A stretch of DNA of 64,000 nucleotides from Gemmatimonadaceae bacterium (GTDB lineage Bacteria; Gemmatimonadota; Gemmatimonadetes; Gemmatimonadales; Gemmatimonadaceae): assembly GCA_025928335.1 (NCBI GenBank), contig JAICJQ010000005.1, positions 1-64,000 on the forward strand. The letters are read 5' to 3'. The notes under the pieces are model-generated. The model was not told the origin of the DNA. It searched no databases and saw nothing but the letters and a program-made list of their open reading frames with translations. This document shows, piece after piece, positions 1 to 64,000 of this stretch. A program made the translations under genes and the position numbers. Position 1 is the first letter of the stretch, and every line of letters begins with the position of its first letter.

Positions 1-937
<937 letters not shown>

Positions 938-988
938 GGTTCACTGTGGAAGCAACGAGGGTGCCCTCTGGAACCGCCAATCCGGCAG

Positions 989-1026
989 AAAAAAACGCGC
1001 CGGATGGCGAGAAACCATCCGGCGCG
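989..1026 (-). terminator. Intrinsic terminator after the 1043-1504 gene
   Basis: A perfect 12-bp stem (CGCGCCGGATGG at 996-1007 with its complement at 1015-1026) and a 7-base loop are followed, reading the minus strand, by seven U residues (989-995). It lies 17 bases after the stop of the small secreted protein and upstream of clpB, so the two are probably separate transcripts. Confidence 0.9.
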
Positions 1027-1042
1027 CACCACTTTGTCTCGA

Positions 1043-1504
1043 CTACTTCCGATAGTAAATGCGTCGTGTTCCAGCCAACACACCGTCCACGAAATACTGA
1101 ACGACGTACGTGCCCGAGGCCGGTTCACGTACGCCCGGCGGCGGCCACTGCGCCTCGTACTCGCCACAACTCAACCGAAGACTGTTGAGCGGGCTCCCGT
1201 TCATCGAGCTGCTTGCTCCCGATGTGGCGGTCAGCGCTGGTCCATACAGGATCGGCGGAACGACTGGCTGCGCCAGAATGTTCATGACCCGCATGGTGAC
1301 CACGTGCGTTTCACTTGTACTGCCGCCCGAACAGTCGACCGTAAAGCGGATCTTCGTGTCGGGGTTGAAGGGATTCGGGTAATTCTTCCCGAGTGAACCC
1401 TTTGCACCTTGCTCTCGGGGCTTCTGTTCCTGCCCCGCCGCATTCTTTGGCGACATCGCACAAAGGGCGAGCACGAGCAACGGTGCTGCCCAGCGGTGGA
1501 ACAT
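1043..1504 (-). CDS. Secreted mini-protein consisting of one T9SS/FlgD-type sorting domain
   Basis: A protein of 153 residues. Residues 1-25 form a Sec signal peptide (hydrophobic core LLVLALCAM, cleavage near AAGQ). The rest is essentially one domain of the type that usually ends large secreted proteins: GKNYPNPFNPDTKIRF at about residues 38-53, then a beta-rich stretch and the closing ASGTYVVQYFVDG...RRIYYRK. The motif is typical of the type A C-terminal sorting domain (T9SS) and the related FlgD-like Ig fold. Two cysteines (in VDCSGG and LSCGEY) could form a disulfide. No cargo domain precedes it, which is unusual. GGAGA lies five bases before the ATG. It has its own candidate promoter and a strong terminator, so it is likely monocistronic. 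Function unknown. Confidence 0.75.
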   Translation of the reverse strand: MFHRWAAPLLVLALCAMSPKNAAGQEQKPREQGAKGSLGKNYPNPFNPDTKIRFTVDCSGGSTSETHVVTMRVMNILAQPVVPPILYGPALTATSGASSSMNGSPLNSLRLSCGEYEAQWPPPGVREPASGTYVVQYFVDGVLAGTRRIYYRK

Positions 1505-1581
1505 GGTTTCTCCGCGCTAACGAAACAGGACCGTTACAAGAGCTCCTGAATGGGTTGATAGGGATGCTGCCGTTCGCATCA

Positions 1582-1610
1582 AAATTAGGTTGCGGTCAAC
1601 GGTGCGTCAA
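1582..1610 (-). promoter_or_regulatory. Candidate sigma-70-type promoter for the 1043-1504 gene
   Basis: On the minus strand TTGACG (1610-1605) is separated by 17 bases from TAATTT (1587-1582), about 80 bases upstream of the ATG at 1504. The -35 match is good; the -10 match is only three of six but keeps the key A2 and T6. It lies in the gap after selB, consistent with independent transcription. Confidence 0.4.
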
Positions 1611-1647
1611 GCGAACAGTAGCGTGGACTACTATGCCACATAGGAAT

Positions 1648-3477
1648 TTACATGCCACGCCACACCCGCCCCGTCGGTCCTCGAACCGTGTGTCCAACCT
1701 TGTCAAAGTACTCCAACAACGGAATCAAGTACTTACGCGAGATCCCGAGGCCCTCGCGAAGGGCCGAAGGGTTCACCTCCTGACCGCTCGACAGTAACTC
1801 CCGCACGCGGTTAATAAGTAACGTGAGATGCTTTAGCGTATAGTACCGATTATGCTCGACTTGTACTATTTCACCTCGTCTCTCCAGATACCGTGCGACC
1901 GCCGCAACAGGTGTAGCGAACTCCTGCGACAGTTCCTCCGTCGTCGGAGGCTCAATCCCAGCCCGATCCAAGGCGCCTAACAGGGCTGAGGCAAGCCGCT
2001 GTCCGGCCTCGTCCAGCTGAGGCTGCCATTGAGCAAGACGAACGATCCCTCCCGCGGACACCAAGGACCCCGCCCGCGCCTCGGCTTCCAGGGCAGCGTC
2101 CACGACCGCTGGATGGCCCTTGAGGCGGCTCCGCAGTAGCTGGGTGGCCATTCCCGGCTCCAGAGGCTCGGCGGCGTGAAACTCACTCACGGCGGATCTT
2201 AACGCGCCGCGGAGATCATCCAGAACGGCCCGCGCGGCAACGCGACCGCCGAGCAACTCGACCGACGGCGTATTTGCGACGAGATCCATCACCGTGGCGG
2301 CCGATAGTCCCAGTCGGACAGGCAGCTCGGATACCTCGACTCCAAGCGTCGAGGCCTCCTGGATCATTCGCTCCAACCGCGCCGTTGCGGACAGGCCCGG
2401 CTCCCAGGGACGCGCACGACGCGGCGGGTATGGGTCGGTGATCATTCCGCCACCGATCGTGTTGAGGGGCGACGTCGTCCGCAGTACAAAACGATCGCCG
2501 GCCCGAAGCACGACGGGCTCGTCGAACGACAATCGAGCAGCAAATGGTGCCCCCTCGGTCACGACCTTCGCGACGACACGCGCCCCGACCTCGCTCGTGC
2601 CCACGTGGAAACGCACCCGCGTGCGCGGGCGCAACCCAGCCGCGACGCCGGGCAGCACGCTCACGTCGGCGCGGGCCAGCGTCGTGGGACGCCAAGCGGG
2701 ATCGTCGACCAACACCGAACCGCGAGGCACCTCTACCGGCTCGACGCCAACGAGGGCGATCGCCGTTCGCGCACCAGGGACAGCGGCCTGCGTGACGCGG
2801 CCGTGCGTTTGAATCCCGCGCGCTCGAGCGACCGCGTTCGTCGGAAGGATGCGCACTGACTCGTCTTTCTCGAGCCGGCCGGACCACACGGTTCCCGTGA
2901 CGACCGTACCCGTCCCTTTCACACTGAACGACCGGTCCACGGGCAGGCGGAACACATCTTCGTCGCTCCGGGGCGCGACACGGCGTACCGCACCGACGAG
3001 TGCCGCGCGCAGATCGTCGATGCCTTTGCCTGTTTTCGCCGACGTCGCGATGATGGGAGCGCCGGGAAGTATGCCGGCGGTCGTCTCGCGAACCTCGTCC
3101 TCGACGAGTGCGAGCCACTCTTCGTCGACGAGATCGACCTTCGTCAACGCGATAACCCCGGCGTGAACGCCGAGCAGGTCGAGGATCGCGATATGCTCAC
3201 GCGTCTGCGGCATAATGCCTTCGTCGGCGGCGACGACGAGCAACGCCAGATCGACGCCCGTCGCTCCGGCTACCATCGTCCGCACGAATGCTTCATGGCC
3301 CGGCACGTCGACGACGCCGACGATACCCGCGTCGCCGAGATCCAGTGGAGCAAACCCGAGCTCGATCGTGATACCTCGGCGCTTCTCCTCCGGCAGACGA
3401 TCGGTATCAACGCCGGTGAGGCGATGGACGAGCGTCGTCTTTCCGTGGTCGATGTGACCGGCGGTGCCGAGGATCAC
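1648..3477 (-). CDS. selB: Selenocysteine-specific elongation factor SelB
   Basis: A GTPase that delivers Sec-tRNA(Sec) to UGA codons marked by a SECIS hairpin. The start region has [15 protein letters not shown] (G1 loop, residues 2-16), then [10 protein letters not shown] (switch I), VDVPGHE (G3) and ALTKVDL (G4). EF-Tu-like domains 2 and 3 follow, then a C-terminal array of winged helices ending [15 protein letters not shown]...RTGRVW-like, typical of the mRNA-binding part. The length of 609 residues fits the family (about 600-640). I choose the GTG at 3477 because it shares a GTGA overlap with the recO stop and puts the G-domain at the very N terminus, as in other SelBs; a longer reading from 3507 is possible. 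No selA, selC, selD or UGA-containing selenoprotein was seen in the window. Confidence 0.93.
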
Positions 3478-4238
3478 GCCTTCACACCCCACGAATCCTG
3501 CTCCCACACATCGAACGCGCGAAGCGGACGGTTGTCATCCAGGTGCTCACGCACGAACTCTCGAAGCAACCGCTGGTGGGCGCGCACGTCGTTCGGCTCC
3601 GACAGCGGATGTGGCTCGCCGCTGAGCCAATCGCGCAGCGCGCCGCGCGCCGACGCCGGCAGCGTTCGACCCGCTCGGCTCAAGTGAGCGCATCGCGCAC
3701 ACAGCGAACCGCCCGCCGGATGACTGAACATCGCCGGCGCCTCGGCGTCGATCGTCGCATGGCACTCGGCGCATGCATCAACGGTCGGTGCGACGCCCAG
3801 CTCGGCAAGAATGCGCCAGGCCGCGGCGAGCGCGATGTCGCGCACCCGATCCTCGCCGGCCGACGAGAGCTCGTCGAGCGCGGCGGCGACGGCGTCGTAC
3901 AGGGCGGGATCCGCGTCGTCCCGCGCGAAGCGGAGCGTGAGCTCGGCGACGGTGCTCGCCGCCGTGAACCGCGACAATTGCGCGGCGAGCTGCGGGCGGG
4001 CTCGCGCGACGTCAAAGCCGCTGAGCGTGTCGAGGTCCCGCCCCGTTTTCATCTGCAATTCGGCCGTTCCTTCGGCATAAAGATCCAGCGCGGCGCCGAA
4101 GCGCTTCTGCGAACGCTTCGCGCCGCGCGCCAACACCGATCGTACGCCGGCGTCACGCGTCACCAGCTTGAGAATCCGCGACGACTCGAGGTAATCGAAC
4201 GCATGGAGCACGATCGCTTCCGTGACGACCAGTGTCAT
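3474..4238 (-). CDS. recO: DNA repair protein RecO
   Basis: A mediator that helps load RecA onto SSB-coated DNA in the RecFOR pathway and anneals strands. The protein is 254 residues (usual length about 240-260). It begins with the OB-fold (VTEAIVLHAFDYLESSRILKLVT, split here as family signature near residues 5-27) and continues with the helical domain. Near residues 155-190 there is a four-cysteine zinc finger: CAEC...CARC. It overlaps selB by four bases (GTGA), so the two are probably co-translated. The preceding 76-base gap to btuB holds an octamer tandem repeat and no obvious promoter. Confidence 0.92.
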   Translation of the reverse strand: MTLVVTEAIVLHAFDYLESSRILKLVTRDAGVRSVLARGAKRSQKRFGAALDLYAEGTAELQMKTGRDLDTLSGFDVARARPQLAAQLSRFTAASTVAELTLRFARDDADPALYDAVAAALDELSSAGEDRVRDIALAAAWRILAELGVAPTVDACAECHATIDAEAPAMFSHPAGGSLCARCAHLSRAGRTLPASARGALRDWLSGEPHPLSEPNDVRAHQRLLREFVREHLDDNRPLRAFDVWEQDSWGVKA

Positions 4239-4252
4239 CCGAGAAAGTTAGT

Positions 4253-4316
4253 CGAGCGACTCGGCGACTCGGCGACTCGGCGACTCGGCGACTCGGCGAC
4301 TCGGCGACTCGGCGCT
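4253..4316. repeat. Octamer tandem repeat (TCGGCGAC)n between btuB and recO
   Basis: Six exact copies of TCGGCGAC occupy 4261-4308, flanked by one degenerate copy on each side. The last bases run into the btuB stop codon at 4315-4317. An exact octamer array of this kind is prone to slippage and probably varies in copy number. Related short units occur at about 10303-10330 and 57764-57790. Confidence 0.95.
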
Positions 4317-6279
4317 AAAAGCTTGTGCGCGCTCCGATCAAAAGGGTCCGGCGCGGACTGAGGAAGTTGAATACCGACGCGTATTGCGTGTCGAAGAGAT
4401 TCTCGGCGTGAAGCGTGAGCTCGGTCGTCGCGAACCGCGGGTTGAGGCGGGCGAGGGCGAGTGTCGCACCGACATCGGTGCGCGTGTACGCCGAGTCGAT
4501 GACGGCGACGAAGGGAAAGGGGCGGAAGTCGCGATCGCCGCGCTCGCCGACGCGAATGACGTGCACGTCGACGCTACCGATCGACGTCGTGTACGCGCCG
4601 CCGAGCGTCCATGATGTCGTTGGCCGCCGAATAAGACTCTGGCCCCGTAGGTAGAGGCCACTGGACGACGTATCGAAGCCGGGCGCGAGGACCTTGGTCT
4701 CGAGATGGGTGAGGTTTGCGTCGACGGTGAGCGCGCGGAAGGGTGTGTAGCGTACCTCGAATTCCCTGCCCTTCGCCGTCGCCAGCGCGACGTTGCAGTA
4801 GCTGGCGCCACAGGCCTTATCCGACCCGGTGTAGTCGATCATGTCGCGGAAGCGCTGATCGAAGTGCGTTACGCCCAGCTCGAGGCGGTCATCCGCGAGA
4901 CTCTGGCGGAATCCGACCTCCCAACTGCGCGTCCGCTCGGGACGCAGCGCATGGTTTCCGGTGACGAATCCGGTCGAGTAGTTCTCGAGGAACGTGGGCT
5001 CGCGGAACGCCGTGCCGACGGACGCCCGAATGCGCGACCCGCGCAGCGGGCTCCAACTTCCACCCACGCGGTACGTATCGAATTTGCCGAACCGCTCATT
5101 GTCATCGTGGCGCAAGCCGGCGGTGATCACGACCGCGGCGGGCAGCCGCGAGCTCAACTCGGCGTAGCCGGCGGCGTTGCGGCGCGCCGCCTCGAAGATC
5201 GACGAGAACTCCGACGTCCCGAACACGCTGTGGCTCTCGGACCGCTCGTCCTCCTGCTCCAACTGCGCGCCGGCGGTGAGGACCGTCGCATCGACGACCG
5301 GAATGTCGGCGCGGAGATCCGCCGATCGGCGACGCGTACGGTCGATCGAGACGTAATCGCCGCTCGACGGTTGATTGGAGCCGCCTGACGTCGAGTTCGA
5401 AGCGACGCTGAGGCGCGTCGTCACGCGGCCGAGCCGTCGTTCGAGCTCGGCGCCGAGCACGGTGCGTTCGAGGGTTTGGAAGGCGGCGCTGTCAACGATG
5501 TCGCCGCCACCATTCGTCGGAAAATGGTACGCCTCGTCGCCGTAGCGCGCCGAGAAGCGCAGATCCGTGTTGGCGTCGAGCGCGACATGCACCGCGCCGC
5601 TGCCGATGCTGTTGTGCAAGGCGTTGTTGATCGGATAAATCCCGCGGGTGTCGTGGCGCGCGACACCGAGCGACAGATCGCCGTTCGCGAATGGTCCGAG
5701 GACGGTCGCGTCGGCGTCGGTGGTTCCGTAGTTGCCGGTCCGCGCCGAGATGATGGTGCGCGCGGCGCCGTGGCCTCGACGGGTGAAGATCTGGATGACA
5801 CCGGTGACGGCATCGGCGCCATACAGCACACTCGCCGGCCCGCGGACGACTTCGATTCGTTCGATGTTGTCCGTGGTGAGCGAGCCGAAGTCGATCGCGC
5901 CGCCGGGATCATTCACCGCCACTCCATCGATGAGCACTTTGACATACTTGCTCTCGCCGCCGCGCACGAAGAGCGATGTGTTCCCGCCGAATGAACCGGT
6001 GCGCGCGAAGGTCACGCCGGGGAGCACTTCGAGGGCCGTGGAGAGCGACGTGATTCCGCGCAGTCGCAGCTGTTCGCCGGTGATGATGTCCACTGTGGCG
6101 GGAGACTCGTCGCGCCCGAGAGGCACGCGCGTCGCAGTGATGACCATGGGCGCGACTCGCGCCGTGTCCGGCTGCTGCGCAGTGAGACCCGAGGCAAAGG
6201 CCGTGGCGGTTGCAATGAGCAATGTGGATCGAGGGCGCATGAGAGGGACCGAGTCGAAGAGGGAAAAGCGACACGTCAT
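4315..6279 (-). CDS. btuB: TonB-dependent outer-membrane receptor, probable cobalamin receptor BtuB
   Basis: A ligand-gated outer-membrane channel of 654 residues. An N-terminal signal peptide ends near LTAQQ. A TonB-box-like segment (APMVITATR, about residues 43-51) follows, then the plug domain (TVDIITGEQLRLRG, IDGVAVNDPGG, VRGPASVLYGADAVTGVIQIFTRRG) and a 22-strand-type barrel ending RRTLLIGARTSF with a terminal Phe. I choose the ATG at 6279 because it forms an ATGA overlap with the btuD stop; an ATG at 6240 would give a tighter signal peptide. Receptor families overlap in sequence, so the cobalamin call rests mainly on position as last gene of a B12-riboswitch operon with btuF, btuC and btuD. 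Confidence 0.87.
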   Translation of the reverse strand: MTCRFSLFDSVPLMRPRSTLLIATATAFASGLTAQQPDTARVAPMVITATRVPLGRDESPATVDIITGEQLRLRGITSLSTALEVLPGVTFARTGSFGGNTSLFVRGGESKYVKVLIDGVAVNDPGGAIDFGSLTTDNIERIEVVRGPASVLYGADAVTGVIQIFTRRGHGAARTIISARTGNYGTTDADATVLGPFANGDLSLGVARHDTRGIYPINNALHNSIGSGAVHVALDANTDLRFSARYGDEAYHFPTNGGGDIVDSAAFQTLERTVLGAELERRLGRVTTRLSVASNSTSGGSNQPSSGDYVSIDRTRRRSADLRADIPVVDATVLTAGAQLEQEDERSESHSVFGTSEFSSIFEAARRNAAGYAELSSRLPAAVVITAGLRHDDNERFGKFDTYRVGGSWSPLRGSRIRASVGTAFREPTFLENYSTGFVTGNHALRPERTRSWEVGFRQSLADDRLELGVTHFDQRFRDMIDYTGSDKACGASYCNVALATAKGREFEVRYTPFRALTVDANLTHLETKVLAPGFDTSSSGLYLRGQSLIRRPTTSWTLGGAYTTSIGSVDVHVIRVGERGDRDFRPFPFVAVIDSAYTRTDVGATLALARLNPRFATTELTLHAENLFDTQYASVFNFLSPRRTLLIGARTSF

Positions 6280-7055
6280 CGTGATCGCCGGAGAACGAGG
6301 GTCGGAGTGCCGTCGACGGGGTCGGCGGCAATTGAAATGGGCCATTGGTACACGCGTTCGAGAACGCTTGGCTGCATGACGTCGCTCGGCGACCCGTCGG
6401 CGACGACGCGGCCGTGGTCGAGCAGCACCAGATGCGACGCGAACCGCGCGACGAGGTTGAGCTCGTGGCTGACGAGCAGAATCGTTTGGCCGGCGTGCGC
6501 CAGGCGCTCGAGCAGCTCAAACACCGCCATTTGATGGCCGATGTCGAGGAACGTGGTCGGTTCGTCGAGCACGAGCACGTCGCCGCCTTGTGCGAGCGCG
6601 CGCGCGAGGCGTACCCGCTGCCACTCGCCGCCGGAGAGTGTATCGACGCGCCGCTCGACGAGATCGTCGACGCCGGCGGTGCGCATTGCCTCGGCGATCG
6701 CCGTCTCGTCCACCGGACCGGCCACGTGCCACACGCCGAGATGCGGAAACCGGCCGATCGCGACGTAGTCGCTGACGAGTACAGGAAAGGTCAAATCCTC
6801 GCGCTGCGTGACGACGGCAACGCGACGCGCCAGCTCCGGACCGTCCAACTCATCCAGCGGTCGGCCGTCGACTGAGATGCGTCCCTGACGCAACGGAACC
6901 CGGCGAATCAAGCTCCGAACAATTGTGCTCTTCCCACTGCCATTCGGCCCCACCACAGCGGTGATTGCCCCGCGCGGCGTCGCCAGCGAGACACGGTCGA
7001 GCGCGTCACGTTCGGCGCCGGGATAGCGCACCGTCGCGCCGTCGAAGGAGATCAC
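6276..7055 (-). CDS. btuD: Cobalamin ABC importer, ATPase subunit
   Basis: The ATPase of a type II ABC importer, 259 residues, cytoplasmic face of the inner membrane. Walker A GPNGSGKST is near residues 30-38, Q-loop VVTQRED near 80, signature LSGGEWQRVRLARAL near 135, Walker B VLVLDEPTTFLD near 157, and switch histidine in LLVSHELN. The GTG at 7055 is chosen because it overlaps the btuC stop (GTGA) and removes a basic, non-homologous upstream extension. It overlaps btuB by four bases, so all four transport genes are probably translationally coupled. Siderophore importers have closely related ATPases; the riboswitch argues for cobalamin. Confidence 0.92.
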   Translation of the reverse strand: MISFDGATVRYPGAERDALDRVSLATPRGAITAVVGPNGSGKSTIVRSLIRRVPLRQGRISVDGRPLDELDGPELARRVAVVTQREDLTFPVLVSDYVAIGRFPHLGVWHVAGPVDETAIAEAMRTAGVDDLVERRVDTLSGGEWQRVRLARALAQGGDVLVLDEPTTFLDIGHQMAVFELLERLAHAGQTILLVSHELNLVARFASHLVLLDHGRVVADGSPSDVMQPSVLERVYQWPISIAADPVDGTPTLVLRRSR

Positions 7056-8023
7056 GTGAGCCGTCGCAGCTTGGCGAGAAAGAACGGCACGCCAACGAGC
7101 GCCGTGACGGCGCCGAGCGGCAATTCCGCGGGCGGTCGCAAAACGCGCCCGAGCAAATCGGCACTCACGACGAGCGTTGCGCCGATGAGCGCGCTGGCGA
7201 CGAGGAGCGATCGGTGCCTTCGCAGACCGAACGCGCGTGCGATGTGAGGCACGACGAGCCCGACAAACCCGACGAGCCCCGCGGCGGCAACGGTCGCCGC
7301 GGCGAGGAGCGACGAGACGAAGAACACGCGCCGAATTGCTGTGTCGACGTCGAGTCCCAAACCGGCCGCCGCGTCTTCGCCGAGGGCGAGCACATCGATC
7401 TGACGACCGAGTGTAAACAGCGCGCCGCCGCCCAAGACGAGATAACCCGACAGCACCGCGATTTGCGGCCAGGTGGCCTCGCCCACCGAACCCATCATCC
7501 ACCAGAGGGCGTTGCGGACAGTATTCGGCTCGGCATTGGCGAGAACGACCATGATCGCCGCGTTGGCAAATGCGCCGACGACAACACCGGCCATGAGGAG
7601 CACGCGCGGATCTCCGCGAGCGCCCGCCGCATGCGCTACCACGAACGCCGCCAGCACGGCGACGATCGCACCGGCGAAGGCGGCGAGGGGCAAAAACGCG
7701 CCGGTGACGCCGGCCGCCTGCGCCAGCACGGCGCCGACCGCTGCTCCGCCGGAGACGCCGAGGAGGTAGGGCTCGGCGAGCGGATTGCGCATCGTCCCCT
7801 GAAGCGCCGCGCCGGACATCCCGAGGCCCACGCCGACGAGAGACGCCATCACGACGCGTGGCAGCCGCAGCGCCCGGACGACGTAGGTGAGCTGGGTATC
7901 TCCCGTTCCACGCAGAGCATCCCAGATCGCTGATATAGGAACTGGAATTGTCCCGACGGCGATCGCGAGGATCGAGACGGCGGCGAGGACAACGCCAAGC
8001 AAGAGCCAGCGGCCCGTTGACAT
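7052..8023 (-). CDS. btuC: Cobalamin ABC importer, permease subunit (FecCD family)
   Basis: An integral inner-membrane permease of 323 residues with about ten hydrophobic segments. Family signatures are MRNPLAEPYLLGVSGGAAVGA near residues 75-95 (written here in two parts: MRNPLAEPYLLG and VSGGAAVGA) and GLVGFVGLVVPHIAR near 250, the region that contacts the ATPase. The ATG at 8023 lies one base after the btuF stop. Upstream open sequence in this frame is basic and lacks family character, so it is left out. It overlaps btuD by four bases. Confidence 0.93.
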   Translation of the reverse strand: MSTGRWLLLGVVLAAVSILAIAVGTIPVPISAIWDALRGTGDTQLTYVVRALRLPRVVMASLVGVGLGMSGAALQGTMRNPLAEPYLLGVSGGAAVGAVLAQAAGVTGAFLPLAAFAGAIVAVLAAFVVAHAAGARGDPRVLLMAGVVVGAFANAAIMVVLANAEPNTVRNALWWMMGSVGEATWPQIAVLSGYLVLGGGALFTLGRQIDVLALGEDAAAGLGLDVDTAIRRVFFVSSLLAAATVAAAGLVGFVGLVVPHIARAFGLRRHRSLLVASALIGATLVVSADLLGRVLRPPAELPLGAVTALVGVPFFLAKLRRLT

Positions 8024-8024
8024 G

Positions 8025-8969
8025 TCAGTGCACCACGCCGGGATGAAGGAGATCGGCGAGGGAGCGCGCGGCGGCGCCGAGCGTGACCGACGGACGCCCG
8101 ACGATCGTCGTGTCGAACACGAGAACGTGACCGCCCCGCACCGCGGGGACGGCCTGCCAGCGCGGGTCTGACCGAATGCTGGCCGCGGTGATCGGACTCG
8201 CCAGGACAAAGTCCGGGTTCCGGCGCACGACATCCTCGATGGTGACGATGCCGGACGGTCCCGGCAGATCGGCGTAGACGTTGCGACCACCGGCGATGTC
8301 GACCAACTCGTTCAGGAAGCTTCCGCCGCCGATCGTGATCAACGGCCTGTCCCATGTGTGGAAGAACACCGTGGGACGCGGCAGCGTCTCCGTCGCCGCG
8401 CGAACGCGATCGAGTGTGGCGCGCACGGAGTCGACGACGGTCGCGGCTTGTGCCGAATCGCGCGTCAGGCGACCAAGCAAGCGCGTGTCACGCTCGAATT
8501 GTGCGATGCTGTCGATACGGAGTGCGGCGGTGGCGATTCCGGCTTGCCGAAGACGATCCGCGGCCGCGCGATTATCCTGGCTCGCGTAGAGCACGACGAG
8601 GTCCGGCCTGGCGCCGATGATCGCTTCGACATTCGGGCGTAGCGCGGCGCCGAGGCTTGGCACGGCGATCGCCGATTCGGGGAAGGCGTCGTACATGGAA
8701 CGGCCAACGACGCGCGATCCCGCGCCGATGGCGAAGAGCACTTCGGTCGTCGTCGGGTTGAGCGAGACGATGCGTCGTGGTGCCGCGGCAATCGTCACCG
8801 GAGCGCCGAAGTCGTCTCGCACGGCGGCGACGTCGCGCTGCTCGGCGCGGTGACACGCGCCAAGCAACGACGCGCCGACGAATAGCGCGCGACATAAAAA
8901 CACGGGCATTCTGCCTGAGGAGAATGCCCGCGGTGCGAGACACGCCGACGATCGCGTCGGAATATCCAC
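8025..8969 (-). CDS. btuF: Cobalamin-binding (lipo)protein BtuF
   Basis: Substrate-binding component of the importer. The family segment RIVSLNPTTTEVLFAIG is at about residues 65-81, then DLVVLYASQDN and PRPTVFFHTWDRPLITIGGGSFLNEL, typical of the cluster A-3 fold. A lipobox LLGAC sits near residue 39. Two starts compete. GTG 8969 has a strong Shine-Dalgarno (GAGGA three bases upstream) but leaves a long tail before the signal peptide. ATG 8909 gives a standard 19-residue lipoprotein signal, has weak ribosome-binding sequence, and lies in the 3' arm of a terminator-like hairpin. I list the GTG but the mature protein is the same. Confidence 0.88.
   Translation of the reverse strand: MDIPTRSSACLAPRAFSSGRMPVFLCRALFVGASLLGACHRAEQRDVAAVRDDFGAPVTIAAAPRRIVSLNPTTTEVLFAIGAGSRVVGRSMYDAFPESAIAVPSLGAALRPNVEAIIGARPDLVVLYASQDNRAAADRLRQAGIATAALRIDSIAQFERDTRLLGRLTRDSAQAATVVDSVRATLDRVRAATETLPRPTVFFHTWDRPLITIGGGSFLNELVDIAGGRNVYADLPGPSGIVTIEDVVRRNPDFVLASPITAASIRSDPRWQAVPAVRGGHVLVFDTTIVGRPSVTLGAAARSLADLLHPGVVH
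8896..8930 (-). terminator. Terminator-like hairpin in the btuF leader or first codons
   Basis: A perfect 10-bp stem (8921-8930 with 8903-8912) with an 8-base loop is followed on the minus strand by GUGUUUUUAUG. It sits 70-100 bases past the B12 aptamer, where a riboswitch expression platform would be. If it terminates transcription, btuF would start at or after ATG 8909. If btuF starts at GTG 8969, the hairpin lies inside the coding region. Confidence 0.55.
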
Positions 8970-8972
8970 CAG

Positions 8973-8986
8973 TCCTCCCCCGAGGA
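8973..8986 (-). promoter_or_regulatory. Small hairpin hiding the btuF Shine-Dalgarno
   Basis: On the minus strand TCCTC-GGGG-GAGGA can fold into a 5-bp stem with a GGGG loop. Its 3' arm is the Shine-Dalgarno of GTG 8969. A G-rich loop downstream of the aptamer could make the long-range kissing contact with a C-rich loop of the aptamer (a CCCC stretch occurs there), a known way cobalamin riboswitches block translation. The pairing is inferred, not computed. Confidence 0.5.
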
Positions 8987-9000
8987 TCTGTGAAACAGTG

Positions 9001-9146
9001 GTGCGAACGGGGTCGTCTCCTGGCTCCGGGCTGCGGCGCTCCCCTTCCCGGCACTCAGCCAGTGGGATGATGAGCTCGCGTAGAACGCCCGTTACAGTGG
9101 CGGGGCCGCACCGGTCTCACACCGGTTTCCGTGTCCCGCGTTCGCC
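9001..9146 (-). promoter_or_regulatory. Cobalamin (B12) riboswitch aptamer upstream of btuFCDB
   Basis: Read on the minus strand, the leader contains the conserved parts in order: CGGGACACGGAAACCGGTG, then AGACCGGTGCGGCCCCGCC and ACTGTAACGG, then CCACTGGCTGAGTGCCGGGAA, and finally the B12 box AGCCAGGAGACGACC. Outer pairing between GCGAACG (near 9145) and CGTTCGC (near 9009) closes the aptamer. It starts just after the stop of the 9167-10342 gene, so its promoter may lie within that gene's 3' end. Cobalamin binding should reduce expression of the uptake genes. Confidence 0.95.
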
Positions 9147-9166
9147 TTCAGTTGTCGAAGCGAAGT

Positions 9167-10342
9167 CTACGACGATGGCCGCTCGCCGGCAAGCAGGTGC
9201 GCGAGCTCGGACTTGAGCGACGCACGCCGAGCCTCGTAGGTCGCGCGCGCCTCGCCACTCACATCCGTCGCGCGCTCGAAGGCGTCGTCGAGCTCAGCGA
9301 TCTCGCGGACGAGACGCTGGGATCCAACTTGCTTCAGGGCCGCGGCAACGCGGCGCGGACGGCGGCGCAACGCGAAAACGAGCGCGATGACCATGGCCGC
9401 GACAAAAAGCGCGCCGACACTGGAGTACACTCGCTCGCGGCTCCCGCCGACCTCGCGTGGTGGCTCGATGCGCACCACCGCACCCGCGCCAACATCTTGG
9501 GCGAGAAAGCGGCGAAACGTCCGTCCCTCGGCACTCACGGCGGGCGTTTCTCGCAGTCCCGGTCCCTGAACGCGCGTCGTGGGCTCTTGCACGAGCAGCT
9601 CGAGCACGCCGGCCGGCTTGTCCATGCGAACCGACAGTGGAAAGGCGCTCGCCGGCAGATTGTACGTGAAAGCGACTTGACGAATGCCCGGGCTCACCGG
9701 AGCAAACAAACCCACGGTTGTGCCGCGTCGCGTGAGAGCGCCTGCCGCCAGCTCGCCGTTGCCATTGAGCTGGAAGTCCGTCGCCGTCGCGGGAATCGTG
9801 GCGCTCCACACCGGCGTCAGGCTGTCGCGCGCAACGGCGGTCATCGTACTGTCATTCTGAAGGTCGAAGACCTCGCCAATGGGGCGCTGTCCCGCGGGCG
9901 TTGCGGCGCCGATCACCAAATGACGGCCGCCAATGTGCAGGCCGACGGGGCCCGACGTCGTGTCGAAGACGACGAGCAGCGCGTCATCGCCGCGCACGAC
10001 CGGCGTACGAAGGGGCGGTGTGTAGTAGGCGACGCCGCTGTACGACGTCGACACGAAATACACCGCGTCGGAATCACCCGAGACGCGATACTGAAAGTTG
10101 AACGCGCCACTCGGCGTCGTGCGGACCGAATCGAGCGGACCCGCGTGATCGCGGCCGACGCGATGCAGGATCACCCATTGGTTGGCGACCGGCGGCTGCC
10201 GCTCGCGCATCCCGCGCACCACGCGTCCTTCGACGCGCCGCGCCGAATCCTGCTGCAGGGCTCCGACGACCGGGTGGCCTCGCGGTTCCAGCGCCCAGCC
10301 GCCCAGTCGCCGAGTCGCCCAGTCGCCGAGCACGTCGCTCAC
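9167..10342 (-). CDS. Membrane-anchored protein with carboxypeptidase-regulatory-like domain
   Basis: A protein of 391 residues, not assigned to a known function. Residues about 33-110 resemble a carboxypeptidase regulatory-like beta sandwich (VEGRVVRG...SVRTTPSGAFNFQYRV). A further beta-rich region follows to about 300. One membrane segment (VGALFVAAMVIALVFALRRRPRR) lies near 303-325, and a charged helical tail (REIAELDDAFE, YEARRASLKSELAHLL) closes the protein. The layout, with a large outside part, one helix and a short cytoplasmic coil, would need a signal peptide, but the N terminus reads MSDVLGDWATRRLGGWALEP and has none; that part is encoded by short repeats like those at 4253. The GTG start overlaps the DUF151 gene stop (GTGA). 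It is the last gene of the 19-gene run. Confidence 0.72.
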   Translation of the reverse strand: MSDVLGDWATRRLGGWALEPRGHPVVGALQQDSARRVEGRVVRGMRERQPPVANQWVILHRVGRDHAGPLDSVRTTPSGAFNFQYRVSGDSDAVYFVSTSYSGVAYYTPPLRTPVVRGDDALLVVFDTTSGPVGLHIGGRHLVIGAATPAGQRPIGEVFDLQNDSTMTAVARDSLTPVWSATIPATATDFQLNGNGELAAGALTRRGTTVGLFAPVSPGIRQVAFTYNLPASAFPLSVRMDKPAGVLELLVQEPTTRVQGPGLRETPAVSAEGRTFRRFLAQDVGAGAVVRIEPPREVGGSRERVYSSVGALFVAAMVIALVFALRRRPRRVAAALKQVGSQRLVREIAELDDAFERATDVSGEARATYEARRASLKSELAHLLAGERPSS

Positions 10343-10866
10343 AACTTGAACTTACCGAAATCCTCCGGACGCAGCTGCTCGAGGTACGACTTGAGCTGCT
10401 CGGTGCTGAGCTCCGACGACGTGTCGGGCTGAAGATTCGGCGACGAACCGTACGACTCGCCCTCCGACTCTTCCTCGTCCTCCGGGACCATGAGCAGCGA
10501 TTCGGCCGCGAAGATCGGCGCGTCGAGACGAAGCGCGATGGCGATGGCGTCCGACGGGCGAGAGTCGACGCGAATCGAGTTGCCGTCGCGCTCGAGGAGA
10601 AGCTCGCCGAAATACGTATTGTTTTCGACGCGCGTGATTTGCACGCGACGAAGCGTTGCCCCGAGGCCCGTGACGATCGCCTTGCACAAATCGTGAGTGA
10701 GGGGCCGCGCCCGCTTCATGTTATGCATGTGCATGACGATCGACTCCGCTTCCGCCTGGCCGATCCAGATCGGCAGCAGGCGCGCCGCGCCCTTCTCCTG
10801 GAGGACGACGACGTACGTCTTCGTTCCCGGGTCGATCCCCAACTTCGATACGACGACTTCAATCAT
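10339..10866 (-). CDS. Bifunctional nuclease family protein (DUF151)
   Basis: A DUF151/BFN family protein of about 175 residues; characterised relatives have DNase and RNase activity, but the function in bacteria is poorly known. It begins MIEVVVSKLGIDPGTKTYVV, then the family block LPIWIGQAEAESIVMHMHN (residues about 31-49), FGELLLERDG and SRPSDAIAIALRLDAPIF. The C-terminal tail after about residue 125 is acidic and serine-rich (EDEEESEGES). ATG 10866 matches the family start; a TTG at 10884 would overlap the metK stop and add six residues. It overlaps the downstream membrane-protein gene by four bases. Confidence 0.88.
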   Translation of the reverse strand: MIEVVVSKLGIDPGTKTYVVVLQEKGAARLLPIWIGQAEAESIVMHMHNMKRARPLTHDLCKAIVTGLGATLRRVQITRVENNTYFGELLLERDGNSIRVDSRPSDAIAIALRLDAPIFAAESLLMVPEDEEESEGESYGSSPNLQPDTSSELSTEQLKSYLEQLRPEDFGKFKL

Positions 10867-10880
10867 CTCGGTACCCACCG

Positions 10881-12053
10881 TCAACGAATCGCACGCGCGA
10901 GTCTTGCCGCCCGGTCGGTTCGTTCCCAGGTAAAAAGCGTCATCGACGACCGTCCGCTGCCAACCTTCCTCGGTGCACGGCCGAAATGTCCGTACGCGGT
11001 CGTCGCGCTGTAAATCGGTTTTCTGAGATCGAGGGCTTCGATGATGCCGCGCGGAGTGAGATCGAATTCTTCGCGCACGGCGTCCATGATACTCGATTCA
11101 GGAACGGTCGACGTGCCAAACGTATCCACCATGACGGACACCGGCTCCGCGACGCCGATGGCGTATGCCAACTGCACCTCGCATCGCCGAGCCAGACCGG
11201 CCGCGACGATGTTCTTCGCGACCCATCGCGCCGCGTAGCAGGCGCTGCGGTCCACCTTCGACGGATCTTTGCCGCTGAATGCGCCGCCGCCGTGCCGCCC
11301 CATGCCGCCATACGTATCGACAATGATCTTGCGGCCGGTGAGGCCCGCGTCGCCCTGCGGACCACCAATGACGAACCGGCCGGTGGGATTGATGTGGTAC
11401 TTCACCTTCTTCGCGCGCAGCTCTTCAGGAATTGTGGGTTCGATGATCTCGTCGATGACGGCGTTGCGAATCTTGCGGGCCGAGGCGTCGTCGGCGTGCT
11501 GCGTCGAGACGACCACCGTGTCGACCGCGACGGGCCGCTTGTCTTCGTACACCACAGTGACCTGAGCCTTCCCGTCGGGTCGCAGCCATTTCATCGCGCC
11601 GCTCTTGCGGCACTCCGCCAGCCGCTCGGTGATCCGATGCGCGAGCAAGATCGGCATCGGCATCAGCTCAGCGGTTTCGTCGGTTGCATACCCGAACATC
11701 ATCCCTTGGTCGCCGGCGCCGCCGGTATCGACGCCCATGGCAATGTCCGGCGATTGCCGATCGATCGTGCTGATCACGGCGCAGGTCTTACTATCGAAGC
11801 CGTACGCCGGGTCCGTGTAGCCGATGCGCTCGATGGTCGCCCGGACGATATCCGGGACATGGACGTAGGTAGTCGTCGTGATTTCGCCGGCGACGCACGC
11901 GAGACCTGTCGTGACCAACGTCTCGCAGGCAACCCGCGCCGTTGGATCGTCGGCGAGGATGGCGTCGAGCACGGCGTCGGAGATCGCGTCGGCGACCTTG
12001 TCGGGATGACCCTCCGTGACCGACTCGGAGGTAAAGAGATGACGATCGTACAT
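10881..12053 (-). CDS. metK: S-adenosylmethionine synthetase
   Basis: Makes S-adenosylmethionine from methionine and ATP; cytosolic tetramer. The 390-residue length is typical. Signatures seen are [20 protein letters not shown] near the N terminus, [12 protein letters not shown] near residue 113, and [17 protein letters not shown] near 260 with the phosphate-binding loop. It starts 20 bases after ptsI and is followed directly by the DUF151 gene. No SAM riboswitch precedes it, consistent with expression from the long upstream unit. MiaB and MtaB in this window use its product. Confidence 0.97.
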
Positions 12054-12073
12054 GAGACCCCGGTTAGACCCAA

Positions 12074-13861
12074 CTAGAGGCTAGACTCGAGCTCTCCCGT
12101 GGGCAACCCGTCGGCGAACAACGCTTCGTCGGCCATGATGTCGGTGAGGTGGCGCCGCAGCTCCTCGGCTGCTTCCGCGGCGGTGCCTTTGGACGCGGCC
12201 GAGTTGGCGGCTTCCTCGGCGACCTCGACGGAAATCCCGCGCACGATGCGCTTGACCAGCGGTACGGACCGGGGCGCGACACTGAGCTGTCGCACGCCAA
12301 GGCCGATCAACGCGAAAGCCATCAGCGGCTGCGACGCCATCTCCCCGCACACCGCGACGTCGATGCCGTGCTGCTTCGCCGTGAACACAGTGCGCCGGAT
12401 CAACTTCAGAACCGCCGGATGCAGAGGAGTGAACCGGCTCGCGAGATTGGCGTTGCCGCGATCCACCGCCAGCGTGTACTGCACGAGGTCGTTCGTTCCG
12501 ATGCTGAAAAAAGCGACATCGTTGACGAAGGTGTCGCACGCCACCGCGGCGGCAGGCGTCTCGATCATCACGCCGAGCGGCACGTCGCGCCGGAAGGCGA
12601 CACCGCGGCGCTCGAGTTCAACCGCGGCCTCGTCGAGCAGCGCGCGCGCCGCGCGCACTTCATCGACGGTGACGACGAGCGGGAGCATGATGTGTACGTT
12701 GCCATGGACCGCCGCGCGGAGCAGCGCGCGCAGTTGCGTCGAGAAGAGTTCCGGTTGGTCGAGGCACATCCGGATCGCGCGCCAGCCGAGAAACGGATTT
12801 GGCTCGGGCGGAAATCCGCCGACTGGGAGCTTGTCGCCGCCGATGTCGAAGGTGCGTATCACCACGGGACGCCCACCGAAGGCTTCGACCACGCGCTTGT
12901 AGGCGCGGTACTGCTCGTCTTCGTCCGGCATCGACGCGCGGCCGAGGACGAGGAACTCCGTTCGCATCAATCCGACACCCTCGGCGCCGCTCGTCGCGGC
13001 GAGATCGGCTTCCTCCGGCAAATCGACGTTGGCGCGCAGCGTAATCCGAACGTCGTCGGTCGTCACCGCCTCGAGGGTCGCGAGGTGGCGAAGCTCCGCT
13101 TCCGCCAACGCTTCCTGCCGCGCGCGCTCGCGGTACGCGTCGATATCCTGGTGCGACGGGTTGATCGCGAGAAGACCGGTCGAGCCGTCGAGGATCGCCG
13201 TCTCGCGCCCGTTGAGTTGTTGCGTGGCGGTGCGCAGCCCGACGATCGCCGGCAACCCGAGTGAGCGCGCGAGAATGGCGACGTGGGACGTGCGCGTCCC
13301 GGTATCAGTGGCGATCGCCTTGATCGCCGTGCGGTCCAGCTGCACGGTGAGGCTCGGCGTGAGGTCGTGCGTGACGAGAATCGCCTCCGCGCCTTTCGGC
13401 AGATCCACCGGATCGTGGTCCGGAAGGTCGAGCAGCATGGTCAGCACGCGGATCTCGACGTCTTTCAAGTCGCCGACGCGCTCGCGCAGCATCGCCTGCG
13501 GTGCGTGAGCGAACCGCTGTGACCACTCGAACATCACGATCTCGAACGCCTTCTCGGCGCCGATGTTCTGCCGGATCAGCTCTTCGACGGCAGAAGTGAG
13601 GTCGGTGTCGTCGAGAATGAAGCGCTGGGCATCGAAGATGGCGGCCTCCTGCTTGCCCGCGGTGCGCTCGACGCGATCCCGGATCTGCGCGAGACGCTCC
13701 TTGGCGCGCGCGAACGCGTCGTGCAGTCGTTCGATCTCGCCGGGGATCGCGTCGTCGGTGATGATGCGGTGCTTGACCTCGGGAATCTCCCACCGCAGGA
13801 GATGCACGGGTCCGACCGCGATACCGGGCGACGCTGGTATACCGACGAGCTTACGATCCAC
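12074..13861 (-). CDS. ptsI: PTS enzyme I (phosphoenolpyruvate-protein phosphotransferase)
   Basis: First enzyme of the PTS: takes phosphate from phosphoenolpyruvate on a histidine and passes it to HPr. 595 residues, normal length. The active-site histidine is His193 in [14 protein letters not shown]. The PEP-binding barrel carries [12 protein letters not shown], the MLP-containing stretch VHIMLPLV, and CGEMASQP. The GTG start directly follows the ptsH stop (TGAGTG). The gene order ptsH-ptsI after EIIABCD shows that this PTS has all phosphate-carrying parts in one unit. Confidence 0.96.
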
Positions 13862-14128
13862 TCAGCTTTCTCCGAATTTGCTGATCACGAGGTTGGCCAA
13901 CGCGTCGATCGCCTGATCGGCGTCTGGTCCTTCGGCCCGCAGAACGATCGATGACCCATGCTCCGCCGCCAGCATCATCACGCCCATGATGCTTTTGCCG
14001 TTTACGTCGAGATCATCCTTCACAATCGTAATCTCGCTCTGAAATTTGGCCGCGAGCTTTACGATTTCCGCGGCCGGTCTGGCGTGGAGTCCGTTCCGAT
14101 TAGCGATCTGGACGGTGCGTTCGGGCAT
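13862..14128 (-). CDS. ptsH: HPr phosphocarrier protein
   Basis: An 88-residue phosphocarrier between enzyme I and EIIA. The PTS phosphorylation site is His15 in NRNGLHARPAAE. Ser46 in GKSIMGVMML is the regulatory site used by HPr kinase, whose gene lies in the same unit. ATG 14128 is chosen because it overlaps the EIID stop by the ATGA pattern and yields the standard length. Presence of both His15 and Ser46 supports dual transport and regulatory use. Confidence 0.96.
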   Translation of the reverse strand: MPERTVQIANRNGLHARPAAEIVKLAAKFQSEITIVKDDLDVNGKSIMGVMMLAAEHGSSIVLRAEGPDADQAIDALANLVISKFGES

Positions 14129-14910
14129 CAGGGGATCACCGAGATGAGGACGAAGGCGGCGAGCACGAAGAGGGAGAGTCGCCACCCGTCAATGCGACCC
14201 TTGAGACGCACGATCAACAGCGAACCGAGCGCTACCGCGACGAGGACGAAGCCGATCAGGTTCCTGCCCGGACCGATCACCCGCCCGAGCGCGAGCGGGA
14301 TCGCGATGCCAGTCGCGAGCGCCGCGAGACGGCCGATCTGTTGTGGACCCTGACGCAACACCGGGTTGCCCAACGCCGTCGCCACGCGTAGGCCGTGCGT
14401 CCAGCCGGTGCGCAGCCCCCAAATCCGCAACCCGAAGTGGCCGATGTTGTAGGCCACAAGGAAAAATGCAAGGACCGCCAAGGTCCCGGCGCCGATCCCG
14501 AAGAGGGCGAGCGACGCGAGCGAGCAGAGGGGAAGCCAACCAGCCCAGACCAGCCTGTCGCCGACGCTCCCCAGCGGTCCACAAAGCGCCGTGCGGAAAC
14601 GCTCGATCCGCTCCGGCGGCTCTCCGTCCAACTCGGCGCGCGCCAGCGCGCCGACGGCGATCGATGCGAGATACGGATGAGCGTTGAAGTAGTGCGCCTC
14701 GCGCGCCAACGCCGACTTGAAGCGCGCCGAGTGAATGCCCTCGGGCAGCAGTTGCAGGGCCGGCTCGACGCAGAAGCCAATGCCGTTGCCGAGGAGGCTC
14801 TCGTAGTTCCACGCGCCCTGAATCGCCAGCAAGCGAATGAAAATCGCGAGGCGCGTACGGAACGGCAGCTCGGGAACCCGGCGCGGAGACGGCTGGGCGG
14901 CGGCGCTCAT
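14128..14910 (-). CDS. PTS mannose-family component IID
   Basis: Membrane subunit of the mannose/fructose/sorbose-type permease, 260 residues. Family traits are the N-terminal QGAWNYESLLGNGIGFCVEP stretch, HYFNAHPYLASIAVGAL with LCGPLGSVGDRLVWAGWLP, and several hydrophobic segments near the C terminus. The ATG at 14910 overlaps the EIIC stop (ATGA). It also overlaps ptsH, so translation of transporter and HPr is likely coupled. Confidence 0.93.
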   Translation of the reverse strand: MSAAAQPSPRRVPELPFRTRLAIFIRLLAIQGAWNYESLLGNGIGFCVEPALQLLPEGIHSARFKSALAREAHYFNAHPYLASIAVGALARAELDGEPPERIERFRTALCGPLGSVGDRLVWAGWLPLCSLASLALFGIGAGTLAVLAFFLVAYNIGHFGLRIWGLRTGWTHGLRVATALGNPVLRQGPQQIGRLAALATGIAIPLALGRVIGPGRNLIGFVLVAVALGSLLIVRLKGRIDGWRLSLFVLAAFVLISVIP

Positions 14911-15584
14911 CGCACGAACAGGAAAAAGAGACCCGCGACCAAACCGCCGATGAAGAACCAGCGCGCGCCGGCAGTCGAGTGAAAGAGCTTCCACGCCGCG
15001 CCGCCGGCGACGCTCGCCGCGGTCGCGACGGCGATCGCCCGCGAGAGCCGCGCGTCCATCATCCACGTGCGAATACAGAAATCAGCCAGCGGCGCGAGGA
15101 GTAAATAGGCTATCGCGGTGAGAAGGATGCCGCGCACGAGATCAGCGGTCATGCCGAGCAACTGGAGCGAGATCACGGCCCCGCGAGAGCCGGCTTCGAG
15201 GGCGTCACGTCGCTGGCCGGCCCACAGGGCGTTCGCCTGTCGCAGCTTCACCATCGTCCAGCCGCCGACCCACGTCGTGGCCAGGGCAGCGACCATGGCG
15301 AGCGTCATCGCGCCGGCCGGGTGCGAGGGGTGCGACGAGAAAATCGCGCCGCCGACCACGGACGCCGAGCCCCACTCCGGATAGCGCGACGCGCCGAATG
15401 GAAGCGTCTCGAGGGCAATCAACTCGAGGGTCGCGCCGATGAGCAATCCGCTCGCCGGCTGCCCGATGAGAACTCCCGTGATGGTCGCCGCGACCAGTGG
15501 GCGCGAGATCATTGCCTGAGGAAAGCTCACGACGTCGAGCCCGAGGACGCCCCCGAGCAGCGCGATGGGAAGCATGTCGAGCAT
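14907..15584 (-). CDS. PTS mannose-family component IIC
   Basis: Membrane channel subunit of the mannose-type PTS, about 225 residues with six or more hydrophobic stretches. Family signature DVVSFPQAMISRPLVAATIT then GVLIGQPASGLLIGATLEL is at residues about 17-57, and LPFGASRYPEWGSASVVGG follows. The ATG at 15584 shares one base with the EIIB stop; a GTG just before it is equally possible. Presence of a well-preserved IIC and IID suggests that the system can transport and is not only regulatory. Confidence 0.92.
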   Translation of the reverse strand: MLDMLPIALLGGVLGLDVVSFPQAMISRPLVAATITGVLIGQPASGLLIGATLELIALETLPFGASRYPEWGSASVVGGAIFSSHPSHPAGAMTLAMVAALATTWVGGWTMVKLRQANALWAGQRRDALEAGSRGAVISLQLLGMTADLVRGILLTAIAYLLLAPLADFCIRTWMMDARLSRAIAVATAASVAGGAAWKLFHSTAGARWFFIGGLVAGLFFLFVR

Positions 15585-16069
15585 CACAGCGCCGATCCGT
15601 TGAGCAGGTCGGGCAGCGAGACCGCGCGCGCGCCGGGGACGTCCTGGGCGCTTACCTTGACACCGTTCGCCGCGAGGCCACGCAGCTGAGCCTCTTCGTC
15701 GGGCGAGAGAAAGACGTACCGCAGCCGCTGCACGCGGCCCGGCTTCGAGTGAATTCCGCCGACGTTGACGGTCGTCACGACCCCGCCGTTGACGAGACGC
15801 TGCATCGTCGCGATATCGCCGGTCAGCAAGATGCCGCGCCGATGGTCGGCGAGATACTTTGGCAGCGCGGTGATCGCATCGGTCGCGGAGTGGAAGTAGA
15901 CCTCCATTTCCGGCGGCACCCCCATGCGATACAGCTCCTGCTCCCAATCGCTCGCGGCGACGGTGTCGTCGACGAGCACGATGAAGCCGATATCGAGCGG
16001 CTGCCCCCAACCGACCACGACCTGGCCATGAATGAGCCGGTCGTCGATGCGGAAGAGCTCAACCGTCAC
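15584..16069 (-). CDS. PTS mannose-family component IIB
   Basis: Cytosolic phosphocarrier that receives phosphate from EIIA and passes it to the sugar. 161 residues, typical. The phospho-histidine is His14 in FRIDDRLIHGQVVVGW; the family segments VDDTVAASDWEQ, LLTGDIATMQRLV and NVGGIH follow. GTG start overlaps the EIIA stop (GTGA). The substrate cannot be read from the sequence. Confidence 0.94.
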   Translation of the reverse strand: MTVELFRIDDRLIHGQVVVGWGQPLDIGFIVLVDDTVAASDWEQELYRMGVPPEMEVYFHSATDAITALPKYLADHRRGILLTGDIATMQRLVNGGVVTTVNVGGIHSKPGRVQRLRYVFLSPDEEAQLRGLAANGVKVSAQDVPGARAVSLPDLLNGSAL

Positions 16070-16497
16070 TGCCCGTTCCCTCCGGTCGCGGCGCCGTGCA
16101 CGGCGATCGCGGCGCGGCCGCGCTCCGCGGCGTGACGGGCCGCTTCCGGCGCCGGCCTCGCTTCGGAGAAGACGAAATCGAGCAGTGTCGGAAGATTTGC
16201 GCCCGCGACGAGGACGGCGTCATCCATACCACGAAGGATTCGGCGCGAGGCCATCGTACAGCTTCCGGCTTGGAGATCGGTGAAGATGACGCGCACACCG
16301 TGTTCGATCATTCGGCGGCGTAAGAGATCTTCGATGTCCTCGACGCTGAGCTGATGGACGGCGATAGGGATCAGCTGTCCGCCCCGCCCGGTGATCTGCT
16401 GCACCGCGGAGACGAGACCCGCGGCGAACTCGCCGTGTCCAGCGACGATGGCGCGCGGGGCCGTCATCGCACCGCCTTGGCTCGCTTCGCTACTCAT
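16066..16497 (-). CDS. PTS mannose-family component IIA
   Basis: Cytosolic EIIA of the mannose family, 143 residues. The phospho-histidine is His21 in AIVAGHGEFAAGL (His11 counted from the second Met). The segments VIFTDLQAGSC and VAGANLPTLLDFVF fit the family fold. ATG 16497 is preferred because AGGA lies six bases upstream, within the end of hprK, which it overlaps by eight bases; ATG 16467 is an alternative. It is not fused to EIIB, unlike ManX of Escherichia coli. Confidence 0.93.
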   Translation of the reverse strand: MSSEASQGGAMTAPRAIVAGHGEFAAGLVSAVQQITGRGGQLIPIAVHQLSVEDIEDLLRRRMIEHGVRVIFTDLQAGSCTMASRRILRGMDDAVLVAGANLPTLLDFVFSEARPAPEAARHAAERGRAAIAVHGAATGGNGQ

Positions 16498-17461
16498 TGT
16501 CTTCCTGAAGATATCGAGCCACGTCGTTCCGTCCGCGCATCTGGCGCATCAAGCGCTCATTGAAGCGCTCGGCCGGATCGACGCCGCTGTACTTGAGCAG
16601 GTGATTCATCGCGATGACTTCGGCGATCACGGTGATGTTCTTTCCGGGATTCAGCGGTACGCGCACCAACGGGACATTCACGTCGAGAATGGGTTTCGTT
16701 TCGCCATCCAAGCCGGTGCGGTCGACCGGCGCGTCGTGATCCCATTCTTCGAGCTGGACGACGACCTCGATGCGCTTTTGCTGGCGTACGGCACGAACGC
16801 CGAAGATCCCAGGGATATCGACCAGTCCAACGCCGCGGATCTCCATGTGATGCCGTTGAAGCTCGTGGCCGCGCCCAATCAGTACGTCACGTCCTCGACG
16901 ACTCACGATGACCAAGTCGTCCGCGACGAGGCGATGGCCCCGCTCGACGAGATCGAGCACGCACTCGGATTTGCCGATGCCACTGCGTCCGACGAACAGC
17001 AGCCCGACGCCAAACACGTCGGCGAGCGAGCCATGGACGTTCGTCGTCGGAGCGAACTCCTCCTCGAGCCAGGGCTTGAGATGATTGTAAAACTCGTTCG
17101 TCTTCAGGTGCGATCGAATCAGCGCGACGTTCGACGCCGCGGCGATGTCGCACAGATCCGGCCCCGGTTCCAGTCCCTTCGTGATGAACACACACGGGAT
17201 CGGGAACGAAAAAAACTTCTCGAGGTTGCGCCGGCGAAGCTCCGGGTCGAGCGATTTGAGATAGGTGATCTCGGTCTCGCCGAGGACCTGAAGGCGCTTC
17301 GCCGGGAAGCGGTCTACGTATCCCGCCAACACGAGGCCCGGGCTCGAAGCGTTCGGATTCTCGATCAGACGCTCGAGGCCGTGCGGCGGAGCGACGTGCT
17401 CCAGCTGCAGCGTGTCGCGCATTCGCTCGAGCAGGCGGCCAACGGTCAGCTTCGGCGTCAC
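16490..17461 (-). CDS. hprK: HPr kinase/phosphorylase
   Basis: A bifunctional enzyme that phosphorylates and dephosphorylates HPr on Ser46. 323 residues. An N-terminal domain of about 130 residues is followed by the catalytic domain: His143 in NVHGSLADVFGVG, Walker A GRSGIGKS at 158-165, ADDLV near 182, and the signature EIRGVGLVDIPGIFGVRAV near 210-230. GTG 17461 is chosen because it overlaps the glycosyltransferase stop (GTGA) and gives the normal length. It heads the PTS block and its target Ser46 is present in the ptsH of the same unit. Confidence 0.96.
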   Translation of the reverse strand: MTPKLTVGRLLERMRDTLQLEHVAPPHGLERLIENPNASSPGLVLAGYVDRFPAKRLQVLGETEITYLKSLDPELRRRNLEKFFSFPIPCVFITKGLEPGPDLCDIAAASNVALIRSHLKTNEFYNHLKPWLEEEFAPTTNVHGSLADVFGVGLLFVGRSGIGKSECVLDLVERGHRLVADDLVIVSRRGRDVLIGRGHELQRHHMEIRGVGLVDIPGIFGVRAVRQQKRIEVVVQLEEWDHDAPVDRTGLDGETKPILDVNVPLVRVPLNPGKNITVIAEVIAMNHLLKYSGVDPAERFNERLMRQMRGRNDVARYLQEDNE

Positions 17462-18570
17462 GCGCCCCTCGCTCGCTGGGCGATGACGCTCTTCAGATGC
17501 GCCTCGGTTTGGTCCGCCGCTCGCTCCCAGGTGAAGCTCTCGGCGAAGGTGCGTGCCTCCGCACCCAGACGCTCGACCAGCTCGCGCGACTCGGCGACGC
17601 GTCGCATCGCCGCGGCCATGCCGCGGACGTCGCCGTGGGGCACGAGGAATCCCGTATGGCCGTCGCGTACGGACTCGCGAATGCCCGGTGAGTTCGAGGC
17701 GACGACGGGCGTGGCGCAGGCGGCGGCTTCGAGATTGGTGATGCCCCAACCCTCCTTTGGCGACGCGAACACGAGCGCCCACGAGCGGCGCAGCAACGCG
17801 AGCTTGTCCGGCTCGCTGATTCGCCCAAGAAACCGCACGCGGTCGCCGAGGTCAAGCGAGCGTGCGAGCTCCTCGAGCGCGGGGCGGTAGTCGCCGGCTC
17901 CGGCGATCTCGAGACGTGCGTCGCGCCGCGCGAGCTCGGCGAACGCGCGAATGACGAGGTGCACGCCTTTGTATTTCTTGAGGCGGCCGAGATAGGCGAA
18001 GACGGGCGTCGGCGACCGCGCGGCGGGATGCGGCGTGTAGCCGACCGTATCGATTCCGGGGTAGATCACGGCAATCGACGCCCGCGGAATTCCGCGATTT
18101 ACGAGATCGTCGGCCGTGCTCTCGCTGATCGCCTCGAACGGAACGTGGCGATAGCTCCAACCCAACGGACGCTCCGCCGTCCAGACCGCGGCGGCGAGGG
18201 GAGCGGCGAGCTCTTGGAAGACCGTCGAGCCGAAGAGGTGCGGCACGAGTGCAACGGTCGCCGCGGCGTCCCAGCGCTGCGTATACAACGGGATCTTGTT
18301 GATGTCCTCGACGAGAACGTCCGCCCAGCCGTCGAGATGCCGGCGAAAGTACCGACGCGCGTACAACGGAAAGCTGTGTCGCGTGCCGACGCGAAAGACC
18401 TCGATCCTGTCGAGCATCGCGTATGGCGGGCAATTCGGCCAGCCGCCGCAGAGCAATCGCACGGAGTGCCCCTTCGCGGCGAGGCGGCCGAAGATCTCAT
18501 GCAAGTGAATCTCGGCGCCGCCGGCGAGTGGATTCTCCCGGTCCTGCCAGTTCACGACGAGGATCTTCAC
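17458..18570 (-). CDS. Glycosyltransferase family 4 (GT-B fold)
   Basis: A 370-residue GT-B glycosyltransferase, likely for an envelope glycan or lipid. N-terminal domain: VNWQDRENPLAGGAEIHLHEIF with the glycine-rich acceptor-side loop. C-terminal nucleotide-sugar domain: YLGRLKKYKGVHLVIRAFA, VRFLGRISE, and the EX7E element in PKEGWGITNLEAAACATPVV. The donor and acceptor cannot be assigned. GTG start overlaps the nusB stop by one base, and the gene overlaps hprK by four. No other glycan genes are next to it. Confidence 0.88.
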   Translation of the reverse strand: MKILVVNWQDRENPLAGGAEIHLHEIFGRLAAKGHSVRLLCGGWPNCPPYAMLDRIEVFRVGTRHSFPLYARRYFRRHLDGWADVLVEDINKIPLYTQRWDAAATVALVPHLFGSTVFQELAAPLAAAVWTAERPLGWSYRHVPFEAISESTADDLVNRGIPRASIAVIYPGIDTVGYTPHPAARSPTPVFAYLGRLKKYKGVHLVIRAFAELARRDARLEIAGAGDYRPALEELARSLDLGDRVRFLGRISEPDKLALLRRSWALVFASPKEGWGITNLEAAACATPVVASNSPGIRESVRDGHTGFLVPHGDVRGMAAAMRRVAESRELVERLGAEARTFAESFTWERAADQTEAHLKSVIAQRARGA

Positions 18571-18989
18571 TACATGCGACCCATGCGGCGGGCAAGCGCG
18601 TCGAGCACGCCGTTGACGAATTTTGCGCTACGCACGGAACCGTATCGCTCGGCGAGGTGCACGGCTTCCTGGATGACGACGCGCGGCGGCGTCGTGCCCT
18701 GGAGCAACTCGGCGCCGCCGAGGCGGAGGATGCAGCGATCGACGACGGCGAGACGCTCGAGTCGCCAGTTGGTCGTAACGTCGGCGAGATCCGAATCGAT
18801 CTCTTCGCGCCGCTGCGCGAGAAGGCGAATGAGCGGCCCGGCGACCCGCCGCTCGTCGGCCGTCACGGCGAGATCGTCCCAGATCTGCGACGTGACGCGT
18901 TCGAGGGGCTCCCCGGCGCGCAGGTCCCACGCGTAGAGTCCCTGAAGCACGCGAGCACGCGCCCGAGTCTCAACCCTCGTCCGAGGCAT
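18570..18989 (-). CDS. nusB: Transcription antitermination factor NusB
   Basis: RNA-binding factor that with NusE (S10) joins antitermination complexes on rRNA operons. 139 residues, all helical. It starts TRARARVLQGLYAWDL and carries LAVVDRCILRLGGAELL and PPRVVIQEAVHLAERYGSVR with SAKFVNGVLDALAR, all family blocks. It overlaps ribH by 20 bases; the ribH-nusB order is common in bacteria. Confidence 0.95.
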   Translation of the reverse strand: MPRTRVETRARARVLQGLYAWDLRAGEPLERVTSQIWDDLAVTADERRVAGPLIRLLAQRREEIDSDLADVTTNWRLERLAVVDRCILRLGGAELLQGTTPPRVVIQEAVHLAERYGSVRSAKFVNGVLDALARRMGRM

Positions 18990-19455
18990 CCAACCGGTCG
19001 AACAGGTCTACCATCTCGAGTGCGGCGAGCGCGGCGTCCCAGCCTTTGTTGCCGTGCGCGCCGCCGGCGCGTGCCTCGGCTTGTTCCTGATTGTCGCAGG
19101 TGAGCAGCCCGAAGCCGATCGGCGTATCGAACTCGACGCTCGCCTGGGCGAGACCGCGCGACGCTTCGCCGGCGACGTAATCGAAATGCGGCGTATCGCC
19201 GCGAATCACTGCACCGACGGCGACAATCCCTTCGTAGCGCTCCGAGGCAAGAAGACGTCGCGCCGCGATTGGCAGCTCCCACGCGCCCGGCACCCACACG
19301 ACGTCCACGTCGTCCGCCGACACACCGTGACGCACGAGCGCGTCGAGCGCCCCGTCCATCAGACGTTCGACGATCGCTTGGTTGAATCGGCTGGCGACGA
19401 CGGCAAAGCGGCGTGGCTGGCCCCCTCCCGCTGGCGTCCCGACGAACTCCGCCAT
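18970..19455 (-). CDS. ribH: 6,7-dimethyl-8-ribityllumazine synthase
   Basis: Penultimate step of riboflavin synthesis: condenses the pyrimidine from RibD with the C4 unit from RibB. 161 residues. Motifs: VASRFNQAIVERLMDGA, VPGAWELPIAARRL, GAVIRGDTPHFDYVAGEASRGL with the catalytic His, and GFGLLTCDNQEQAEARAGG. Start follows the ribBA stop with no gap. Forms 60-mer or pentamer cages in relatives. Confidence 0.97.
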   Translation of the reverse strand: MAEFVGTPAGGGQPRRFAVVASRFNQAIVERLMDGALDALVRHGVSADDVDVVWVPGAWELPIAARRLLASERYEGIVAVGAVIRGDTPHFDYVAGEASRGLAQASVEFDTPIGFGLLTCDNQEQAEARAGGAHGNKGWDAALAALEMVDLFDRLDASDEG

Positions 19456-20661
19456 TTACGAGGCGAGCAGATGTCCGAGCTTGTCGCGCTTGGTACGCAG
19501 ATAGTCCGCGTTCTCGTCGTGCGACGGCTGGACGATCGCGACCCGATCGCCGAGCGTGATCCCATACCCTTCGAGCCCGATCATCTTGCGCGGGTTGTTG
19601 GTGATCGGACGAATGGATTTCAGCCCGAGATCCAACAGGATCTGCGCGCCGATGCCGTAATTGCGCAGATCCGGCTTGAAACCGAGTTGCTCGTTCGCCT
19701 CGACGGTATCGGCGCCTTTGTCCTGGAGCTCGTAGGCCTTGAGCTTGTTGAGGAGCCCGATGCCCCGCCCTTCCTGATCGAGATACACGATCACACCGCG
19801 GCCTTCGTCGGCGATCATCTTCATCGCCGTGTCGAGCTGCCAGCCGCAATCGCAGCGCATCGAGTGGAAGACGTCGCCGGTGAGACACTTCGAGTGAATG
19901 CGAACGAGAACGTCTTCGCCGTCGCCGATGTCGCCGTAGACGAGCGCGACGTGCTCGTGGACGTCGACGTCGTTCTTGTACCCGACGATCCGCCACGAAC
20001 CGTGCTCGGTCGGCAAACGGGCCTCGGCGATGCGATGGACGAGACGTTCGCTCTTCAGCCGGTACGCGACGAGCTGCGCGACCGTGATGAAGACGATGTC
20101 ATGCTCCTTGGCGAACTTCTCGAGCTCGGGTCGGCGGGCTGTCGTGCCGTCCTCATTCAAGATCTCGCAAAGCACCCCGGCCGGCAGCAGACCCGCCAGA
20201 TTCGCCAGATCGACGGCGGCTTCGGTGTGGCCGACGCGCTGGAGCACACCGCCTTCGCGCGCCCGAAGCGGGAAGACATGGCCCCCGTGGCGTAAGTCCG
20301 AGCGCACCGCCGACGGATCCACGGCGACGCGGATCGTCGTCGCGCGATCAGCGGCGCTGATGCCCGTGGTCACGCCGAAGCGCGGCGCGCCGTCGATGCT
20401 CACCGTGTACGCCGTGCGGTACGAATCCAGATTCGTCTCCGCCATCGGCGCGAGGCCGAGTGCGTCGATGCGCGGTCCAGTCATCGGAAGGCAGATCAGC
20501 CCTCCCGCTTTCTTGATCATGAAGTTGATCATCGACGGCGTGACGAGTTGCGCCGCACAGATGAGATCCCCTTCGTTCTCGCGATCTTCGTCGTCGGCGA
20601 CGATGACGAACTTGCCGTCGCGGATCGCCTCGATCGCCTGTTCTATCGTTCCGAAACCCAT
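19456..20661 (-). CDS. ribBA: Bifunctional DHBP synthase / GTP cyclohydrolase II
   Basis: Supplies both precursors of riboflavin. The N-terminal RibB half has VADDEDRENEGDLICAA and HTEAAVDLANLAGL. The C-terminal RibA half has the zinc-binding CLTGDVFHSMRCDCGWQL, YLDQEGRGIGL and YGIGAQILLDLG. 401 residues fit the fused enzyme. ATG 20661 is chosen because it begins the RibB domain (MGFGTIEQAIEAIRDGKF); it overlaps ribE by 19 bases. Confidence 0.97.
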   Translation of the reverse strand: MGFGTIEQAIEAIRDGKFVIVADDEDRENEGDLICAAQLVTPSMINFMIKKAGGLICLPMTGPRIDALGLAPMAETNLDSYRTAYTVSIDGAPRFGVTTGISAADRATTIRVAVDPSAVRSDLRHGGHVFPLRAREGGVLQRVGHTEAAVDLANLAGLLPAGVLCEILNEDGTTARRPELEKFAKEHDIVFITVAQLVAYRLKSERLVHRIAEARLPTEHGSWRIVGYKNDVDVHEHVALVYGDIGDGEDVLVRIHSKCLTGDVFHSMRCDCGWQLDTAMKMIADEGRGVIVYLDQEGRGIGLLNKLKAYELQDKGADTVEANEQLGFKPDLRNYGIGAQILLDLGLKSIRPITNNPRKMIGLEGYGITLGDRVAIVQPSHDENADYLRTKRDKLGHLLAS

Positions 20662-21248
20662 GTCGATTCCTTGAGCAAGCGGTGCACGTACTTCCCCAAC
20701 ATATCCGCCTCCACGTGCACCTGATCGCCCGGGACGAGCGTTCCTAACGTCGTGTGGCGCAGCGTGTAGTCGATCAGAGAAAGCTGCACCCCGCCCGGGA
20801 CAGAGAGGTCGTTGACGGTCAGGCTGACGCCGTCTACCGCCAACGATCCGTGCTGCACCATAAGCTCGGCGAGCCCAGCCGGTAGGGCAAGGTCGACGAT
20901 CTGCGCGTCGCCATCCATCGCCACCGCGGTGACGCGGGCCACGCCGTCGACGTGGCCCTGAACGAAATGCCCCCCGAGCCGGTCGCCGGCACGCAGTGCC
21001 CGCTCCAGGTTCACATGACGCCCCGCGCTCCATGCGCCGATCGTTGTACGACCGAGGGTCGTCGTGACCGCGCCGACGGTAAACCACCCGTTTCCCTGCG
21101 CCAGTACCGTGAGGCAGGCGCCGTTGACGGCGATGCTCTCGCCCTCAACAAGGTCGGCGTAACGACACGAAATGCGGAGCTCGAGACCGGCCGGCGTCGG
21201 TAACACCGCCTCGATTGTCCCCACGTCGTCGATCAATCCGGTGAACAC
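20643..21248 (-). CDS. ribE: Riboflavin synthase alpha subunit
   Basis: Last step: dismutates two lumazines into riboflavin. 201 residues with two similar lumazine-binding barrels: FTGLIDDVGTIEAV...GESIAVNGACLTV in the first half and GGHFVQGHVDGVARV...LAVDGVSLTVN in the second. The GTG at 21248 starts the conserved FTGLI segment and overlaps ribD by 16 bases. Confidence 0.96.
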   Translation of the reverse strand: MFTGLIDDVGTIEAVLPTPAGLELRISCRYADLVEGESIAVNGACLTVLAQGNGWFTVGAVTTTLGRTTIGAWSAGRHVNLERALRAGDRLGGHFVQGHVDGVARVTAVAMDGDAQIVDLALPAGLAELMVQHGSLAVDGVSLTVNDLSVPGGVQLSLIDYTLRHTTLGTLVPGDQVHVEADMLGKYVHRLLKESTWVSER

Positions 21249-22345
21249 GGTACCTCGCGCAGCGCGTAAATCGTGAGCTCGTCGTCGCCAATCCCGCGCC
21301 GCGTCACGATCGGCAGTTTCGATAGCCCCTTCTCGAATGCCGGCGGCGCGAAGTCGAACGCGCCGAGCCGGCTCGGGCCGATAAGTGCCTGAGACCGAAA
21401 GATAGTCAGTCGGTCCACCACGCCGGCCGAGAGCATCGATCCGGCGAGTCGCGCGCCGCCCTCGCAAAACAGCGATCGAATGTCGTGCTGACGAAGCAAC
21501 ACGAGCGCATCCATCAGATCGTTCGCCACGATTATCTCGGCGCCGGCCCGTTCGAGTGTGGCCCGACGGTCCGCCGTCGCGTCGCGCGACGCCACGAAGA
21601 TCGTTGGGACGTCGAGTGCCGTGCGAACCACCTTGGCCGCAGAAGGCGTTCGCAAACGGGAATCGAAGATCACCCGTCGCGGCGCGACGCGGGGGGACGG
21701 CGCATCGCGCACCGTCAGTGCCGGATCGTCGGCGAGCATCGTGCCGACACCCACCGCGATCGCGTCGGCATTTGCGCGCATGCGATGCACCTCGGCGCGC
21801 GATTCACGTCCCGTGATCCAGCGCTGCGTCCCTGCGAGATCGGCGATGGCGCCGTCCGCCGAGACAGCAAGCTTGAGAACGACCCACGGACGATCGCTGG
21901 TGTGGGCGTTGAAAAAGGGCGCGTTGATCTCGAGCGCGCACTCACGTTCGACGTCGACGCGTGCATCGATGCCTGCCGCGCGCAAGGCTTCGACGCCGCC
22001 GCGGGCCACGGGGCTCGGATCTCGAACCGCGGCGACCACACGCGACACTCCCGCGGCGATGATCGCGCCCGTACACGGCGGCGTTTTCCCGACGTGTGCG
22101 CACGGTTCGAGTGAAACGTACAGCGTCGATCCGCGGGCTCGCTCGCCCGCGGCGCGCAGCGCATTCACTTCGGCGTGGGCGTCGCCGTACCGCGCATGAA
22201 ATCCTTCGCCAACGACGACGTCGTCGCGAACGACGACGGCGCCGACCATCGGGTTCGGCGCCGTCTGTCCCCAGCCCTTTTCGGCGAGCTCCAACGCGCG
22301 ACGCATGTAGCGCGCGTCGTGCTCGCCCCCCTCGCGATCAACCAT
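21233..22345 (-). CDS. ribD: Bifunctional riboflavin deaminase/reductase RibD
   Basis: Deaminates and reduces the pyrimidine intermediate. 370 residues. N-terminal deaminase: zinc motif HAEVNAL and PCAHVGKTPPC around residues 50-90, preceded by APNPMVGAVVV. C-terminal reductase: VLKLAVSADGAIA, WITGRESRAEVHRMRA and LFCEGGARLAGSML. The gap to the upstream gene is only six bases, so no FMN riboswitch can lie directly in front. Confidence 0.96.
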   Translation of the reverse strand: MVDREGGEHDARYMRRALELAEKGWGQTAPNPMVGAVVVRDDVVVGEGFHARYGDAHAEVNALRAAGERARGSTLYVSLEPCAHVGKTPPCTGAIIAAGVSRVVAAVRDPSPVARGGVEALRAAGIDARVDVERECALEINAPFFNAHTSDRPWVVLKLAVSADGAIADLAGTQRWITGRESRAEVHRMRANADAIAVGVGTMLADDPALTVRDAPSPRVAPRRVIFDSRLRTPSAAKVVRTALDVPTIFVASRDATADRRATLERAGAEIIVANDLMDALVLLRQHDIRSLFCEGGARLAGSMLSAGVVDRLTIFRSQALIGPSRLGAFDFAPPAFEKGLSKLPIVTRRGIGDDELTIYALREVPCSPD

Positions 22346-22351
22346 CGGTCA

Positions 22352-23317
22352 TTACCAACTCAAGCGGATGCCCAGCGAGCCGTACGTGTACGACTGATCG
22401 GCTCGCCCCTCCGAGAACGAATTGTAGGTCTGGACGGTGCCGCCCGTCGCGTGCCCAATCTCGGCGACGATCTTGAGCAACGGCAGGTTGTACGAAAAGT
22501 CGCCGAAGAAGTTGACGCGCGATAGCGACTCACTCGTCCCCGGGGCTCCGGCCGACACCCCGTTTATGGAACCTTGCACGACGGCCGATTGCTCGTATTT
22601 GTCCTGGCCGATCCCTGCCGCGACGCTAAACATGATCAGGTTCTTGCTCGCGACCACGCGCCACGCCTTCGTCTTGACCTTGGTGTCAGTGACGCTCAAC
22701 GACGCCCCGGACAGGTTTGCCACGAGATCGGTTTTTGGCAGGTCGCGTTCAAGCCACGTAACCGAGATGCCCGGCGTCACGATCGATTCGGAAAGCAGCC
22801 CGATTCGCGCGCCGTAGCCAAATTGGAAATTGGAGCTTGGCGTAACGGAGAAATCGTCCTGCGTAAGCGTTGGCACGTAGGACATGCTGGCCAATGCATC
22901 CACGCCGAGTACGTTGCTCACGCCGACCGGAAAGCCCTTGAAAATACCGACGGCCGCGTCAGCGGTCGGGAGGCCAACCCACTCGTCCGTCGTCGGCAAC
23001 GTGCGGCGCTGCGCTTGCCCAATGGTCGTCTGGAACGCCGGATTGTTGATGTCCGGGACCTTTCCACGAAACCCGTTGATGCGGATGCCAACTGAAAAAT
23101 GGCCGAGACCACCGAGAACTCCACCCTGACCCGCCGTAGCGGTTCCACCAGTGAGCGCGAGGCCTAGTTGCGGCGCCATGAATTGATAAACGTCGAAGGC
23201 CTGTTGACATGCGTCCTGCGCCAAGCCCTGGGGACACTTCGACGTCGCGAGATCCTGGGCGACGGCGCTGGTTGCGATTGACGTGATGATGAAGGCGGAC
23301 AGGTAACGCACTTTCAT
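22352..23317 (-). CDS. Predicted outer-membrane beta-barrel protein, unknown function
   Basis: 321 residues with a signal peptide (MKVRYLSAFIITSIATSAVAQ). The mature part alternates short polar turns and amphipathic strands and ends TYGSLGIRLSW, the aromatic-terminated pattern of outer-membrane barrels. Two early cysteines (SKCPQG, DACQQ) may form a disulfide. ATG 23317 has GGAG eight bases upstream. It lies between purM and ribD with gaps of five and six bases, so it is in the same run, but it shares no obvious pathway with them. I do not recognise a specific family. Confidence 0.72.
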   Translation of the reverse strand: MKVRYLSAFIITSIATSAVAQDLATSKCPQGLAQDACQQAFDVYQFMAPQLGLALTGGTATAGQGGVLGGLGHFSVGIRINGFRGKVPDINNPAFQTTIGQAQRRTLPTTDEWVGLPTADAAVGIFKGFPVGVSNVLGVDALASMSYVPTLTQDDFSVTPSSNFQFGYGARIGLLSESIVTPGISVTWLERDLPKTDLVANLSGASLSVTDTKVKTKAWRVVASKNLIMFSVAAGIGQDKYEQSAVVQGSINGVSAGAPGTSESLSRVNFFGDFSYNLPLLKIVAEIGHATGGTVQTYNSFSEGRADQSYTYGSLGIRLSW

Positions 23318-23322
23318 GCCAT

Positions 23323-24354
23323 TTACTCCGGGTTGAGAACCACCTGCCCCGATCCACGTCGGGTGCGGCCGGCTCGCCACGCACGCACGCCGTGCGCCGT
23401 CGCGCTCGCGATCACATCCTGCGCCGCGGACTCGGACGAAAGCACTATCATCCCGACGCCCATGTTGAACGCGCGAAACATCTCGGCCCGTTCCACGCGA
23501 CCCGCGGCTTCGAGCTGCCGAAAAAGATTTGGCGGCTCCCACGTCCCCGTGTCGACGAGAGCATCCAGCGTCGGCGGCAGCGCCCGATTGAGATTGCCCG
23601 GAATCCCGCCGCCAGTGATGTGCGCCATCGCATGGACGCGCGACAGCAGCGGCTTCATGATCGCGAGATACGAGCGGTGCACGGCGAGCAATACGTCGGC
23701 AACGCTCGCGTCTGATCCGGGAAACACGTCGGCCGCCGCGAGACCCATGCGGTCGGACACGATTCTCCGGGCGAGCGAGAAGCCGTTCGTGTGCAGCCCA
23801 CTGCTTTCGAGCGCGACGAGGACGTCGCCCTCTTGCACGCGCGACGGTCCGAGGATCGCGTCCTCGTCGACGTTTCCGACGACAAACCCCGCCACGTCGT
23901 AGTCCGGCGGGGTGTACACGCCGGGCATCTCGGCCGTCTCACCGCCGAGCAGCGCGCACACATTTTCCCGGCAACCCGCGGCCACGCCCGCCACGACCTG
24001 TTCGACGACCGCCGGCTCGAGCGCGCCAAAGGCGACGTAGTCGAGAAAGAAGAGCGGCGTCGCGCCCTGCACGAGAATGTCGTTCACGCAGTGATTCACG
24101 AGATCGTGACCGACCGTATCGTGACGATTCGCCTCGATCGCGACCTTGAGCTTGGTTCCCACGCCATCGGCGCTCGCGACGAGGACTGGTTTCGCGACGT
24201 CCGACGGCGCGCGAAACATCCCGCCGAATCCCCCGAACTCACCGCGCGTGCCGGCGGTGAGCGTCGACATCACGTGTGCCTTGATACGGTGCTTTGCATC
24301 GTCCGCGGCGTCGATGTCCACGCCGGCCGAGCGATAGTCTAGACGCTCGCTCAC
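23323..24354 (-). CDS. purM: Phosphoribosylformylglycinamidine cyclo-ligase (AIR synthetase)
   Basis: Fifth step of purine synthesis; ATP-dependent ring closure. 343 residues. Motifs: the start SERLDYRSAGVDIDAADDAK, VASADGVGTKLKVA near residue 62, HCVNDILVQGATPLFFLDY, GGETAEMPGVY, and AHITGGGIPGNLNRALP. GTG 24354 overlaps the pfkB stop (GTGA) and gives the standard N terminus; longer upstream sequence in frame is not homologous. Confidence 0.96.
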   Translation of the reverse strand: MSERLDYRSAGVDIDAADDAKHRIKAHVMSTLTAGTRGEFGGFGGMFRAPSDVAKPVLVASADGVGTKLKVAIEANRHDTVGHDLVNHCVNDILVQGATPLFFLDYVAFGALEPAVVEQVVAGVAAGCRENVCALLGGETAEMPGVYTPPDYDVAGFVVGNVDEDAILGPSRVQEGDVLVALESSGLHTNGFSLARRIVSDRMGLAAADVFPGSDASVADVLLAVHRSYLAIMKPLLSRVHAMAHITGGGIPGNLNRALPPTLDALVDTGTWEPPNLFRQLEAAGRVERAEMFRAFNMGVGMIVLSSESAAQDVIASATAHGVRAWRAGRTRRGSGQVVLNPE

Positions 24355-25268
24355 GAAACGTCCTGCTCGAACACCACGAGCCGGTGGAAGTCGGCAACGC
24401 GCCGCTGGATGTCCTGCGGTGTGATCTCGAGCAGCCGCTGGACGGAAAACTTCTCGACGGCGAACGATCCCATCGCCGAACCGTACACCACGGCGCGGCG
24501 CAGGTTCGCCTCGGAGAGATCGTTGGTCCGGGCGAGATAGCCGATGAACCCACCGGCGAACGAATCGCCCGCGCCGGTCGGATCGAACACCGACTCGAGC
24601 GGATACGCGGGCGCGAAGAAGATGCTGTCCTTGGTGAACATGAACGCGCCGTGCTCGCCCTTCTTGATCACGACATACTTGGGCCCGTGCGCCATGATCC
24701 ATCGCGCAGCTTTGATCAGATTGAACTCTTCGGTGAGCTGCCGCGCCTCAGCGTCGTTGAGCGTGATCAAATCCACATGCTCGAGCAGCTGCATCAAGTC
24801 CGGACGTCGGCTCTCGATCCAGAAATTCATCGTGTCGCACGCGACGAGCTTCGGCTTGGATACCTGCGTCAGGACATCGAGCTGCAGGCGCGGATCGATG
24901 TTGCCGAGAAAGACAAATGGTGCGCCACGAAACTGGTCGGGGATCTTCGGCCGGAAGTTCGAGAAGACGCCGAGGTGCGTCTCGAGCGTCTCGGCCATGT
25001 TCAGATCGTGTCGATACCGGCCGCGCCACCGGAACGACGCGCCATCCTGCTGCTCCAGACCCGACAGGTCGATCGGCCGGTTGGCGAAGGCCTTTTTCAG
25101 CTCGTCGATCGGGAAGTCGTTGCCGATCACCCCCACCAGCTGCACAGGGGCAAGGTGGCTGGCCGAGGCGGAGAAGAAAGTCCCCGAGCCGCCGAGCACG
25201 TGATCAGCTTTGCCGAAAGGAGTTTCAACCGAGTCCAGCGCGACGGAGCCTACGACGAGGACGGTCAT
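24351..25268 (-). CDS. PfkB-family carbohydrate/nucleoside kinase
   Basis: A 305-residue ribokinase-fold kinase. N-terminal GGSGTFFSASASHLA, and the C-terminal signature DPTGAGDSFAGGFIGYLA with the catalytic Asp in GAGD. The substrate is not evident; sequence near the sugar site (FRWRGRYRHDLN) differs from ribokinase and fructokinase. It is the first gene of the 19-gene run, just before purM. The ATG at 25268 is preceded by AGGA with a seven-base gap, and this AGGA belongs to the dispersed repeat at 25272-25389. Confidence 0.88.
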   Translation of the reverse strand: MTVLVVGSVALDSVETPFGKADHVLGGSGTFFSASASHLAPVQLVGVIGNDFPIDELKKAFANRPIDLSGLEQQDGASFRWRGRYRHDLNMAETLETHLGVFSNFRPKIPDQFRGAPFVFLGNIDPRLQLDVLTQVSKPKLVACDTMNFWIESRRPDLMQLLEHVDLITLNDAEARQLTEEFNLIKAARWIMAHGPKYVVIKKGEHGAFMFTKDSIFFAPAYPLESVFDPTGAGDSFAGGFIGYLARTNDLSEANLRRAVVYGSAMGSFAVEKFSVQRLLEITPQDIQRRVADFHRLVVFEQDVS

Positions 25269-25271
25269 GTA

Positions 25272-25389
25272 GTCATCCTGACGACGAGGAGCGGAGCGAG
25301 GAGGAGGAGGGATCTACTGTGCGTGCTTAGAACTCAGCCACAAACTAATGACACGAGATCCCTCGCTCGCTGCGCTCGCTCAGGATGAC
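25272..25389. repeat. Dispersed inverted-repeat element between argS and pfkB
   Basis: Left arm (25272-25315) begins GTCATCCTGA and ends AGGGATCT. The right arm (25356-25389) begins AGATCCCTCG and ends TCAGGATGAC. The arms are imperfect inverted copies around a 40-base centre. The element fills nearly all of the 134-base gap. Sequences of the form GTCATCCTGAGC...GGATCT are common dispersed repeats in soil bacteria. No gene was seen inside. Confidence 0.85.
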
Positions 25390-25402
25390 TGCCGAAAGCC
25401 AA

Positions 25403-27046
25403 TTACATACGCTCCGGCGCCGAGATCCCGAGGATCTCGAGGCCGTTGCGGAGAACGATCTGCGCGGCGCGAGCGAGGACGAGCCGCGCCCGCATGATCG
25501 GCGGCGGTTCGTTGAGCACGTGCGCCTTGTGATACCAGAGGTGGACCTTCCCCGCCGTGTCGTGCAAATAGTTCGCGACACGATGAGGCTCGAGCGCGTC
25601 GGCGGCGCCGGCGATCAGCGTCGGGAAGTCCAACAGCGCTTTCATGAGCTCCGTCTCTTCCGGCAGCTCCAGCACCGAAAGATCGACGTCGTCACCCGTG
25701 ATCGCGGCCGAGTCGATGTCGCCGACGCGGAAAATGCCGGACATCCGCGCGTGCGCCATTTGGATGTAGTAGACCGGGTTTTCATCGGACTGGGAGCGCG
25801 CGACGTCAACGTCGAATACGAGCTGCGAATCGCCCTTCCGCATGAGGAAGAAGTAGCGAACCGCGTCGCGGCCGACCTCGTCGATCAGATCGCGCACCGT
25901 GACGTAGCTGCCGGCGCGTTTCGAGATCTTCACCTCTTCGCCGCCGCGCATCACGGTCACCATCTGGTGCAGCACGTAGTCGGGATAGCCTGTGGGGATT
26001 CCAGCGTCCAACGCCTGGAGGCCAACTCGCACGCGGGTGACCGTGCTGTGATGATCGGCGCCCTGAACATTGATCGCGCGGCTGAAGCCACGCTCCCACT
26101 TCGTGACGTGATAAGCGACGTCGGGCACGAAGTAGGTGTACGTGCCGTCGCTCTTCCGCATCACACGATCCTTGTCGTCGCCGAATTCCGTGGTCGCGAG
26201 CCAGAGCGCGCCGTCCTTTTCGTACGTATGCCCGGCCTCGACCAGGCGACGCACCGTCTCCTCGACACGCTTGTCATCGTAGAGCGACGACTCGAGAAAA
26301 TAGACGTCGAACTTGACGCCGAACGCCTGGAGATCGCGGTCCTGCTCCTTGCGCAGCTCGCGGACGGCGAAGCGCCGGACCGCATCGAGATCGTCGGCGT
26401 TCGAATCGGTGGAATGCTCGTCGATGTATCGCTGGGCAAGCTCGACGATGTACTCGCCGTGGTAGCCTCCCTCGGGGAGCGCGGCCTCCTGCCCGCCCAA
26501 TTGTCTGACTCTGGCCTGGACGCTCGTCGCGAGATTCATGATCTGCGCACCGGCGTCGTTGTAGTAGAACTCTCGCGTCACGCGCCAGCCTGTCGCCGAC
26601 AGCAACGCGCTGATCGCGTCGCCGATCGCCGCCTGGCGTCCGTGGCCGACATGCAGCGGTCCGGTCGGATTCGCCGACACGAACTCGACATTCACGGGGC
26701 ACGACTCGCCGGCACTCGAGTGGCCGTACGCGGCATCGGCGACGATCAGGCCGCGGAGCCCTTCCGCAAACACATCCGACGCAACGCGGAAGTTGATGAA
26801 TCCAGGCCCAGCGATCTCCGCGCTCTTGATCCCGGCGCGCGACTGATCGAGCCGCTCGATGATCGCGGCAGCGAGATCGCGCGGCTTCTGGCCAAGCTTT
26901 TTCGCCAGCACCATCGCGAGGTTCGTCGCCCAATCACCAAACGCGGGATCGCGCGGCCGCTCGAGGATCGGGTCTACGTCGGCGGGCGCACCGAGGGAAT
27001 GCGCGGCACGAGTCAGCTCCGCGCGGAGGAGATCGGTGTCAGCCAT
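25403..27046 (-). CDS. argS: Arginyl-tRNA synthetase
   Basis: Charges tRNA(Arg); class I synthetase, 547 residues. The HIGH element is HVGH in SANPTGPLHVGHGRQAA near residue 131, and the KMSKS counterpart is KISKR in EEVKISKRAGSYVTV. GADHHSTVTRVRVGLQAL and the C-terminal DALRD-type anticodon-binding helices (VHLWYHKAHVL) are present. It shares one base with the fmdB stop (TAATG). Confidence 0.97.
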   Translation of the reverse strand: MADTDLLRAELTRAAHSLGAPADVDPILERPRDPAFGDWATNLAMVLAKKLGQKPRDLAAAIIERLDQSRAGIKSAEIAGPGFINFRVASDVFAEGLRGLIVADAAYGHSSAGESCPVNVEFVSANPTGPLHVGHGRQAAIGDAISALLSATGWRVTREFYYNDAGAQIMNLATSVQARVRQLGGQEAALPEGGYHGEYIVELAQRYIDEHSTDSNADDLDAVRRFAVRELRKEQDRDLQAFGVKFDVYFLESSLYDDKRVEETVRRLVEAGHTYEKDGALWLATTEFGDDKDRVMRKSDGTYTYFVPDVAYHVTKWERGFSRAINVQGADHHSTVTRVRVGLQALDAGIPTGYPDYVLHQMVTVMRGGEEVKISKRAGSYVTVRDLIDEVGRDAVRYFFLMRKGDSQLVFDVDVARSQSDENPVYYIQMAHARMSGIFRVGDIDSAAITGDDVDLSVLELPEETELMKALLDFPTLIAGAADALEPHRVANYLHDTAGKVHLWYHKAHVLNEPPPIMRARLVLARAAQIVLRNGLEILGISAPERM

Positions 27047-27441
27047 TACGAGTCGCTCTTTCCTTTCTGCGACGAGTCGCTCGAGCTCGATCCCATGTTG
27101 GCGCTCTTGGAATCCGATGCCTTCGTCTCCGACGACGCGGACGATTCCGTCGACTTGGATTCCGTCGACTTCGACTCCGTAGACTTCGAATCGCCGGACG
27201 AGCTTTCACCGCCCTCCTTCTTCCCGGATTTGGGCGGCTCGCCTTTCCGATGTGCGTTCTTGCCGTAGTCGGTGAGGTAGAAGCCCGATCCCTTGAAGAC
27301 GAGTCCGGCTCCGCCCGTCAATCGACGCGTCGCCACCTTCCCGCATTCAGGGCACGGCAGCTCGGACGCTGCGTCGCTGATCTTGCGATAGAAGTGCTCG
27401 AAGTCGTGACCGTCGGGACAGCGATACTCGTAAGTCGGCAT
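27046..27441 (-). CDS. FmdB-family zinc-ribbon protein with a Ser-rich tail
   Basis: 131 residues. The first 45 form the FmdB zinc ribbon: MPTYEYRCPDGHDFEHF and LPCPECGKVATRR. The first knuckle has one Cys followed by His rather than CxxC. The segment FKGSGFYLTDYGKN is usual for the family. From about residue 70 the tail is low-complexity, with KSTES repeated three times by a 15-base DNA repeat (27145-27189). The family is often called a regulatory or transcriptional-regulator-like protein, but its role is not established. Co-oriented with argS; it shares one base with it. Confidence 0.85.
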   Translation of the reverse strand: MPTYEYRCPDGHDFEHFYRKISDAASELPCPECGKVATRRLTGGAGLVFKGSGFYLTDYGKNAHRKGEPPKSGKKEGGESSSGDSKSTESKSTESKSTESSASSETKASDSKSANMGSSSSDSSQKGKSDS

Positions 27442-27519
27442 TTGGCTGAGACTTAGACCATGGGATCGAAAGTGGAAAGCTAGGCGTCCCGACCACGCCG
27501 TTCAAGGGACGATGTGTCG

Positions 27520-29109
27520 CTACGCCGGGCGGTACTCTCCCCAGGTCGCGCGCAGCGCGTCGGCGATCTCACCGACAGTCGCTCGAGCACGAACGGCGTC
27601 GATGATCAGCTCAACGATCGGCCGCCGTTCAACGCCCGGTCGCACATAGAGCTCCGCTGCCGCTCGCAGCGCCGAGAGCGTTGCGTCCACGTTGGATCCA
27701 TCTCGCTTCGCACGCACCGCCGCGACGCGCATCCGCTGGTCGCGCTCGAGCTCCGAGTAGTCGGGCGTTGGAATGTCGGGCGGCGGCGCGTCGTCGGCGT
27801 ACTTGTTCACCCCGACGATGACGGTTTCGCCGCGTTCGACGCGCATCTGAAATTCATAGGCACTGCGCGCGATCTCTTCCTGGAAGAATGACGCCCCGAT
27901 CGCCGCCGCAGCGCCGCCGAGCGCATCCACCTTCTCGATCAGCTCCATCGCGCACCGCTCGAGCGAATTCGTCAAATGCTCGACGTAGTACGACCCGCCG
28001 AGCGGATCCGCAGTGAGCGCGGCGCCCGACTCATTCGCGATGATCTGCTGCGTGCGCAAGGCGAGCGTTGCCGCCTCGGCGGTCGGGAGCCCGAGCGCCT
28101 CGTCGTAGCCGTTGGTATGCAGCGACTGCGTCCCCCCGAGGACTGCCGACAGCGCTTGAATCGCGACGCGTACGACGTTGTTGAGCGGCTGCTGCGCCTG
28201 GAGGGTCACGCCGCCGGTCTGCGTGTGAAACCGCAGGCGCGCGCTCGCGTCACCGAAGCGGTCGCGCATCAAGCGCGCGTAGAGTCGTCGCGCGGCGCGG
28301 AACTTTGCGACTTCCTCGAACAAGTCGTTGTGCGCCGCGAAGAAGAAGGACAGCCGCGGCGCAAAGGTGTCGATCGCCAGTCCGGCATCGATCGCACGCT
28401 TCACATACTCGATCGCGTTCGCAAACGTAAACGCGAGCTCCTGGACCGCCGTCGCGCCGGCCTCGCGAATGTGGTAGCCGGAGATCGAGATCGGATTCCA
28501 GTTCGGCACTTCTGCGGCACAGAAGCGAAAGAGATCGGCAATGAGCGCCAGGCTCGGCTCGGGCGGATAGATGTACGTTCCGCGCGCGATGTACTCCTTG
28601 AGAATGTCATTCTGCACCGTGCCGCTCAGGCGATCGCGCGAGATCCCCCGTTCTTCGGCGACGACGATGTACATCGCGAGCAGCGTCGTCGCCGTCGCAT
28701 TGATCGTCATCGACGTCGAAACGGTATCGAGCGGAATGCCTTCGAGCAGCACGTGCATGTCGTCGACGCTGTCGATCGCGACGCCGACACGACCGACCTC
28801 GCCAAAAGCGCGCGGCGAATCGGAGTCGAGGCCCATCTGCGTCGGCAAGTCGAACGCGACGCTCAGCCCCGTTTGGCCGGCGTCGAGCAACATCCGGAAT
28901 CGTCGGTTCGTTTCCGCCGCGGTGCCGAAGCCGGCATACTGGCGCATCGTCCAGAGGCGGCCTCGGTACATCGTGGGCTGTACGCCGCGGGTGAACGGGA
29001 ATGCACCCGGGTCGCCGAGGTCGTTGGCATAATCGACCGGAGCTGGGTCCGGTCGGTATGTCACGTCAACCGGAATTCCGGACGGTGTGGATGCGGGACG
29101 GTCAGCCAT
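27520..29109 (-). CDS. Methylmalonyl-CoA mutase, catalytic large subunit without B12 domain
   Basis: 529-residue catalytic barrel of an adenosylcobalamin mutase. Seen: [20 protein letters not shown] with [25 protein letters not shown], and [15 protein letters not shown], plus [11 protein letters not shown]. The Tyr in RQYAGF is the residue found in methylmalonyl-CoA mutases; isobutyryl-CoA mutases have Phe there. It lacks the C-terminal cobalamin-binding domain (DxHxxG), so it needs a separate small subunit, not present here. In relatives it links propionyl-CoA and succinyl-CoA. It depends on B12, whose uptake genes lie at 4315-9146. Confidence 0.9.
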
Positions 29110-29160
29110 TTCGTTATTCGCACCGGGCTGGCTACTACAGCGGTAGGCCGAGAGCTTTCA

Positions 29161-29229
29161 AAAACAGAGATCACCGAGATCACGGAGGAGCCACAGCAGT
29201 CCTCTGTGATCTCGGTGATCTCTGTGTTT
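29161..29229. repeat. Long near-perfect palindrome between fbp and the mutase gene
   Basis: Arms of 26 bp at 29164-29189 and 29200-29225 pair with one mismatch (G-T), loop 10 bases (29190-29199). Each arm holds the direct double unit GAGATCACC/GAGATCAC. On the minus strand the stem is followed by UUUUU (29164-29160 complement), so it could end the fbp transcript. The arm sequence, which would read TEITEITE in frame, is a known kind of dispersed repeat. Confidence 0.9.
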
Positions 29230-29271
29230 CCAAAAATGAACGAAGCAGGCCTTGAATGGAACTCTTGGCGA

Positions 29272-30309
<1,038 letters not shown>

Positions 30310-30327
30310 CTCGTCGCGGGAGCCTTC

Positions 30328-30711
30328 TCACGTACGCCGGGCGCGCGACGCCGCGTACGCCCGGGCATCGACCTCGAAGCGATTCCTAAAATAGCCGCGC
30401 CGCACGGACTCCCACAGGTAAAGCAGGGGGAACGCGGCGCTGGCCTCAAACTGGGCTACGTGCCGAATTTCATGCAAGAGTAATTCTTCCGACGGCGGCG
30501 ATTCGCTGTCCAGCCAAATGGTATGCCATAGAGTGATCGCGGACACCGCGCGCTGACCGAGACACCATCCGCCGATGCGCACCGGCAGTCCGCCACGCCG
30601 CCAACGCGCCTCGGCCAGCTCGGGATATCGGGCGACCAGACCTGACGGCAACGTCGTCGGCCGACCGATCAGGGGCGCGGCGAGGGCGGCGAACGCATCG
30701 GCAATTCCCAT
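30328..30711 (-). CDS. Small putative zinc metallopeptidase (HEIRH)
   Basis: 127 residues. It contains LLLHEIRHVAQFEAS (HExxH at about residues 80-84) and, 33 residues after the first His, FEVDARAYA, whose Glu could be the third zinc ligand (ExxA, gluzincin-like). No signal peptide. It resembles the short zincin modules related to DUF4157, but the match is by motif only. The 5' end overlaps comEC by 43 bases, so the two are probably linked in expression. Substrate unknown. Confidence 0.68.
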   Translation of the reverse strand: MGIADAFAALAAPLIGRPTTLPSGLVARYPELAEARWRRGGLPVRIGGWCLGQRAVSAITLWHTIWLDSESPPSEELLLHEIRHVAQFEASAAFPLLYLWESVRRGYFRNRFEVDARAYAASRARRT

Positions 30712-32891
30712 TGGTCTCCCGCGGTTTCGACGAAGATTCGGTGACCGTCGGTTCGCGCCACAATTGGGCCGACGAGGTCCGTGCGCAATACCTGAGCCCC
30801 GTGCGCGGCGATCCGCCGCAGCACGTCTGGGGTTGGAAGATGGTAGGTGTTCCCCGCCCCGACAGACACCAGCGCCAACCTCGGTGACACCGCGTCGAGG
30901 AATGGCTCGCTGCTACTCGTCTTGCTGCCATGATGCCCAACCTTCAGCACGTCTGCGCGCAGCTCGGCGCGTTCGTGCTCGAGCAACCAGTCTTCTTCGG
31001 GACGTTCGGCGTCGCCCATGAACAGCATTCGAACGTCGCCGAACTCCGCGAGGAGGACGACACTCGCGAGGTTGGGATCCTTCAGTCTCGACGTCCACGC
31101 CGAGTCGGGAGCGAGAATGCGAAGTCGAACGCCGTCGATCGTGATGACATCGTCGGGGCGGGCGCGTCGCCAGCGAATCCCTTCACGCCGCGACAGCTCG
31201 AGCGACGCACGATACATCTCGGCCGACCCGGGAAAGCCGGCATCGATGTACGTCGCAGGGTGCATCGCGTGAAGGACGCTCGGCGCGCCCCCGACGTGGT
31301 CGGTGTGGGGATGTGAAAGCACGAACAGATCCAGTGAGCCGCCGCGCCGACCGAGGTATGGCATCACGGTAGAGCGGCCAGCATCGCCGGCACGCCACGC
31401 CGGGCCGGCGTCGATGAGAACCCAATGGCCGTGCGGCGTCCGCAAACCGATCGCATCGCCCTGACCGACGTCCATCATGTGGAGCTCGACCTTGCCGGAG
31501 GTCGCGGGTGCGAGCGGGAGCCAAATGAGCGCGGCGACCGCCGTGGCGGCGATGGCGAGCGGCATGCGCCATTCTCGCGACGCGCACGCGACGATTACGC
31601 CACCGGACATGACCGCCGTAATTCCCGTCGCCAAGGCCGTCGGCGCGACCGGTATCGATGCGCCCGGAATCGACGCTGCCTTGCTTGCAACGAGCATCAG
31701 ACCGGCGAGGATCGGGTGCGCGGCGTCGGCGAAGATCGATGCGAGCGGGTGGATCGGCGCGACGATCATGCCGGCGAAGATCATCGGCTGCGCGAACTCG
31801 AGCAGTGGCGTCGCCGCCAAATTGCTCAAGGGCGCGACGAGACTCACGCGCCCGAACACCCAGGCCACGATCGGCGCCGATCCAATCGTCGCGATGGTGG
31901 TGCCGATGAGCGTGAGCAAGATCGACTTGGCGAGCCAATGCAGTTGGTGGACGCCGATTCGCCGGCTGACGATGCCAGCCGAGATCATCGACGCCACTCC
32001 GACGACGCTCAGCTGGTAGCCGGCGTCGAGTACCGCTCGCGGATCGACAAGCGGCTGGCAAGCGCCGACTGTGACGATCGCCCAGCGCGAGGTGGGACGC
32101 TGCGCGATGCGCGTCGTCAACAGCACGGTCAGCATCGCGGCGGAGCGAACGGCGGGCACCGGCGCTCCGATGACGGCGACGTAGAGAATCACCGCCGCGA
32201 TCGTGATGATCGCCGCGCGGCGGCGCGGTACTCCCATGAGTTGCAGGGCGATCTCGATCGCCAGCGCGATGATGCCGACGTGCAATCCCGCGATCGCCAA
32301 AACGTGCGCGAGTCCCGCGGCGGCGAACTGATCACGCAACTCGGGCGCGAGGTCGTGGCGATCAGCGATGAGTAACGCACGGACGAGCGGGGCGTCCGAT
32401 CCGAAGGTGCGATCGATTCCCGCGCCGGCGGCGTTTCGCCATCGCGCGAGCAGCGACGGGCGGCTGACGGGCCGCAATTCGGCGTGTTGAACGAGGAGGC
32501 CGCGCGTTGTGCTGACGATTTCACCGCGCGCGACCACGACCGAACCGGCGACGGCGCGCCCCTCGTCCGCGGAGATCGACACCGGACCACCACACGGTAG
32601 GATCTCGCCGCGGCCGAACCCACCATCATCGATATCGTGGTCCAATAAGACGGTCAGCGCGGGTCGCCGCGACGCGTCCTTCGCGCAAACGACGTCATCC
32701 CTCGCCACCGCGTGCGCTACGAGCGCCCCCGAAAAAGCGAGCGCGCTGAACGTTGCCGCCACCGGTCGGCCGCGGAGCGCTCCGACCATTCCCGCGGCGA
32801 TTCCCGCAGCGAGGATTACCGCCGCGGATCCTTGAAAACCCGCGAGGAGGCCAGCCAGATAGGCGCCGAGCGAGTAGGCAACGAGCGGCAT
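30669..32891 (-). CDS. comEC: DNA uptake channel protein ComEC/Rec2
   Basis: Inner-membrane protein that takes up single-stranded DNA in natural transformation, 740 residues. N-terminal OB-like region, then the Competence domain with about ten membrane segments (LAHVLAIAGLHVGIIALAIEIAL split by family signature at about 195-215; VPAVRSAAMLTVLL; DPRAVLDAGYQLSVVGVASM). The C-terminal metallo-beta-lactamase domain has HMMDVGQGDAIGLRT, SHPHTDHVGG and VGHHGSKTSSSEPFL. All three parts are intact, suggesting a working uptake gene. No other competence genes are in the window. Confidence 0.94.
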   Translation of the reverse strand: MPLVAYSLGAYLAGLLAGFQGSAAVILAAGIAAGMVGALRGRPVAATFSALAFSGALVAHAVARDDVVCAKDASRRPALTVLLDHDIDDGGFGRGEILPCGGPVSISADEGRAVAGSVVVARGEIVSTTRGLLVQHAELRPVSRPSLLARWRNAAGAGIDRTFGSDAPLVRALLIADRHDLAPELRDQFAAAGLAHVLAIAGLHVGIIALAIEIALQLMGVPRRRAAIITIAAVILYVAVIGAPVPAVRSAAMLTVLLTTRIAQRPTSRWAIVTVGACQPLVDPRAVLDAGYQLSVVGVASMISAGIVSRRIGVHQLHWLAKSILLTLIGTTIATIGSAPIVAWVFGRVSLVAPLSNLAATPLLEFAQPMIFAGMIVAPIHPLASIFADAAHPILAGLMLVASKAASIPGASIPVAPTALATGITAVMSGGVIVACASREWRMPLAIAATAVAALIWLPLAPATSGKVELHMMDVGQGDAIGLRTPHGHWVLIDAGPAWRAGDAGRSTVMPYLGRRGGSLDLFVLSHPHTDHVGGAPSVLHAMHPATYIDAGFPGSAEMYRASLELSRREGIRWRRARPDDVITIDGVRLRILAPDSAWTSRLKDPNLASVVLLAEFGDVRMLFMGDAERPEEDWLLEHERAELRADVLKVGHHGSKTSSSEPFLDAVSPRLALVSVGAGNTYHLPTPDVLRRIAAHGAQVLRTDLVGPIVARTDGHRIFVETAGDQWELPMRSPPSPRP

Positions 32892-32978
32892 TCCACACGC
32901 TGGCGGCCCGGCGGACTCGCACCGTCATCGAACTCTTTCGCTCGGGGCTATTCCATCGTATGGAGTGATTTTGCACCG

Positions 32979-33038
32979 AGCGGGGTCAGACCCTGTTTAC
33001 AAACTTTGTAAACAGGGTAAACAGGGTCTGACCCCGCT
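32979..33038. repeat. Nested inverted repeat between miaB and comEC
   Basis: A perfect 22-bp inverted repeat (AGCGGGGTCAGACCCTGTTT at the left end) spans 32979-33000 and 33017-33038. Inside it a second palindrome, CCTGTTTACAAA with TTTGTAAACAGG (32992-33016), competes for the same bases. It could fold two ways. The GGGTCAGACCC core is of the kind found in REP-like elements. It may terminate miaB, though no U run follows. Confidence 0.9.
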
Positions 33039-33071
33039 GGTATCAAATCGTGGCAGGCAGAACGGGACGGA

Positions 33072-34415
33072 TCAACCGGCCATCGGCAGCGGTTGGCGCT
33101 CGCGAACGATCTGGCCGGTGAACGTCGACCCGGTCGTGCCGGTGAGCTCGACGGTCGCGTAGTTGCCGAGCATCGACGCATCGCCCGGGACGAGCACGGT
33201 CTTGAAGTCGCGCGTGCGCGACATCAGCAGGGCGTCGCCACGACGCGCTTCGCGCTCTATCAATACCTCGTACCGACGGCCCAACTGCTGGAGGTTCGAC
33301 GCCCGCGCGATGCCGCGAATGGTCTCGACCAATCGCGCCAACCGGTCGCTCGCCACCTCATCCGGTACGGTCAGCTCGGCCGGCATACGCGTCGCCGGAG
33401 TTCCGTCGCGCGGCGAGAACTTGAAGGTGAACCCCTCGGCGAAGCCGACTTCGCGCACGACGGCAAGCGTTTCCTCGAAATCGTCGTCGGTCTCGCCGGG
33501 GAAGCCCACGATGACGTCCGTGGTCACCGACAAGCCGGGAATTGCCGCGCGCAATTTCGCCACGCACTCGAGATAGCCCTCGCGAGTGTAGCGGCGAAGC
33601 ATGCGCTTGAGCACGCGCGTCGAACCCGACTGCATCGGCAGGTGCACGTGCTCGCACACCGTGTCCACGGTCGCCATTGCTTCGATCACGCGATCGCTGA
33701 AGTCGTTCGGGTGCGGGCTCGTGAAGCGCACGCGTCGAACGCCCGGAACGTGGCCCACCGCGCGAAGGAGATCGGCGAAGTCGTACTCGCCGTCGTGATA
33801 CGAATTGACCGTTTGGCCGAGCAGCACGACTTCGGTCATCCCGTCGGCGACAACTGACTCCACTTCACGCACGACGTCGGCGAGCTTCCGGCTCCGTTCC
33901 GCGCCGCGCGTCGTCGGAACAATGCAGTAGGTGCAGCGATAGTCGCAGCCACGCTGCACCGGAATCCACGCCTTCACCTTGTCAAAGCGACGCGGCTGAA
34001 AATCCTCGTAGTGCTCCTCGAGGTCGAACGTCGTCGCGATCGTTCGCTCGCCCTGACGCGCTCGCTCGATCAATTCCGGCAGCGCGCGATACCCGTCCGG
34101 ACCAAGAACAACGCTTACGTGCTTCGCCCTTTTGAGTAACTGCGGACCGAGGCGCTGCGCCATGCACCCGGTCACGCCGACGATCGCGCCGGGCTTCATG
34201 TCCCGCCGCAGCTCACCGAGGCGCCCGAGCACTCGCTGTTCAGCGTGATCGCGAATGGCGCACGTGTTCACAAGAATGACGTCCGCGGCGTCCGGACGAT
34301 CCACGGCGTCGTAGCCATGCGCCGCCAGCTTGCCGAGCATGAGCTCGGAATCGCTGACGTTCATCTGGCAGCCGTACGTCTCGACGTAGACCGTGGAGCG
34401 CTGCTCGCAAGTCAT
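33072..34415 (-). CDS. miaB: tRNA-2-methylthio-N6-dimethylallyladenosine synthase MiaB
   Basis: Radical SAM methylthiotransferase acting on tRNA position 37, 447 residues. N-terminal UPF0004 domain (YVETYGCQMNVSDSELM, VNTCAIRDHAEQ, GVTGCMAQR) with three Cys for the auxiliary cluster; radical SAM cluster CDYRCTYC near residue 157; C-terminal TRAM domain. Starts two bases after the mtaB stop. The paired methylthiotransferase genes act on different tRNAs. Confidence 0.96.
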   Translation of the reverse strand: MTCEQRSTVYVETYGCQMNVSDSELMLGKLAAHGYDAVDRPDAADVILVNTCAIRDHAEQRVLGRLGELRRDMKPGAIVGVTGCMAQRLGPQLLKRAKHVSVVLGPDGYRALPELIERARQGERTIATTFDLEEHYEDFQPRRFDKVKAWIPVQRGCDYRCTYCIVPTTRGAERSRKLADVVREVESVVADGMTEVVLLGQTVNSYHDGEYDFADLLRAVGHVPGVRRVRFTSPHPNDFSDRVIEAMATVDTVCEHVHLPMQSGSTRVLKRMLRRYTREGYLECVAKLRAAIPGLSVTTDVIVGFPGETDDDFEETLAVVREVGFAEGFTFKFSPRDGTPATRMPAELTVPDEVASDRLARLVETIRGIARASNLQQLGRRYEVLIEREARRGDALLMSRTRDFKTVLVPGDASMLGNYATVELTGTTGSTFTGQIVRERQPLPMAG

Positions 34416-34417
34416 TC

Positions 34418-35716
34418 TTACAAAATAGCTTGCGCGTTCAACGTCGGGTAGGCTGTCAGCGTCTCGCTGCTGCGTCGAACCGCCAGAGCGCCCGACGTAT
34501 CGCGTTCAAGCGTCCCCACGAAGCGGTCGCCCGGCTCGGCGGCACTGTCATGCACGGCTACCGTGAGATAGTCACCGGTAATCGCCTTGCGAGCGTTGCC
34601 ACGCCCGACAACGATCGCGTCGGCCAATCCGCCTATGCGATTCGCCGCGTAGGCCGCGGCTTTTTCCGCGCCGACGCGTCGAAGTTCGGCCGCACGACGC
34701 TGAGCGACAACTGGCGAGACCGGCGAACCGAGTCGCGTCGCCGCTGTTCCCGGACGCGGCGAATATGGAAAGACGTGGAGATAGGTGAACGGCAGGCGCT
34801 CGGCGAACCGCAACGTTGCTTCATGATCGGCTGGCGTTTCGCCGGGGAAGCCCGCAATTAGGTCCGCACCCAACCCGAGAACATCCAGACGCGATGCCAG
34901 TTGGTCGATCGCGCGCTCATAGGTCGCAGCAGTGTACCAGTTGCGCCCCATTCGATGCAGAACCGTGTCGGAGCCAGACTGGAGCGGCGCGTGGACGTGC
35001 GGTACGACGTGATTCGGAGCATCCGCGAGGAGCTCCACCAGCTCATCGTCCAGTTCCGTTGCTTCGATCGACGATAGCCGAAATCGCGCCAAGGGGACTT
35101 CGCGCACCAAGCGGGACAAGAGCGCGCCGAGCGTCGACCCAACGTCGACGCCGTACGAGCCGATGTGAATCCCGGTAATCACGATCTCCGAATGCCGGTC
35201 GGCGAGTCGCTTCGCTTCGTCGATCAATGAGTCGGCGCTGCGGCTGCGGTTTTTTCCACGGGCGATTCGCGTCGCGCAAAAGGTGCAGTGTTCGTCGCAG
35301 CCGTCCTGCACGCGAAGGAGCGCGCGCGTCGTGCTCTGGGCAATGGTGCCGCGCGCCGCCACCTCCGGGGAGACGTCGAGCGCGTTCGCGAGTGCCATGA
35401 GATCCGCGCCCGCCACAACACGCTCGACTGTCGGTAGCGTCCGCGCCTGCAGCGACACCGGACGCTGGTCATCGAGGGCGGCGGCGCAGCCCATGACGAT
35501 GCTGCGCAGCTCGGGATGGTCGCGCGCCGCGCGCCGGACGACTTTCCGCAACTCGGCTTCGGCCTCGGTCGTGACGGCGCAGCTGTTGAACACGGCGACG
35601 TCGGCCTCCCCGACGGATGACACAATCGCGTGTCCACCGGCATCGAGCATGGCGCGAACCGCTTCGGTGTCGTAGTGATTGGCGCGACACCCGAAGGTGC
35701 GCAGAAACACTCTCAC
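34418..35716 (-). CDS. mtaB: tRNA methylthiotransferase MtaB (t6A to ms2t6A)
   Basis: 432-residue relative of MiaB. N-terminal FLRTFGCRANHYDTEAVRAM and NSCAVTTEAEAELRK; radical SAM cluster CDEHCTFC; IVITGIHIGSYGVD; then HAPLQSGSDTVLHRMGRNW. The sequence GCRAN and the spacing match the MtaB group more than MiaB or RimO. GTG start overlaps the regulator-kinase stop (GTGA). Confidence 0.9.
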   Translation of the reverse strand: MRVFLRTFGCRANHYDTEAVRAMLDAGGHAIVSSVGEADVAVFNSCAVTTEAEAELRKVVRRAARDHPELRSIVMGCAAALDDQRPVSLQARTLPTVERVVAGADLMALANALDVSPEVAARGTIAQSTTRALLRVQDGCDEHCTFCATRIARGKNRSRSADSLIDEAKRLADRHSEIVITGIHIGSYGVDVGSTLGALLSRLVREVPLARFRLSSIEATELDDELVELLADAPNHVVPHVHAPLQSGSDTVLHRMGRNWYTAATYERAIDQLASRLDVLGLGADLIAGFPGETPADHEATLRFAERLPFTYLHVFPYSPRPGTAATRLGSPVSPVVAQRRAAELRRVGAEKAAAYAANRIGGLADAIVVGRGNARKAITGDYLTVAVHDSAAEPGDRFVGTLERDTSGALAVRRSSETLTAYPTLNAQAIL

Positions 35717-36915
35717 GCCGGCACCGCTCCGCCGGCCGTTACGCGAACGACCTTGTGCGCCGGAGCCCGTGGGAGCGAGAAGTGGAACGCGCTGCCCTTC
35801 CCTTCGCCGGCGCTCTGGACCCAGATGCGACCGCCGTGGGCCTCGACGACGAGCTTGCAGAACGCCAGGCCAAGGCCCGAGCTCCGCGTACGCGGCATGT
35901 TGGGATTCTTCACGCGCTCGAACTTGCGGAAGATCACCTCGTGGTATTCGGGCGGGATTCCCGGACCGTTGTCGGCCACGGTGAACAGGATTCCGTCGTC
36001 GTTCCGACGCGCCGAGAGCTGGAGCGAAATCGCCGACGCCGAATGCGTGAGCGAATTCTGTACGAGGTTTCCGAGGACGCGCTTGAGAAGCCCTTTATCC
36101 GCCTCGAACACCGGAGCGTCGTCGGTGACGTCCACCACGGCGTGCGCCCCCTCCTGCTGAAAGCGTATGCCCCATTCGTGGACGATCTCATTCAGCAGCG
36201 CGGCCGGCGCGATCGGCTGGACGTCGAGCGTCATCGTCGCTTCTTCGATGCGGGAGACTTCGAGCAGGTCGCCGATCAGCGCGAGCAGGTCCTCCGCCTT
36301 TCCTTCGGCGTCGAGGAGCATGCGACGCTGGTCGTCGTTGATCGAACCGAAATCACCGTCCGCCATCATCTCGATCGTCGCCAGCACCGACGTGAGCGGC
36401 GTCTTGAGATCGTGCACGATCATCTTCATCAGATCGTCGCGCATCTTCTCGACTTCGCGGAGCTTGCGGAGCGTGTCCTCGAGTGAGTCGGTGGCCGCCT
36501 TGAGCTTGAGCAGGCTGCGGACGCGCGCGCCGAGCACGAGCCGATTGTGTGGCTTGGTGAGGAAATCGTCGCCGCCCGCTTCGATCGCCTTCACGCGATC
36601 GGTAGTGTCGTTCAACGCGGTGACGAAAATGACCGGGATGCGCTTGGTGCGCGGGTCACGCTTGATCCGGCGGCAGACCTCGAAGCCCGTCGACCGGTCG
36701 TCCACGCCGAGATCACCCGCCGGCATCGAGACGTCGAGAATGCAGAGATCGGGGCGATGCCGGAAGCACGCCTCGAGGGCCGATGGACCGTCGGTGGCGG
36801 CGATGGCGCGAAATCCAAGAACGTGGAGCTGATCGAAGAGGAGCTCCACGTTCGCCGCGACGTCGTCGGCAACGAGAATCAGCGGCGCATCGGCTGGCGG
36901 TGTGGATGACTCCAT
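35713..36915 (-). CDS. Hybrid protein: response-regulator receiver then histidine kinase
   Basis: 400 residues, no membrane segment. Receiver domain 11-135 with the acid pocket DD at 17-18, phospho-acceptor Asp61 (CILDVSMP), Thr99 and Lys121. A stretch of about ten extra residues (AGDLGVDDRS) lies between DVSMP and the GFEVC helix. A linker coil leads to a HisKA domain with His168 in MIVHDLKTPLTS, and an ATPase domain with NLVQNSLTH, VADNGPGIPPE and SSGLGLAFCKLVVEAHGG. The reversed order (receiver first) suggests input by phosphorelay from another kinase. It is co-translated with mtaB. Target unknown. Confidence 0.9.
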   Translation of the reverse strand: MESSTPPADAPLILVADDVAANVELLFDQLHVLGFRAIAATDGPSALEACFRHRPDLCILDVSMPAGDLGVDDRSTGFEVCRRIKRDPRTKRIPVIFVTALNDTTDRVKAIEAGGDDFLTKPHNRLVLGARVRSLLKLKAATDSLEDTLRKLREVEKMRDDLMKMIVHDLKTPLTSVLATIEMMADGDFGSINDDQRRMLLDAEGKAEDLLALIGDLLEVSRIEEATMTLDVQPIAPAALLNEIVHEWGIRFQQEGAHAVVDVTDDAPVFEADKGLLKRVLGNLVQNSLTHSASAISLQLSARRNDDGILFTVADNGPGIPPEYHEVIFRKFERVKNPNMPRTRSSGLGLAFCKLVVEAHGGRIWVQSAGEGKGSAFHFSLPRAPAHKVVRVTAGGAVPA

Positions 36916-36922
36916 GGAGCGA

Positions 36923-38059
36923 TCACGGACGAATGCTGAGGCCGATGCTGATGGTCCAAGCTCTCTCGGTGGCCGGCACGTCGGCCGTGCGAATCGCGCG
37001 AATCAGCGCCACGTCGGCGAGCACGCGCTGATTGGCGAACGTCGTCCCGAACCCGCCGGTGAAGCTCTTCTCTGTTACGGTATTGCTGTCCGCCTGGAAC
37101 GGAAGGGTCCGATAGCGAAAACCGCCGCGCAGAAAGACCGTCCGTCCGAGAAAGCGCGGCCCTGCGAGATCCGCGCCCACGCTGCTGTCCCACCCATCGA
37201 CGGCGCTGAACCCCGGACCCCCCAGCGGTCCGAGCGACGACCAGTTGTCGTGCGCCACGCGCACGGCGATCGAAGAATTCGTGATTCCCGTATACGCGAG
37301 CGATGCACCGAAGTGATTCGGCACCCTCGCGCTCGTAATGATCGTGTCGTTCGACGCCATCTGGACATTAGCGCCCTGCCGATACGACGCGCCCGCCATG
37401 AACAGCCTGGTTATCAATTCCACGCCGGCCGAAGCCGCGAAGCCGGTGAAGCCGAACAATCGCTCTTCGGTGAACGTGGCGAACTGCGACGAATCGGTGA
37501 ACGACTGCGTGACCGCGATGAGATTGTGGCCGGCGATCCCGTGGAGGCCAACGCCGAGACGAAGCCAGCTCGCCGGAGACCACGCCGCGGCGAGCCGAAT
37601 GTCATCCATCGCGCCGTCGACACGCTCTCGTTGCGTCGTCTCGACCCGTTCCCCGCTGTTGATCGGTTCCGTCGACGGAAAGACCGTGGTCGAGGTGCGA
37701 TCGAGGAGCGTTGAAGCACCGAGGCTCATGACCCAGGACTTGATCGGAATCGCCCCGAATACGACTGGGTACCGCGCCGTCGTCGTGCGGTCGATTCCCC
37801 CCGAGCTCGAGACGGAGCGGTACTCGGGCTCGATCTGGAAGTTGACGAGCCGAGTTCCGATCATGGAAATCGTCGCCGGGTTGACCGGCGACAGTGGATC
37901 GACTTCCGCGATCGAGCCGCCCGTTCCCCACGCCCGAGAGCTCAGTTGTCCTGTCGGGAACCCAAATCCCTGGGTGCTCAGCGCAGCCTGCGCCGACGAA
38001 TTGTCCGCGAGCGCCGCGATGAGGCCGAATGCGATCCCGGCGGAAAGTGATCGGGTCAT
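36923..38059 (-). CDS. Outer-membrane beta-barrel protein (PorV/FadL-like)
   Basis: 378 residues with a signal peptide ending near NSSAQA. The early segment SSRAWGTGGSIAEVDPLSPVNPATIS looks like the NPA-type start of FadL/PorV/PorQ barrels. The rest has alternating strands and ends ERAWTISIGLSIRP. I call it a barrel from these features; substrate unknown. Its start overlaps the upstream lipoprotein stop by four bases (ATGA), so barrel and lipoprotein are probably made as a pair. Confidence 0.72.
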   Translation of the reverse strand: MTRSLSAGIAFGLIAALADNSSAQAALSTQGFGFPTGQLSSRAWGTGGSIAEVDPLSPVNPATISMIGTRLVNFQIEPEYRSVSSSGGIDRTTTARYPVVFGAIPIKSWVMSLGASTLLDRTSTTVFPSTEPINSGERVETTQRERVDGAMDDIRLAAAWSPASWLRLGVGLHGIAGHNLIAVTQSFTDSSQFATFTEERLFGFTGFAASAGVELITRLFMAGASYRQGANVQMASNDTIITSARVPNHFGASLAYTGITNSSIAVRVAHDNWSSLGPLGGPGFSAVDGWDSSVGADLAGPRFLGRTVFLRGGFRYRTLPFQADSNTVTEKSFTGGFGTTFANQRVLADVALIRAIRTADVPATERAWTISIGLSIRP

Positions 38060-39345
38060 TTCGGAAGTCCGATGTTGACCTGCGGAACGTACGTAATCCG
38101 GAGCTTCGGCTGGACCGCCGTGGGCGCTTGCGTCGAGAAGAAATTGATCTGGGCGGGAAGTTGCGCCTCGGAACCACTGAGCATGCCGATGGCGTTCGGG
38201 CTGATTTCTTCCGTCGTGTTGTGCCAGGTACGCACCAACCCGACAATCTGGAACGCCCGAATACCACTGTCGCCCGGCGCCATGCGCAGCGAGTCGAGTC
38301 CCAGGAATCCGGCGCCGCTGACGAAGCGCAGAAGCGTCCCGGCATCGGTCACCACCGGCGACGCGAGGATGGCCACCGGGAACACCCAGACCGAATCCTT
38401 CGGATTCACGCCTCGATTCGGCGTTTGTGTGAGCAAGAGCGACGCGCGAACGATCGTCGTCGAATCGAGAATTCTGTTCGGGATGTTGAACCGAAACAGC
38501 GTGCGTCGCGACGGAAGGCCACCCACGCCCAGTTGAGTCACCGGCGTCGTGGTGTTCCCCTGCAAGACGATCGTGAAGTCGGCGAGCGGCCCGGAAACGA
38601 AGTTCTCGTTCGGGGGTGTGTTCGAGAGCGGCTGAATCGAGAGCGGACGGACGGCCGTGTCGGGCGAAACCTTGAGGCGCAGTGTCGCCGGGTTGCCGTT
38701 CAGCGTCGTGCCGATACGGATGTCGAAGCCCTGCGCCGAAACGAGTCGAAGCCCGATCCGAAGGTGCGTGCCGTTGTTGATGCGATCGAGGATCGTATCC
38801 GGCGAGATCGGAATCTTCAGCGTGTCGAGGATCGACTCGGGAGCGAAGGTCTTCGCCCCAAGCAGTCGGCTCGGCCGGAAGAGCGGAGCAAGCGCCGCGA
38901 CGGCCGTATCGCTCGCCGTCGTATCGACATTGTACGCTTCGAGGGTGATCGGACCGCTGGGCCGATGCAGGCTGTCGGCTCGGTCGATCGGCAGCACGAG
39001 TTGGGCCGTATCGATTCGCGAAATGGTACTGTCGATCGCGTTGGCGGCGGTGAACGTGTTCTGGAGGGTGTCGAAACGAATGATCGCGCGCGTCTGCACC
39101 GTGTCGTGGTGCGACGAGAGCATCAAAAAGGTCTCCGACCCGATCGGCGGAATTCCGAGCACGGTTGTGTCGCTCGCGATCGCGTCGAGCACCGTGTCTT
39201 TGAGATTGATCTCTTGCGCCGGGCAGAGCAGAGGGCAGGACTTGCCGGCATCCAGCTGTTCACTGCACGCCGCGATGGCGAAGGTCGCAATCACCGCGAC
39301 CATCGTCAGGGCAGACTTCCGATTCAAGACAGACTCTCCGTTCAT
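38056..39345 (-). CDS. Predicted lipoprotein, two-lobed beta-sandwich type
   Basis: 429 residues. Signal peptide ends in a lipobox (FAIAAC, Cys near residue 27). The mature part has two similar lobes: RAIIRFDTL...RIDTAQLVLPID near 90-130 and RTLFRFNIPN...RASLLLTQTPN near 285-320, reminiscent of DNRLRE/DUF4270-like jelly-roll surface proteins (inferred from motif pattern). Its end overlaps the barrel-protein gene; its start overlaps the cdd stop (ATGA). Function unknown. Confidence 0.7.
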   Translation of the reverse strand: MNGESVLNRKSALTMVAVIATFAIAACSEQLDAGKSCPLLCPAQEINLKDTVLDAIASDTTVLGIPPIGSETFLMLSSHHDTVQTRAIIRFDTLQNTFTAANAIDSTISRIDTAQLVLPIDRADSLHRPSGPITLEAYNVDTTASDTAVAALAPLFRPSRLLGAKTFAPESILDTLKIPISPDTILDRINNGTHLRIGLRLVSAQGFDIRIGTTLNGNPATLRLKVSPDTAVRPLSIQPLSNTPPNENFVSGPLADFTIVLQGNTTTPVTQLGVGGLPSRRTLFRFNIPNRILDSTTIVRASLLLTQTPNRGVNPKDSVWVFPVAILASPVVTDAGTLLRFVSGAGFLGLDSLRMAPGDSGIRAFQIVGLVRTWHNTTEEISPNAIGMLSGSEAQLPAQINFFSTQAPTAVQPKLRITYVPQVNIGLPK

Positions 39346-39785
39346 TGCCGGCTCAGGGACTCAGGCGTGAACGCTTGGGGCAGGAGTTCATCGAGCGTCC
39401 ACGTTGCTTCTCGCCCGCCGCGAGTGACGGCGATGACGAGCATGTGAGGAGAAAACTCCTCTAAGACTTGGCGGCACATGCCGCAGGGGGGGGTGGGTTC
39501 GTCGGCTTCCGTCGCCACCACGATGACGTCGAACCCGCGATTTCCACGCGCTACCGCGGCGGCTACCGCACTCCGTTCCGCACAAATTCCCGCCGGGAAC
39601 GCGGCGTTTTCTACGTTGCAGCCTTCAACGATGCTGCCATCCGTCGCCAGCAGCGCGGCGCCGACGCGAAACTTCGAATACGGCGCGTAGGCGCGGTCCA
39701 TCGCGGCGAACGCGCGCTCGCGCAAGACCGTCCGTGTGCGTTCATCGCCGGGAAAATCCACTCCCGGCCTTTGTTCGACGGTCAT
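39342..39785 (-). CDS. cdd: Cytidine deaminase
   Basis: Deaminates cytidine and deoxycytidine, 147 residues, homotetrameric type. Zinc and catalytic motif CAERSA and PCGMCRQ, preceded by YAPYSKFRVGAALLA and GCNVENAAFPAGI. Start directly follows the deoB stop (TAAATG). Forms a salvage pair with deoB. Confidence 0.96.
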   Translation of the reverse strand: MTVEQRPGVDFPGDERTRTVLRERAFAAMDRAYAPYSKFRVGAALLATDGSIVEGCNVENAAFPAGICAERSAVAAAVARGNRGFDVIVVATEADEPTPPCGMCRQVLEEFSPHMLVIAVTRGGREATWTLDELLPQAFTPESLSRQ

Positions 39786-40955
39786 TTAACCGGCGATCAA
39801 CTGGCCGAGGAACGACTGACCGCGGCCGCGGAAGCTCACACCGAGCCATTCCGCCACCGTGGCGCCGAGGTCCGAGAACGTTTCGCGGCGACCGAGCGAT
39901 GCTGGACGAACGGCCGGCCCGAGAGCCAGGAGAGGCACATTTTCACGGGCGTGATCGGTCGACGGGGTCGTCGGGTCGTTGCCGTGATCGGCGGTGATGA
40001 AGAGCAGATCGTCCTCGCGTAGCAAAGCCAGCAGTTCCGGGAGGGCCGCGTCAAACTCGCGGAGTGCCCCGTAGAACCCCGAAGTGTCGTTCCTGTGCCC
40101 GAAAGCTTGGTCGAAATCTACCAAGTTCGTGAAAAGTAACCCACTTACCTCGCTATCCAGCCAATCGCTCACCGCCGCGATCCCCTCGGCGTTGTTGGCG
40201 GTGTGACGCGACGCGATCGCGCGACCCGCAAAGAGGTCGTCGACCTTACCAACTCCTGAACGAGGGATTCCGCCAGCAGCCAGCGCGTCGAGCAGTGTTT
40301 CGCCGGGCGGCGCGATGGAATAATCGCGCCGGTTCTTCGTGCGGGTGTAGGAATTCGGCGCTCCGATAAACGGACGGGCAATGACGCGAGAAACATCGTG
40401 CGGAGCCACGAGCAGCCGCCGAGCGGTCTCGCAGGCCGCGTATAGCTCGTTCAACGCGACCACGTGTTCGTGCGCGGCGATCTGAAAAACCGAATCCGCC
40501 GACGTGTAGAGAATCCACGCGCCGGTGCGCTGATGTTCCGGCCCAAACCTGTCGATGACGACGGTCCCGCTTCCGACAACGTTTCCGATGACCGGCCGAC
40601 CCGTCGCTCGAGCGAATTCGTCGACGACCTCCCGAGGGAATCCGTTTGGGTACGTGGGAAACGGCCGAGACAAATGAAGTCCAGCGATCTCCCAGTGGCC
40701 CGTCGTGCTGTCCTTGCCGGCGGAGCGCGGCTGCATCAAACCCCACGCGCCGATCGGTGGCTTCGCGGGTGCGACGCCGTCGAGTGGGGCGATGTTCCCG
40801 AGACCAGCGCGCTGCAACGTCGGCAGCGTCATTCCGCCGACGACCCGCGCGAGGTTGCCGAGCGTGTTGCTGCCTGCATCGCCGTACGAGGCCGCATCCT
40901 CCGCCTCACCGATACCGACGCCGTCCAGAACGATGATGGCCGCGCGTCGGCTCAC
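39786..40955 (-). CDS. deoB: Phosphopentomutase
   Basis: Interconverts ribose 1- and 5-phosphate (and deoxy forms), 389 residues, alkaline phosphatase superfamily. Metal-binding IIVLDGVGIGEAEDA at the N terminus, the TGHWE segment KDSTTGHWEIAGL, and LFITADHGNDPTTPSTDHAREN-type region near residue 325. GTG start overlaps the alr stop (GTGA). Confidence 0.95.
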   Translation of the reverse strand: MSRRAAIIVLDGVGIGEAEDAASYGDAGSNTLGNLARVVGGMTLPTLQRAGLGNIAPLDGVAPAKPPIGAWGLMQPRSAGKDSTTGHWEIAGLHLSRPFPTYPNGFPREVVDEFARATGRPVIGNVVGSGTVVIDRFGPEHQRTGAWILYTSADSVFQIAAHEHVVALNELYAACETARRLLVAPHDVSRVIARPFIGAPNSYTRTKNRRDYSIAPPGETLLDALAAGGIPRSGVGKVDDLFAGRAIASRHTANNAEGIAAVSDWLDSEVSGLLFTNLVDFDQAFGHRNDTSGFYGALREFDAALPELLALLREDDLLFITADHGNDPTTPSTDHARENVPLLALGPAVRPASLGRRETFSDLGATVAEWLGVSFRGRGQSFLGQLIAG

Positions 40956-42031
40956 TCGTCTGCCTCGACGTAGCGACGAGGCAGGCGCCCGCGAAGGCCG
41001 GTGAGCACTTCATAGGGGCTGAGCTCACCCAGCCGCGCGACCTCGCTCACGTCGATGCGGTCTTCGCCGTCGGCTCCGATGAGCGTCGCAACATCACCGA
41101 CTTCGCACGGTACGTCCGTCACGTCCACCATCGTCATGTCCATGGTGACCACGCCGACGACGGGGGCTCGCTTTCCACAGATCAGCACTTGCGCGCGATT
41201 GCCCAAGACGCGTCGGTAGCCGTCAGCATATCCGATGGCCAACGTGGCGATTCGGCGACGGCTCGGCGCGCGGAAGGTCGCGCCGTAACTCACGCCCTCG
41301 CCCGCGTCGATGAATCGCGTCTCGACGATGCGCGCGCGCACCGACACGACCGACTCCGGTTGGATTTGCGGGGCGTTCCCGCTACCGACGCCGTACAGAA
41401 AAATCCCCGGCCGCGCGATCGACCAGCGCGACGGACCCCGATGTTCGACCGCCGGACTGTTCTCGGCGTGCACGAGCGACGGCCGAAATGGGAGACGCGC
41501 CAGCGCCTCGTCGAATCGACGTTCTTGCTCGATCCTCGATTCGTCACTTCGCTCGGCGGAGTGAAAATGCGTGAAGACCCCTTCGGGCGGATGGACGGCC
41601 AACACCTCACGAAGTGAATCAATCGCGTTCCACTGAATGCCGGCGCGGCTCATCCCCGTGTCGATCGCGAGTTGCCATGGAAGTCGCGTCGGCAGCCATT
41701 GTTCGATCGCCGATTTGTCGCCCAACGCGGGCGTCAACCGCGCACGAACGGCCGCATCGAAATCGCCAGGGAGCAATGGGGTGAACACGACGATCGGACG
41801 AGTTATCGAGACCGCGCGGAGTTCTTCGGCTTCGATCGTCGTCGCAACCCCGAAGCCCCAGGGATCGAGCTCGTCGAGCGCCCGCGCGACGCGAACGCCG
41901 CCGAGCCCATAGGCGTCCGCCTTCACCATCGGAAGGATCGGAACGCCGGCGTGCGCGGCGAATGACGTGGCGTTTCGTAACAACGCGCCAAGGTCGACTT
42001 CGACCCAGGCGCGGCGCATCAAGCTATGCAT
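40952..42031 (-). CDS. alr: Alanine racemase
   Basis: PLP enzyme that makes D-alanine for peptidoglycan. About 359 residues from ATG 42031. PLP-lysine in ILPMVKADAYGLGG, catalytic Tyr in GEGVSYGATFRAP, DTGMSRAGIQ. ATG 42031 or ATG 42019 (MRRAWVEVDLGALLRNA) can start it; both lack a Shine-Dalgarno and lie close to the promoter, so translation may be nearly leaderless. Heads the unit alr to miaB. Confidence 0.95.
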   Translation of the reverse strand: MHSLMRRAWVEVDLGALLRNATSFAAHAGVPILPMVKADAYGLGGVRVARALDELDPWGFGVATTIEAEELRAVSITRPIVVFTPLLPGDFDAAVRARLTPALGDKSAIEQWLPTRLPWQLAIDTGMSRAGIQWNAIDSLREVLAVHPPEGVFTHFHSAERSDESRIEQERRFDEALARLPFRPSLVHAENSPAVEHRGPSRWSIARPGIFLYGVGSGNAPQIQPESVVSVRARIVETRFIDAGEGVSYGATFRAPSRRRIATLAIGYADGYRRVLGNRAQVLICGKRAPVVGVVTMDMTMVDVTDVPCEVGDVATLIGADGEDRIDVSEVARLGELSPYEVLTGLRGRLPRRYVEADE

Positions 42032-42059
42032 TGTCCGGACTCGCGAGGCCGGGTAGTAT
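42031..42059 (+). promoter_or_regulatory. Candidate promoter for mazG
   Basis: TTGTCC (42031-42036), a 17-base spacer, then TAGTAT (42054-42059), each with four of six consensus matches. The predicted start would leave a short leader with GAGGAG before the mazG ATG at 42078. Confidence 0.45.
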
Positions 42060-42083
42060 ACCGGACCCGAGGAGCCTATGCAA
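42055..42083 (-). promoter_or_regulatory. Candidate promoter for the alr operon
   Basis: On the minus strand TTGCAT (42083-42078), a 17-base spacer, then TATACT (42060-42055), five of six for the -10. The -35 box overlaps the first two codons of mazG. The -10 box overlaps that of the opposite promoter. Confidence 0.55.
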
Positions 42084-42863
42084 GCCAAACCAACACTTGA
42101 AGATACGATCGCTTTGATGCGCGATCTCCGCGCACGGTGCGAGTGGGATGCCGCTCAGACCCACGAATCCCTCCGGCCATACCTGATCGAGGAAGCGTAC
42201 GAGGTCGACGACGCGATCCGCGGCGCCGACGATGCACGTCTCCGCGAAGAACTCGGCGACCTGTTGCTCCAGGTTCTGTTCCACGCGGTGTTGGCGGAAG
42301 AACGCGGCGCGTTCACGTTGCAGGACGTCGCCGAGGGATTCATTGTGAAAATGAAGGGCCGCCACCCGCACCTCTACGGCGACGGCGTAAAGCAGCCGTG
42401 GGAGCAGATGAAGGCGAAGAAGCGGGAAAGCATCGTCGACGGGTTGCCGGTCGATCTCCCTGCCCTGCACCGCGCGTTTCGCCTTCAGGACCGCGCCGCC
42501 GGCGTCGGCTTCGATTGGCCGGACGTCAATGGGCCGATCGAGAAAGTAGAAGAGGAGTTGGAGGAGGTGCGAGGCGAGCTCGCCGAGCGTCGCGCGGCAC
42601 CGTCAGGCGTCCCACGGTATGACGCAGCCCACGAGCGACTCGAGGGCGAGCTGGGCGACCTGCTGTTCGCCGTCGTGAATTTGTGCCGAAAGGCCGACGT
42701 CCATCCCGCGCTCGCTCTCGACAAAGCCAACCTGAAATTCGCCCGTCGTTTCGCCGGCGTCGAGCGACTCGCCGCCGAGCGGGGACTCAAAGTCGGTGCC
42801 GCGTCACTCGAGGAACTCGATCGCCTCTGGGACGAGGTGAAAGGAGGCGAAACAAGCAACTAG
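42078..42863 (+). CDS. mazG: Nucleoside triphosphate pyrophosphohydrolase MazG
   Basis: Hydrolyses NTPs to NMPs and pyrophosphate; all-alpha NTPase fold; 261 residues with two MazG-like halves. First half CEWDAAQTHESLRPYLIEEA...REELGDLLLQVLFHA with the EExxE and ExxD metal ligands; second half EKVEEELEEVRGEL and LEGELGDLLFAVVNLCRK. ATG 42078 is preceded by GAGGAG at five bases. One of only three plus-strand genes; divergent from alr, convergent with asnS. Confidence 0.94.
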   Translation: MQAKPTLEDTIALMRDLRARCEWDAAQTHESLRPYLIEEAYEVDDAIRGADDARLREELGDLLLQVLFHAVLAEERGAFTLQDVAEGFIVKMKGRHPHLYGDGVKQPWEQMKAKKRESIVDGLPVDLPALHRAFRLQDRAAGVGFDWPDVNGPIEKVEEELEEVRGELAERRAAPSGVPRYDAAHERLEGELGDLLFAVVNLCRKADVHPALALDKANLKFARRFAGVERLAAERGLKVGAASLEELDRLWDEVKGGETSN

Positions 42864-42887
42864 TTCAATCAACTAAGAACTTCTTTG

Positions 42888-43057
42888 ACGCCGTCTCCGC
42901 GCCTTTCCGCCAAATCCGTGCTGTTATCCGTGTCGAAAATGACTTCAGCTCGACGTGAGTAGTGGCGAGTTAAGCCGCTACAACGCCTCCGGCTCCGTCA
43001 ACAGCATTTGGACACTGAGAATTGCACGGATTTGGCAGAAAGGCGCGGAGACGGCGT
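42888..43057. repeat. MITE-like element with 34-bp inverted ends
   Basis: ACGCCGTCTCCGCGCCTTTC begins the left end (42888-42921) and its reverse complement, with one mismatch, forms the right end (43024-43057), around a 102-base centre. The centre has no gene. It sits between convergent mazG and asnS. The arm sequence resembles known dispersed repeats of the type GGCGCGGAGACG. Confidence 0.88.
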
Positions 43058-43071
43058 GACCGGTCAACGGC

Positions 43072-43115
43072 AGGAAAAGGAAAGGGGATGCCTCGGCATC
43101 CCGTTTCTTTTTCTC
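43072..43115. terminator. Bidirectional terminator between mazG and asnS
   Basis: The stem GGGATGCC (43085-43092) and GGCATCCC (43095-43102) is followed on the plus strand by GTTTCTTTTTCTC and, read on the minus strand, by CTTTCCTTTTCC. It can end both convergent transcripts. Confidence 0.85.
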
Positions 43116-43127
43116 TGCCTGCGGTGA

Positions 43128-44429
43128 CTACGGTTTCAATCGATGCATCATCCTGGGGAACGCGATCACCTCGCGGATGTGCGGCAGGCCGCAGATCCAG
43201 GCGACCGTGCGCTCGAGGCCGAGGCCGAAACCGGAATGCACGAAGGTTCCGTACTTTCGCAAATCCAAATACCAGCCATACGCGTCGACGGGGAGGCCTT
43301 CCTCGTTGATGCGATGAAGCAGTCGATCGTAGTCGTCTTCGCGCTGTGAGCCGCCGATGATCTCGCCGTAGCCTTCCGGCGCGAGGCAATCGTCGCAGAG
43401 GACGGTCCGCGGGTCCTCCGGATTCTCCTTCATGTAGAACGCTTTTGCTTCCTTGGGATAATTCATCACGAAGACGGGGCGGTCGTACTCCGAGACGAGC
43501 AGCGCTTCGTCTTCGGCGCCAAGGTCGTCGCCCCAGGTGATGCTGCTGCCCCGCTTCTGGAGGATCTCGACCGCCTCCGTGTAATTCACGCGGTGAAATG
43601 GCGGCTTCACGCGCTCGAGCGGCGCGGTGTCGCGCTCGAGCTCACGCAGTTCGGCGGCGCGACGCTCCAGACAGCGCTCGACGAGGTACGACACGAAGTC
43701 TTCCTGGAGCCGCATGTTGTCCGCCGAGTCGTTCCACGCGACCTCCGGTTCGATCATCCAGAACTCGGTCAGGTGGCGGCGCGTCTTCGACTTCTCGGCG
43801 CGGAACGTCGGACCGAAGGTGTAGATGCTCCCGAACGCGGCCGCCGCGGCTTCGCCGTAGAGCTGACCAGTCTGCGCGAGGTAGGCATTTCCTTCGTCGA
43901 AATATTCCGTCGAAAAGAGGCCACTCCGTTCGCCGATCGCCGCGGTGAGGATCGGCGTATCGATCCGCAGGAAGCCGCGCGCATAGAAGAAATCGTGAAT
44001 CGCCTGTTCGATCTCGTTCCGGATCGAGAAGATGGCGCGGACCCGATTGCTGCGAAGCCAGAAATGCCGGTTGTCGAGCAGGAAGTCGATTCCGTGCTCC
44101 TTCGGCTGAATCGGGTAGTCAATCGGGCTCGGTCCGATGATGGTGAGGCCGGTCACACCGAGTTCGTGACTTCCGGGGGCGCGCGGTTCAGCGCGCACCT
44201 CGCCAGTTACATGCACGGACGTCTCGAGCGTGAGATCTTTGAAACGCTCCCAGACCTCCGGCGGAAGCTGCGTCTTCACGAACACAGCTTGGACGATTCC
44301 CGTCCCGTCACGGATTACGGCAAACGCAACCTTGCCGGAGGAGCGGACATGGGTCACCCACCCGCGGACGGTGATGGTTTTTCCAACATGTTGGGAAAGG
44401 TCGACAATGCGCGGCGTTGGGTCGGCCAT
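43128..44429 (-). CDS. asnS: Asparaginyl-tRNA synthetase
   Basis: Class II synthetase charging tRNA(Asn), 433 residues. N-terminal OB fold (ITVRGWVTHVRSSGKVAFAVIRDG) and the catalytic core: motif 2 FGPTFRAEKSKTRRHLTEFWMIE, and motif 3 GFGLGLERTVAWICGL. AsnRS rather than AspRS is indicated by the single short OB domain and IIGGSQREDDYDRL. ATG 44429 starts the OB fold; upstream in-frame sequence is basic and non-homologous. Divergent from the histidine kinase across 162 bases. Confidence 0.94.
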   Translation of the reverse strand: MADPTPRIVDLSQHVGKTITVRGWVTHVRSSGKVAFAVIRDGTGIVQAVFVKTQLPPEVWERFKDLTLETSVHVTGEVRAEPRAPGSHELGVTGLTIIGPSPIDYPIQPKEHGIDFLLDNRHFWLRSNRVRAIFSIRNEIEQAIHDFFYARGFLRIDTPILTAAIGERSGLFSTEYFDEGNAYLAQTGQLYGEAAAAAFGSIYTFGPTFRAEKSKTRRHLTEFWMIEPEVAWNDSADNMRLQEDFVSYLVERCLERRAAELRELERDTAPLERVKPPFHRVNYTEAVEILQKRGSSITWGDDLGAEDEALLVSEYDRPVFVMNYPKEAKAFYMKENPEDPRTVLCDDCLAPEGYGEIIGGSQREDDYDRLLHRINEEGLPVDAYGWYLDLRKYGTFVHSGFGLGLERTVAWICGLPHIREVIAFPRMMHRLKP

Positions 44430-44591
44430 GTGCGTGGCGCGCGTGGAAGGCGTGTAAATGTGATTGGCGTGACGAGCCTTAACGCTATCGCTGCCGTTAG
44501 ACTCCTGGTACCCCTCAGCCCGACGCCGGCGTCTCGGCGTCGTCCTTGCATCGGTAAATCGCACACCCTGAACGCTTCGCACCCCCCAGCG

Positions 44592-46082
44592 ATGACCCTG
44601 CGCTCGAGGCTCGTCATTGGTCTCGTCACCATTGCGATCATCCTCGTCGGTCCGCTCGTCTTTGCGGTGTCTTCGCTCTTTCGGCTGCGGACGGACGCGC
44701 TGCAGCTCCGCGAGACGGAGATCGCCGCGCTGATGGTCCTTGGCCGTCTTCGCGACGGTCTGAACGACCTTCGACGCGAGGAGCTCGCGCTGCTCTTTTC
44801 GCGTGACGTCGCGTCAAGCGCCGCCATGGACCGCGAGTTGTTCCACGCCGCGCGCCTGGCCGACACCCTGGCCCATTACAACCTGCCCAGCTTCGCCTCC
44901 GATATCTCGACGTCGATTCAGCTGATCAGCGCCGCCGCGCCGTCGGAGTACCATGCCGCACTGGACGACCAGACGGCGCTGGCGGACTCGCTATCGGCTC
45001 ACGCTTTCGTTCCCGCGCTCAATCGCGCTGACTCGGTCGTCCGCGCCGCGGAGCAGAAGGTTCGCCAGCGGACGTCGCAGCGCGTCGAGGATGAAACCAC
45101 ACGCATCGCGTACATCACGTCGGGATCGTTCGGTGCGCTCTTGCTGGCCATCGCGATCGCGGCGGTGATCTCGATCTGGCTGACCCGCACGATCAGCCGT
45201 CCGATCTTCGAGCTGCGCTCGGGAATGCGTGCCGTGGCCGACGGAGATCTCACGTATCGGCTCAAGGCCACCGAGTCACGAACCGACGAATTCGGGCAGC
45301 TCGCCGCCAGCTTCGACGAGATGACTCGGCAACTCGCCGAGTTGGACAAATTGAAGGCGGAATTCGTGTCGGTGGCGTCACACGAGCTCAAAACGCCGAT
45401 CAATGTGATGATCGGCTATCTCCAGTTGCTCGAGGAAGGAGTGTACGGTCGCGTCGACGCGAAGCAAAAAGAGGTTCACCGAACACTCACGACCCAGGCG
45501 AACGTCTTGCTCAGACTGGTCAAACAGCTCCTCGACGTGAGCCGCTTCGAGGCCGGCGGCGGACGCCTCGAACCTCGCGCCACTTCGTTGAATCGACTGG
45601 TCACGGATCTCGAGCGGGCGTTCCACGTGCTCGCCGTTCAGCGCGAGATCGACTTCCGCGTCGAACGCGAGGCCGACCTGCCCGACGAGGTCTTCTGGGA
45701 CGCTGATCGCATCAACGAAGTCTTGGGAAACCTGTTGTCAAATGCCTTCAAGTTCACCCCGCACGGCGGAACGGTCGAGCTGAACATCGAGCCGATGGAC
45801 GACGATGCCGTTCTGATGCGCGTCCACGATACCGGGGCAGGAATTCCTCCCGAGCAGCTTCCGCGCATCTTCGAAAAATTCTATCAGGCCGACAACCAGC
45901 GATCTGCTCGGGCCGCCGGGTCCGGCTTGGGACTTGCCATCGCCAAGCAGATTGTGGAGGCCCACGGAGGGTCGATCTTGTGCGAGAGCACGCCTGGGGT
46001 CGGTACCACGTTTTCTATCGCCCTGCCTGTCAGGGTCAGCGGGCGACATCCCGCGCAGCGTCCCCAGCCCGTTCCGGTGTGA
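44592..46082 (+). CDS. Membrane sensor histidine kinase with HAMP domain
   Basis: 496 residues. Membrane segments near 7-30 and 178-198 enclose a helical periplasmic domain of about 150 residues. HAMP follows (ISRPIFELRSGMRAVADGDL), then HisKA with His264 in FVSVASHELKTPINV, and the ATPase domain: NLLSNAFKFTPHGG, VHDTGAGIPPEQLPRIFEKF, and GSGLGLAIAKQIVEAHGG. The domain order is that of GlrK/QseE-like kinases. No response regulator is next to it. The stop overlaps the lipoprotein start (GTGA). Confidence 0.93.
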   Translation: MTLRSRLVIGLVTIAIILVGPLVFAVSSLFRLRTDALQLRETEIAALMVLGRLRDGLNDLRREELALLFSRDVASSAAMDRELFHAARLADTLAHYNLPSFASDISTSIQLISAAAPSEYHAALDDQTALADSLSAHAFVPALNRADSVVRAAEQKVRQRTSQRVEDETTRIAYITSGSFGALLLAIAIAAVISIWLTRTISRPIFELRSGMRAVADGDLTYRLKATESRTDEFGQLAASFDEMTRQLAELDKLKAEFVSVASHELKTPINVMIGYLQLLEEGVYGRVDAKQKEVHRTLTTQANVLLRLVKQLLDVSRFEAGGGRLEPRATSLNRLVTDLERAFHVLAVQREIDFRVEREADLPDEVFWDADRINEVLGNLLSNAFKFTPHGGTVELNIEPMDDDAVLMRVHDTGAGIPPEQLPRIFEKFYQADNQRSARAAGSGLGLAIAKQIVEAHGGSILCESTPGVGTTFSIALPVRVSGRHPAQRPQPVPV

Positions 46083-46675
46083 GGCGCGGCATCGGCGTGC
46101 GCGCCCTGCTCGTCGTCGCCGCCCTCATGTCGGGCGGCTGTTCTCAGGTCCTGCACCCCAACCCCGCGCCCGTCGCGGACCGCGAATGGCCGCGCACATT
46201 GGCGACCGCCCAGGAACGAGCCGGCCGCGGGGAGTTCGACGCCGCCGACAGTCTACTCGGCCAATTTGCGCGGCGGCATCAGGGGAGCCATGAAGCCGGC
46301 GAAGCGGGATTCTGGCAAGCGATGTTTCGTCTCGATCCGAGCAATCGCAACGGCTCCCTAGCCGTCGGACTGGCGACGCTCGACGCCTACCTCGCGAATC
46401 CGGGACCGCACGATCACGCTGCTGAAGCGCTGACCCTGCGTCGCGTTGCAGCCCAGCTGGATGCGGCAAATCGTCTGGCGGCGTCGGCGAGCGTGGCCGT
46501 CCACGAGCCGGCGACGCCACCAAATCGTCCGGCCTCCGACACTCGGCCAGACCAGCGCCCGCCTGACGCCAACGCGGACGCCGAAATAAAGCGGTTGAAG
46601 GACGAGTTGGCGAAGGCGAACGCGGAGCTGGAGCGAATCAAGCGGCGATTGGCGCAGCCGCCTGGAAAGCGGTGA
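46079..46675 (+). CDS. Kinase-linked lipoprotein (QseG/YfhG-like layout)
   Basis: 198 residues from GTG 46079. N-terminal hydrophobic stretch ALLVVAALMSGGC gives a lipoprotein signal with a slightly unusual lipobox. The middle is helical and TPR-like (QERAGRGEFDAADSLLGQFARRH); the end is a charged coiled coil (EIKRLKDELAKANAELERIK). In enterobacteria the GlrK kinase gene is also followed by a lipoprotein (QseG/YfhG) with this build that modulates the kinase; the analogy is inferred from order and layout. Ends nine bases before the convergent recG stop. Confidence 0.75.
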   Translation: MRRGIGVRALLVVAALMSGGCSQVLHPNPAPVADREWPRTLATAQERAGRGEFDAADSLLGQFARRHQGSHEAGEAGFWQAMFRLDPSNRNGSLAVGLATLDAYLANPGPHDHAAEALTLRRVAAQLDAANRLAASASVAVHEPATPPNRPASDTRPDQRPPDANADAEIKRLKDELAKANAELERIKRRLAQPPGKR

Positions 46676-46684
46676 GCCGCCGAT

Positions 46685-48781
46685 TCAACCCACGCGGAAT
46701 AGCTCGAGCGACTTCGCGTACCGGTCGCCCAGAACGCGTCGCAACGGCGCGTTTTCTTTTTTCGCCAAGTCGGGATCGCGCGCAAGCAATTTCTCCGCGG
46801 CAGCGCGCGCGCTCTCGCTGAGCGCTTCGTCGCGCAATGGATCGGCAATGCGAAAGGTAGGAACGCCACTCTGTCGTTCGCCGAACAAGTCGCCCATTCC
46901 GCGCATCCGCAGATCTTCGCGCGCGATCTCGAAGCCATCGTCCGTCCTGACAAAGATCTGCAGCCGTTCCGCGACCTCGGGGCTCACATCGCCGAGCAGA
47001 ATGCAGTACGACTCATCGGCGCCACGGCCGACACGACCGCGCAACTGATGGAGCTGGGACAGACCGAAGCGCTCGGGGTGCTCGATGAGCATCACCGTGG
47101 CGTTCGGAATGTCGATTCCCACCTCGATGACCGTCGTTGCGACCAGCAAGTCGATCTCCCGGTCGCGGAAGCGGCGCATGATCTCGTCGCGTTCATCGCT
47201 CGGGATTCGGCCGTGGAGAAGCGCCAGCCGCCGATGCGCGAAGGCGCCGCCGGCGAGCGTCTCGAACATCGTCGTTGCCGCCTTGAGGTCTGTCTTCTCC
47301 GACTCTTCGATCACCGGATACACGATGTAGCCTTGGCGGCCGAGGTCGATTTGCCGGTCGACGAACTGCAGGACGCGCGCGCGGCCGGACTCGCGCCGCA
47401 GGCCGGTCGTCACGGGCTTTCGTCCGGGCGGGCGCTCGTCGAGCATGCTCAAATCCAGCTCGCCGTACAGCGTCAACGCGAGCGAGCGCGGAATTGGCGT
47501 CGCGGACATGAGCAAGACGTCCGGGAAGGTTCCCTTTGCCGCCAACGCCTTCCGCTGTTCTACTCCGAACCGATGCTGCTCGTCGATCGCGGCAAAGCCA
47601 AGGTTCGCGAACTGCGTCGCTTCCTGCACGAGGGCGTGCGTGCCGACGACGAGGACCGGCTCCTCGGTCGCCAGTTTCGCGGCCGCGGCTTTTCGCTCGC
47701 GCGACGGCACACTGCCAGTGATCAGCAACGGCTCGATGTTCAACGGCGCAAGGAGACGTGTCATCGACTCGCGGTGCTGTTCGGCAAGCAGCTCCGTGGG
47801 CGCCATGATCGCGGCCTGGTAGCCGTTCTCGATCGCCAGCAACGCCGCGAAGAGCGCGACGACGGTCTTCCCGCTTCCGACGTCACCTTGCAGCAGCCGC
47901 TGCATGCGACGATCGCTGCACATATCCGCGAAGATCTCGCGGACCGAGCGGACCTGGGCTCCGGTGAGCTGGAATGGGAGCGACTCGCGGAGGCGAGTCG
48001 TGAGCTCGCGCCTGTTCGTGAAGGTGATCCCCGTCCGCTTTTCCCGCGCGAGCTCCTTGGCCCGTTGGTGCAGTATGTGGACGAAAAACAGCTCTTCGAA
48101 GGCAAGTCGCGAGCGCCCGCGCATCGCCTCGGCGATCGTCGCCGGCCGGTGCACCATCCGCAACGCGGTCGCGATGTCCGGCACGTCGGCCGCGCGCACG
48201 ATGTCGGACGGAAGATATTCGACGACGAGCGGCAGCAAGGCGTCGAGGTGCGCGTCGACGATCGCGCGGATCTGCTTGAAGGAGAGGCCCTCGGTCGCGG
48301 GATACACCGAGAGGACCCGCCCGCCCATCGTCGTCGACGCTTCGTCGCCGAGGTTGACGTATTCCCGCGGCTGCAACTGTCGCCCGTGAAAGAATCGAAC
48401 ATTCCCCGTCACGAGCAGAACGTCGCCTTTGGTGATCGCGCGATCGAGGAACGGCTGTCCGGGCCATGAGACTTCTATCATTCCGGAATCATCGCGCAAG
48501 ACCGCCTGGAAGATGCGGAGCCCCTTGCGCGTCGGGATGATCCCCTTCGAGACGACGGTGCCGATGACGGTACCGTGCATCCCCGGCTCGAGGCTGCTGA
48601 TCGGCGCCACCGTGCTCGCGTCCTCGTACCGATGTGGAACGTGATAGAGCAGGTCGCCGGCCGTGACGATTCCGAGTCGGCGGAGGGCCTCGGCACGCGC
48701 CGGCCCCACTCCCTTCAGATAGGTGACCGGCGTGTCGAGAAAAAGGCGCTGGGGTCGGGGCCGTTCTGGCACGGGCGCCAT
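46685..48781 (-). CDS. recG: ATP-dependent DNA helicase RecG
   Basis: Branch-migration helicase for stalled forks and Holliday junctions, 698 residues. N-terminal wedge domain (TPVTYLKGVGPARAEALRRLG, VPHRYEDAS), then helicase motifs: Walker A GDVGSGKTVVA, DEQHRFGV, MSATPIPRSLALTLYGELD, and RGRVGRG. C-terminal TRG-like end is present. 16 bases after it (transcript direction upstream is ftsZ side) ftsY lies in the order ftsY-recG; probably one transcript. Confidence 0.96.
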   Translation of the reverse strand: MAPVPERPRPQRLFLDTPVTYLKGVGPARAEALRRLGIVTAGDLLYHVPHRYEDASTVAPISSLEPGMHGTVIGTVVSKGIIPTRKGLRIFQAVLRDDSGMIEVSWPGQPFLDRAITKGDVLLVTGNVRFFHGRQLQPREYVNLGDEASTTMGGRVLSVYPATEGLSFKQIRAIVDAHLDALLPLVVEYLPSDIVRAADVPDIATALRMVHRPATIAEAMRGRSRLAFEELFFVHILHQRAKELAREKRTGITFTNRRELTTRLRESLPFQLTGAQVRSVREIFADMCSDRRMQRLLQGDVGSGKTVVALFAALLAIENGYQAAIMAPTELLAEQHRESMTRLLAPLNIEPLLITGSVPSRERKAAAAKLATEEPVLVVGTHALVQEATQFANLGFAAIDEQHRFGVEQRKALAAKGTFPDVLLMSATPIPRSLALTLYGELDLSMLDERPPGRKPVTTGLRRESGRARVLQFVDRQIDLGRQGYIVYPVIEESEKTDLKAATTMFETLAGGAFAHRRLALLHGRIPSDERDEIMRRFRDREIDLLVATTVIEVGIDIPNATVMLIEHPERFGLSQLHQLRGRVGRGADESYCILLGDVSPEVAERLQIFVRTDDGFEIAREDLRMRGMGDLFGERQSGVPTFRIADPLRDEALSESARAAAEKLLARDPDLAKKENAPLRRVLGDRYAKSLELFRVG

Positions 48782-48797
48782 CGAGCTCGAGACGCGG

Positions 48798-49730
48798 CTA
48801 CTCGTCGCTCAGCATTGCTTTCGCAAACTCGCGCGCCTCGAACGACTCGAGATCATCCGCGCCTTCGCCAACACCGAGAAACTTGACGGGAACGTCGATC
48901 GCTTCGTGGACGGCGACGACCACACCTCCACGAGCGGTCCCGTCGAGCTTCGTCACCACCAACCCCGTGATCGGCACCGCCGCGGCGAAGATTTTCGCCT
49001 GCTGCACGGCGTTCTGGCCGATGGTGCCGTCGAGAACGAGCAGCGTCTCGTGTGGAGCACCGGGTAAGCGCTTCGCAATGACACGCGCGACCTTGCGCAG
49101 CTCGTCCATCAAGCTCTCGCTCGTGTGCAAGCGCCCGGCGGTATCGACGATGAGAACATCAACCCCCCGCGTCGTCGCGGCGTCGATGGCATCGAACGCG
49201 ACCGCCGCGGGATCGGCGCCCGCTTTCGAACCGATGAACGTCGCGCCCGTCCGCTCGGCCCACACCCGCAACTGATCGATCGCCCCGGCGCGGAAGGTGT
49301 CGCCCGCCGCGACCATCACACGCTTTCCTTCGCCGCGGAAGCGTCCGCTCAGCTTTCCGATAAAGGTCGTCTTCCCGGCCCCGTTCACGCCGACGATGAG
49401 AATCACCGTCGGTGGCGAGCCAGCGGTCGCGAGCCGAGAGTCGTTGTTTCCCGTGAGCAGCGCGGTCGCTACGCCCTCGGTAAGAGCATTGCGAAATTCG
49501 TCCTGCGTTCGCACCTGGCCGCGCGACGCGCGGCGCTCGACTTCTTCGACCAGTCGGAGCGTCACCGGTACGCCGAAATCCGCCTCGAGCAACAGCTGCT
49601 CGAGGTCCTCGACCGACCCCGGCGCCACGCCGCCCGTGGCAAGCACCGCGACGTCGAGCATCGCGATGTCCTTGATTCTCTGCCAGAGCGAACGCTTGGG
49701 AACATCACCCGATTTACGAAGAAGCCGCAT
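48798..49730 (-). CDS. ftsY: Signal recognition particle receptor FtsY
   Basis: Membrane-targeting GTPase for co-translational insertion, 310 residues, NG domains only, without the long acidic A domain of Escherichia coli. G1 GVNGAGKTTFIGKL, DTFRAGAIDQLRVWA, DTAGRLHTSESLMDEL, TKLDGTARGG, and GVGEGADDLESF. No amphipathic tail beyond the N-terminal helix (SLWQRIKDIA) is evident for membrane binding. Follows the vWA-like gene by 14 bases. Confidence 0.96.
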   Translation of the reverse strand: MRLLRKSGDVPKRSLWQRIKDIAMLDVAVLATGGVAPGSVEDLEQLLLEADFGVPVTLRLVEEVERRASRGQVRTQDEFRNALTEGVATALLTGNNDSRLATAGSPPTVILIVGVNGAGKTTFIGKLSGRFRGEGKRVMVAAGDTFRAGAIDQLRVWAERTGATFIGSKAGADPAAVAFDAIDAATTRGVDVLIVDTAGRLHTSESLMDELRKVARVIAKRLPGAPHETLLVLDGTIGQNAVQQAKIFAAAVPITGLVVTKLDGTARGGVVVAVHEAIDVPVKFLGVGEGADDLESFEAREFAKAMLSDE

Positions 49731-49744
49731 CTAGTCCATTCCAG

Positions 49745-51544
49745 TCATCGCATCCCATGCCGGCGGCGAAGCAGCCACTCGGCGCACAACAGCAATATCG
49801 CGAGCGCGTATGCCCACCCCGCCCCGCGCAACCGCGGTGCTGTGTCGGCAGAGAGCGCGCCGCGCTGTTTCGCCGCTGACACGCGCGGCGCTCGCGGCAG
49901 CCATTCACGGGACGCATTCACCGCGAGCAATGACTTTCCACCCTGCGTCGTGACGTCATAGATACCGGCCGCGAGCGGCTTGCTTTCCACCACATTCGCA
50001 TCCGGCGGGAAGCGCAGCGTCAGCGAATCCACGCGCGCGGTGCCACGCGCGTGCAGCGCGACCGACACCACCGAATCGGCTGGCGAACCCTTGCGCCATC
50101 GCACCGGCTCGCCGGCATGCACGACCCGCTCGTCGGGAACGGCCGCGCGGCGATCAGCGCGCTCGGCGGCGAGCCAGTCGAAGATCCCGCCCCAGAAGGC
50201 CGTGAATGCATCCGCGGCGACCCCGCCGCGAAAGCGCCATCGCCAGAGGCCCGCCGCCGCGATCACCGCGACACGCCGCGGAGAATCGGTGCCGACGACG
50301 AGCGGCTTGCGCTCTTCTCCGCGGCCGCGGCGCGTCTCGATGCCCGTCCAGTTCCCGGTTGGCGTTTGCGCGGCCTCGGCCACGGGAGGGAGACTGTCCC
50401 ATACCACGCCGGACAGGGCCGGCGCGATCGGCGACGCCGGCGCCGAGGCCGGATACCACTCGCCGTCGGTTGCCGACGTGACGATCAACGCGAGGGGACC
50501 AGACGTCGCCTTCCGAGGATCGCCGAACGCCCCGGTATCACCATGAATCACCGCGACGGGAGCGTCGCGCAACGCCTGCCGGACCTCCGACTCCGGAACG
50601 GGAGTGAACGTGCCTTCGTTTCGCCATTCACCCGGCGCGACCTTCCAATAACCGCGCGTTGGAATCCCCAGCGAGCCGCGCAACACGGCGAGCGCATAGC
50701 GCGCGTCGAAGTCGGGAGACGTGGATGCGAACACCGCACTCGCCGCCCGTGACACATCCACCGCCACCGCGAGGGTATCGTTGCGATGCTCGGCGTCCTC
50801 CGCCGCGGTCGCCACGGCGCGCAGGACTTCGGGCCCGCCGCCTCCACTACTCTCGAGCTTCACCTTCACCGCGACGACGCGTTCACCGAACGCCGGCAGT
50901 GAATCGAAGGCCTGCTGCGCGATCGGCGACCCCTCCAGCGACAGGGCGAGCATCCCCCGGCGCGAGCCGAGCGCTCCGGCTGCGATGCCGATTCGAATCT
51001 CTGCCGTGTCGCCGCTGACGACCGCACGCGGTGCCTCAATCGAGGCCACCGCCGCGTCGCGTTGTGGCGGATGAGACAGCACGATCATCCGTGAGCCCGG
51101 CGGAAGCACCTGCGCGGCATCCGGGTCGTCGATCTCGCCGTCCGTGACGACAATCAGTGGATGCCCCGCGCCGAGCGCTCGCTCGACCATTGGGCGCAGA
51201 ACGGTCGCTTGGTCGTGCGGTTGGCTGGTCGTGTCTGCACGACGTACCGAGTCGCCGAACAGAAAGACCGAGTCAGCCCCGGCGCGGCTGATCGAGTCGC
51301 GGGCCGCACGCCAGAGGGTGGTGTCGCCGCGTGACATACTGAGCGATGCGTCGAGCGCGGCCCAGGCGGGAACCGGCTTGGAGAAGCCAGCCGGAGCATC
51401 GAGGAGCAAGGCGGTGACAAGCGCAACGGCCCCCGCGCGCAACGCCGCCGTGATCAGGCTCGATGCATTGCGGAGCTCACGTGGACCATACTGGATGAGC
51501 GCGACGATGAGCCCTGCAAGGATCGCGAGGAGCCACGGCGACAT
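49745..51544 (-). CDS. Membrane protein with degenerate von Willebrand A-like domain
   Basis: 599 residues. Two hydrophobic segments near residues 3-20 and 30-50, a long outside region, and one near 575-592 before RRRHGMR. After the second helix, WAALDASLSMSRGD carries the DxSxS part of a MIDAS metal site, and LIVVTDGEIDD gives the later Asp, so a vWA fold is likely. The layout resembles the hypothetical proteins related to BatA/aerotolerance operons. Specific role unknown. Lies between the M23 peptidase and ftsY. Confidence 0.65.
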   Translation of the reverse strand: MSPWLLAILAGLIVALIQYGPRELRNASSLITAALRAGAVALVTALLLDAPAGFSKPVPAWAALDASLSMSRGDTTLWRAARDSISRAGADSVFLFGDSVRRADTTSQPHDQATVLRPMVERALGAGHPLIVVTDGEIDDPDAAQVLPPGSRMIVLSHPPQRDAAVASIEAPRAVVSGDTAEIRIGIAAGALGSRRGMLALSLEGSPIAQQAFDSLPAFGERVVAVKVKLESSGGGGPEVLRAVATAAEDAEHRNDTLAVAVDVSRAASAVFASTSPDFDARYALAVLRGSLGIPTRGYWKVAPGEWRNEGTFTPVPESEVRQALRDAPVAVIHGDTGAFGDPRKATSGPLALIVTSATDGEWYPASAPASPIAPALSGVVWDSLPPVAEAAQTPTGNWTGIETRRGRGEERKPLVVGTDSPRRVAVIAAAGLWRWRFRGGVAADAFTAFWGGIFDWLAAERADRRAAVPDERVVHAGEPVRWRKGSPADSVVSVALHARGTARVDSLTLRFPPDANVVESKPLAAGIYDVTTQGGKSLLAVNASREWLPRAPRVSAAKQRGALSADTAPRLRGAGWAYALAILLLCAEWLLRRRHGMR

Positions 51545-51587
51545 GCGCGAAACCTAAATGCTCGGCTCGCGCCCGGCGACGGACTCG

Positions 51588-52859
51588 TCAGCGCTGAGCG
51601 AGCTTCGTGACGCCCGACGTCGGCGTGTCGAGCGATGCGATCAGTTGGTCCTTCACACGCCCGAACTCGTCACGCTCGGCCGTGGGAATCGGATCGCCGC
51701 CGGCGGAACGAAGTGCGACGCGAGGATCTCGCTGTTGGCCGTTGACCAGCACCTCGAAATGGAGATGCGGACCGGTCGCGAGGCCGGTGCTGCCGACGAA
51801 CGCGATCGTCTGACCGATGCTGACGCGCGATCCCGTGTGGACGCCGCTGGCAAATCGGCTGAGGTGGCCGTAACGCGTGACGAAGCCGTTGCGGTGACGG
51901 ATCTCGACGACATTCCCGTACCCGCTTCCCCACCCTTCGCGGACCACGACGCCGTCGCCGATCGCGCGCACCGGCGTGCCGGTGTTTGCCGCGTAGTCGG
52001 TTCCTTTGTGCATCCGCCAGCCACCAAGCACCGGGTGCTCGCGTCCGCCGAACACGCTACTGATACGTCGGAACTCGAGCGGCGCGCGCAGGAAGGCGGC
52101 CCGCATCGACTTGCCGGTCTGGTCGAAGTACTCGCCGCTCACCGATCGGCTTGCGAAGTGGATCGCCTCGATGACCGAGCCGGAGAGCTTGAACGCCGCG
52201 GCAACGATCTTTCCAATGCGCACCGCGCCGGCCGGAGTCACCGACCGCTCGGCCAGCACTCGGAACTCATCGCCCTTTTGAAGATCGCGGCTCATGTCGA
52301 CGCGATACTCGTAGACGTCGGCGAGCGACCAGGCGAGCTGCTGCCGGGCGCCATCCGGCAAGTCTCGTTTGCCACTCGCATCCATTGCGTCGTACAAGTT
52401 CGACACAATGGTTCCGACGACGACAATCGTGTCCGTCGTCCAGGGCACGCGCTCTTCTTGACCGACCCATGCATCACCGCTGCGGTGCAGATGCAGCAGC
52501 CGATCGATCGCGACCTGAAGCGTGATTTCCGACGGGCTCGAATCAGCCGCCTGCGACTTGAGCGTGACGGGCATCCCGCTCGGGATCCGACGCTGGTCGA
52601 GTGATGCTGACGCCGCGGCTTGAACGGCACGAACGGCGGATGCTTCAGTGAGGCCGCCGCGCTTGAACAAAGATTGAAGCGATTCGCCTTTGCCTAATGT
52701 GTCGAAGCGAAGCTTCCACGCCGGCTGACCCGCTTGAACGGCGAAGACTTCCGCCGGTTTGCGTTCCGGATCGGGAAGGGGCGGGGTAAAGCGAAGCGCG
52801 CCGGCCAAGGCCAGCGCGACAAGGGAGTACAGAGCAACTCTGACGAACCCGGGCTTCAA
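51588..52859 (-). CDS. M23 (LytM) metalloendopeptidase, probable septal or envelope hydrolase
   Basis: 423 residues. N-terminal membrane anchor or signal ([17 protein letters not shown]), an OapA/LysM-type region ([16 protein letters not shown]), and a C-terminal M23 domain with HKGTDYAA (zinc H and D) and [13 protein letters not shown] (HxH). All zinc ligands are present, so it is probably active, unlike EnvC-type activators. The start is TTG 52859, overlapping the ftsZ stop (TTGA). That links peptidoglycan cutting to division in this cluster. Confidence 0.9.
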
Positions 52860-54022
52860 TCCATCTGCCTCCGAATGAAGGTCGGGATCTCCATGTCGTT
52901 CAGATCACCCTTTTCATTCGTGGGGCGGTTGGCGCGGGGCGGCTCGGGAGTGCGCGTCGTCTGACCCGTGACACGGGCGGGCCGGGTGTTCGGGAACGGA
53001 ATGACCGGCGGACTGCCTTTCGGCATCGAAACGGGGGTCTGCGCCGGCGTTCCGATCTGAAGCGCGCGGTCGAAGCCCGTGGCGATGACGGTGACGCGGA
53101 TCTCGCCCTGCATCGCCGGCTCGTGCACGGCGCCGAAGATGATCTCGGCGTCGTCTCCGACAGCGTCGTGGATGATCTCGTTGATCTGGTGCACTTCGCC
53201 AAGCGTGAGGTCGGCACCGCCCGTGATGTTCACGAGGACGCCCGTCGCGCCAGACACGCTGACGTTGTCGAGCAATGGGGAGCTGATGGCCTGTTGGGCG
53301 GCTTCCATCGCGCGGTTTTCGCCGCGGCCGATGCCGGTGCCCATGAGCGCCGAGCCGCCGGCCTGCATGACCGTGCGGACGTCGGCAAAGTCGACGTTGA
53401 CGAGACCGGTCACGCTAATGAGCGACGAGATACCTTGGGTCGCGTGGAGGAGAACTTCGTCGGCCTTTTTCAGCGCGTCCTGGAACGGGATACCCTTGCC
53501 GACGACGGCGAGGAGCCGCTCGTTCGGCACGACGATCATCGTGTCCACGTTCTTGCGCATGTCGGCGATGCCCTGTTCCGCCTGCCGCATACGCTTCCGT
53601 CCCTCGAAGAGGAACGGCTTGGTGACGATGCCCACGGTGAGCGCGCCCGCCTCCTTCGCGAGCTCGGCGATCACCGGTGCCGCGCCCGTACCTGTTCCGC
53701 CACCCATGCCGCAGGTGATGAACACGAGATCCGCGCTCGACATCGTTCGCGAGACCTCGTCACGGTTTTCTTCAATCGCTTGACGCCCAATTTCGGGGCG
53801 AGCACCGGCGCCGAGGCCGCGTGTCAGCTTTTTCCCGATCTGGACTTTGACGTCGGACTTGGATTGGAGCAGCGCCTGGGCGTCGGTATTGACCGAGATG
53901 AACTCCACCCCTTCGAGGTGTTCGTCGATCATCCGGTTGACGGCGTTGCCACCGCCACCGCCGACGCCCACGACCTTCATGCGGGCGTTCTGCGTCGCGC
54001 TCTCTTCGAACTCGAAGATCAT
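52856..54022 (-). CDS. ftsZ: Cell division protein FtsZ
   Basis: Tubulin-like GTPase that builds the division ring, 388 residues. [11 protein letters not shown] at the N terminus, the tubulin signature [16 protein letters not shown] near residue 105, and a linker ending in the conserved C-terminal peptide [12 protein letters not shown], which binds FtsA. ATG 54022 starts the normal N terminus ([20 protein letters not shown]). It is separated from ftsA by 305 bases with a candidate promoter. Confidence 0.97.
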
Positions 54023-54142
54023 TGAGAACGATTCCGTACTTCGAAGGTGGGATCGGACCAGCAGGAAGGATGAAGCCACATCAGCGACGACCGATCGGTC
54101 AGCCCACGGCAGGTCGTCGTTCAGGACAAAAGTGCTCGCGCA

Positions 54143-54148
54143 ATATAA
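54143..54148 (-). promoter_or_regulatory. Candidate -10 box of an ftsZ promoter
   Basis: TATATT in the context GTTATATTGCGCG, about 120 bases upstream of the ftsZ ATG. A poor -35 (GTAGTC) lies 17 bases before it. A similar TATATTGC(C/G)CG with GTAGCC upstream precedes murC (57729-57734). Confidence 0.35.
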
Positions 54149-54221
54149 CGCTTTCTTGCCGTTCGACTACCCCTTTTTTCACCGACGACAGAGGGAAATC
54201 ACCGAATTCCCATCCGAGGAG

Positions 54222-54230
54222 TTATCCACA
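54222..54230 (+). promoter_or_regulatory. DnaA-box match TTATCCACA
   Basis: A perfect copy of the strongest Escherichia coli DnaA-box sequence, about 200 bases upstream of ftsZ. A single 9-mer is expected about once by chance in a window this size on two strands, so function is uncertain. Confidence 0.35.
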
Positions 54231-54327
54231 GCCGGTGCTCCACCTCACAGAAATTTGATGCGTGCACCCTCGGGCACGGCGCATCTCCTTTACCCAGCAC
54301 GCTATTGATATTTCTGTAATGTGAGAA

Positions 54328-55581
54328 CTAGAAGAAATCCTGAAGCCAGAACTTCACCTTCGCGGCAATGCCCTCCATTCCCTTGCCAAGCGGAAGCCGT
54401 CGCGCGCTCGTGACGCCGCCCAAGGCCACCCGGTTCGCCCCGTACTGAGCCAGTCCGACGGCCGTGGCGAAACGCGGCGAGTTCACCGCCTCGATCAAAC
54501 CGCTCAGATGGTCCGATGGGACCCCGACGCGTACCCCGGTGCCGAACACCTCGCTCGCCAGCTCGACAACGCCAATCATCGACGCCGCCCCGCCCGTCAG
54601 GACTACGCCGGCGCTCAGCTTCCCATTGAATCCGGCCGAAGAGAGGTCCTGCTGGACCAGATCGAACACCTCATCCAACCGCTGATGGATGATGTGTGCC
54701 AGAAGCTCTCGCGGGATGTGGCGCTCGCCTTGCGCACCCGTACTCGGCAGCTGAATCACCTCGCCCGGGTCGATGAGCGGCTCGTACGCGCAACCGTAAC
54801 GCTCCTTCAGGCGCTCCGCGTCGGCCTGTGTCACACCGAGCCCGTGGACGATGTCACGCGTGACATTGCGTCCGCCGAACGGAATCGTGCCGAGATGCCG
54901 GATCTTTCCCTCGTGGAAGATCGCGAGATCAGTGACGCTCGCACCAACCTCGACGAGTGCCACACCAAGCTCCTTCTCGTCTTCGGTCAACACAGCCAGT
55001 GCGCTGGCCAACGGCTCCAGCACGAGCTCTCGCATCTTGTAGCCGGCGCGCTCGACTGAGCGCCGGAGGTGAATCGGCGGAGACGTTCCGATGGTCACGA
55101 GGTACATCTCGGTCTCCAGCCGCGTCCCACTCATTCCGATGGGATCCCGAATTCCTGTATTGCGATCGACGGTGTACTCCTGCGGTATGGCGTGCAGGAG
55201 CTCGCGATCCTGCGGAATCGCTTGAGCGCGCGCTACCTCGTTTACTCGATCGACGTCCGACTTGTCGATCTCATCGTGGCTGACGGCGACGATGCCCTTG
55301 CTGATCATGGCCTGGGCGTGCTCGCCGGCGATGCCGCAAAAGACCTCCTCGGCTTCGATGCCCGCCATCCGCTCCGCGTCTTGCATCGCCTTCTTGATCG
55401 ATCGGGTGGTTTCCTCGATATCCGAGACCATGCCCTGATGCACGCCGGTGGTCTTTACCTGACCAACGCCAAGGATCTTGATCGACGGGTGTCTCGGCAA
55501 ATCGCCTTCGACCTCGGCGATGATGGCCGTCGTCTTCGCCGACCCGACATCGAGTCCGGCAATCAGGCGTTCCATATTCAT
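54328..55581 (-). CDS. ftsA: Cell division protein FtsA
   Basis: Actin-like ATPase that ties FtsZ to the membrane, 417 residues. N-terminal IAGLDVGSAKTTAIIAEV phosphate loop, the SHS2 domain (residues about 85-165), ALVEVGASVTDLAIF, and VLTGGAASMIGVVELASEVFG. The C-terminal end KVKFWLQDFF is the amphipathic membrane helix. ATG overlaps the ftsQ stop (ATGA). Confidence 0.97.
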   Translation of the reverse strand: MNMERLIAGLDVGSAKTTAIIAEVEGDLPRHPSIKILGVGQVKTTGVHQGMVSDIEETTRSIKKAMQDAERMAGIEAEEVFCGIAGEHAQAMISKGIVAVSHDEIDKSDVDRVNEVARAQAIPQDRELLHAIPQEYTVDRNTGIRDPIGMSGTRLETEMYLVTIGTSPPIHLRRSVERAGYKMRELVLEPLASALAVLTEDEKELGVALVEVGASVTDLAIFHEGKIRHLGTIPFGGRNVTRDIVHGLGVTQADAERLKERYGCAYEPLIDPGEVIQLPSTGAQGERHIPRELLAHIIHQRLDEVFDLVQQDLSSAGFNGKLSAGVVLTGGAASMIGVVELASEVFGTGVRVGVPSDHLSGLIEAVNSPRFATAVGLAQYGANRVALGGVTSARRLPLGKGMEGIAAKVKFWLQDFF

Positions 55582-56339
55582 TGAAGTCTGGCGATCACTT
55601 GGTCTCGGTAACGAAGATCGATCTCGGCAACTCGAAGCTGCTTTCGCGCGAGATCCTCCTCGACGGGCGCGACTTCAGCCAGCCGTTCCATAGAAACGTC
55701 CGGCGGCACCCGGACAGACTCCCGTTCCAACACGAGCAGAATGTCGTCGCGCCCGGAGCGGCGGACGTCGCTGACGCGCGCGTAAAACGCTGGCATCGAC
55801 CGCTTGATGCGCGACAGTAGGCGGAGCAGCGCCAGGTCGCGCTCGGCGAGCACCGGCGCGTCCACGTCCACGCGGGCGGGATCGATCGGCAGGGCGACGC
55901 CGCGCTCGTCATAGACGCGCATACCCCCGGCGGCGGGAACCAGCGCGATCGGCACCCGCTCGGTCACCTCGATCACGAGAGTCCCCGGAAGCTTCCGATG
56001 AACGACGACATGTTGGATTTCTGGATGGCTGGCGACTCTGGCCACGAGCGCCGAGGTAGGATCCCACACTGAGGCCGTCGTATCGACGTGCAACTTGGCC
56101 AGAATGTCACTGGGCGCAACATAGCGCGCCCCCACAATCTCGACCCGTCGCACGCGGAAGTAGTCCATGCGACGCATGAGAAGCGGGCCCCAAAAGCGGC
56201 TGGTGACCGCCAACAGGAGGAGGATCCCACCCAGCGCGGCCTTGTACCTGGTCGAAAGAATCGGCTCGCGGACGCTTCCGTCGCCCTTCGCCGGATCTCG
56301 AGACGCCGGCGACTCGGGTCGAGGCGAGCTGTCGCTCAC
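55578..56339 (-). CDS. ftsQ: Cell division protein FtsQ
   Basis: Bitopic membrane protein of the divisome, 253 residues. A cytoplasmic tail, one membrane helix (AALGGILLLLAVTSRFWGPLL, near 32-52), then a POTRA domain (YFRVRRVEIVGARYVAPSDIL) and a beta region (LVIEVTERVPIALV). The GTG 56339 overlaps the murC stop (GTGA). Confidence 0.9.
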   Translation of the reverse strand: MSDSSPRPESPASRDPAKGDGSVREPILSTRYKAALGGILLLLAVTSRFWGPLLMRRMDYFRVRRVEIVGARYVAPSDILAKLHVDTTASVWDPTSALVARVASHPEIQHVVVHRKLPGTLVIEVTERVPIALVPAAGGMRVYDERGVALPIDPARVDVDAPVLAERDLALLRLLSRIKRSMPAFYARVSDVRRSGRDDILLVLERESVRVPPDVSMERLAEVAPVEEDLARKQLRVAEIDLRYRDQVIARLQ

Positions 56340-57715
56340 GCGACCGACGCAGCGAGTCGCGCGAGCAGCTCGGCGCCCGTTTTCGTGATGTCGCCGGCAC
56401 CGAGCGTGATCACGGCATCGCCCGCGTGCACGAACGCCGCGAGGGCGTCGGCGAGCTCCTCGCGACGACCACGCCACTGCAGCTGTCCGCCCGAATGCCT
56501 CACCGCGCTTTCAACCAAACCGGCCGAAACACCCTCGATCGGTTTCTCGCGTGCTGGATAGATCTCGGTCAGGAAAACGGCGTCGGCCCCGGACAGCGAC
56601 GTTCCGAACTCGCCCGCGAAATCGCGCGTCCGCGAGTAGAGGTGTGGCTGGAATGCGACGACGAGGCGCCGCCCGGGAAAGGAACTTCGTGCGGCGGCGA
56701 TCGTCGCCGCGATCTCGGTTGGGTGGTGGGCGTAGTCGTCCACGACGCTGATCCCGCCAATGTCGCCCAGCCGCTGGAATCGACGCTCGGCACCCTTGAA
56801 ATCGGCGAGCCCGCGAGCCATCGCGGGGAGATCGGCGCCCAGGACGAGTCCACTCCCGACGGCGGCGAGCGCGTTGAGTACGTTGTGCCGGCCCGGCACG
56901 CGGAGCTCGACGCGTCCGAGTTGCTCGTCGTCGTAGACAACCTCGAAGGTGGTCGCCCCGTTCTGGCTCGAGACGTCGCGCGCGATCAGGCGCGCGTCGG
57001 GCGAGGTGATGCCATACCGAACGACCTCGGTGCTGCTCGGAGTGGACAGCGCGTTGGCCTCGGTGTCGTCCGCACAGAGCACGATATGACGCGCGCCCTT
57101 TACGAACTGGCCGAACGTGCGCCGGATGTCGGCGAGGTCGGCATAAATGTCGAGGTGATCGGCTTCGATGTTGGTGACCACCGCGACCGTTGGCGACAGC
57201 GCCAGGAACGATCGATCGTACTCGTCCGCCTCGACGACGTAGAGGCGGTCGGAGCCGGCACGGAGATTCCCTTCCCAGTCCGCGACGCGCCCGCCGACGA
57301 GTGCCGTCGGATCGCGACCGGCTGCCGCAAGTGCCATCGCGGTCATGACCGTCGTCGTCGTCTTACCGTGAGTGCCGGCAACGCCGACGAGCTCGCGCCC
57401 GCCGGTGACTTCGCCGAGGGCTTCCGCCCGCCGAATCACCGGAACGCCACGTTCCCTGGCGCGGACCAACTCCGGATGGTCCTTCGGCATCGCCGACGTG
57501 ACAACGAGGGCGCGGGCCGAGTCCACGTGTGCCGGGTCGTGCCTGGTGACGGAGACGCCAAGTCGCTGAAGGTCGCCGGCGGTCTCAGGGTGCGCGTCGC
57601 AGCCGGTGATCGCGACCCCGCGCCGAAGAAAGAGCTCGGCGAGAGCGCTCATGCCGGCCCCGGCGATACCCACGAAATGAATTGGTCGCGCGTCGGTCGA
57701 ATCGAGCAGAGGCAT
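56336..57715 (-). CDS. murC: UDP-N-acetylmuramate-L-alanine ligase MurC
   Basis: First amino-acid ligase of the murein pathway, about 459 residues. IHFVGIAGAGMSALAELFL at the N terminus, Walker-like GVAGTHGKTTTTVMTA, EADEYDRSF, VDDYAHHPTEI and the C-terminal ALGAGDITKTG-type end. ATG 57715 is preferred over TTG 57730. The murG stop is 28 bases upstream. No murB or ddl follows; ftsQ comes directly next. Confidence 0.96.
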   Translation of the reverse strand: MPLLDSTDARPIHFVGIAGAGMSALAELFLRRGVAITGCDAHPETAGDLQRLGVSVTRHDPAHVDSARALVVTSAMPKDHPELVRARERGVPVIRRAEALGEVTGGRELVGVAGTHGKTTTTVMTAMALAAAGRDPTALVGGRVADWEGNLRAGSDRLYVVEADEYDRSFLALSPTVAVVTNIEADHLDIYADLADIRRTFGQFVKGARHIVLCADDTEANALSTPSSTEVVRYGITSPDARLIARDVSSQNGATTFEVVYDDEQLGRVELRVPGRHNVLNALAAVGSGLVLGADLPAMARGLADFKGAERRFQRLGDIGGISVVDDYAHHPTEIAATIAAARSSFPGRRLVVAFQPHLYSRTRDFAGEFGTSLSGADAVFLTEIYPAREKPIEGVSAGLVESAVRHSGGQLQWRGRREELADALAAFVHAGDAVITLGAGDITKTGAELLARLAASVA

Positions 57716-57728
57716 GTCGGCGACGGGC

Positions 57729-57734
57729 AATATA
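57729..57734 (-). promoter_or_regulatory. Candidate -10 box upstream of murC
   Basis: TATATT in CACTATATTGCCCG, 13 bases before the murC ATG, so a transcript from it would be almost leaderless. The -35 is weak. Its similarity to the box before ftsZ is the main reason to list it. Confidence 0.28.
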
Positions 57735-57743
57735 GTGTATTGG

Positions 57744-58886
57744 CTAGTTGGCTACCCGCTCGCTGGGCGATTGGGCGATTGGGCGGGGCGGTTGGCCGAT
57801 AATGGCGAGGATCCGTCGCGCGATCTCTTCCGCGGCGTGCGGCCGGGCGCGTTGTATCGCACCCTGAGCAAGGCGTTGCAATTCGAGCGGATTATCGATC
57901 AAGCCTCTGATCGTGGCGTCCAGTCGTTCGACGGTGAGTTGTGCTTGCGGCACGCAAACCGCGGCACCGGCGCGCTCGAGCGTGACGGCGTTGGTGGTTT
58001 GGTGGTCGGCGGCGGCCGTCGGGAGAGGCACGAGCACGGCGGGAATGCCCCAGGCGAAAAGCTCGGCCGTGGTCATCGCGCCGGCGCGCGCGAGGGCGAG
58101 GTCCGCCGGGGCGTAGGCGTCGGCAATCGGCGCGAGATAGTCGCGAACACGCACCCGCGGTCCCTCGCAGTGCCTGAATTGCTCGTACGTCGCACGGCCA
58201 GTCGCCCAAATGAGATAGAGATTTTCCGGAAGGCCGCGTTCGATCCACTGCGCGACGACGCGGTTGATCGCCAGCGAGCCTTGGCTACCGCCGTAGATCA
58301 GAAGAACGCGGCCTCCTCGGTCCGGTAAGGACCACGCCGCTCGCGCAGCGGCCCGCTCAGGACGCGGTGATGGAGGTGGCTCAATCGGCGCACCAGTGTC
58401 GACGAGCGAGCCCTGGTGATGCGAGTCGAGAGCACGCGCCGCCTCAGGAAAATTCAGGTAGATCTCGCGCGACCATCGGCTGAACGCGCGTGCGGTAAGG
58501 CCTGGGAGGCTGTCGCCCGCCTGCTGGACGATCGGGATGCGATGCACCACAGCGTACGCCAGCATGAGCCCGGCCGCGTAACCGCCGGTCCCGACGACGA
58601 CAGCCGGCCGCTCCGCCTGAACCATCGCTCCGATGCGCCTCCAGGCGCCGAAGGCGCGCGTCGTCGTGAGCCAGTTCTTCCAGATCGCTTGCCGGTACAG
58701 CGGGTGAAGATCGAGCAGGAGATGCGGGAACTCGGTCTTGGGCAGAACGTCGCGCTCGATACCCCGAAGGGCACCGACGAAAAACGGCTCGACCGACGGG
58801 TCGAGACGGCGCAACGCGCGCGCGATCGCGATGCCGGGATAGAGATGGCCTCCGGTACCGCCTCCGGCGAAGACGATGCGCGTCAT
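57744..58886 (-). CDS. murG: MurG N-acetylglucosaminyltransferase
   Basis: Adds GlcNAc to lipid I to give lipid II, inner face of the membrane. 380 residues. The N-terminal phosphate loop FAGGGTGGHLYPGIAIARAL, the GVGGYAAGL-type segment VGTGGYAAGLMLAYAV, LLIYGGSQGSLAIN and the end of the second domain with ATTAELFAWGIPAVLVPLP (AMTTAELFAWG). The last residues (PPRPIAQSPSERVAN) come from a short GGGCGATT repeat and may be replaceable tail. Confidence 0.95.
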   Translation of the reverse strand: MTRIVFAGGGTGGHLYPGIAIARALRRLDPSVEPFFVGALRGIERDVLPKTEFPHLLLDLHPLYRQAIWKNWLTTTRAFGAWRRIGAMVQAERPAVVVGTGGYAAGLMLAYAVVHRIPIVQQAGDSLPGLTARAFSRWSREIYLNFPEAARALDSHHQGSLVDTGAPIEPPPSPRPERAAARAAWSLPDRGGRVLLIYGGSQGSLAINRVVAQWIERGLPENLYLIWATGRATYEQFRHCEGPRVRVRDYLAPIADAYAPADLALARAGAMTTAELFAWGIPAVLVPLPTAAADHQTTNAVTLERAGAAVCVPQAQLTVERLDATIRGLIDNPLELQRLAQGAIQRARPHAAEEIARRILAIIGQPPRPIAQSPSERVAN

Positions 58887-58905
58887 GGCGCGGGGTTTGA
58901 GGGCG

Positions 58906-60111
58906 CTACGCGGCCGCGGCGAGCGGATCGGTCGCCGAGGCGCCGATGACGCGTTCCTTCGTGCTGCCGATGTTCACCAGAATGCCCGTGAACAGCATCG
59001 TGAGCACCAGGTTGGAGCGGCCGTACGACACGAACGGCAGCGTCAGACCGGTCGTCGGCAGCAGTCCGATCGCCACGCCGATGTGCAGGAACGCGGTCAG
59101 GACCGTCGTGAAGGTCAAGCCGATGGCAACGAGCTGGAGGAACGGCGTCCTCGCGGCCCGGGCGATCCGAAAGCCGAAGAGCGCGTACATGGCGAAGGCG
59201 ATCGTGACGCCCGCTAATCCGGCAAACCCCCACTCCTCCCCCACGTTGCTCGCGACGAAGTCGCTGTACGGGAAAGGCACGAAGTACGCCTGTTGCATGC
59301 CCTCACCGAAGCCGCGGCCGAACCACCCGCCCGAACCGACGGCGATCAGCGACTGATGAAGCTGAAAGCTCACGTTCTCCGGAGCATCACCAGGGTGCAG
59401 GAACGCGGTGACTCGCGAAAAGGCATAACGCCACTTCTCGATCTTCGCGAGTGTCAGCGGGAGCGCCAGCGCTCCCAGCATCATGAAGTGGCTCATGCGC
59501 GCGCCGCCGATATAGAGCAGCAGCACCATGAGCAGCGTGAACAGCATCGCGACCGACAGGTCGGGCTCGAGGGCAGCGAGGACATCGAGAACGCCGATCA
59601 CGACGACGAAGGGGATCAACCCCTTGGTGAAGCGTTTCAGGGCGTCGCCCTTCTTCACGATCAACATCGAGACCCAGACAACAACGGACAGCTTCGCAAA
59701 CTCCGACGGTTGAAGCGACGCGCCGAACAGGAAGCGACGCGACCCGTGAACGGCCGGAGCGATGCGTGCCGGTAATACGAGTACGGCGAGCATTGCGGCG
59801 ATCGTACACCACATGATTCCCCACGCCCATCCGTGCAGTCGCTCGGCGTCGATCTTCGCGGCGATGGCGAAGGTGATCACGCCCGCGGCGACTCCGCCAA
59901 GCTGTCGCACCAGGAAGTATGAGCTGGCGCCGTGATCGTTCATCGCCACGAAGGCGCTCGAGCTGTACAACACGGCCAGCCCGAACGCAGTCAAGACGGC
60001 GCTGATCAACACGAGGCCACGCGCCTCGGGGCCCATGCGCCAACGCAGGCGGACGTCGGGCGGCGCGGCCACGGCTCGGCGCGCCGGCAAGTTCATCTCG
60101 AGGACCTGCAT
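58906..60111 (-). CDS. ftsW: Cell division glycosyltransferase FtsW (SEDS family)
   Basis: Polymerises lipid II at the septum; 401 residues with about ten membrane helices. Markers: FGLAVLYSSSAFVA, LQPSEFAKLSVVVWVS, LEPDLSVAMLFTL, SLIAVGSGGWFGRGFGEGMQQ, and TGLTLPFVSYGRSNL. FtsW rather than RodA is inferred from position between murG and murD. ATG 60111 lies one base after the murD stop. Confidence 0.93.
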   Translation of the reverse strand: MQVLEMNLPARRAVAAPPDVRLRWRMGPEARGLVLISAVLTAFGLAVLYSSSAFVAMNDHGASSYFLVRQLGGVAAGVITFAIAAKIDAERLHGWAWGIMWCTIAAMLAVLVLPARIAPAVHGSRRFLFGASLQPSEFAKLSVVVWVSMLIVKKGDALKRFTKGLIPFVVVIGVLDVLAALEPDLSVAMLFTLLMVLLLYIGGARMSHFMMLGALALPLTLAKIEKWRYAFSRVTAFLHPGDAPENVSFQLHQSLIAVGSGGWFGRGFGEGMQQAYFVPFPYSDFVASNVGEEWGFAGLAGVTIAFAMYALFGFRIARAARTPFLQLVAIGLTFTTVLTAFLHIGVAIGLLPTTGLTLPFVSYGRSNLVLTMLFTGILVNIGSTKERVIGASATDPLAAAA

Positions 60112-60112
60112 G

Positions 60113-61525
60113 TCAGGACGCGCTGGAGGCCGCGAGCCGCTTGAAGACGGTACCGCGGTGTTCGTAGTTGTCGAACATGTCGTAGCTGGAGCAGGCGGGG
60201 GAGAGCAACACGACGTCGCCGGGCCGAGCAATCGCGCGCGCGGTCGCCACGACGTCATCAAACGACGATTCGAGTCGCCTCAGCGGCACGAGTCCGTTCA
60301 AATCGGCTTCGATGAGCGGCGCCGCCTCTCCGTAGGCGATGACCGTCCGAACGGTCCGCTTGAGTTCCGGCGCTAGCGCGGCATAGGGCTCGCCCTTATG
60401 CCGCCCTCCGAGGAGCAGAATGGTTGGACTCTGCATCCCCTGAAGCGCCACGAGGGTCGAGGCGACGTTCGTCGATTTGGAGTCGTTGATCCACGTCACC
60501 CCGTCGAACGTCCCAACGGTCTCGATGCGGTGCTCGAGCGCCGTGAAACTCCTGAGCCCGTCACGAAGGGCATTCAACGCGTGGTGGGTGCGATGCTCCC
60601 GATCAGCCATCATGACGGCCAGCGACGCCGCGAGGGCGTTGGCGACGTTGTGGTCTCCGAGGAGAGAGAAATCCTCCCGCCGGATCAGGGGATGGCCAAG
60701 CACGACAAGCATTCCACTCGTGCGGTCGAAGTACGCCTCGGCCCGCTGTTCGACGGAGAACCGGCACTGCACGCCGGGAAGTCCGGCGGTCATGCGCTGG
60801 ACATCCGCGTCGTCGCCGTTGGTAACCCAATTCGACGCCGCGTTGGCGTTGCGGAAAAGGAGCGCCTTGTCGCCATAGTAGGCTTCGACGTTGTCGTAGC
60901 GGTCGAGATGGTTCGGCGAGAGGTTGGTCAGGACTCCAACGGTGGGTTCGATGCTCGGCGTATCGTGGAGCTGAAACGAGGAAACCTCCAGTGCGACCCA
61001 CGCGGGCGGTGTGCGCGAGAGCGCGAGCTCCGTAAGCGGCGTGCCGATGTTCCCGGCAGTCGCCGCTCGGCGGCGAACGGCCGTGAGCAGATGGCCGATC
61101 AGCGCGGTGGTGGTGGTTTTCCCATTCGTGCCGGTGATCGCGATGTACGAGAGACGCGGCAAAAAGCGAAGGCCGATCTCGATCTCGCTGACAATGTCCA
61201 CGCCGGCTTTTCGGGCGGCGACGAAAGGAGGCGCGTCGGGCGGAACACCAGGACTGGCGACGACGAGCGATGCGTGGGCCAGGCGATCCATATCGTGACC
61301 GCCCAGCTGCACATCGACGCCGTCCTCACGAAGTACTCGGGCGGATTCTTCGAGCTCAGGGTCGCTGGCGAAATCCGATGCGTAGACGCGGGCGCCGGCA
61401 CGCGCGAGCAACTGCGCGGCCGCCTTGCCGCTCCGCGCGAGACCTACGACCGCGATCTCGCCCGCGAGCCACTCCGGACGTAGCGCCGGACCGGCCAAGG
61501 GGGAGAGGAGTGGGATGGGCTCCAT
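60113..61525 (-). CDS. murD: UDP-N-acetylmuramoyl-L-alanine-D-glutamate ligase MurD
   Basis: Adds D-glutamate to the murein precursor, 470 residues. Rossmann-like start IAVVGLARSGKAAAQLL, AITGTNGKTTTTALIGHLL, EVSSFQLHDTPSI, NDSKSTNVASTLVAL and LLSPACSSYDMFDNYEHRG. Starts three bases after mraY. Confidence 0.96.
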   Translation of the reverse strand: MEPIPLLSPLAGPALRPEWLAGEIAVVGLARSGKAAAQLLARAGARVYASDFASDPELEESARVLREDGVDVQLGGHDMDRLAHASLVVASPGVPPDAPPFVAARKAGVDIVSEIEIGLRFLPRLSYIAITGTNGKTTTTALIGHLLTAVRRRAATAGNIGTPLTELALSRTPPAWVALEVSSFQLHDTPSIEPTVGVLTNLSPNHLDRYDNVEAYYGDKALLFRNANAASNWVTNGDDADVQRMTAGLPGVQCRFSVEQRAEAYFDRTSGMLVVLGHPLIRREDFSLLGDHNVANALAASLAVMMADREHRTHHALNALRDGLRSFTALEHRIETVGTFDGVTWINDSKSTNVASTLVALQGMQSPTILLLGGRHKGEPYAALAPELKRTVRTVIAYGEAAPLIEADLNGLVPLRRLESSFDDVVATARAIARPGDVVLLSPACSSYDMFDNYEHRGTVFKRLAASSAS

Positions 61526-61528
61526 CGG

Positions 61529-62677
61529 TCAGCGAAGCTTGAGCGTGCTCAGGGCAAAGAACGCGCAGAGAATCCCGATGATCCAGAACCGGACGACGAC
61601 CTGCGTCTCCTTCCAACCGCGCTCCTCAAAGTGATGGTGCAGCGGCGCTCGCCTGAACACGCGGTGCGTCTGGGCGTATTCCAGACCATGTCGCCAACGA
61701 CGGAACTTGAAGGTGTAACGCTGCAGAATCACGGACATCATCTCCGCGACGAACACCGCTCCGACGAACGCGAGCACGAATTCCGATTTGAGAAGGATGG
61801 CCACCGCACCCAACGCTCCACCCAGCGCCAACGCGCCGGTATCACCCATGAAGACCTGAGCGGGGTGGGTGTTGAACCAGAGGAATCCGATCAGCGCGCC
61901 GACCAGTGCCAGGCAAAAAACGGTCAGCTCACCGGAATCCTGTAGATAGAACATCAACAAGAAGCGTGTGTAATCGATCCGCCCGATGATGTACGCGAAG
62001 ATGGCAAAGGTACCGATCGCGATGACGGACAGGCCGGCGGCGAGTCCGTCCAACCCGTCGGTGATGTTTACCGCGTTGCTCGTGCCGGTGAGGATGAACG
62101 TCACCCAGATGACGTACAGCCAGGCGAAGCCCGCGAGCGGCGTGACGAGATAGTACTTGAAGAAGGGCAGCGTCGTCGATGCGCCTGGCAGATTCGGCGA
62201 AAGCGGGTACTGCCACAAATACCATCCGAGCGCGAGGCCGGCGATCACCTGCCCCGCCAACTTGTATCGTTCGACAAGTCCCCGATTTCGCTCGCCGCGT
62301 TTCTTCTGCTGCAACTTCAAGTAGTCGTCGAGCAGGCCGATCACCCCCATCCACAACGTCACGAACATGGCGATAAGCAGATACGGCCGGCTCAGACTGA
62401 AGCGGCCCCACAAGAGCACCGAGCCGAGTGCGGCGAACAGGAAGATCAAACCGCCCATCGTCGGGGTGGTGCCCTTCCCGGCATGCGATTCCGGAGTGCC
62501 TTCGCGCACAACCTGGTGAACCGACTGTCGTTTGAGCGCGCGCAGAATGATCGGGCCGACGATGAACGACAGCAGCAACGCCGTCACCGCCGCGCCGACG
62601 GCGCGAAACGAGATGTACGTCAGAACATTCAGGATGCGGAACTGCTTCCCGAAGGGGAGCAGGAAGTGGTATAGCAC
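61529..62677 (-). CDS. mraY: MraY phospho-MurNAc-pentapeptide translocase
   Basis: Makes lipid I on undecaprenyl phosphate; ten-helix inner-membrane enzyme of 382 residues. GTTPTMGGLIFLFA, LDDYLKLQQKKRG (metal-binding Asp pair region), NAVNITDGLDGLAAG, and GDTGALALGGALG. The end has HHHFEERGWKETQVVVRFW, the histidine-rich family motif. GTG start at 62677. Confidence 0.97.
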   Translation of the reverse strand: MLYHFLLPFGKQFRILNVLTYISFRAVGAAVTALLLSFIVGPIILRALKRQSVHQVVREGTPESHAGKGTTPTMGGLIFLFAALGSVLLWGRFSLSRPYLLIAMFVTLWMGVIGLLDDYLKLQQKKRGERNRGLVERYKLAGQVIAGLALGWYLWQYPLSPNLPGASTTLPFFKYYLVTPLAGFAWLYVIWVTFILTGTSNAVNITDGLDGLAAGLSVIAIGTFAIFAYIIGRIDYTRFLLMFYLQDSGELTVFCLALVGALIGFLWFNTHPAQVFMGDTGALALGGALGAVAILLKSEFVLAFVGAVFVAEMMSVILQRYTFKFRRWRHGLEYAQTHRVFRRAPLHHHFEERGWKETQVVVRFWIIGILCAFFALSTLKLR

Positions 62678-62698
62678 GGGTTGGGCGATGAGGTCTGT

Positions 62699-64000
62699 TT
62701 AGTGATGTCCCACAGTATCGGCAGGTGCGACGCCCGTCGCCCACTCGGTGATCGGCTTCACGAGGCGCTCGAGACGCATGCCGCGCGAGCCCTTGAGGAG
62801 GATAACGGCGTCGGGCGAGAGTCGCGATGCGAGCGCGGACCAAAGTGATTCGACGTCCGCCGCCGATACGACCCGCGGATCGTTCGGCGCCACACGAGCG
62901 AACGCCGCGGCGAATTCGCCCACGGCGGCAACCAATTCGACGCCATCGGCCAATGCAGATCGCGCGACTTCGTCGTGAAGCTGAGGAGTCTGAGCGCCAA
63001 GCTCGAGCATGCTGCCAAGCACGGCCACGCGCTGACGACCTTGGCCGGCGTGTCGGAGTAGTTCGATCGCCGCGCGAGCCGACCCCGGGTTGGAGTTATA
63101 CGCGTCGTTGATCAGTGTCGCACGTCCCACCCGCTCCCAGTTCACACGCATCGGCGGCGGCGCCATGGCGGCGATTCCGCGCGCTGCGTCCTCGAGCCAG
63201 ATACCCAGCTCACGGGCCACCGCCAAGGCGAGCGTCGCGTTTCGCAGGTTGTGAACGCCACGCAACGGCACCATGATGTCGCAACCCTCGACGAGCATGG
63301 TGCCACGACCATGCTCGTCGATCGACCAATTCCCGCCGGACAAGTCGCCGCCATCAATGCCGGCGGTCACGACACGACGCGCCCTTCCACGCGCGCCCTC
63401 CGCGACTTCCGGTTGCGACGCCGGAACCACAGCCACCGGCACGCCCTGCACGCCCGAAAGCTCCTCGCGAAGGACCCCCGCGACGTCCCCCAGCCCCTCG
63501 AGATGTTCCTCCGCGATCGACGTCACCACGGTCACGTCGGGTTCGACGATCGCACGGAGGCGCGCGATCTCACCGGGCGCGTTCGTCCCCATCTCGATCA
63601 CCGCGGCGTCCGACGCGTCGGGCAGAGCAAGCAATGTGAGCGGCACGCCGACGAGGTTGTTCAAATTGCCCGTCGTCGCGTGCACGTCGAGTCGGTTGCC
63701 GAGCGCAGCGCGAATCAGCTCCTTCGTGCTCGTCTTTCCGTTCGTGCCGACCACCGCGACAACGGGGCCACCCCAGGCCTTCCGACGAAAACGCCCAAGC
63801 GCGCCAAGCGCGGCCAGCGTATCCGACACCTCAAAGACGGGAACACCAAGATTGGCTGCCGCCGCAGCGCGCGAGACAACGAGTCCCGACGCGCCCTTCG
63901 CCACGGCATCACGCAGAAAGTCGTGGGCATCGAAACGCTCGCCGACAAGGGCAATGAACAGGTCCCCCGGCTCGATCGAACGCGTGTCCGTCCAGATGCG
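62699..64000 (-). CDS. murF: UDP-N-acetylmuramoyl-tripeptide-D-alanyl-D-alanine ligase MurF (5' end outside)
   Basis: Adds D-Ala-D-Ala to the precursor. 433 residues are visible; coding sequence continues through the right edge, where TDTRSIEPGDLFIALVGERF marks the N-terminal domain, so the start is beyond 64000. Walker-like VVGTNGKTSTKELIRAAL, EMGTNAPGEIARL, INDAYNSNPGSARAAIELL and VLGSMLELG follow. 21 bases before mraY. Confidence 0.95.
   Translation of the reverse strand, partial: RIWTDTRSIEPGDLFIALVGERFDAHDFLRDAVAKGASGLVVSRAAAAANLGVPVFEVSDTLAALGALGRFRRKAWGGPVVAVVGTNGKTSTKELIRAALGNRLDVHATTGNLNNLVGVPLTLLALPDASDAAVIEMGTNAPGEIARLRAIVEPDVTVVTSIAEEHLEGLGDVAGVLREELSGVQGVPVAVVPASQPEVAEGARGRARRVVTAGIDGGDLSGGNWSIDEHGRGTMLVEGCDIMVPLRGVHNLRNATLALAVARELGIWLEDAARGIAAMAPPPMRVNWERVGRATLINDAYNSNPGSARAAIELLRHAGQGRQRVAVLGSMLELGAQTPQLHDEVARSALADGVELVAAVGEFAAAFARVAPNDPRVVSAADVESLWSALASRLSPDAVILLKGSRGMRLERLVKPITEWATGVAPADTVGHH

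Follow-up and report, generated by a model that had tools for sequence, protein, structure and literature searches.

In the corrinoid riboswitch of Priestia megaterium metE, as described in the cited part of the report, an L5-L13 kissing loop stabilises P13, and B12 represses (PMC10653944). The leader examined in this study, which lies ahead of a btuF gene, appears to share with that system the kissing loop that stabilises P13, the P13 antiterminator design and repression by B12. It differs in that the cited part describes no ribosome site or start codon within the terminator hairpin, whereas the hairpin found here, designated hp2, carries a Shine-Dalgarno (SD) sequence and a start codon in its tail (PMC10653944). 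In the pT181 attenuator one hairpin is both a terminator and a lock on the ribosome-binding site (RBS), with AGGAG in its 3′ half, and kissing decides whether the antiterminator is available. By analogy with the published account, of which part is cited, it is the closest functional parallel to this leader, but that account concerns an antisense-RNA-controlled plasmid attenuator with its RBS 12 nt from the start codon, not a metabolite riboswitch (PMC5435934). The double lock of the hp2 type would be a variation on known B12 riboswitch and terminator designs. Within the titles and abstract openings of the open-licence literature searched, no Gemmatimonadota B12 switch of such a design was found.

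Cobalamin riboswitches that act on translation through an SD sequence at L13 are named env8-type. Docking in translational cobalamin riboswitches occludes the RBS, according to the cited part of a review (PMC10907184). The likeness to the env8-type lies in an SD sequence in or beside L13 that would be masked on L5-L13 docking, and some relatives that lack hp2 start btuF right after L13. The difference is that most leaders here add a terminator hairpin with the start codon at the hairpin end. The M. tuberculosis metE and ppe2 switches, in the part of the report cited, also place an SD sequence and a start codon ahead of where the gene itself begins, and have a kissing loop. There the translation of an upstream open reading frame (uORF) regulates, whereas here the reading frame opened by a GTG in P13 is not conserved (PMC11260477).

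The window, meaning the whole 64,000-nucleotide stretch of Gemmatimonadaceae DNA that was analysed, contains one match to the cobalamin riboswitch family RF00174, and this match is also the only one in the 79%-complete genome. It lies on the minus strand, as do all features given below, at 9015-9130. It covers model positions 47-167 of 189 and scores 72.9 bits with cmscan (gathering score 31.5, E 4.6e-16), defining the aptamer core. The preliminary description had proposed a B12 riboswitch leader and had suggested covariance models as a check, and the match to RF00174 supports the proposal. Sequence complementarity suggests a helix closing the aptamer between 9135-9146 (5′ strand) and 9003-9012 (3′ strand). 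In 74/130 leaders the two flanks can form an uninterrupted helix of 7 bp or more, with 17.8 expected when the 3′ flank is shuffled.

The genes 3′ of the riboswitch are ordered btuF-btuC-btuD-btuB and form an ordinary B12-uptake operon. They encode BtuF, the periplasmic B12-binding lipoprotein (8025-8903; PF01497, E 1e-30), a BtuC-like FecCD permease (7052-8023; PF01032, E 1.2e-83), a BtuD-like ABC ATPase with a provisional start (6276-7076; PF00005, E 1.2e-28) and a BtuB-like TonB-dependent receptor (4315-6345; PF00593, PF07715). The position expected of RF00174 members, ahead of B12 transport or synthesis genes, is thus seen in the window as well as in related loci, with BtuF downstream in 115/134 leaders. 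Judged from sequence, the leader is a cobalamin riboswitch ahead of B12-uptake genes, and cobalamin binding is predicted. A 391-residue open reading frame that ends just upstream of the leader (9167-10342) gave no Pfam match.

Related leaders were collected from the Gemmatimonadota order of the window. BtuF was present in 57/59 genomes, the window's own genome counted, and RF00174 in 54/59; within the family RF00174 was present in 107/109 genomes (106 above the cut-off). A contig search with a single BtuF protein as query returned 0 loci, while a BtuF alignment (A1) returned 63, nearly all from Gemmatimonadetes/Gemmatimonadaceae and one of them from an isolate, Roseisolibacter sp. H3M3-2. In total 134 leaders were collected from a subset of the riboswitch matches, the window's included, 115 with a BtuF reading frame downstream and 19 without a BtuF match. 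P13 was not recognized by pattern in 1/115 and no hairpin was returned by the finder in 6/114, leaving 108/114 with a hairpin. From these 108 automatic hp2 picks, 18 were set aside by eye as another hairpin with the flanks in view, which favours the figures for the 90 accepted leaders; results for the unselected 108 are therefore given as well. A held-out set of 24 loci, 5 of which gave no leader, contributed 19 leaders without selection by eye. For covariation a structure-blind alignment (A2) was made of 40 leaders, at most three per genus of the window's family, from 48 so listed; eight more divergent leaders (genera g15, g22, g24 and g45) were left out. Related leaders are non-independent sequences, and genus-level counts are given for some tests. 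SD energies were computed with the standard anti-SD, which was assumed for the host and may not be its own, and an exact-pattern search of the 79%-complete genome for the canonical 16S 3′ end gave no match.

The arrangement of riboswitch and btuF varies among some genomes. In G001, of the window's genus (contig C21, 80946-81824 and 94571-95846), the btuF orthologue has no adjacent riboswitch match. The sole cobalamin riboswitch found in that genome is ∼14 kb distant, ahead of a BtuF-like gene that has diverged (35% identity). In G004, of the same genus, the riboswitch match (C101:29059-29258, L068) has no BtuF match in the downstream stretch, and btuF is on another contig. Many genomes of genus g22 have a second cobalamin riboswitch with a far higher score (about 110-125 bits), and most of these second riboswitches were left out of the leader set. 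The second riboswitch of G026 (C1:2076857-2077070, L032) has no BtuF match in its downstream stretch.

Downstream of the aptamer the preliminary description had placed a small hairpin hiding a strong SD sequence. The hairpin is present, and its inner part carries an SD-like GGGGGAGG that directly precedes GTG 8969, but the conserved role of the element appears to be that of P13/L13 with its kissing loop. P13/L13 (8966-9002) consists of an outer CCAC/GTGG pairing and an inner hairpin (8970-8990) with the loop GGGG. The P13 core CCTCGGGGGAGG and the outer GCCAC/GTGGC pair are kept nearly everywhere among the leaders. In A2 (40 leaders), 89.4% of P13 cells are paired, compared with 39.7-72.8% in slid controls. 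Two of five measures were weak against shuffles (88/500 for pairs changed on both sides, 49/500 for pair types) because the element hardly varies. The RNAalifold consensus fold of A2 finds hp2 and not P13 as drawn, pairing columns 3-15 with 34-44.

The GGGG of L13 complements the C-rich GGCCCC in the loop of L5, a hairpin of the aptamer (9099-9111). L5 could be read in 105/134 leaders, with one misread, and had the sequence GGTCCC in five (G007, G025, G065, G066 and G106). The L13 loops of these five are GGTGGA, GGAAGA, GGAGCA twice and GGGGCA, and they are absent from every other leader. Two held-out loci, L169 and L215, likewise have an unusual L13 together with L5 GGTCCC; these and the five may share some of their origins. 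In G072 L13 is shifted, whereas L5 is ordinary. The simplest reading of the complementary loops and their co-variation is that they represent the known L5-L13 kissing loop, which is a feature of RF00174. The variable tip flanked by CACTG and GGGAA was also considered as the kissing loop and rejected, being unconserved; the C-rich loop before ACTGTAA fits L13. By this comparison, what had been read as a hidden SD sequence is L13, a G-rich loop that is kept as an RNA element irrespective of any use that ribosomes make of it.

Further downstream, a terminator-like hairpin with an in-frame ATG at 8909 in its 3′ arm had been reported, and this was confirmed: hp2 is predicted at 8901-8932, is followed by TTTTT at 8896-8900, and the frame of the ATG is that of btuF. 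The region 8896-8998 has a predicted folding energy of −51 kcal/mol (z −5.6). A terminator-like pattern alone was no better than chance, with 1 in 8000-9600 against 0.8 expected in shuffles. What places hp2 above chance is its conservation, namely covariation in the 40 leaders of A2 and an in-frame start at the hairpin end in 86/90 leaders. The paired fraction of hp2 cells in A2 was 85.5%, against 42.8-52.2% when slid, and 10/12 pairs had changes on both sides, with 55 cells so changed against 18.5 in shuffles. A single conserved start combined with an unconserved hairpin had been named as grounds for giving up the earlier proposal; hp2 is conserved and covaries.

The 12 nt after hp2 are rich in T, with a fraction of 0.557 in the 90 accepted leaders, 0.505 in all 108 and 0.539 in the 19 held out (background 0.169). 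Counted from the end of the stem, T begins with 0.83, 0.72, 0.68 and 0.67 and remains at least 0.43 through position 9 (90 leaders, background 0.168); over all 108 the range for positions 0-9 is 0.39-0.73. A is depleted over the same positions. The U-tract of the window itself has five T only. An SD core is found in the hp2 3′ arm of 63/90 accepted leaders and in the 5′ arm of 0/90 (64 and 3 of 108 unselected, 13 and 0 of 19 held out). The combination of a covarying hairpin with a T-rich tail is that of an intrinsic terminator, and termination is predicted. We conclude from these comparisons that hp2 is probably an intrinsic terminator that also accommodates the ribosome site, in the 3′ arm, and the start codon, in the tail. 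For comparison, in the cited part of a fluoride riboswitch survey, start codons lie 28 nt after the termination site in the majority of cases (PMC13273304).

The position of the btuF start was examined in all three frames. A btuF-frame start lies between −3 and +12 of the hp2 end in 86/90 leaders, compared with 8 and 12 in the other frames. Without selection, 88 of 108 leaders have an in-frame start at the hp2 end (12 and 15 in the other frames), and 17 of the 19 held out do so (1 and 3). In 30/31 genera every leader has an in-frame start near the hp2 end. Within ∼25 nt of the hp2 end, the earliest start codon in frame is GTG in 43, TTG in 39 and ATG in 6 of the 90 leaders, and 2 have none. 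SD energies at the chosen hp2 starts have a median of −7.3, and 78/86 are at or below −4; random positions have a median of −2.8, and 29% reach −4. The lipobox Cys lies at a median residue of 23 from these starts (interquartile range 19-26, 77/86 scored; G069, whose BtuF match is partial and produced an artefact, was excluded from signal-peptide counts).

By homology, the most likely btuF start in the window is GTG 8903 (8901-8903, MFLCRALFVGASLLGAC) at the hp2 end, which places the Cys at residue 17. An alternative in the same frame is ATG 8909 (8907-8909), located two codons upstream inside the hp2 3′ arm. This ATG had been put forward as one of two btuF starts, but as a conserved start it fares poorly, an in-frame ATG occurring in the hp2 3′ arm of 10/90 leaders, compared with 5 and 4 for the two remaining frames. 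Alignment of btuF starts in relatives, the check that had been suggested, found the start conserved at the hp2 end, GTG 8903 here, while the frame of GTG 8969 was not conserved. Across the leaders the SD core lies in the hairpin (63/90) and the in-frame start at its end (86/90), but the SD sequence of the window is weak, with energies of −3.6 at GTG 8903 and −2.5 at ATG 8909, compared with −11.3 kcal/mol at GTG 8969. The window is atypical: the SD sequence of its hp2 start is weak, and the strong one belongs to GTG 8969, which is also in frame.

Pairing between the P13 3′ strand and hp2 was assessed with permuted duplexes and a column test. One strand, comprising L13 and the 3′ side of P13 (8966-8982), is complementary to a second, comprising the flank and 5′ arm of hp2 (8917-8935). 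Over 31 genera, the cognate duplexes average −26.4 kcal/mol and the permuted ones −23.8 (sd 0.46, z −5.7), and 0/20,000 permutations of strands among the genera were as low as the cognate mean. In A2 columns 78.1% of cells are paired, against 47.9-64.1% when slid, and none of 500 shuffles reaches the observed covariation score. Two of the five column measures are weak, with 111/500 shuffles as high for pairs changed on both sides and 14/500 for pair types. Single L13 variants were also tried as proof of the pairing and were rejected: against canonical strands G066 and G007 favour their own partner, and G025, G065 and G106 do not. These variants being mixed, the case rests on the genus-level permutation and the column test. 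As in the P. megaterium metE type, the P13 3′ strand would pair with the terminator 5′ arm, here by complementarity and covariation, and it is likely the antiterminator.

These observations are probably best explained by a repressing cobalamin riboswitch in which hp2 is both terminator and ribosome-site lock, the P13 3′ strand is the antiterminator and btuF starts at the hp2 end. With B12 bound, L5 (CCCC) would kiss L13 (GGGG) and P13 would be held. hp2 would then fold, transcription would end at the U-tract, and in read-through transcripts the folded hairpin would bury the RBS and the start codon. Without B12, P13 would open and its 3′ strand (GGGGGAGGACTGGTGG) would pair with hp2 along the flank and the 5′ arm. 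This antiterminator would block hp2, so that transcription continues and the btuF start becomes accessible. That start is assigned to the hp2 end, GTG 8903, with ATG 8909 two codons upstream. Sequence comparison supports the aptamer, the covarying P13 and hp2, the T-rich tail, the start at the hp2 end, an SD sequence in the 3′ arm of most leaders and the antiterminator complementarity; the ligand response, the direction of control, actual termination, the translation block and the start used by this genome are what we infer. The preliminary description had allowed for translation block, termination or both. Both together is the best reading, but as separate switches the small hairpin and hp2 are unlikely, and one hairpin appears to be terminator and ribosome-site lock alike.

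A rather doubtful alternative, which the atypical SD sequences of the window bring forward, is that btuF starts here at GTG 8969 (8967-8969), with L13 as its SD sequence. The kissing loop would then block translation directly, and the hairpin would lie inside the coding region. A ribosome passing through would hold the hairpin open, and where B12 stops translation the hairpin could terminate, so that translation decides termination. If used, this GTG directly after L13 would resemble an env8-type start; its SD sequence is strong and its frame is open to btuF. In eight leaders without an accepted hp2 (G044, G050, G054, G042, G020, G040, G021 and G038) the P13 GTG is an open start, with the lipobox Cys at residue 15-24 in six; the pattern missed the Cys in G042 and G054. 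In genus g7 (L011, L094 and L099) 3/3 leaders have no btuF-frame start within 12 nt of the hp2 end, and their P13 GTG is in frame and open; two have no start within ∼25 nt either, and one has an ATG 14 nt on. The L13 GTG may be the btuF start of this genus, in which case the conserved terminator hairpin is part of the coding sequence. The hp2 SD sequence is also weaker where the P13 GTG is in frame and open (median −5.6, n=22, against −7.3, n=68; p 0.008, or 0.063 without g7). Over the leaders as a whole, however, the GTG is not supported as the btuF start. It is present in 77/90 leaders with btuF frames 0/1/2 of 31/22/24, 22 being in frame and open, and in the held-out set the frames are 5/7/5 of 17; without a clear frame preference it is not the btuF start as a rule. 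That GTG 8969 is kept in frame through the hairpin, which would make translation-coupled termination the rule (window, G003, G024), was rejected, since the computed frames disagree. Within the window's genus G003 is like the window (hp2 SD −3.8, GTG in frame) and G002 is intermediate (−6.1, in frame), but G005 has a strong hp2 SD sequence (−7.4) and a stop at the sixth codon of the frame from the P13 GTG. A start at GTG 8969 would place the Cys at residue 39, a long n-region, and the predicted fold puts this GTG within a linker-hairpin stem (8935-8969). Within the clade both starts seem to be in use, and the genome of the window could use either. Here btuF may have two N termini, since the two starts share its frame and the downstream one has a weak SD sequence. 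We also regard as tentative, and rather improbable, the broader proposal that two interchangeable starts lie under one B12 sensor, the start sliding in evolution between L13 and the terminator tail. Under this proposal L13 would be an always ready SD sequence because the kissing loop keeps it G-rich, and the L13 start would be live in the window and g7, so that the coding region would contain the intrinsic terminator and the continuation of transcription would be decided by translation rather than by RNA folding alone.

The remaining explanations each take one part of the double lock away. That hp2 is an RBS lock only, acting on translation, with the T-rich stretch as start-codon context and early Phe codons, is unlikely. 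It accommodates an SD core confined to the 3′ arm in accepted leaders, and also the tail, in which the start codon's G often interrupts the T-run and much of that run overlaps the start codon and those after it. The first two T-rich positions after the stem are, however, unexplained by codons, because they precede the start codon in 69/88 leaders with a start, and plain unstructured context fails to explain the tail, as A is depleted and not enriched. More unlikely still is that hp2 only terminates. The G-rich P13 antiterminator strand would demand a pyrimidine-rich hp2 5′ arm and hence a purine-rich 3′ arm, so that SD-like purines would follow from complementarity, but a start codon in the btuF frame right at the hairpin end would put the folded hp2 under the ribosome footprint. 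A very improbable explanation is that the P13 GTG opens a short regulatory uORF controlling btuF. The frequency of a GTG after L13 fits it, and the M. tuberculosis metE/ppe2 B12 switches provide a precedent in the cited part of that report (PMC11260477), but the length of the frame is unconserved, many stopping within 3-10 codons. The frame reaches the hp2 end in 58/77 leaders, where shuffled linkers would give 59.6; for want of any excess, a conserved uORF extending through hp2 was rejected, and this chance-level openness also argues against GTG 8969 as the btuF start.

If the double lock is correct, hp2 would be a natural example, found across many genera, in which one hairpin seems to serve both as transcription terminator and as ribosome-site lock, its U-tract containing the start codon. 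A kissing-loop sequence that doubles as a ribosome site may help to account for shifts of B12 switches between acting on translation and acting on transcription. The TTG and GTG starts within such U-tracts are easily misplaced by gene callers, and in the window GTG 8969 is a tempting alternative.
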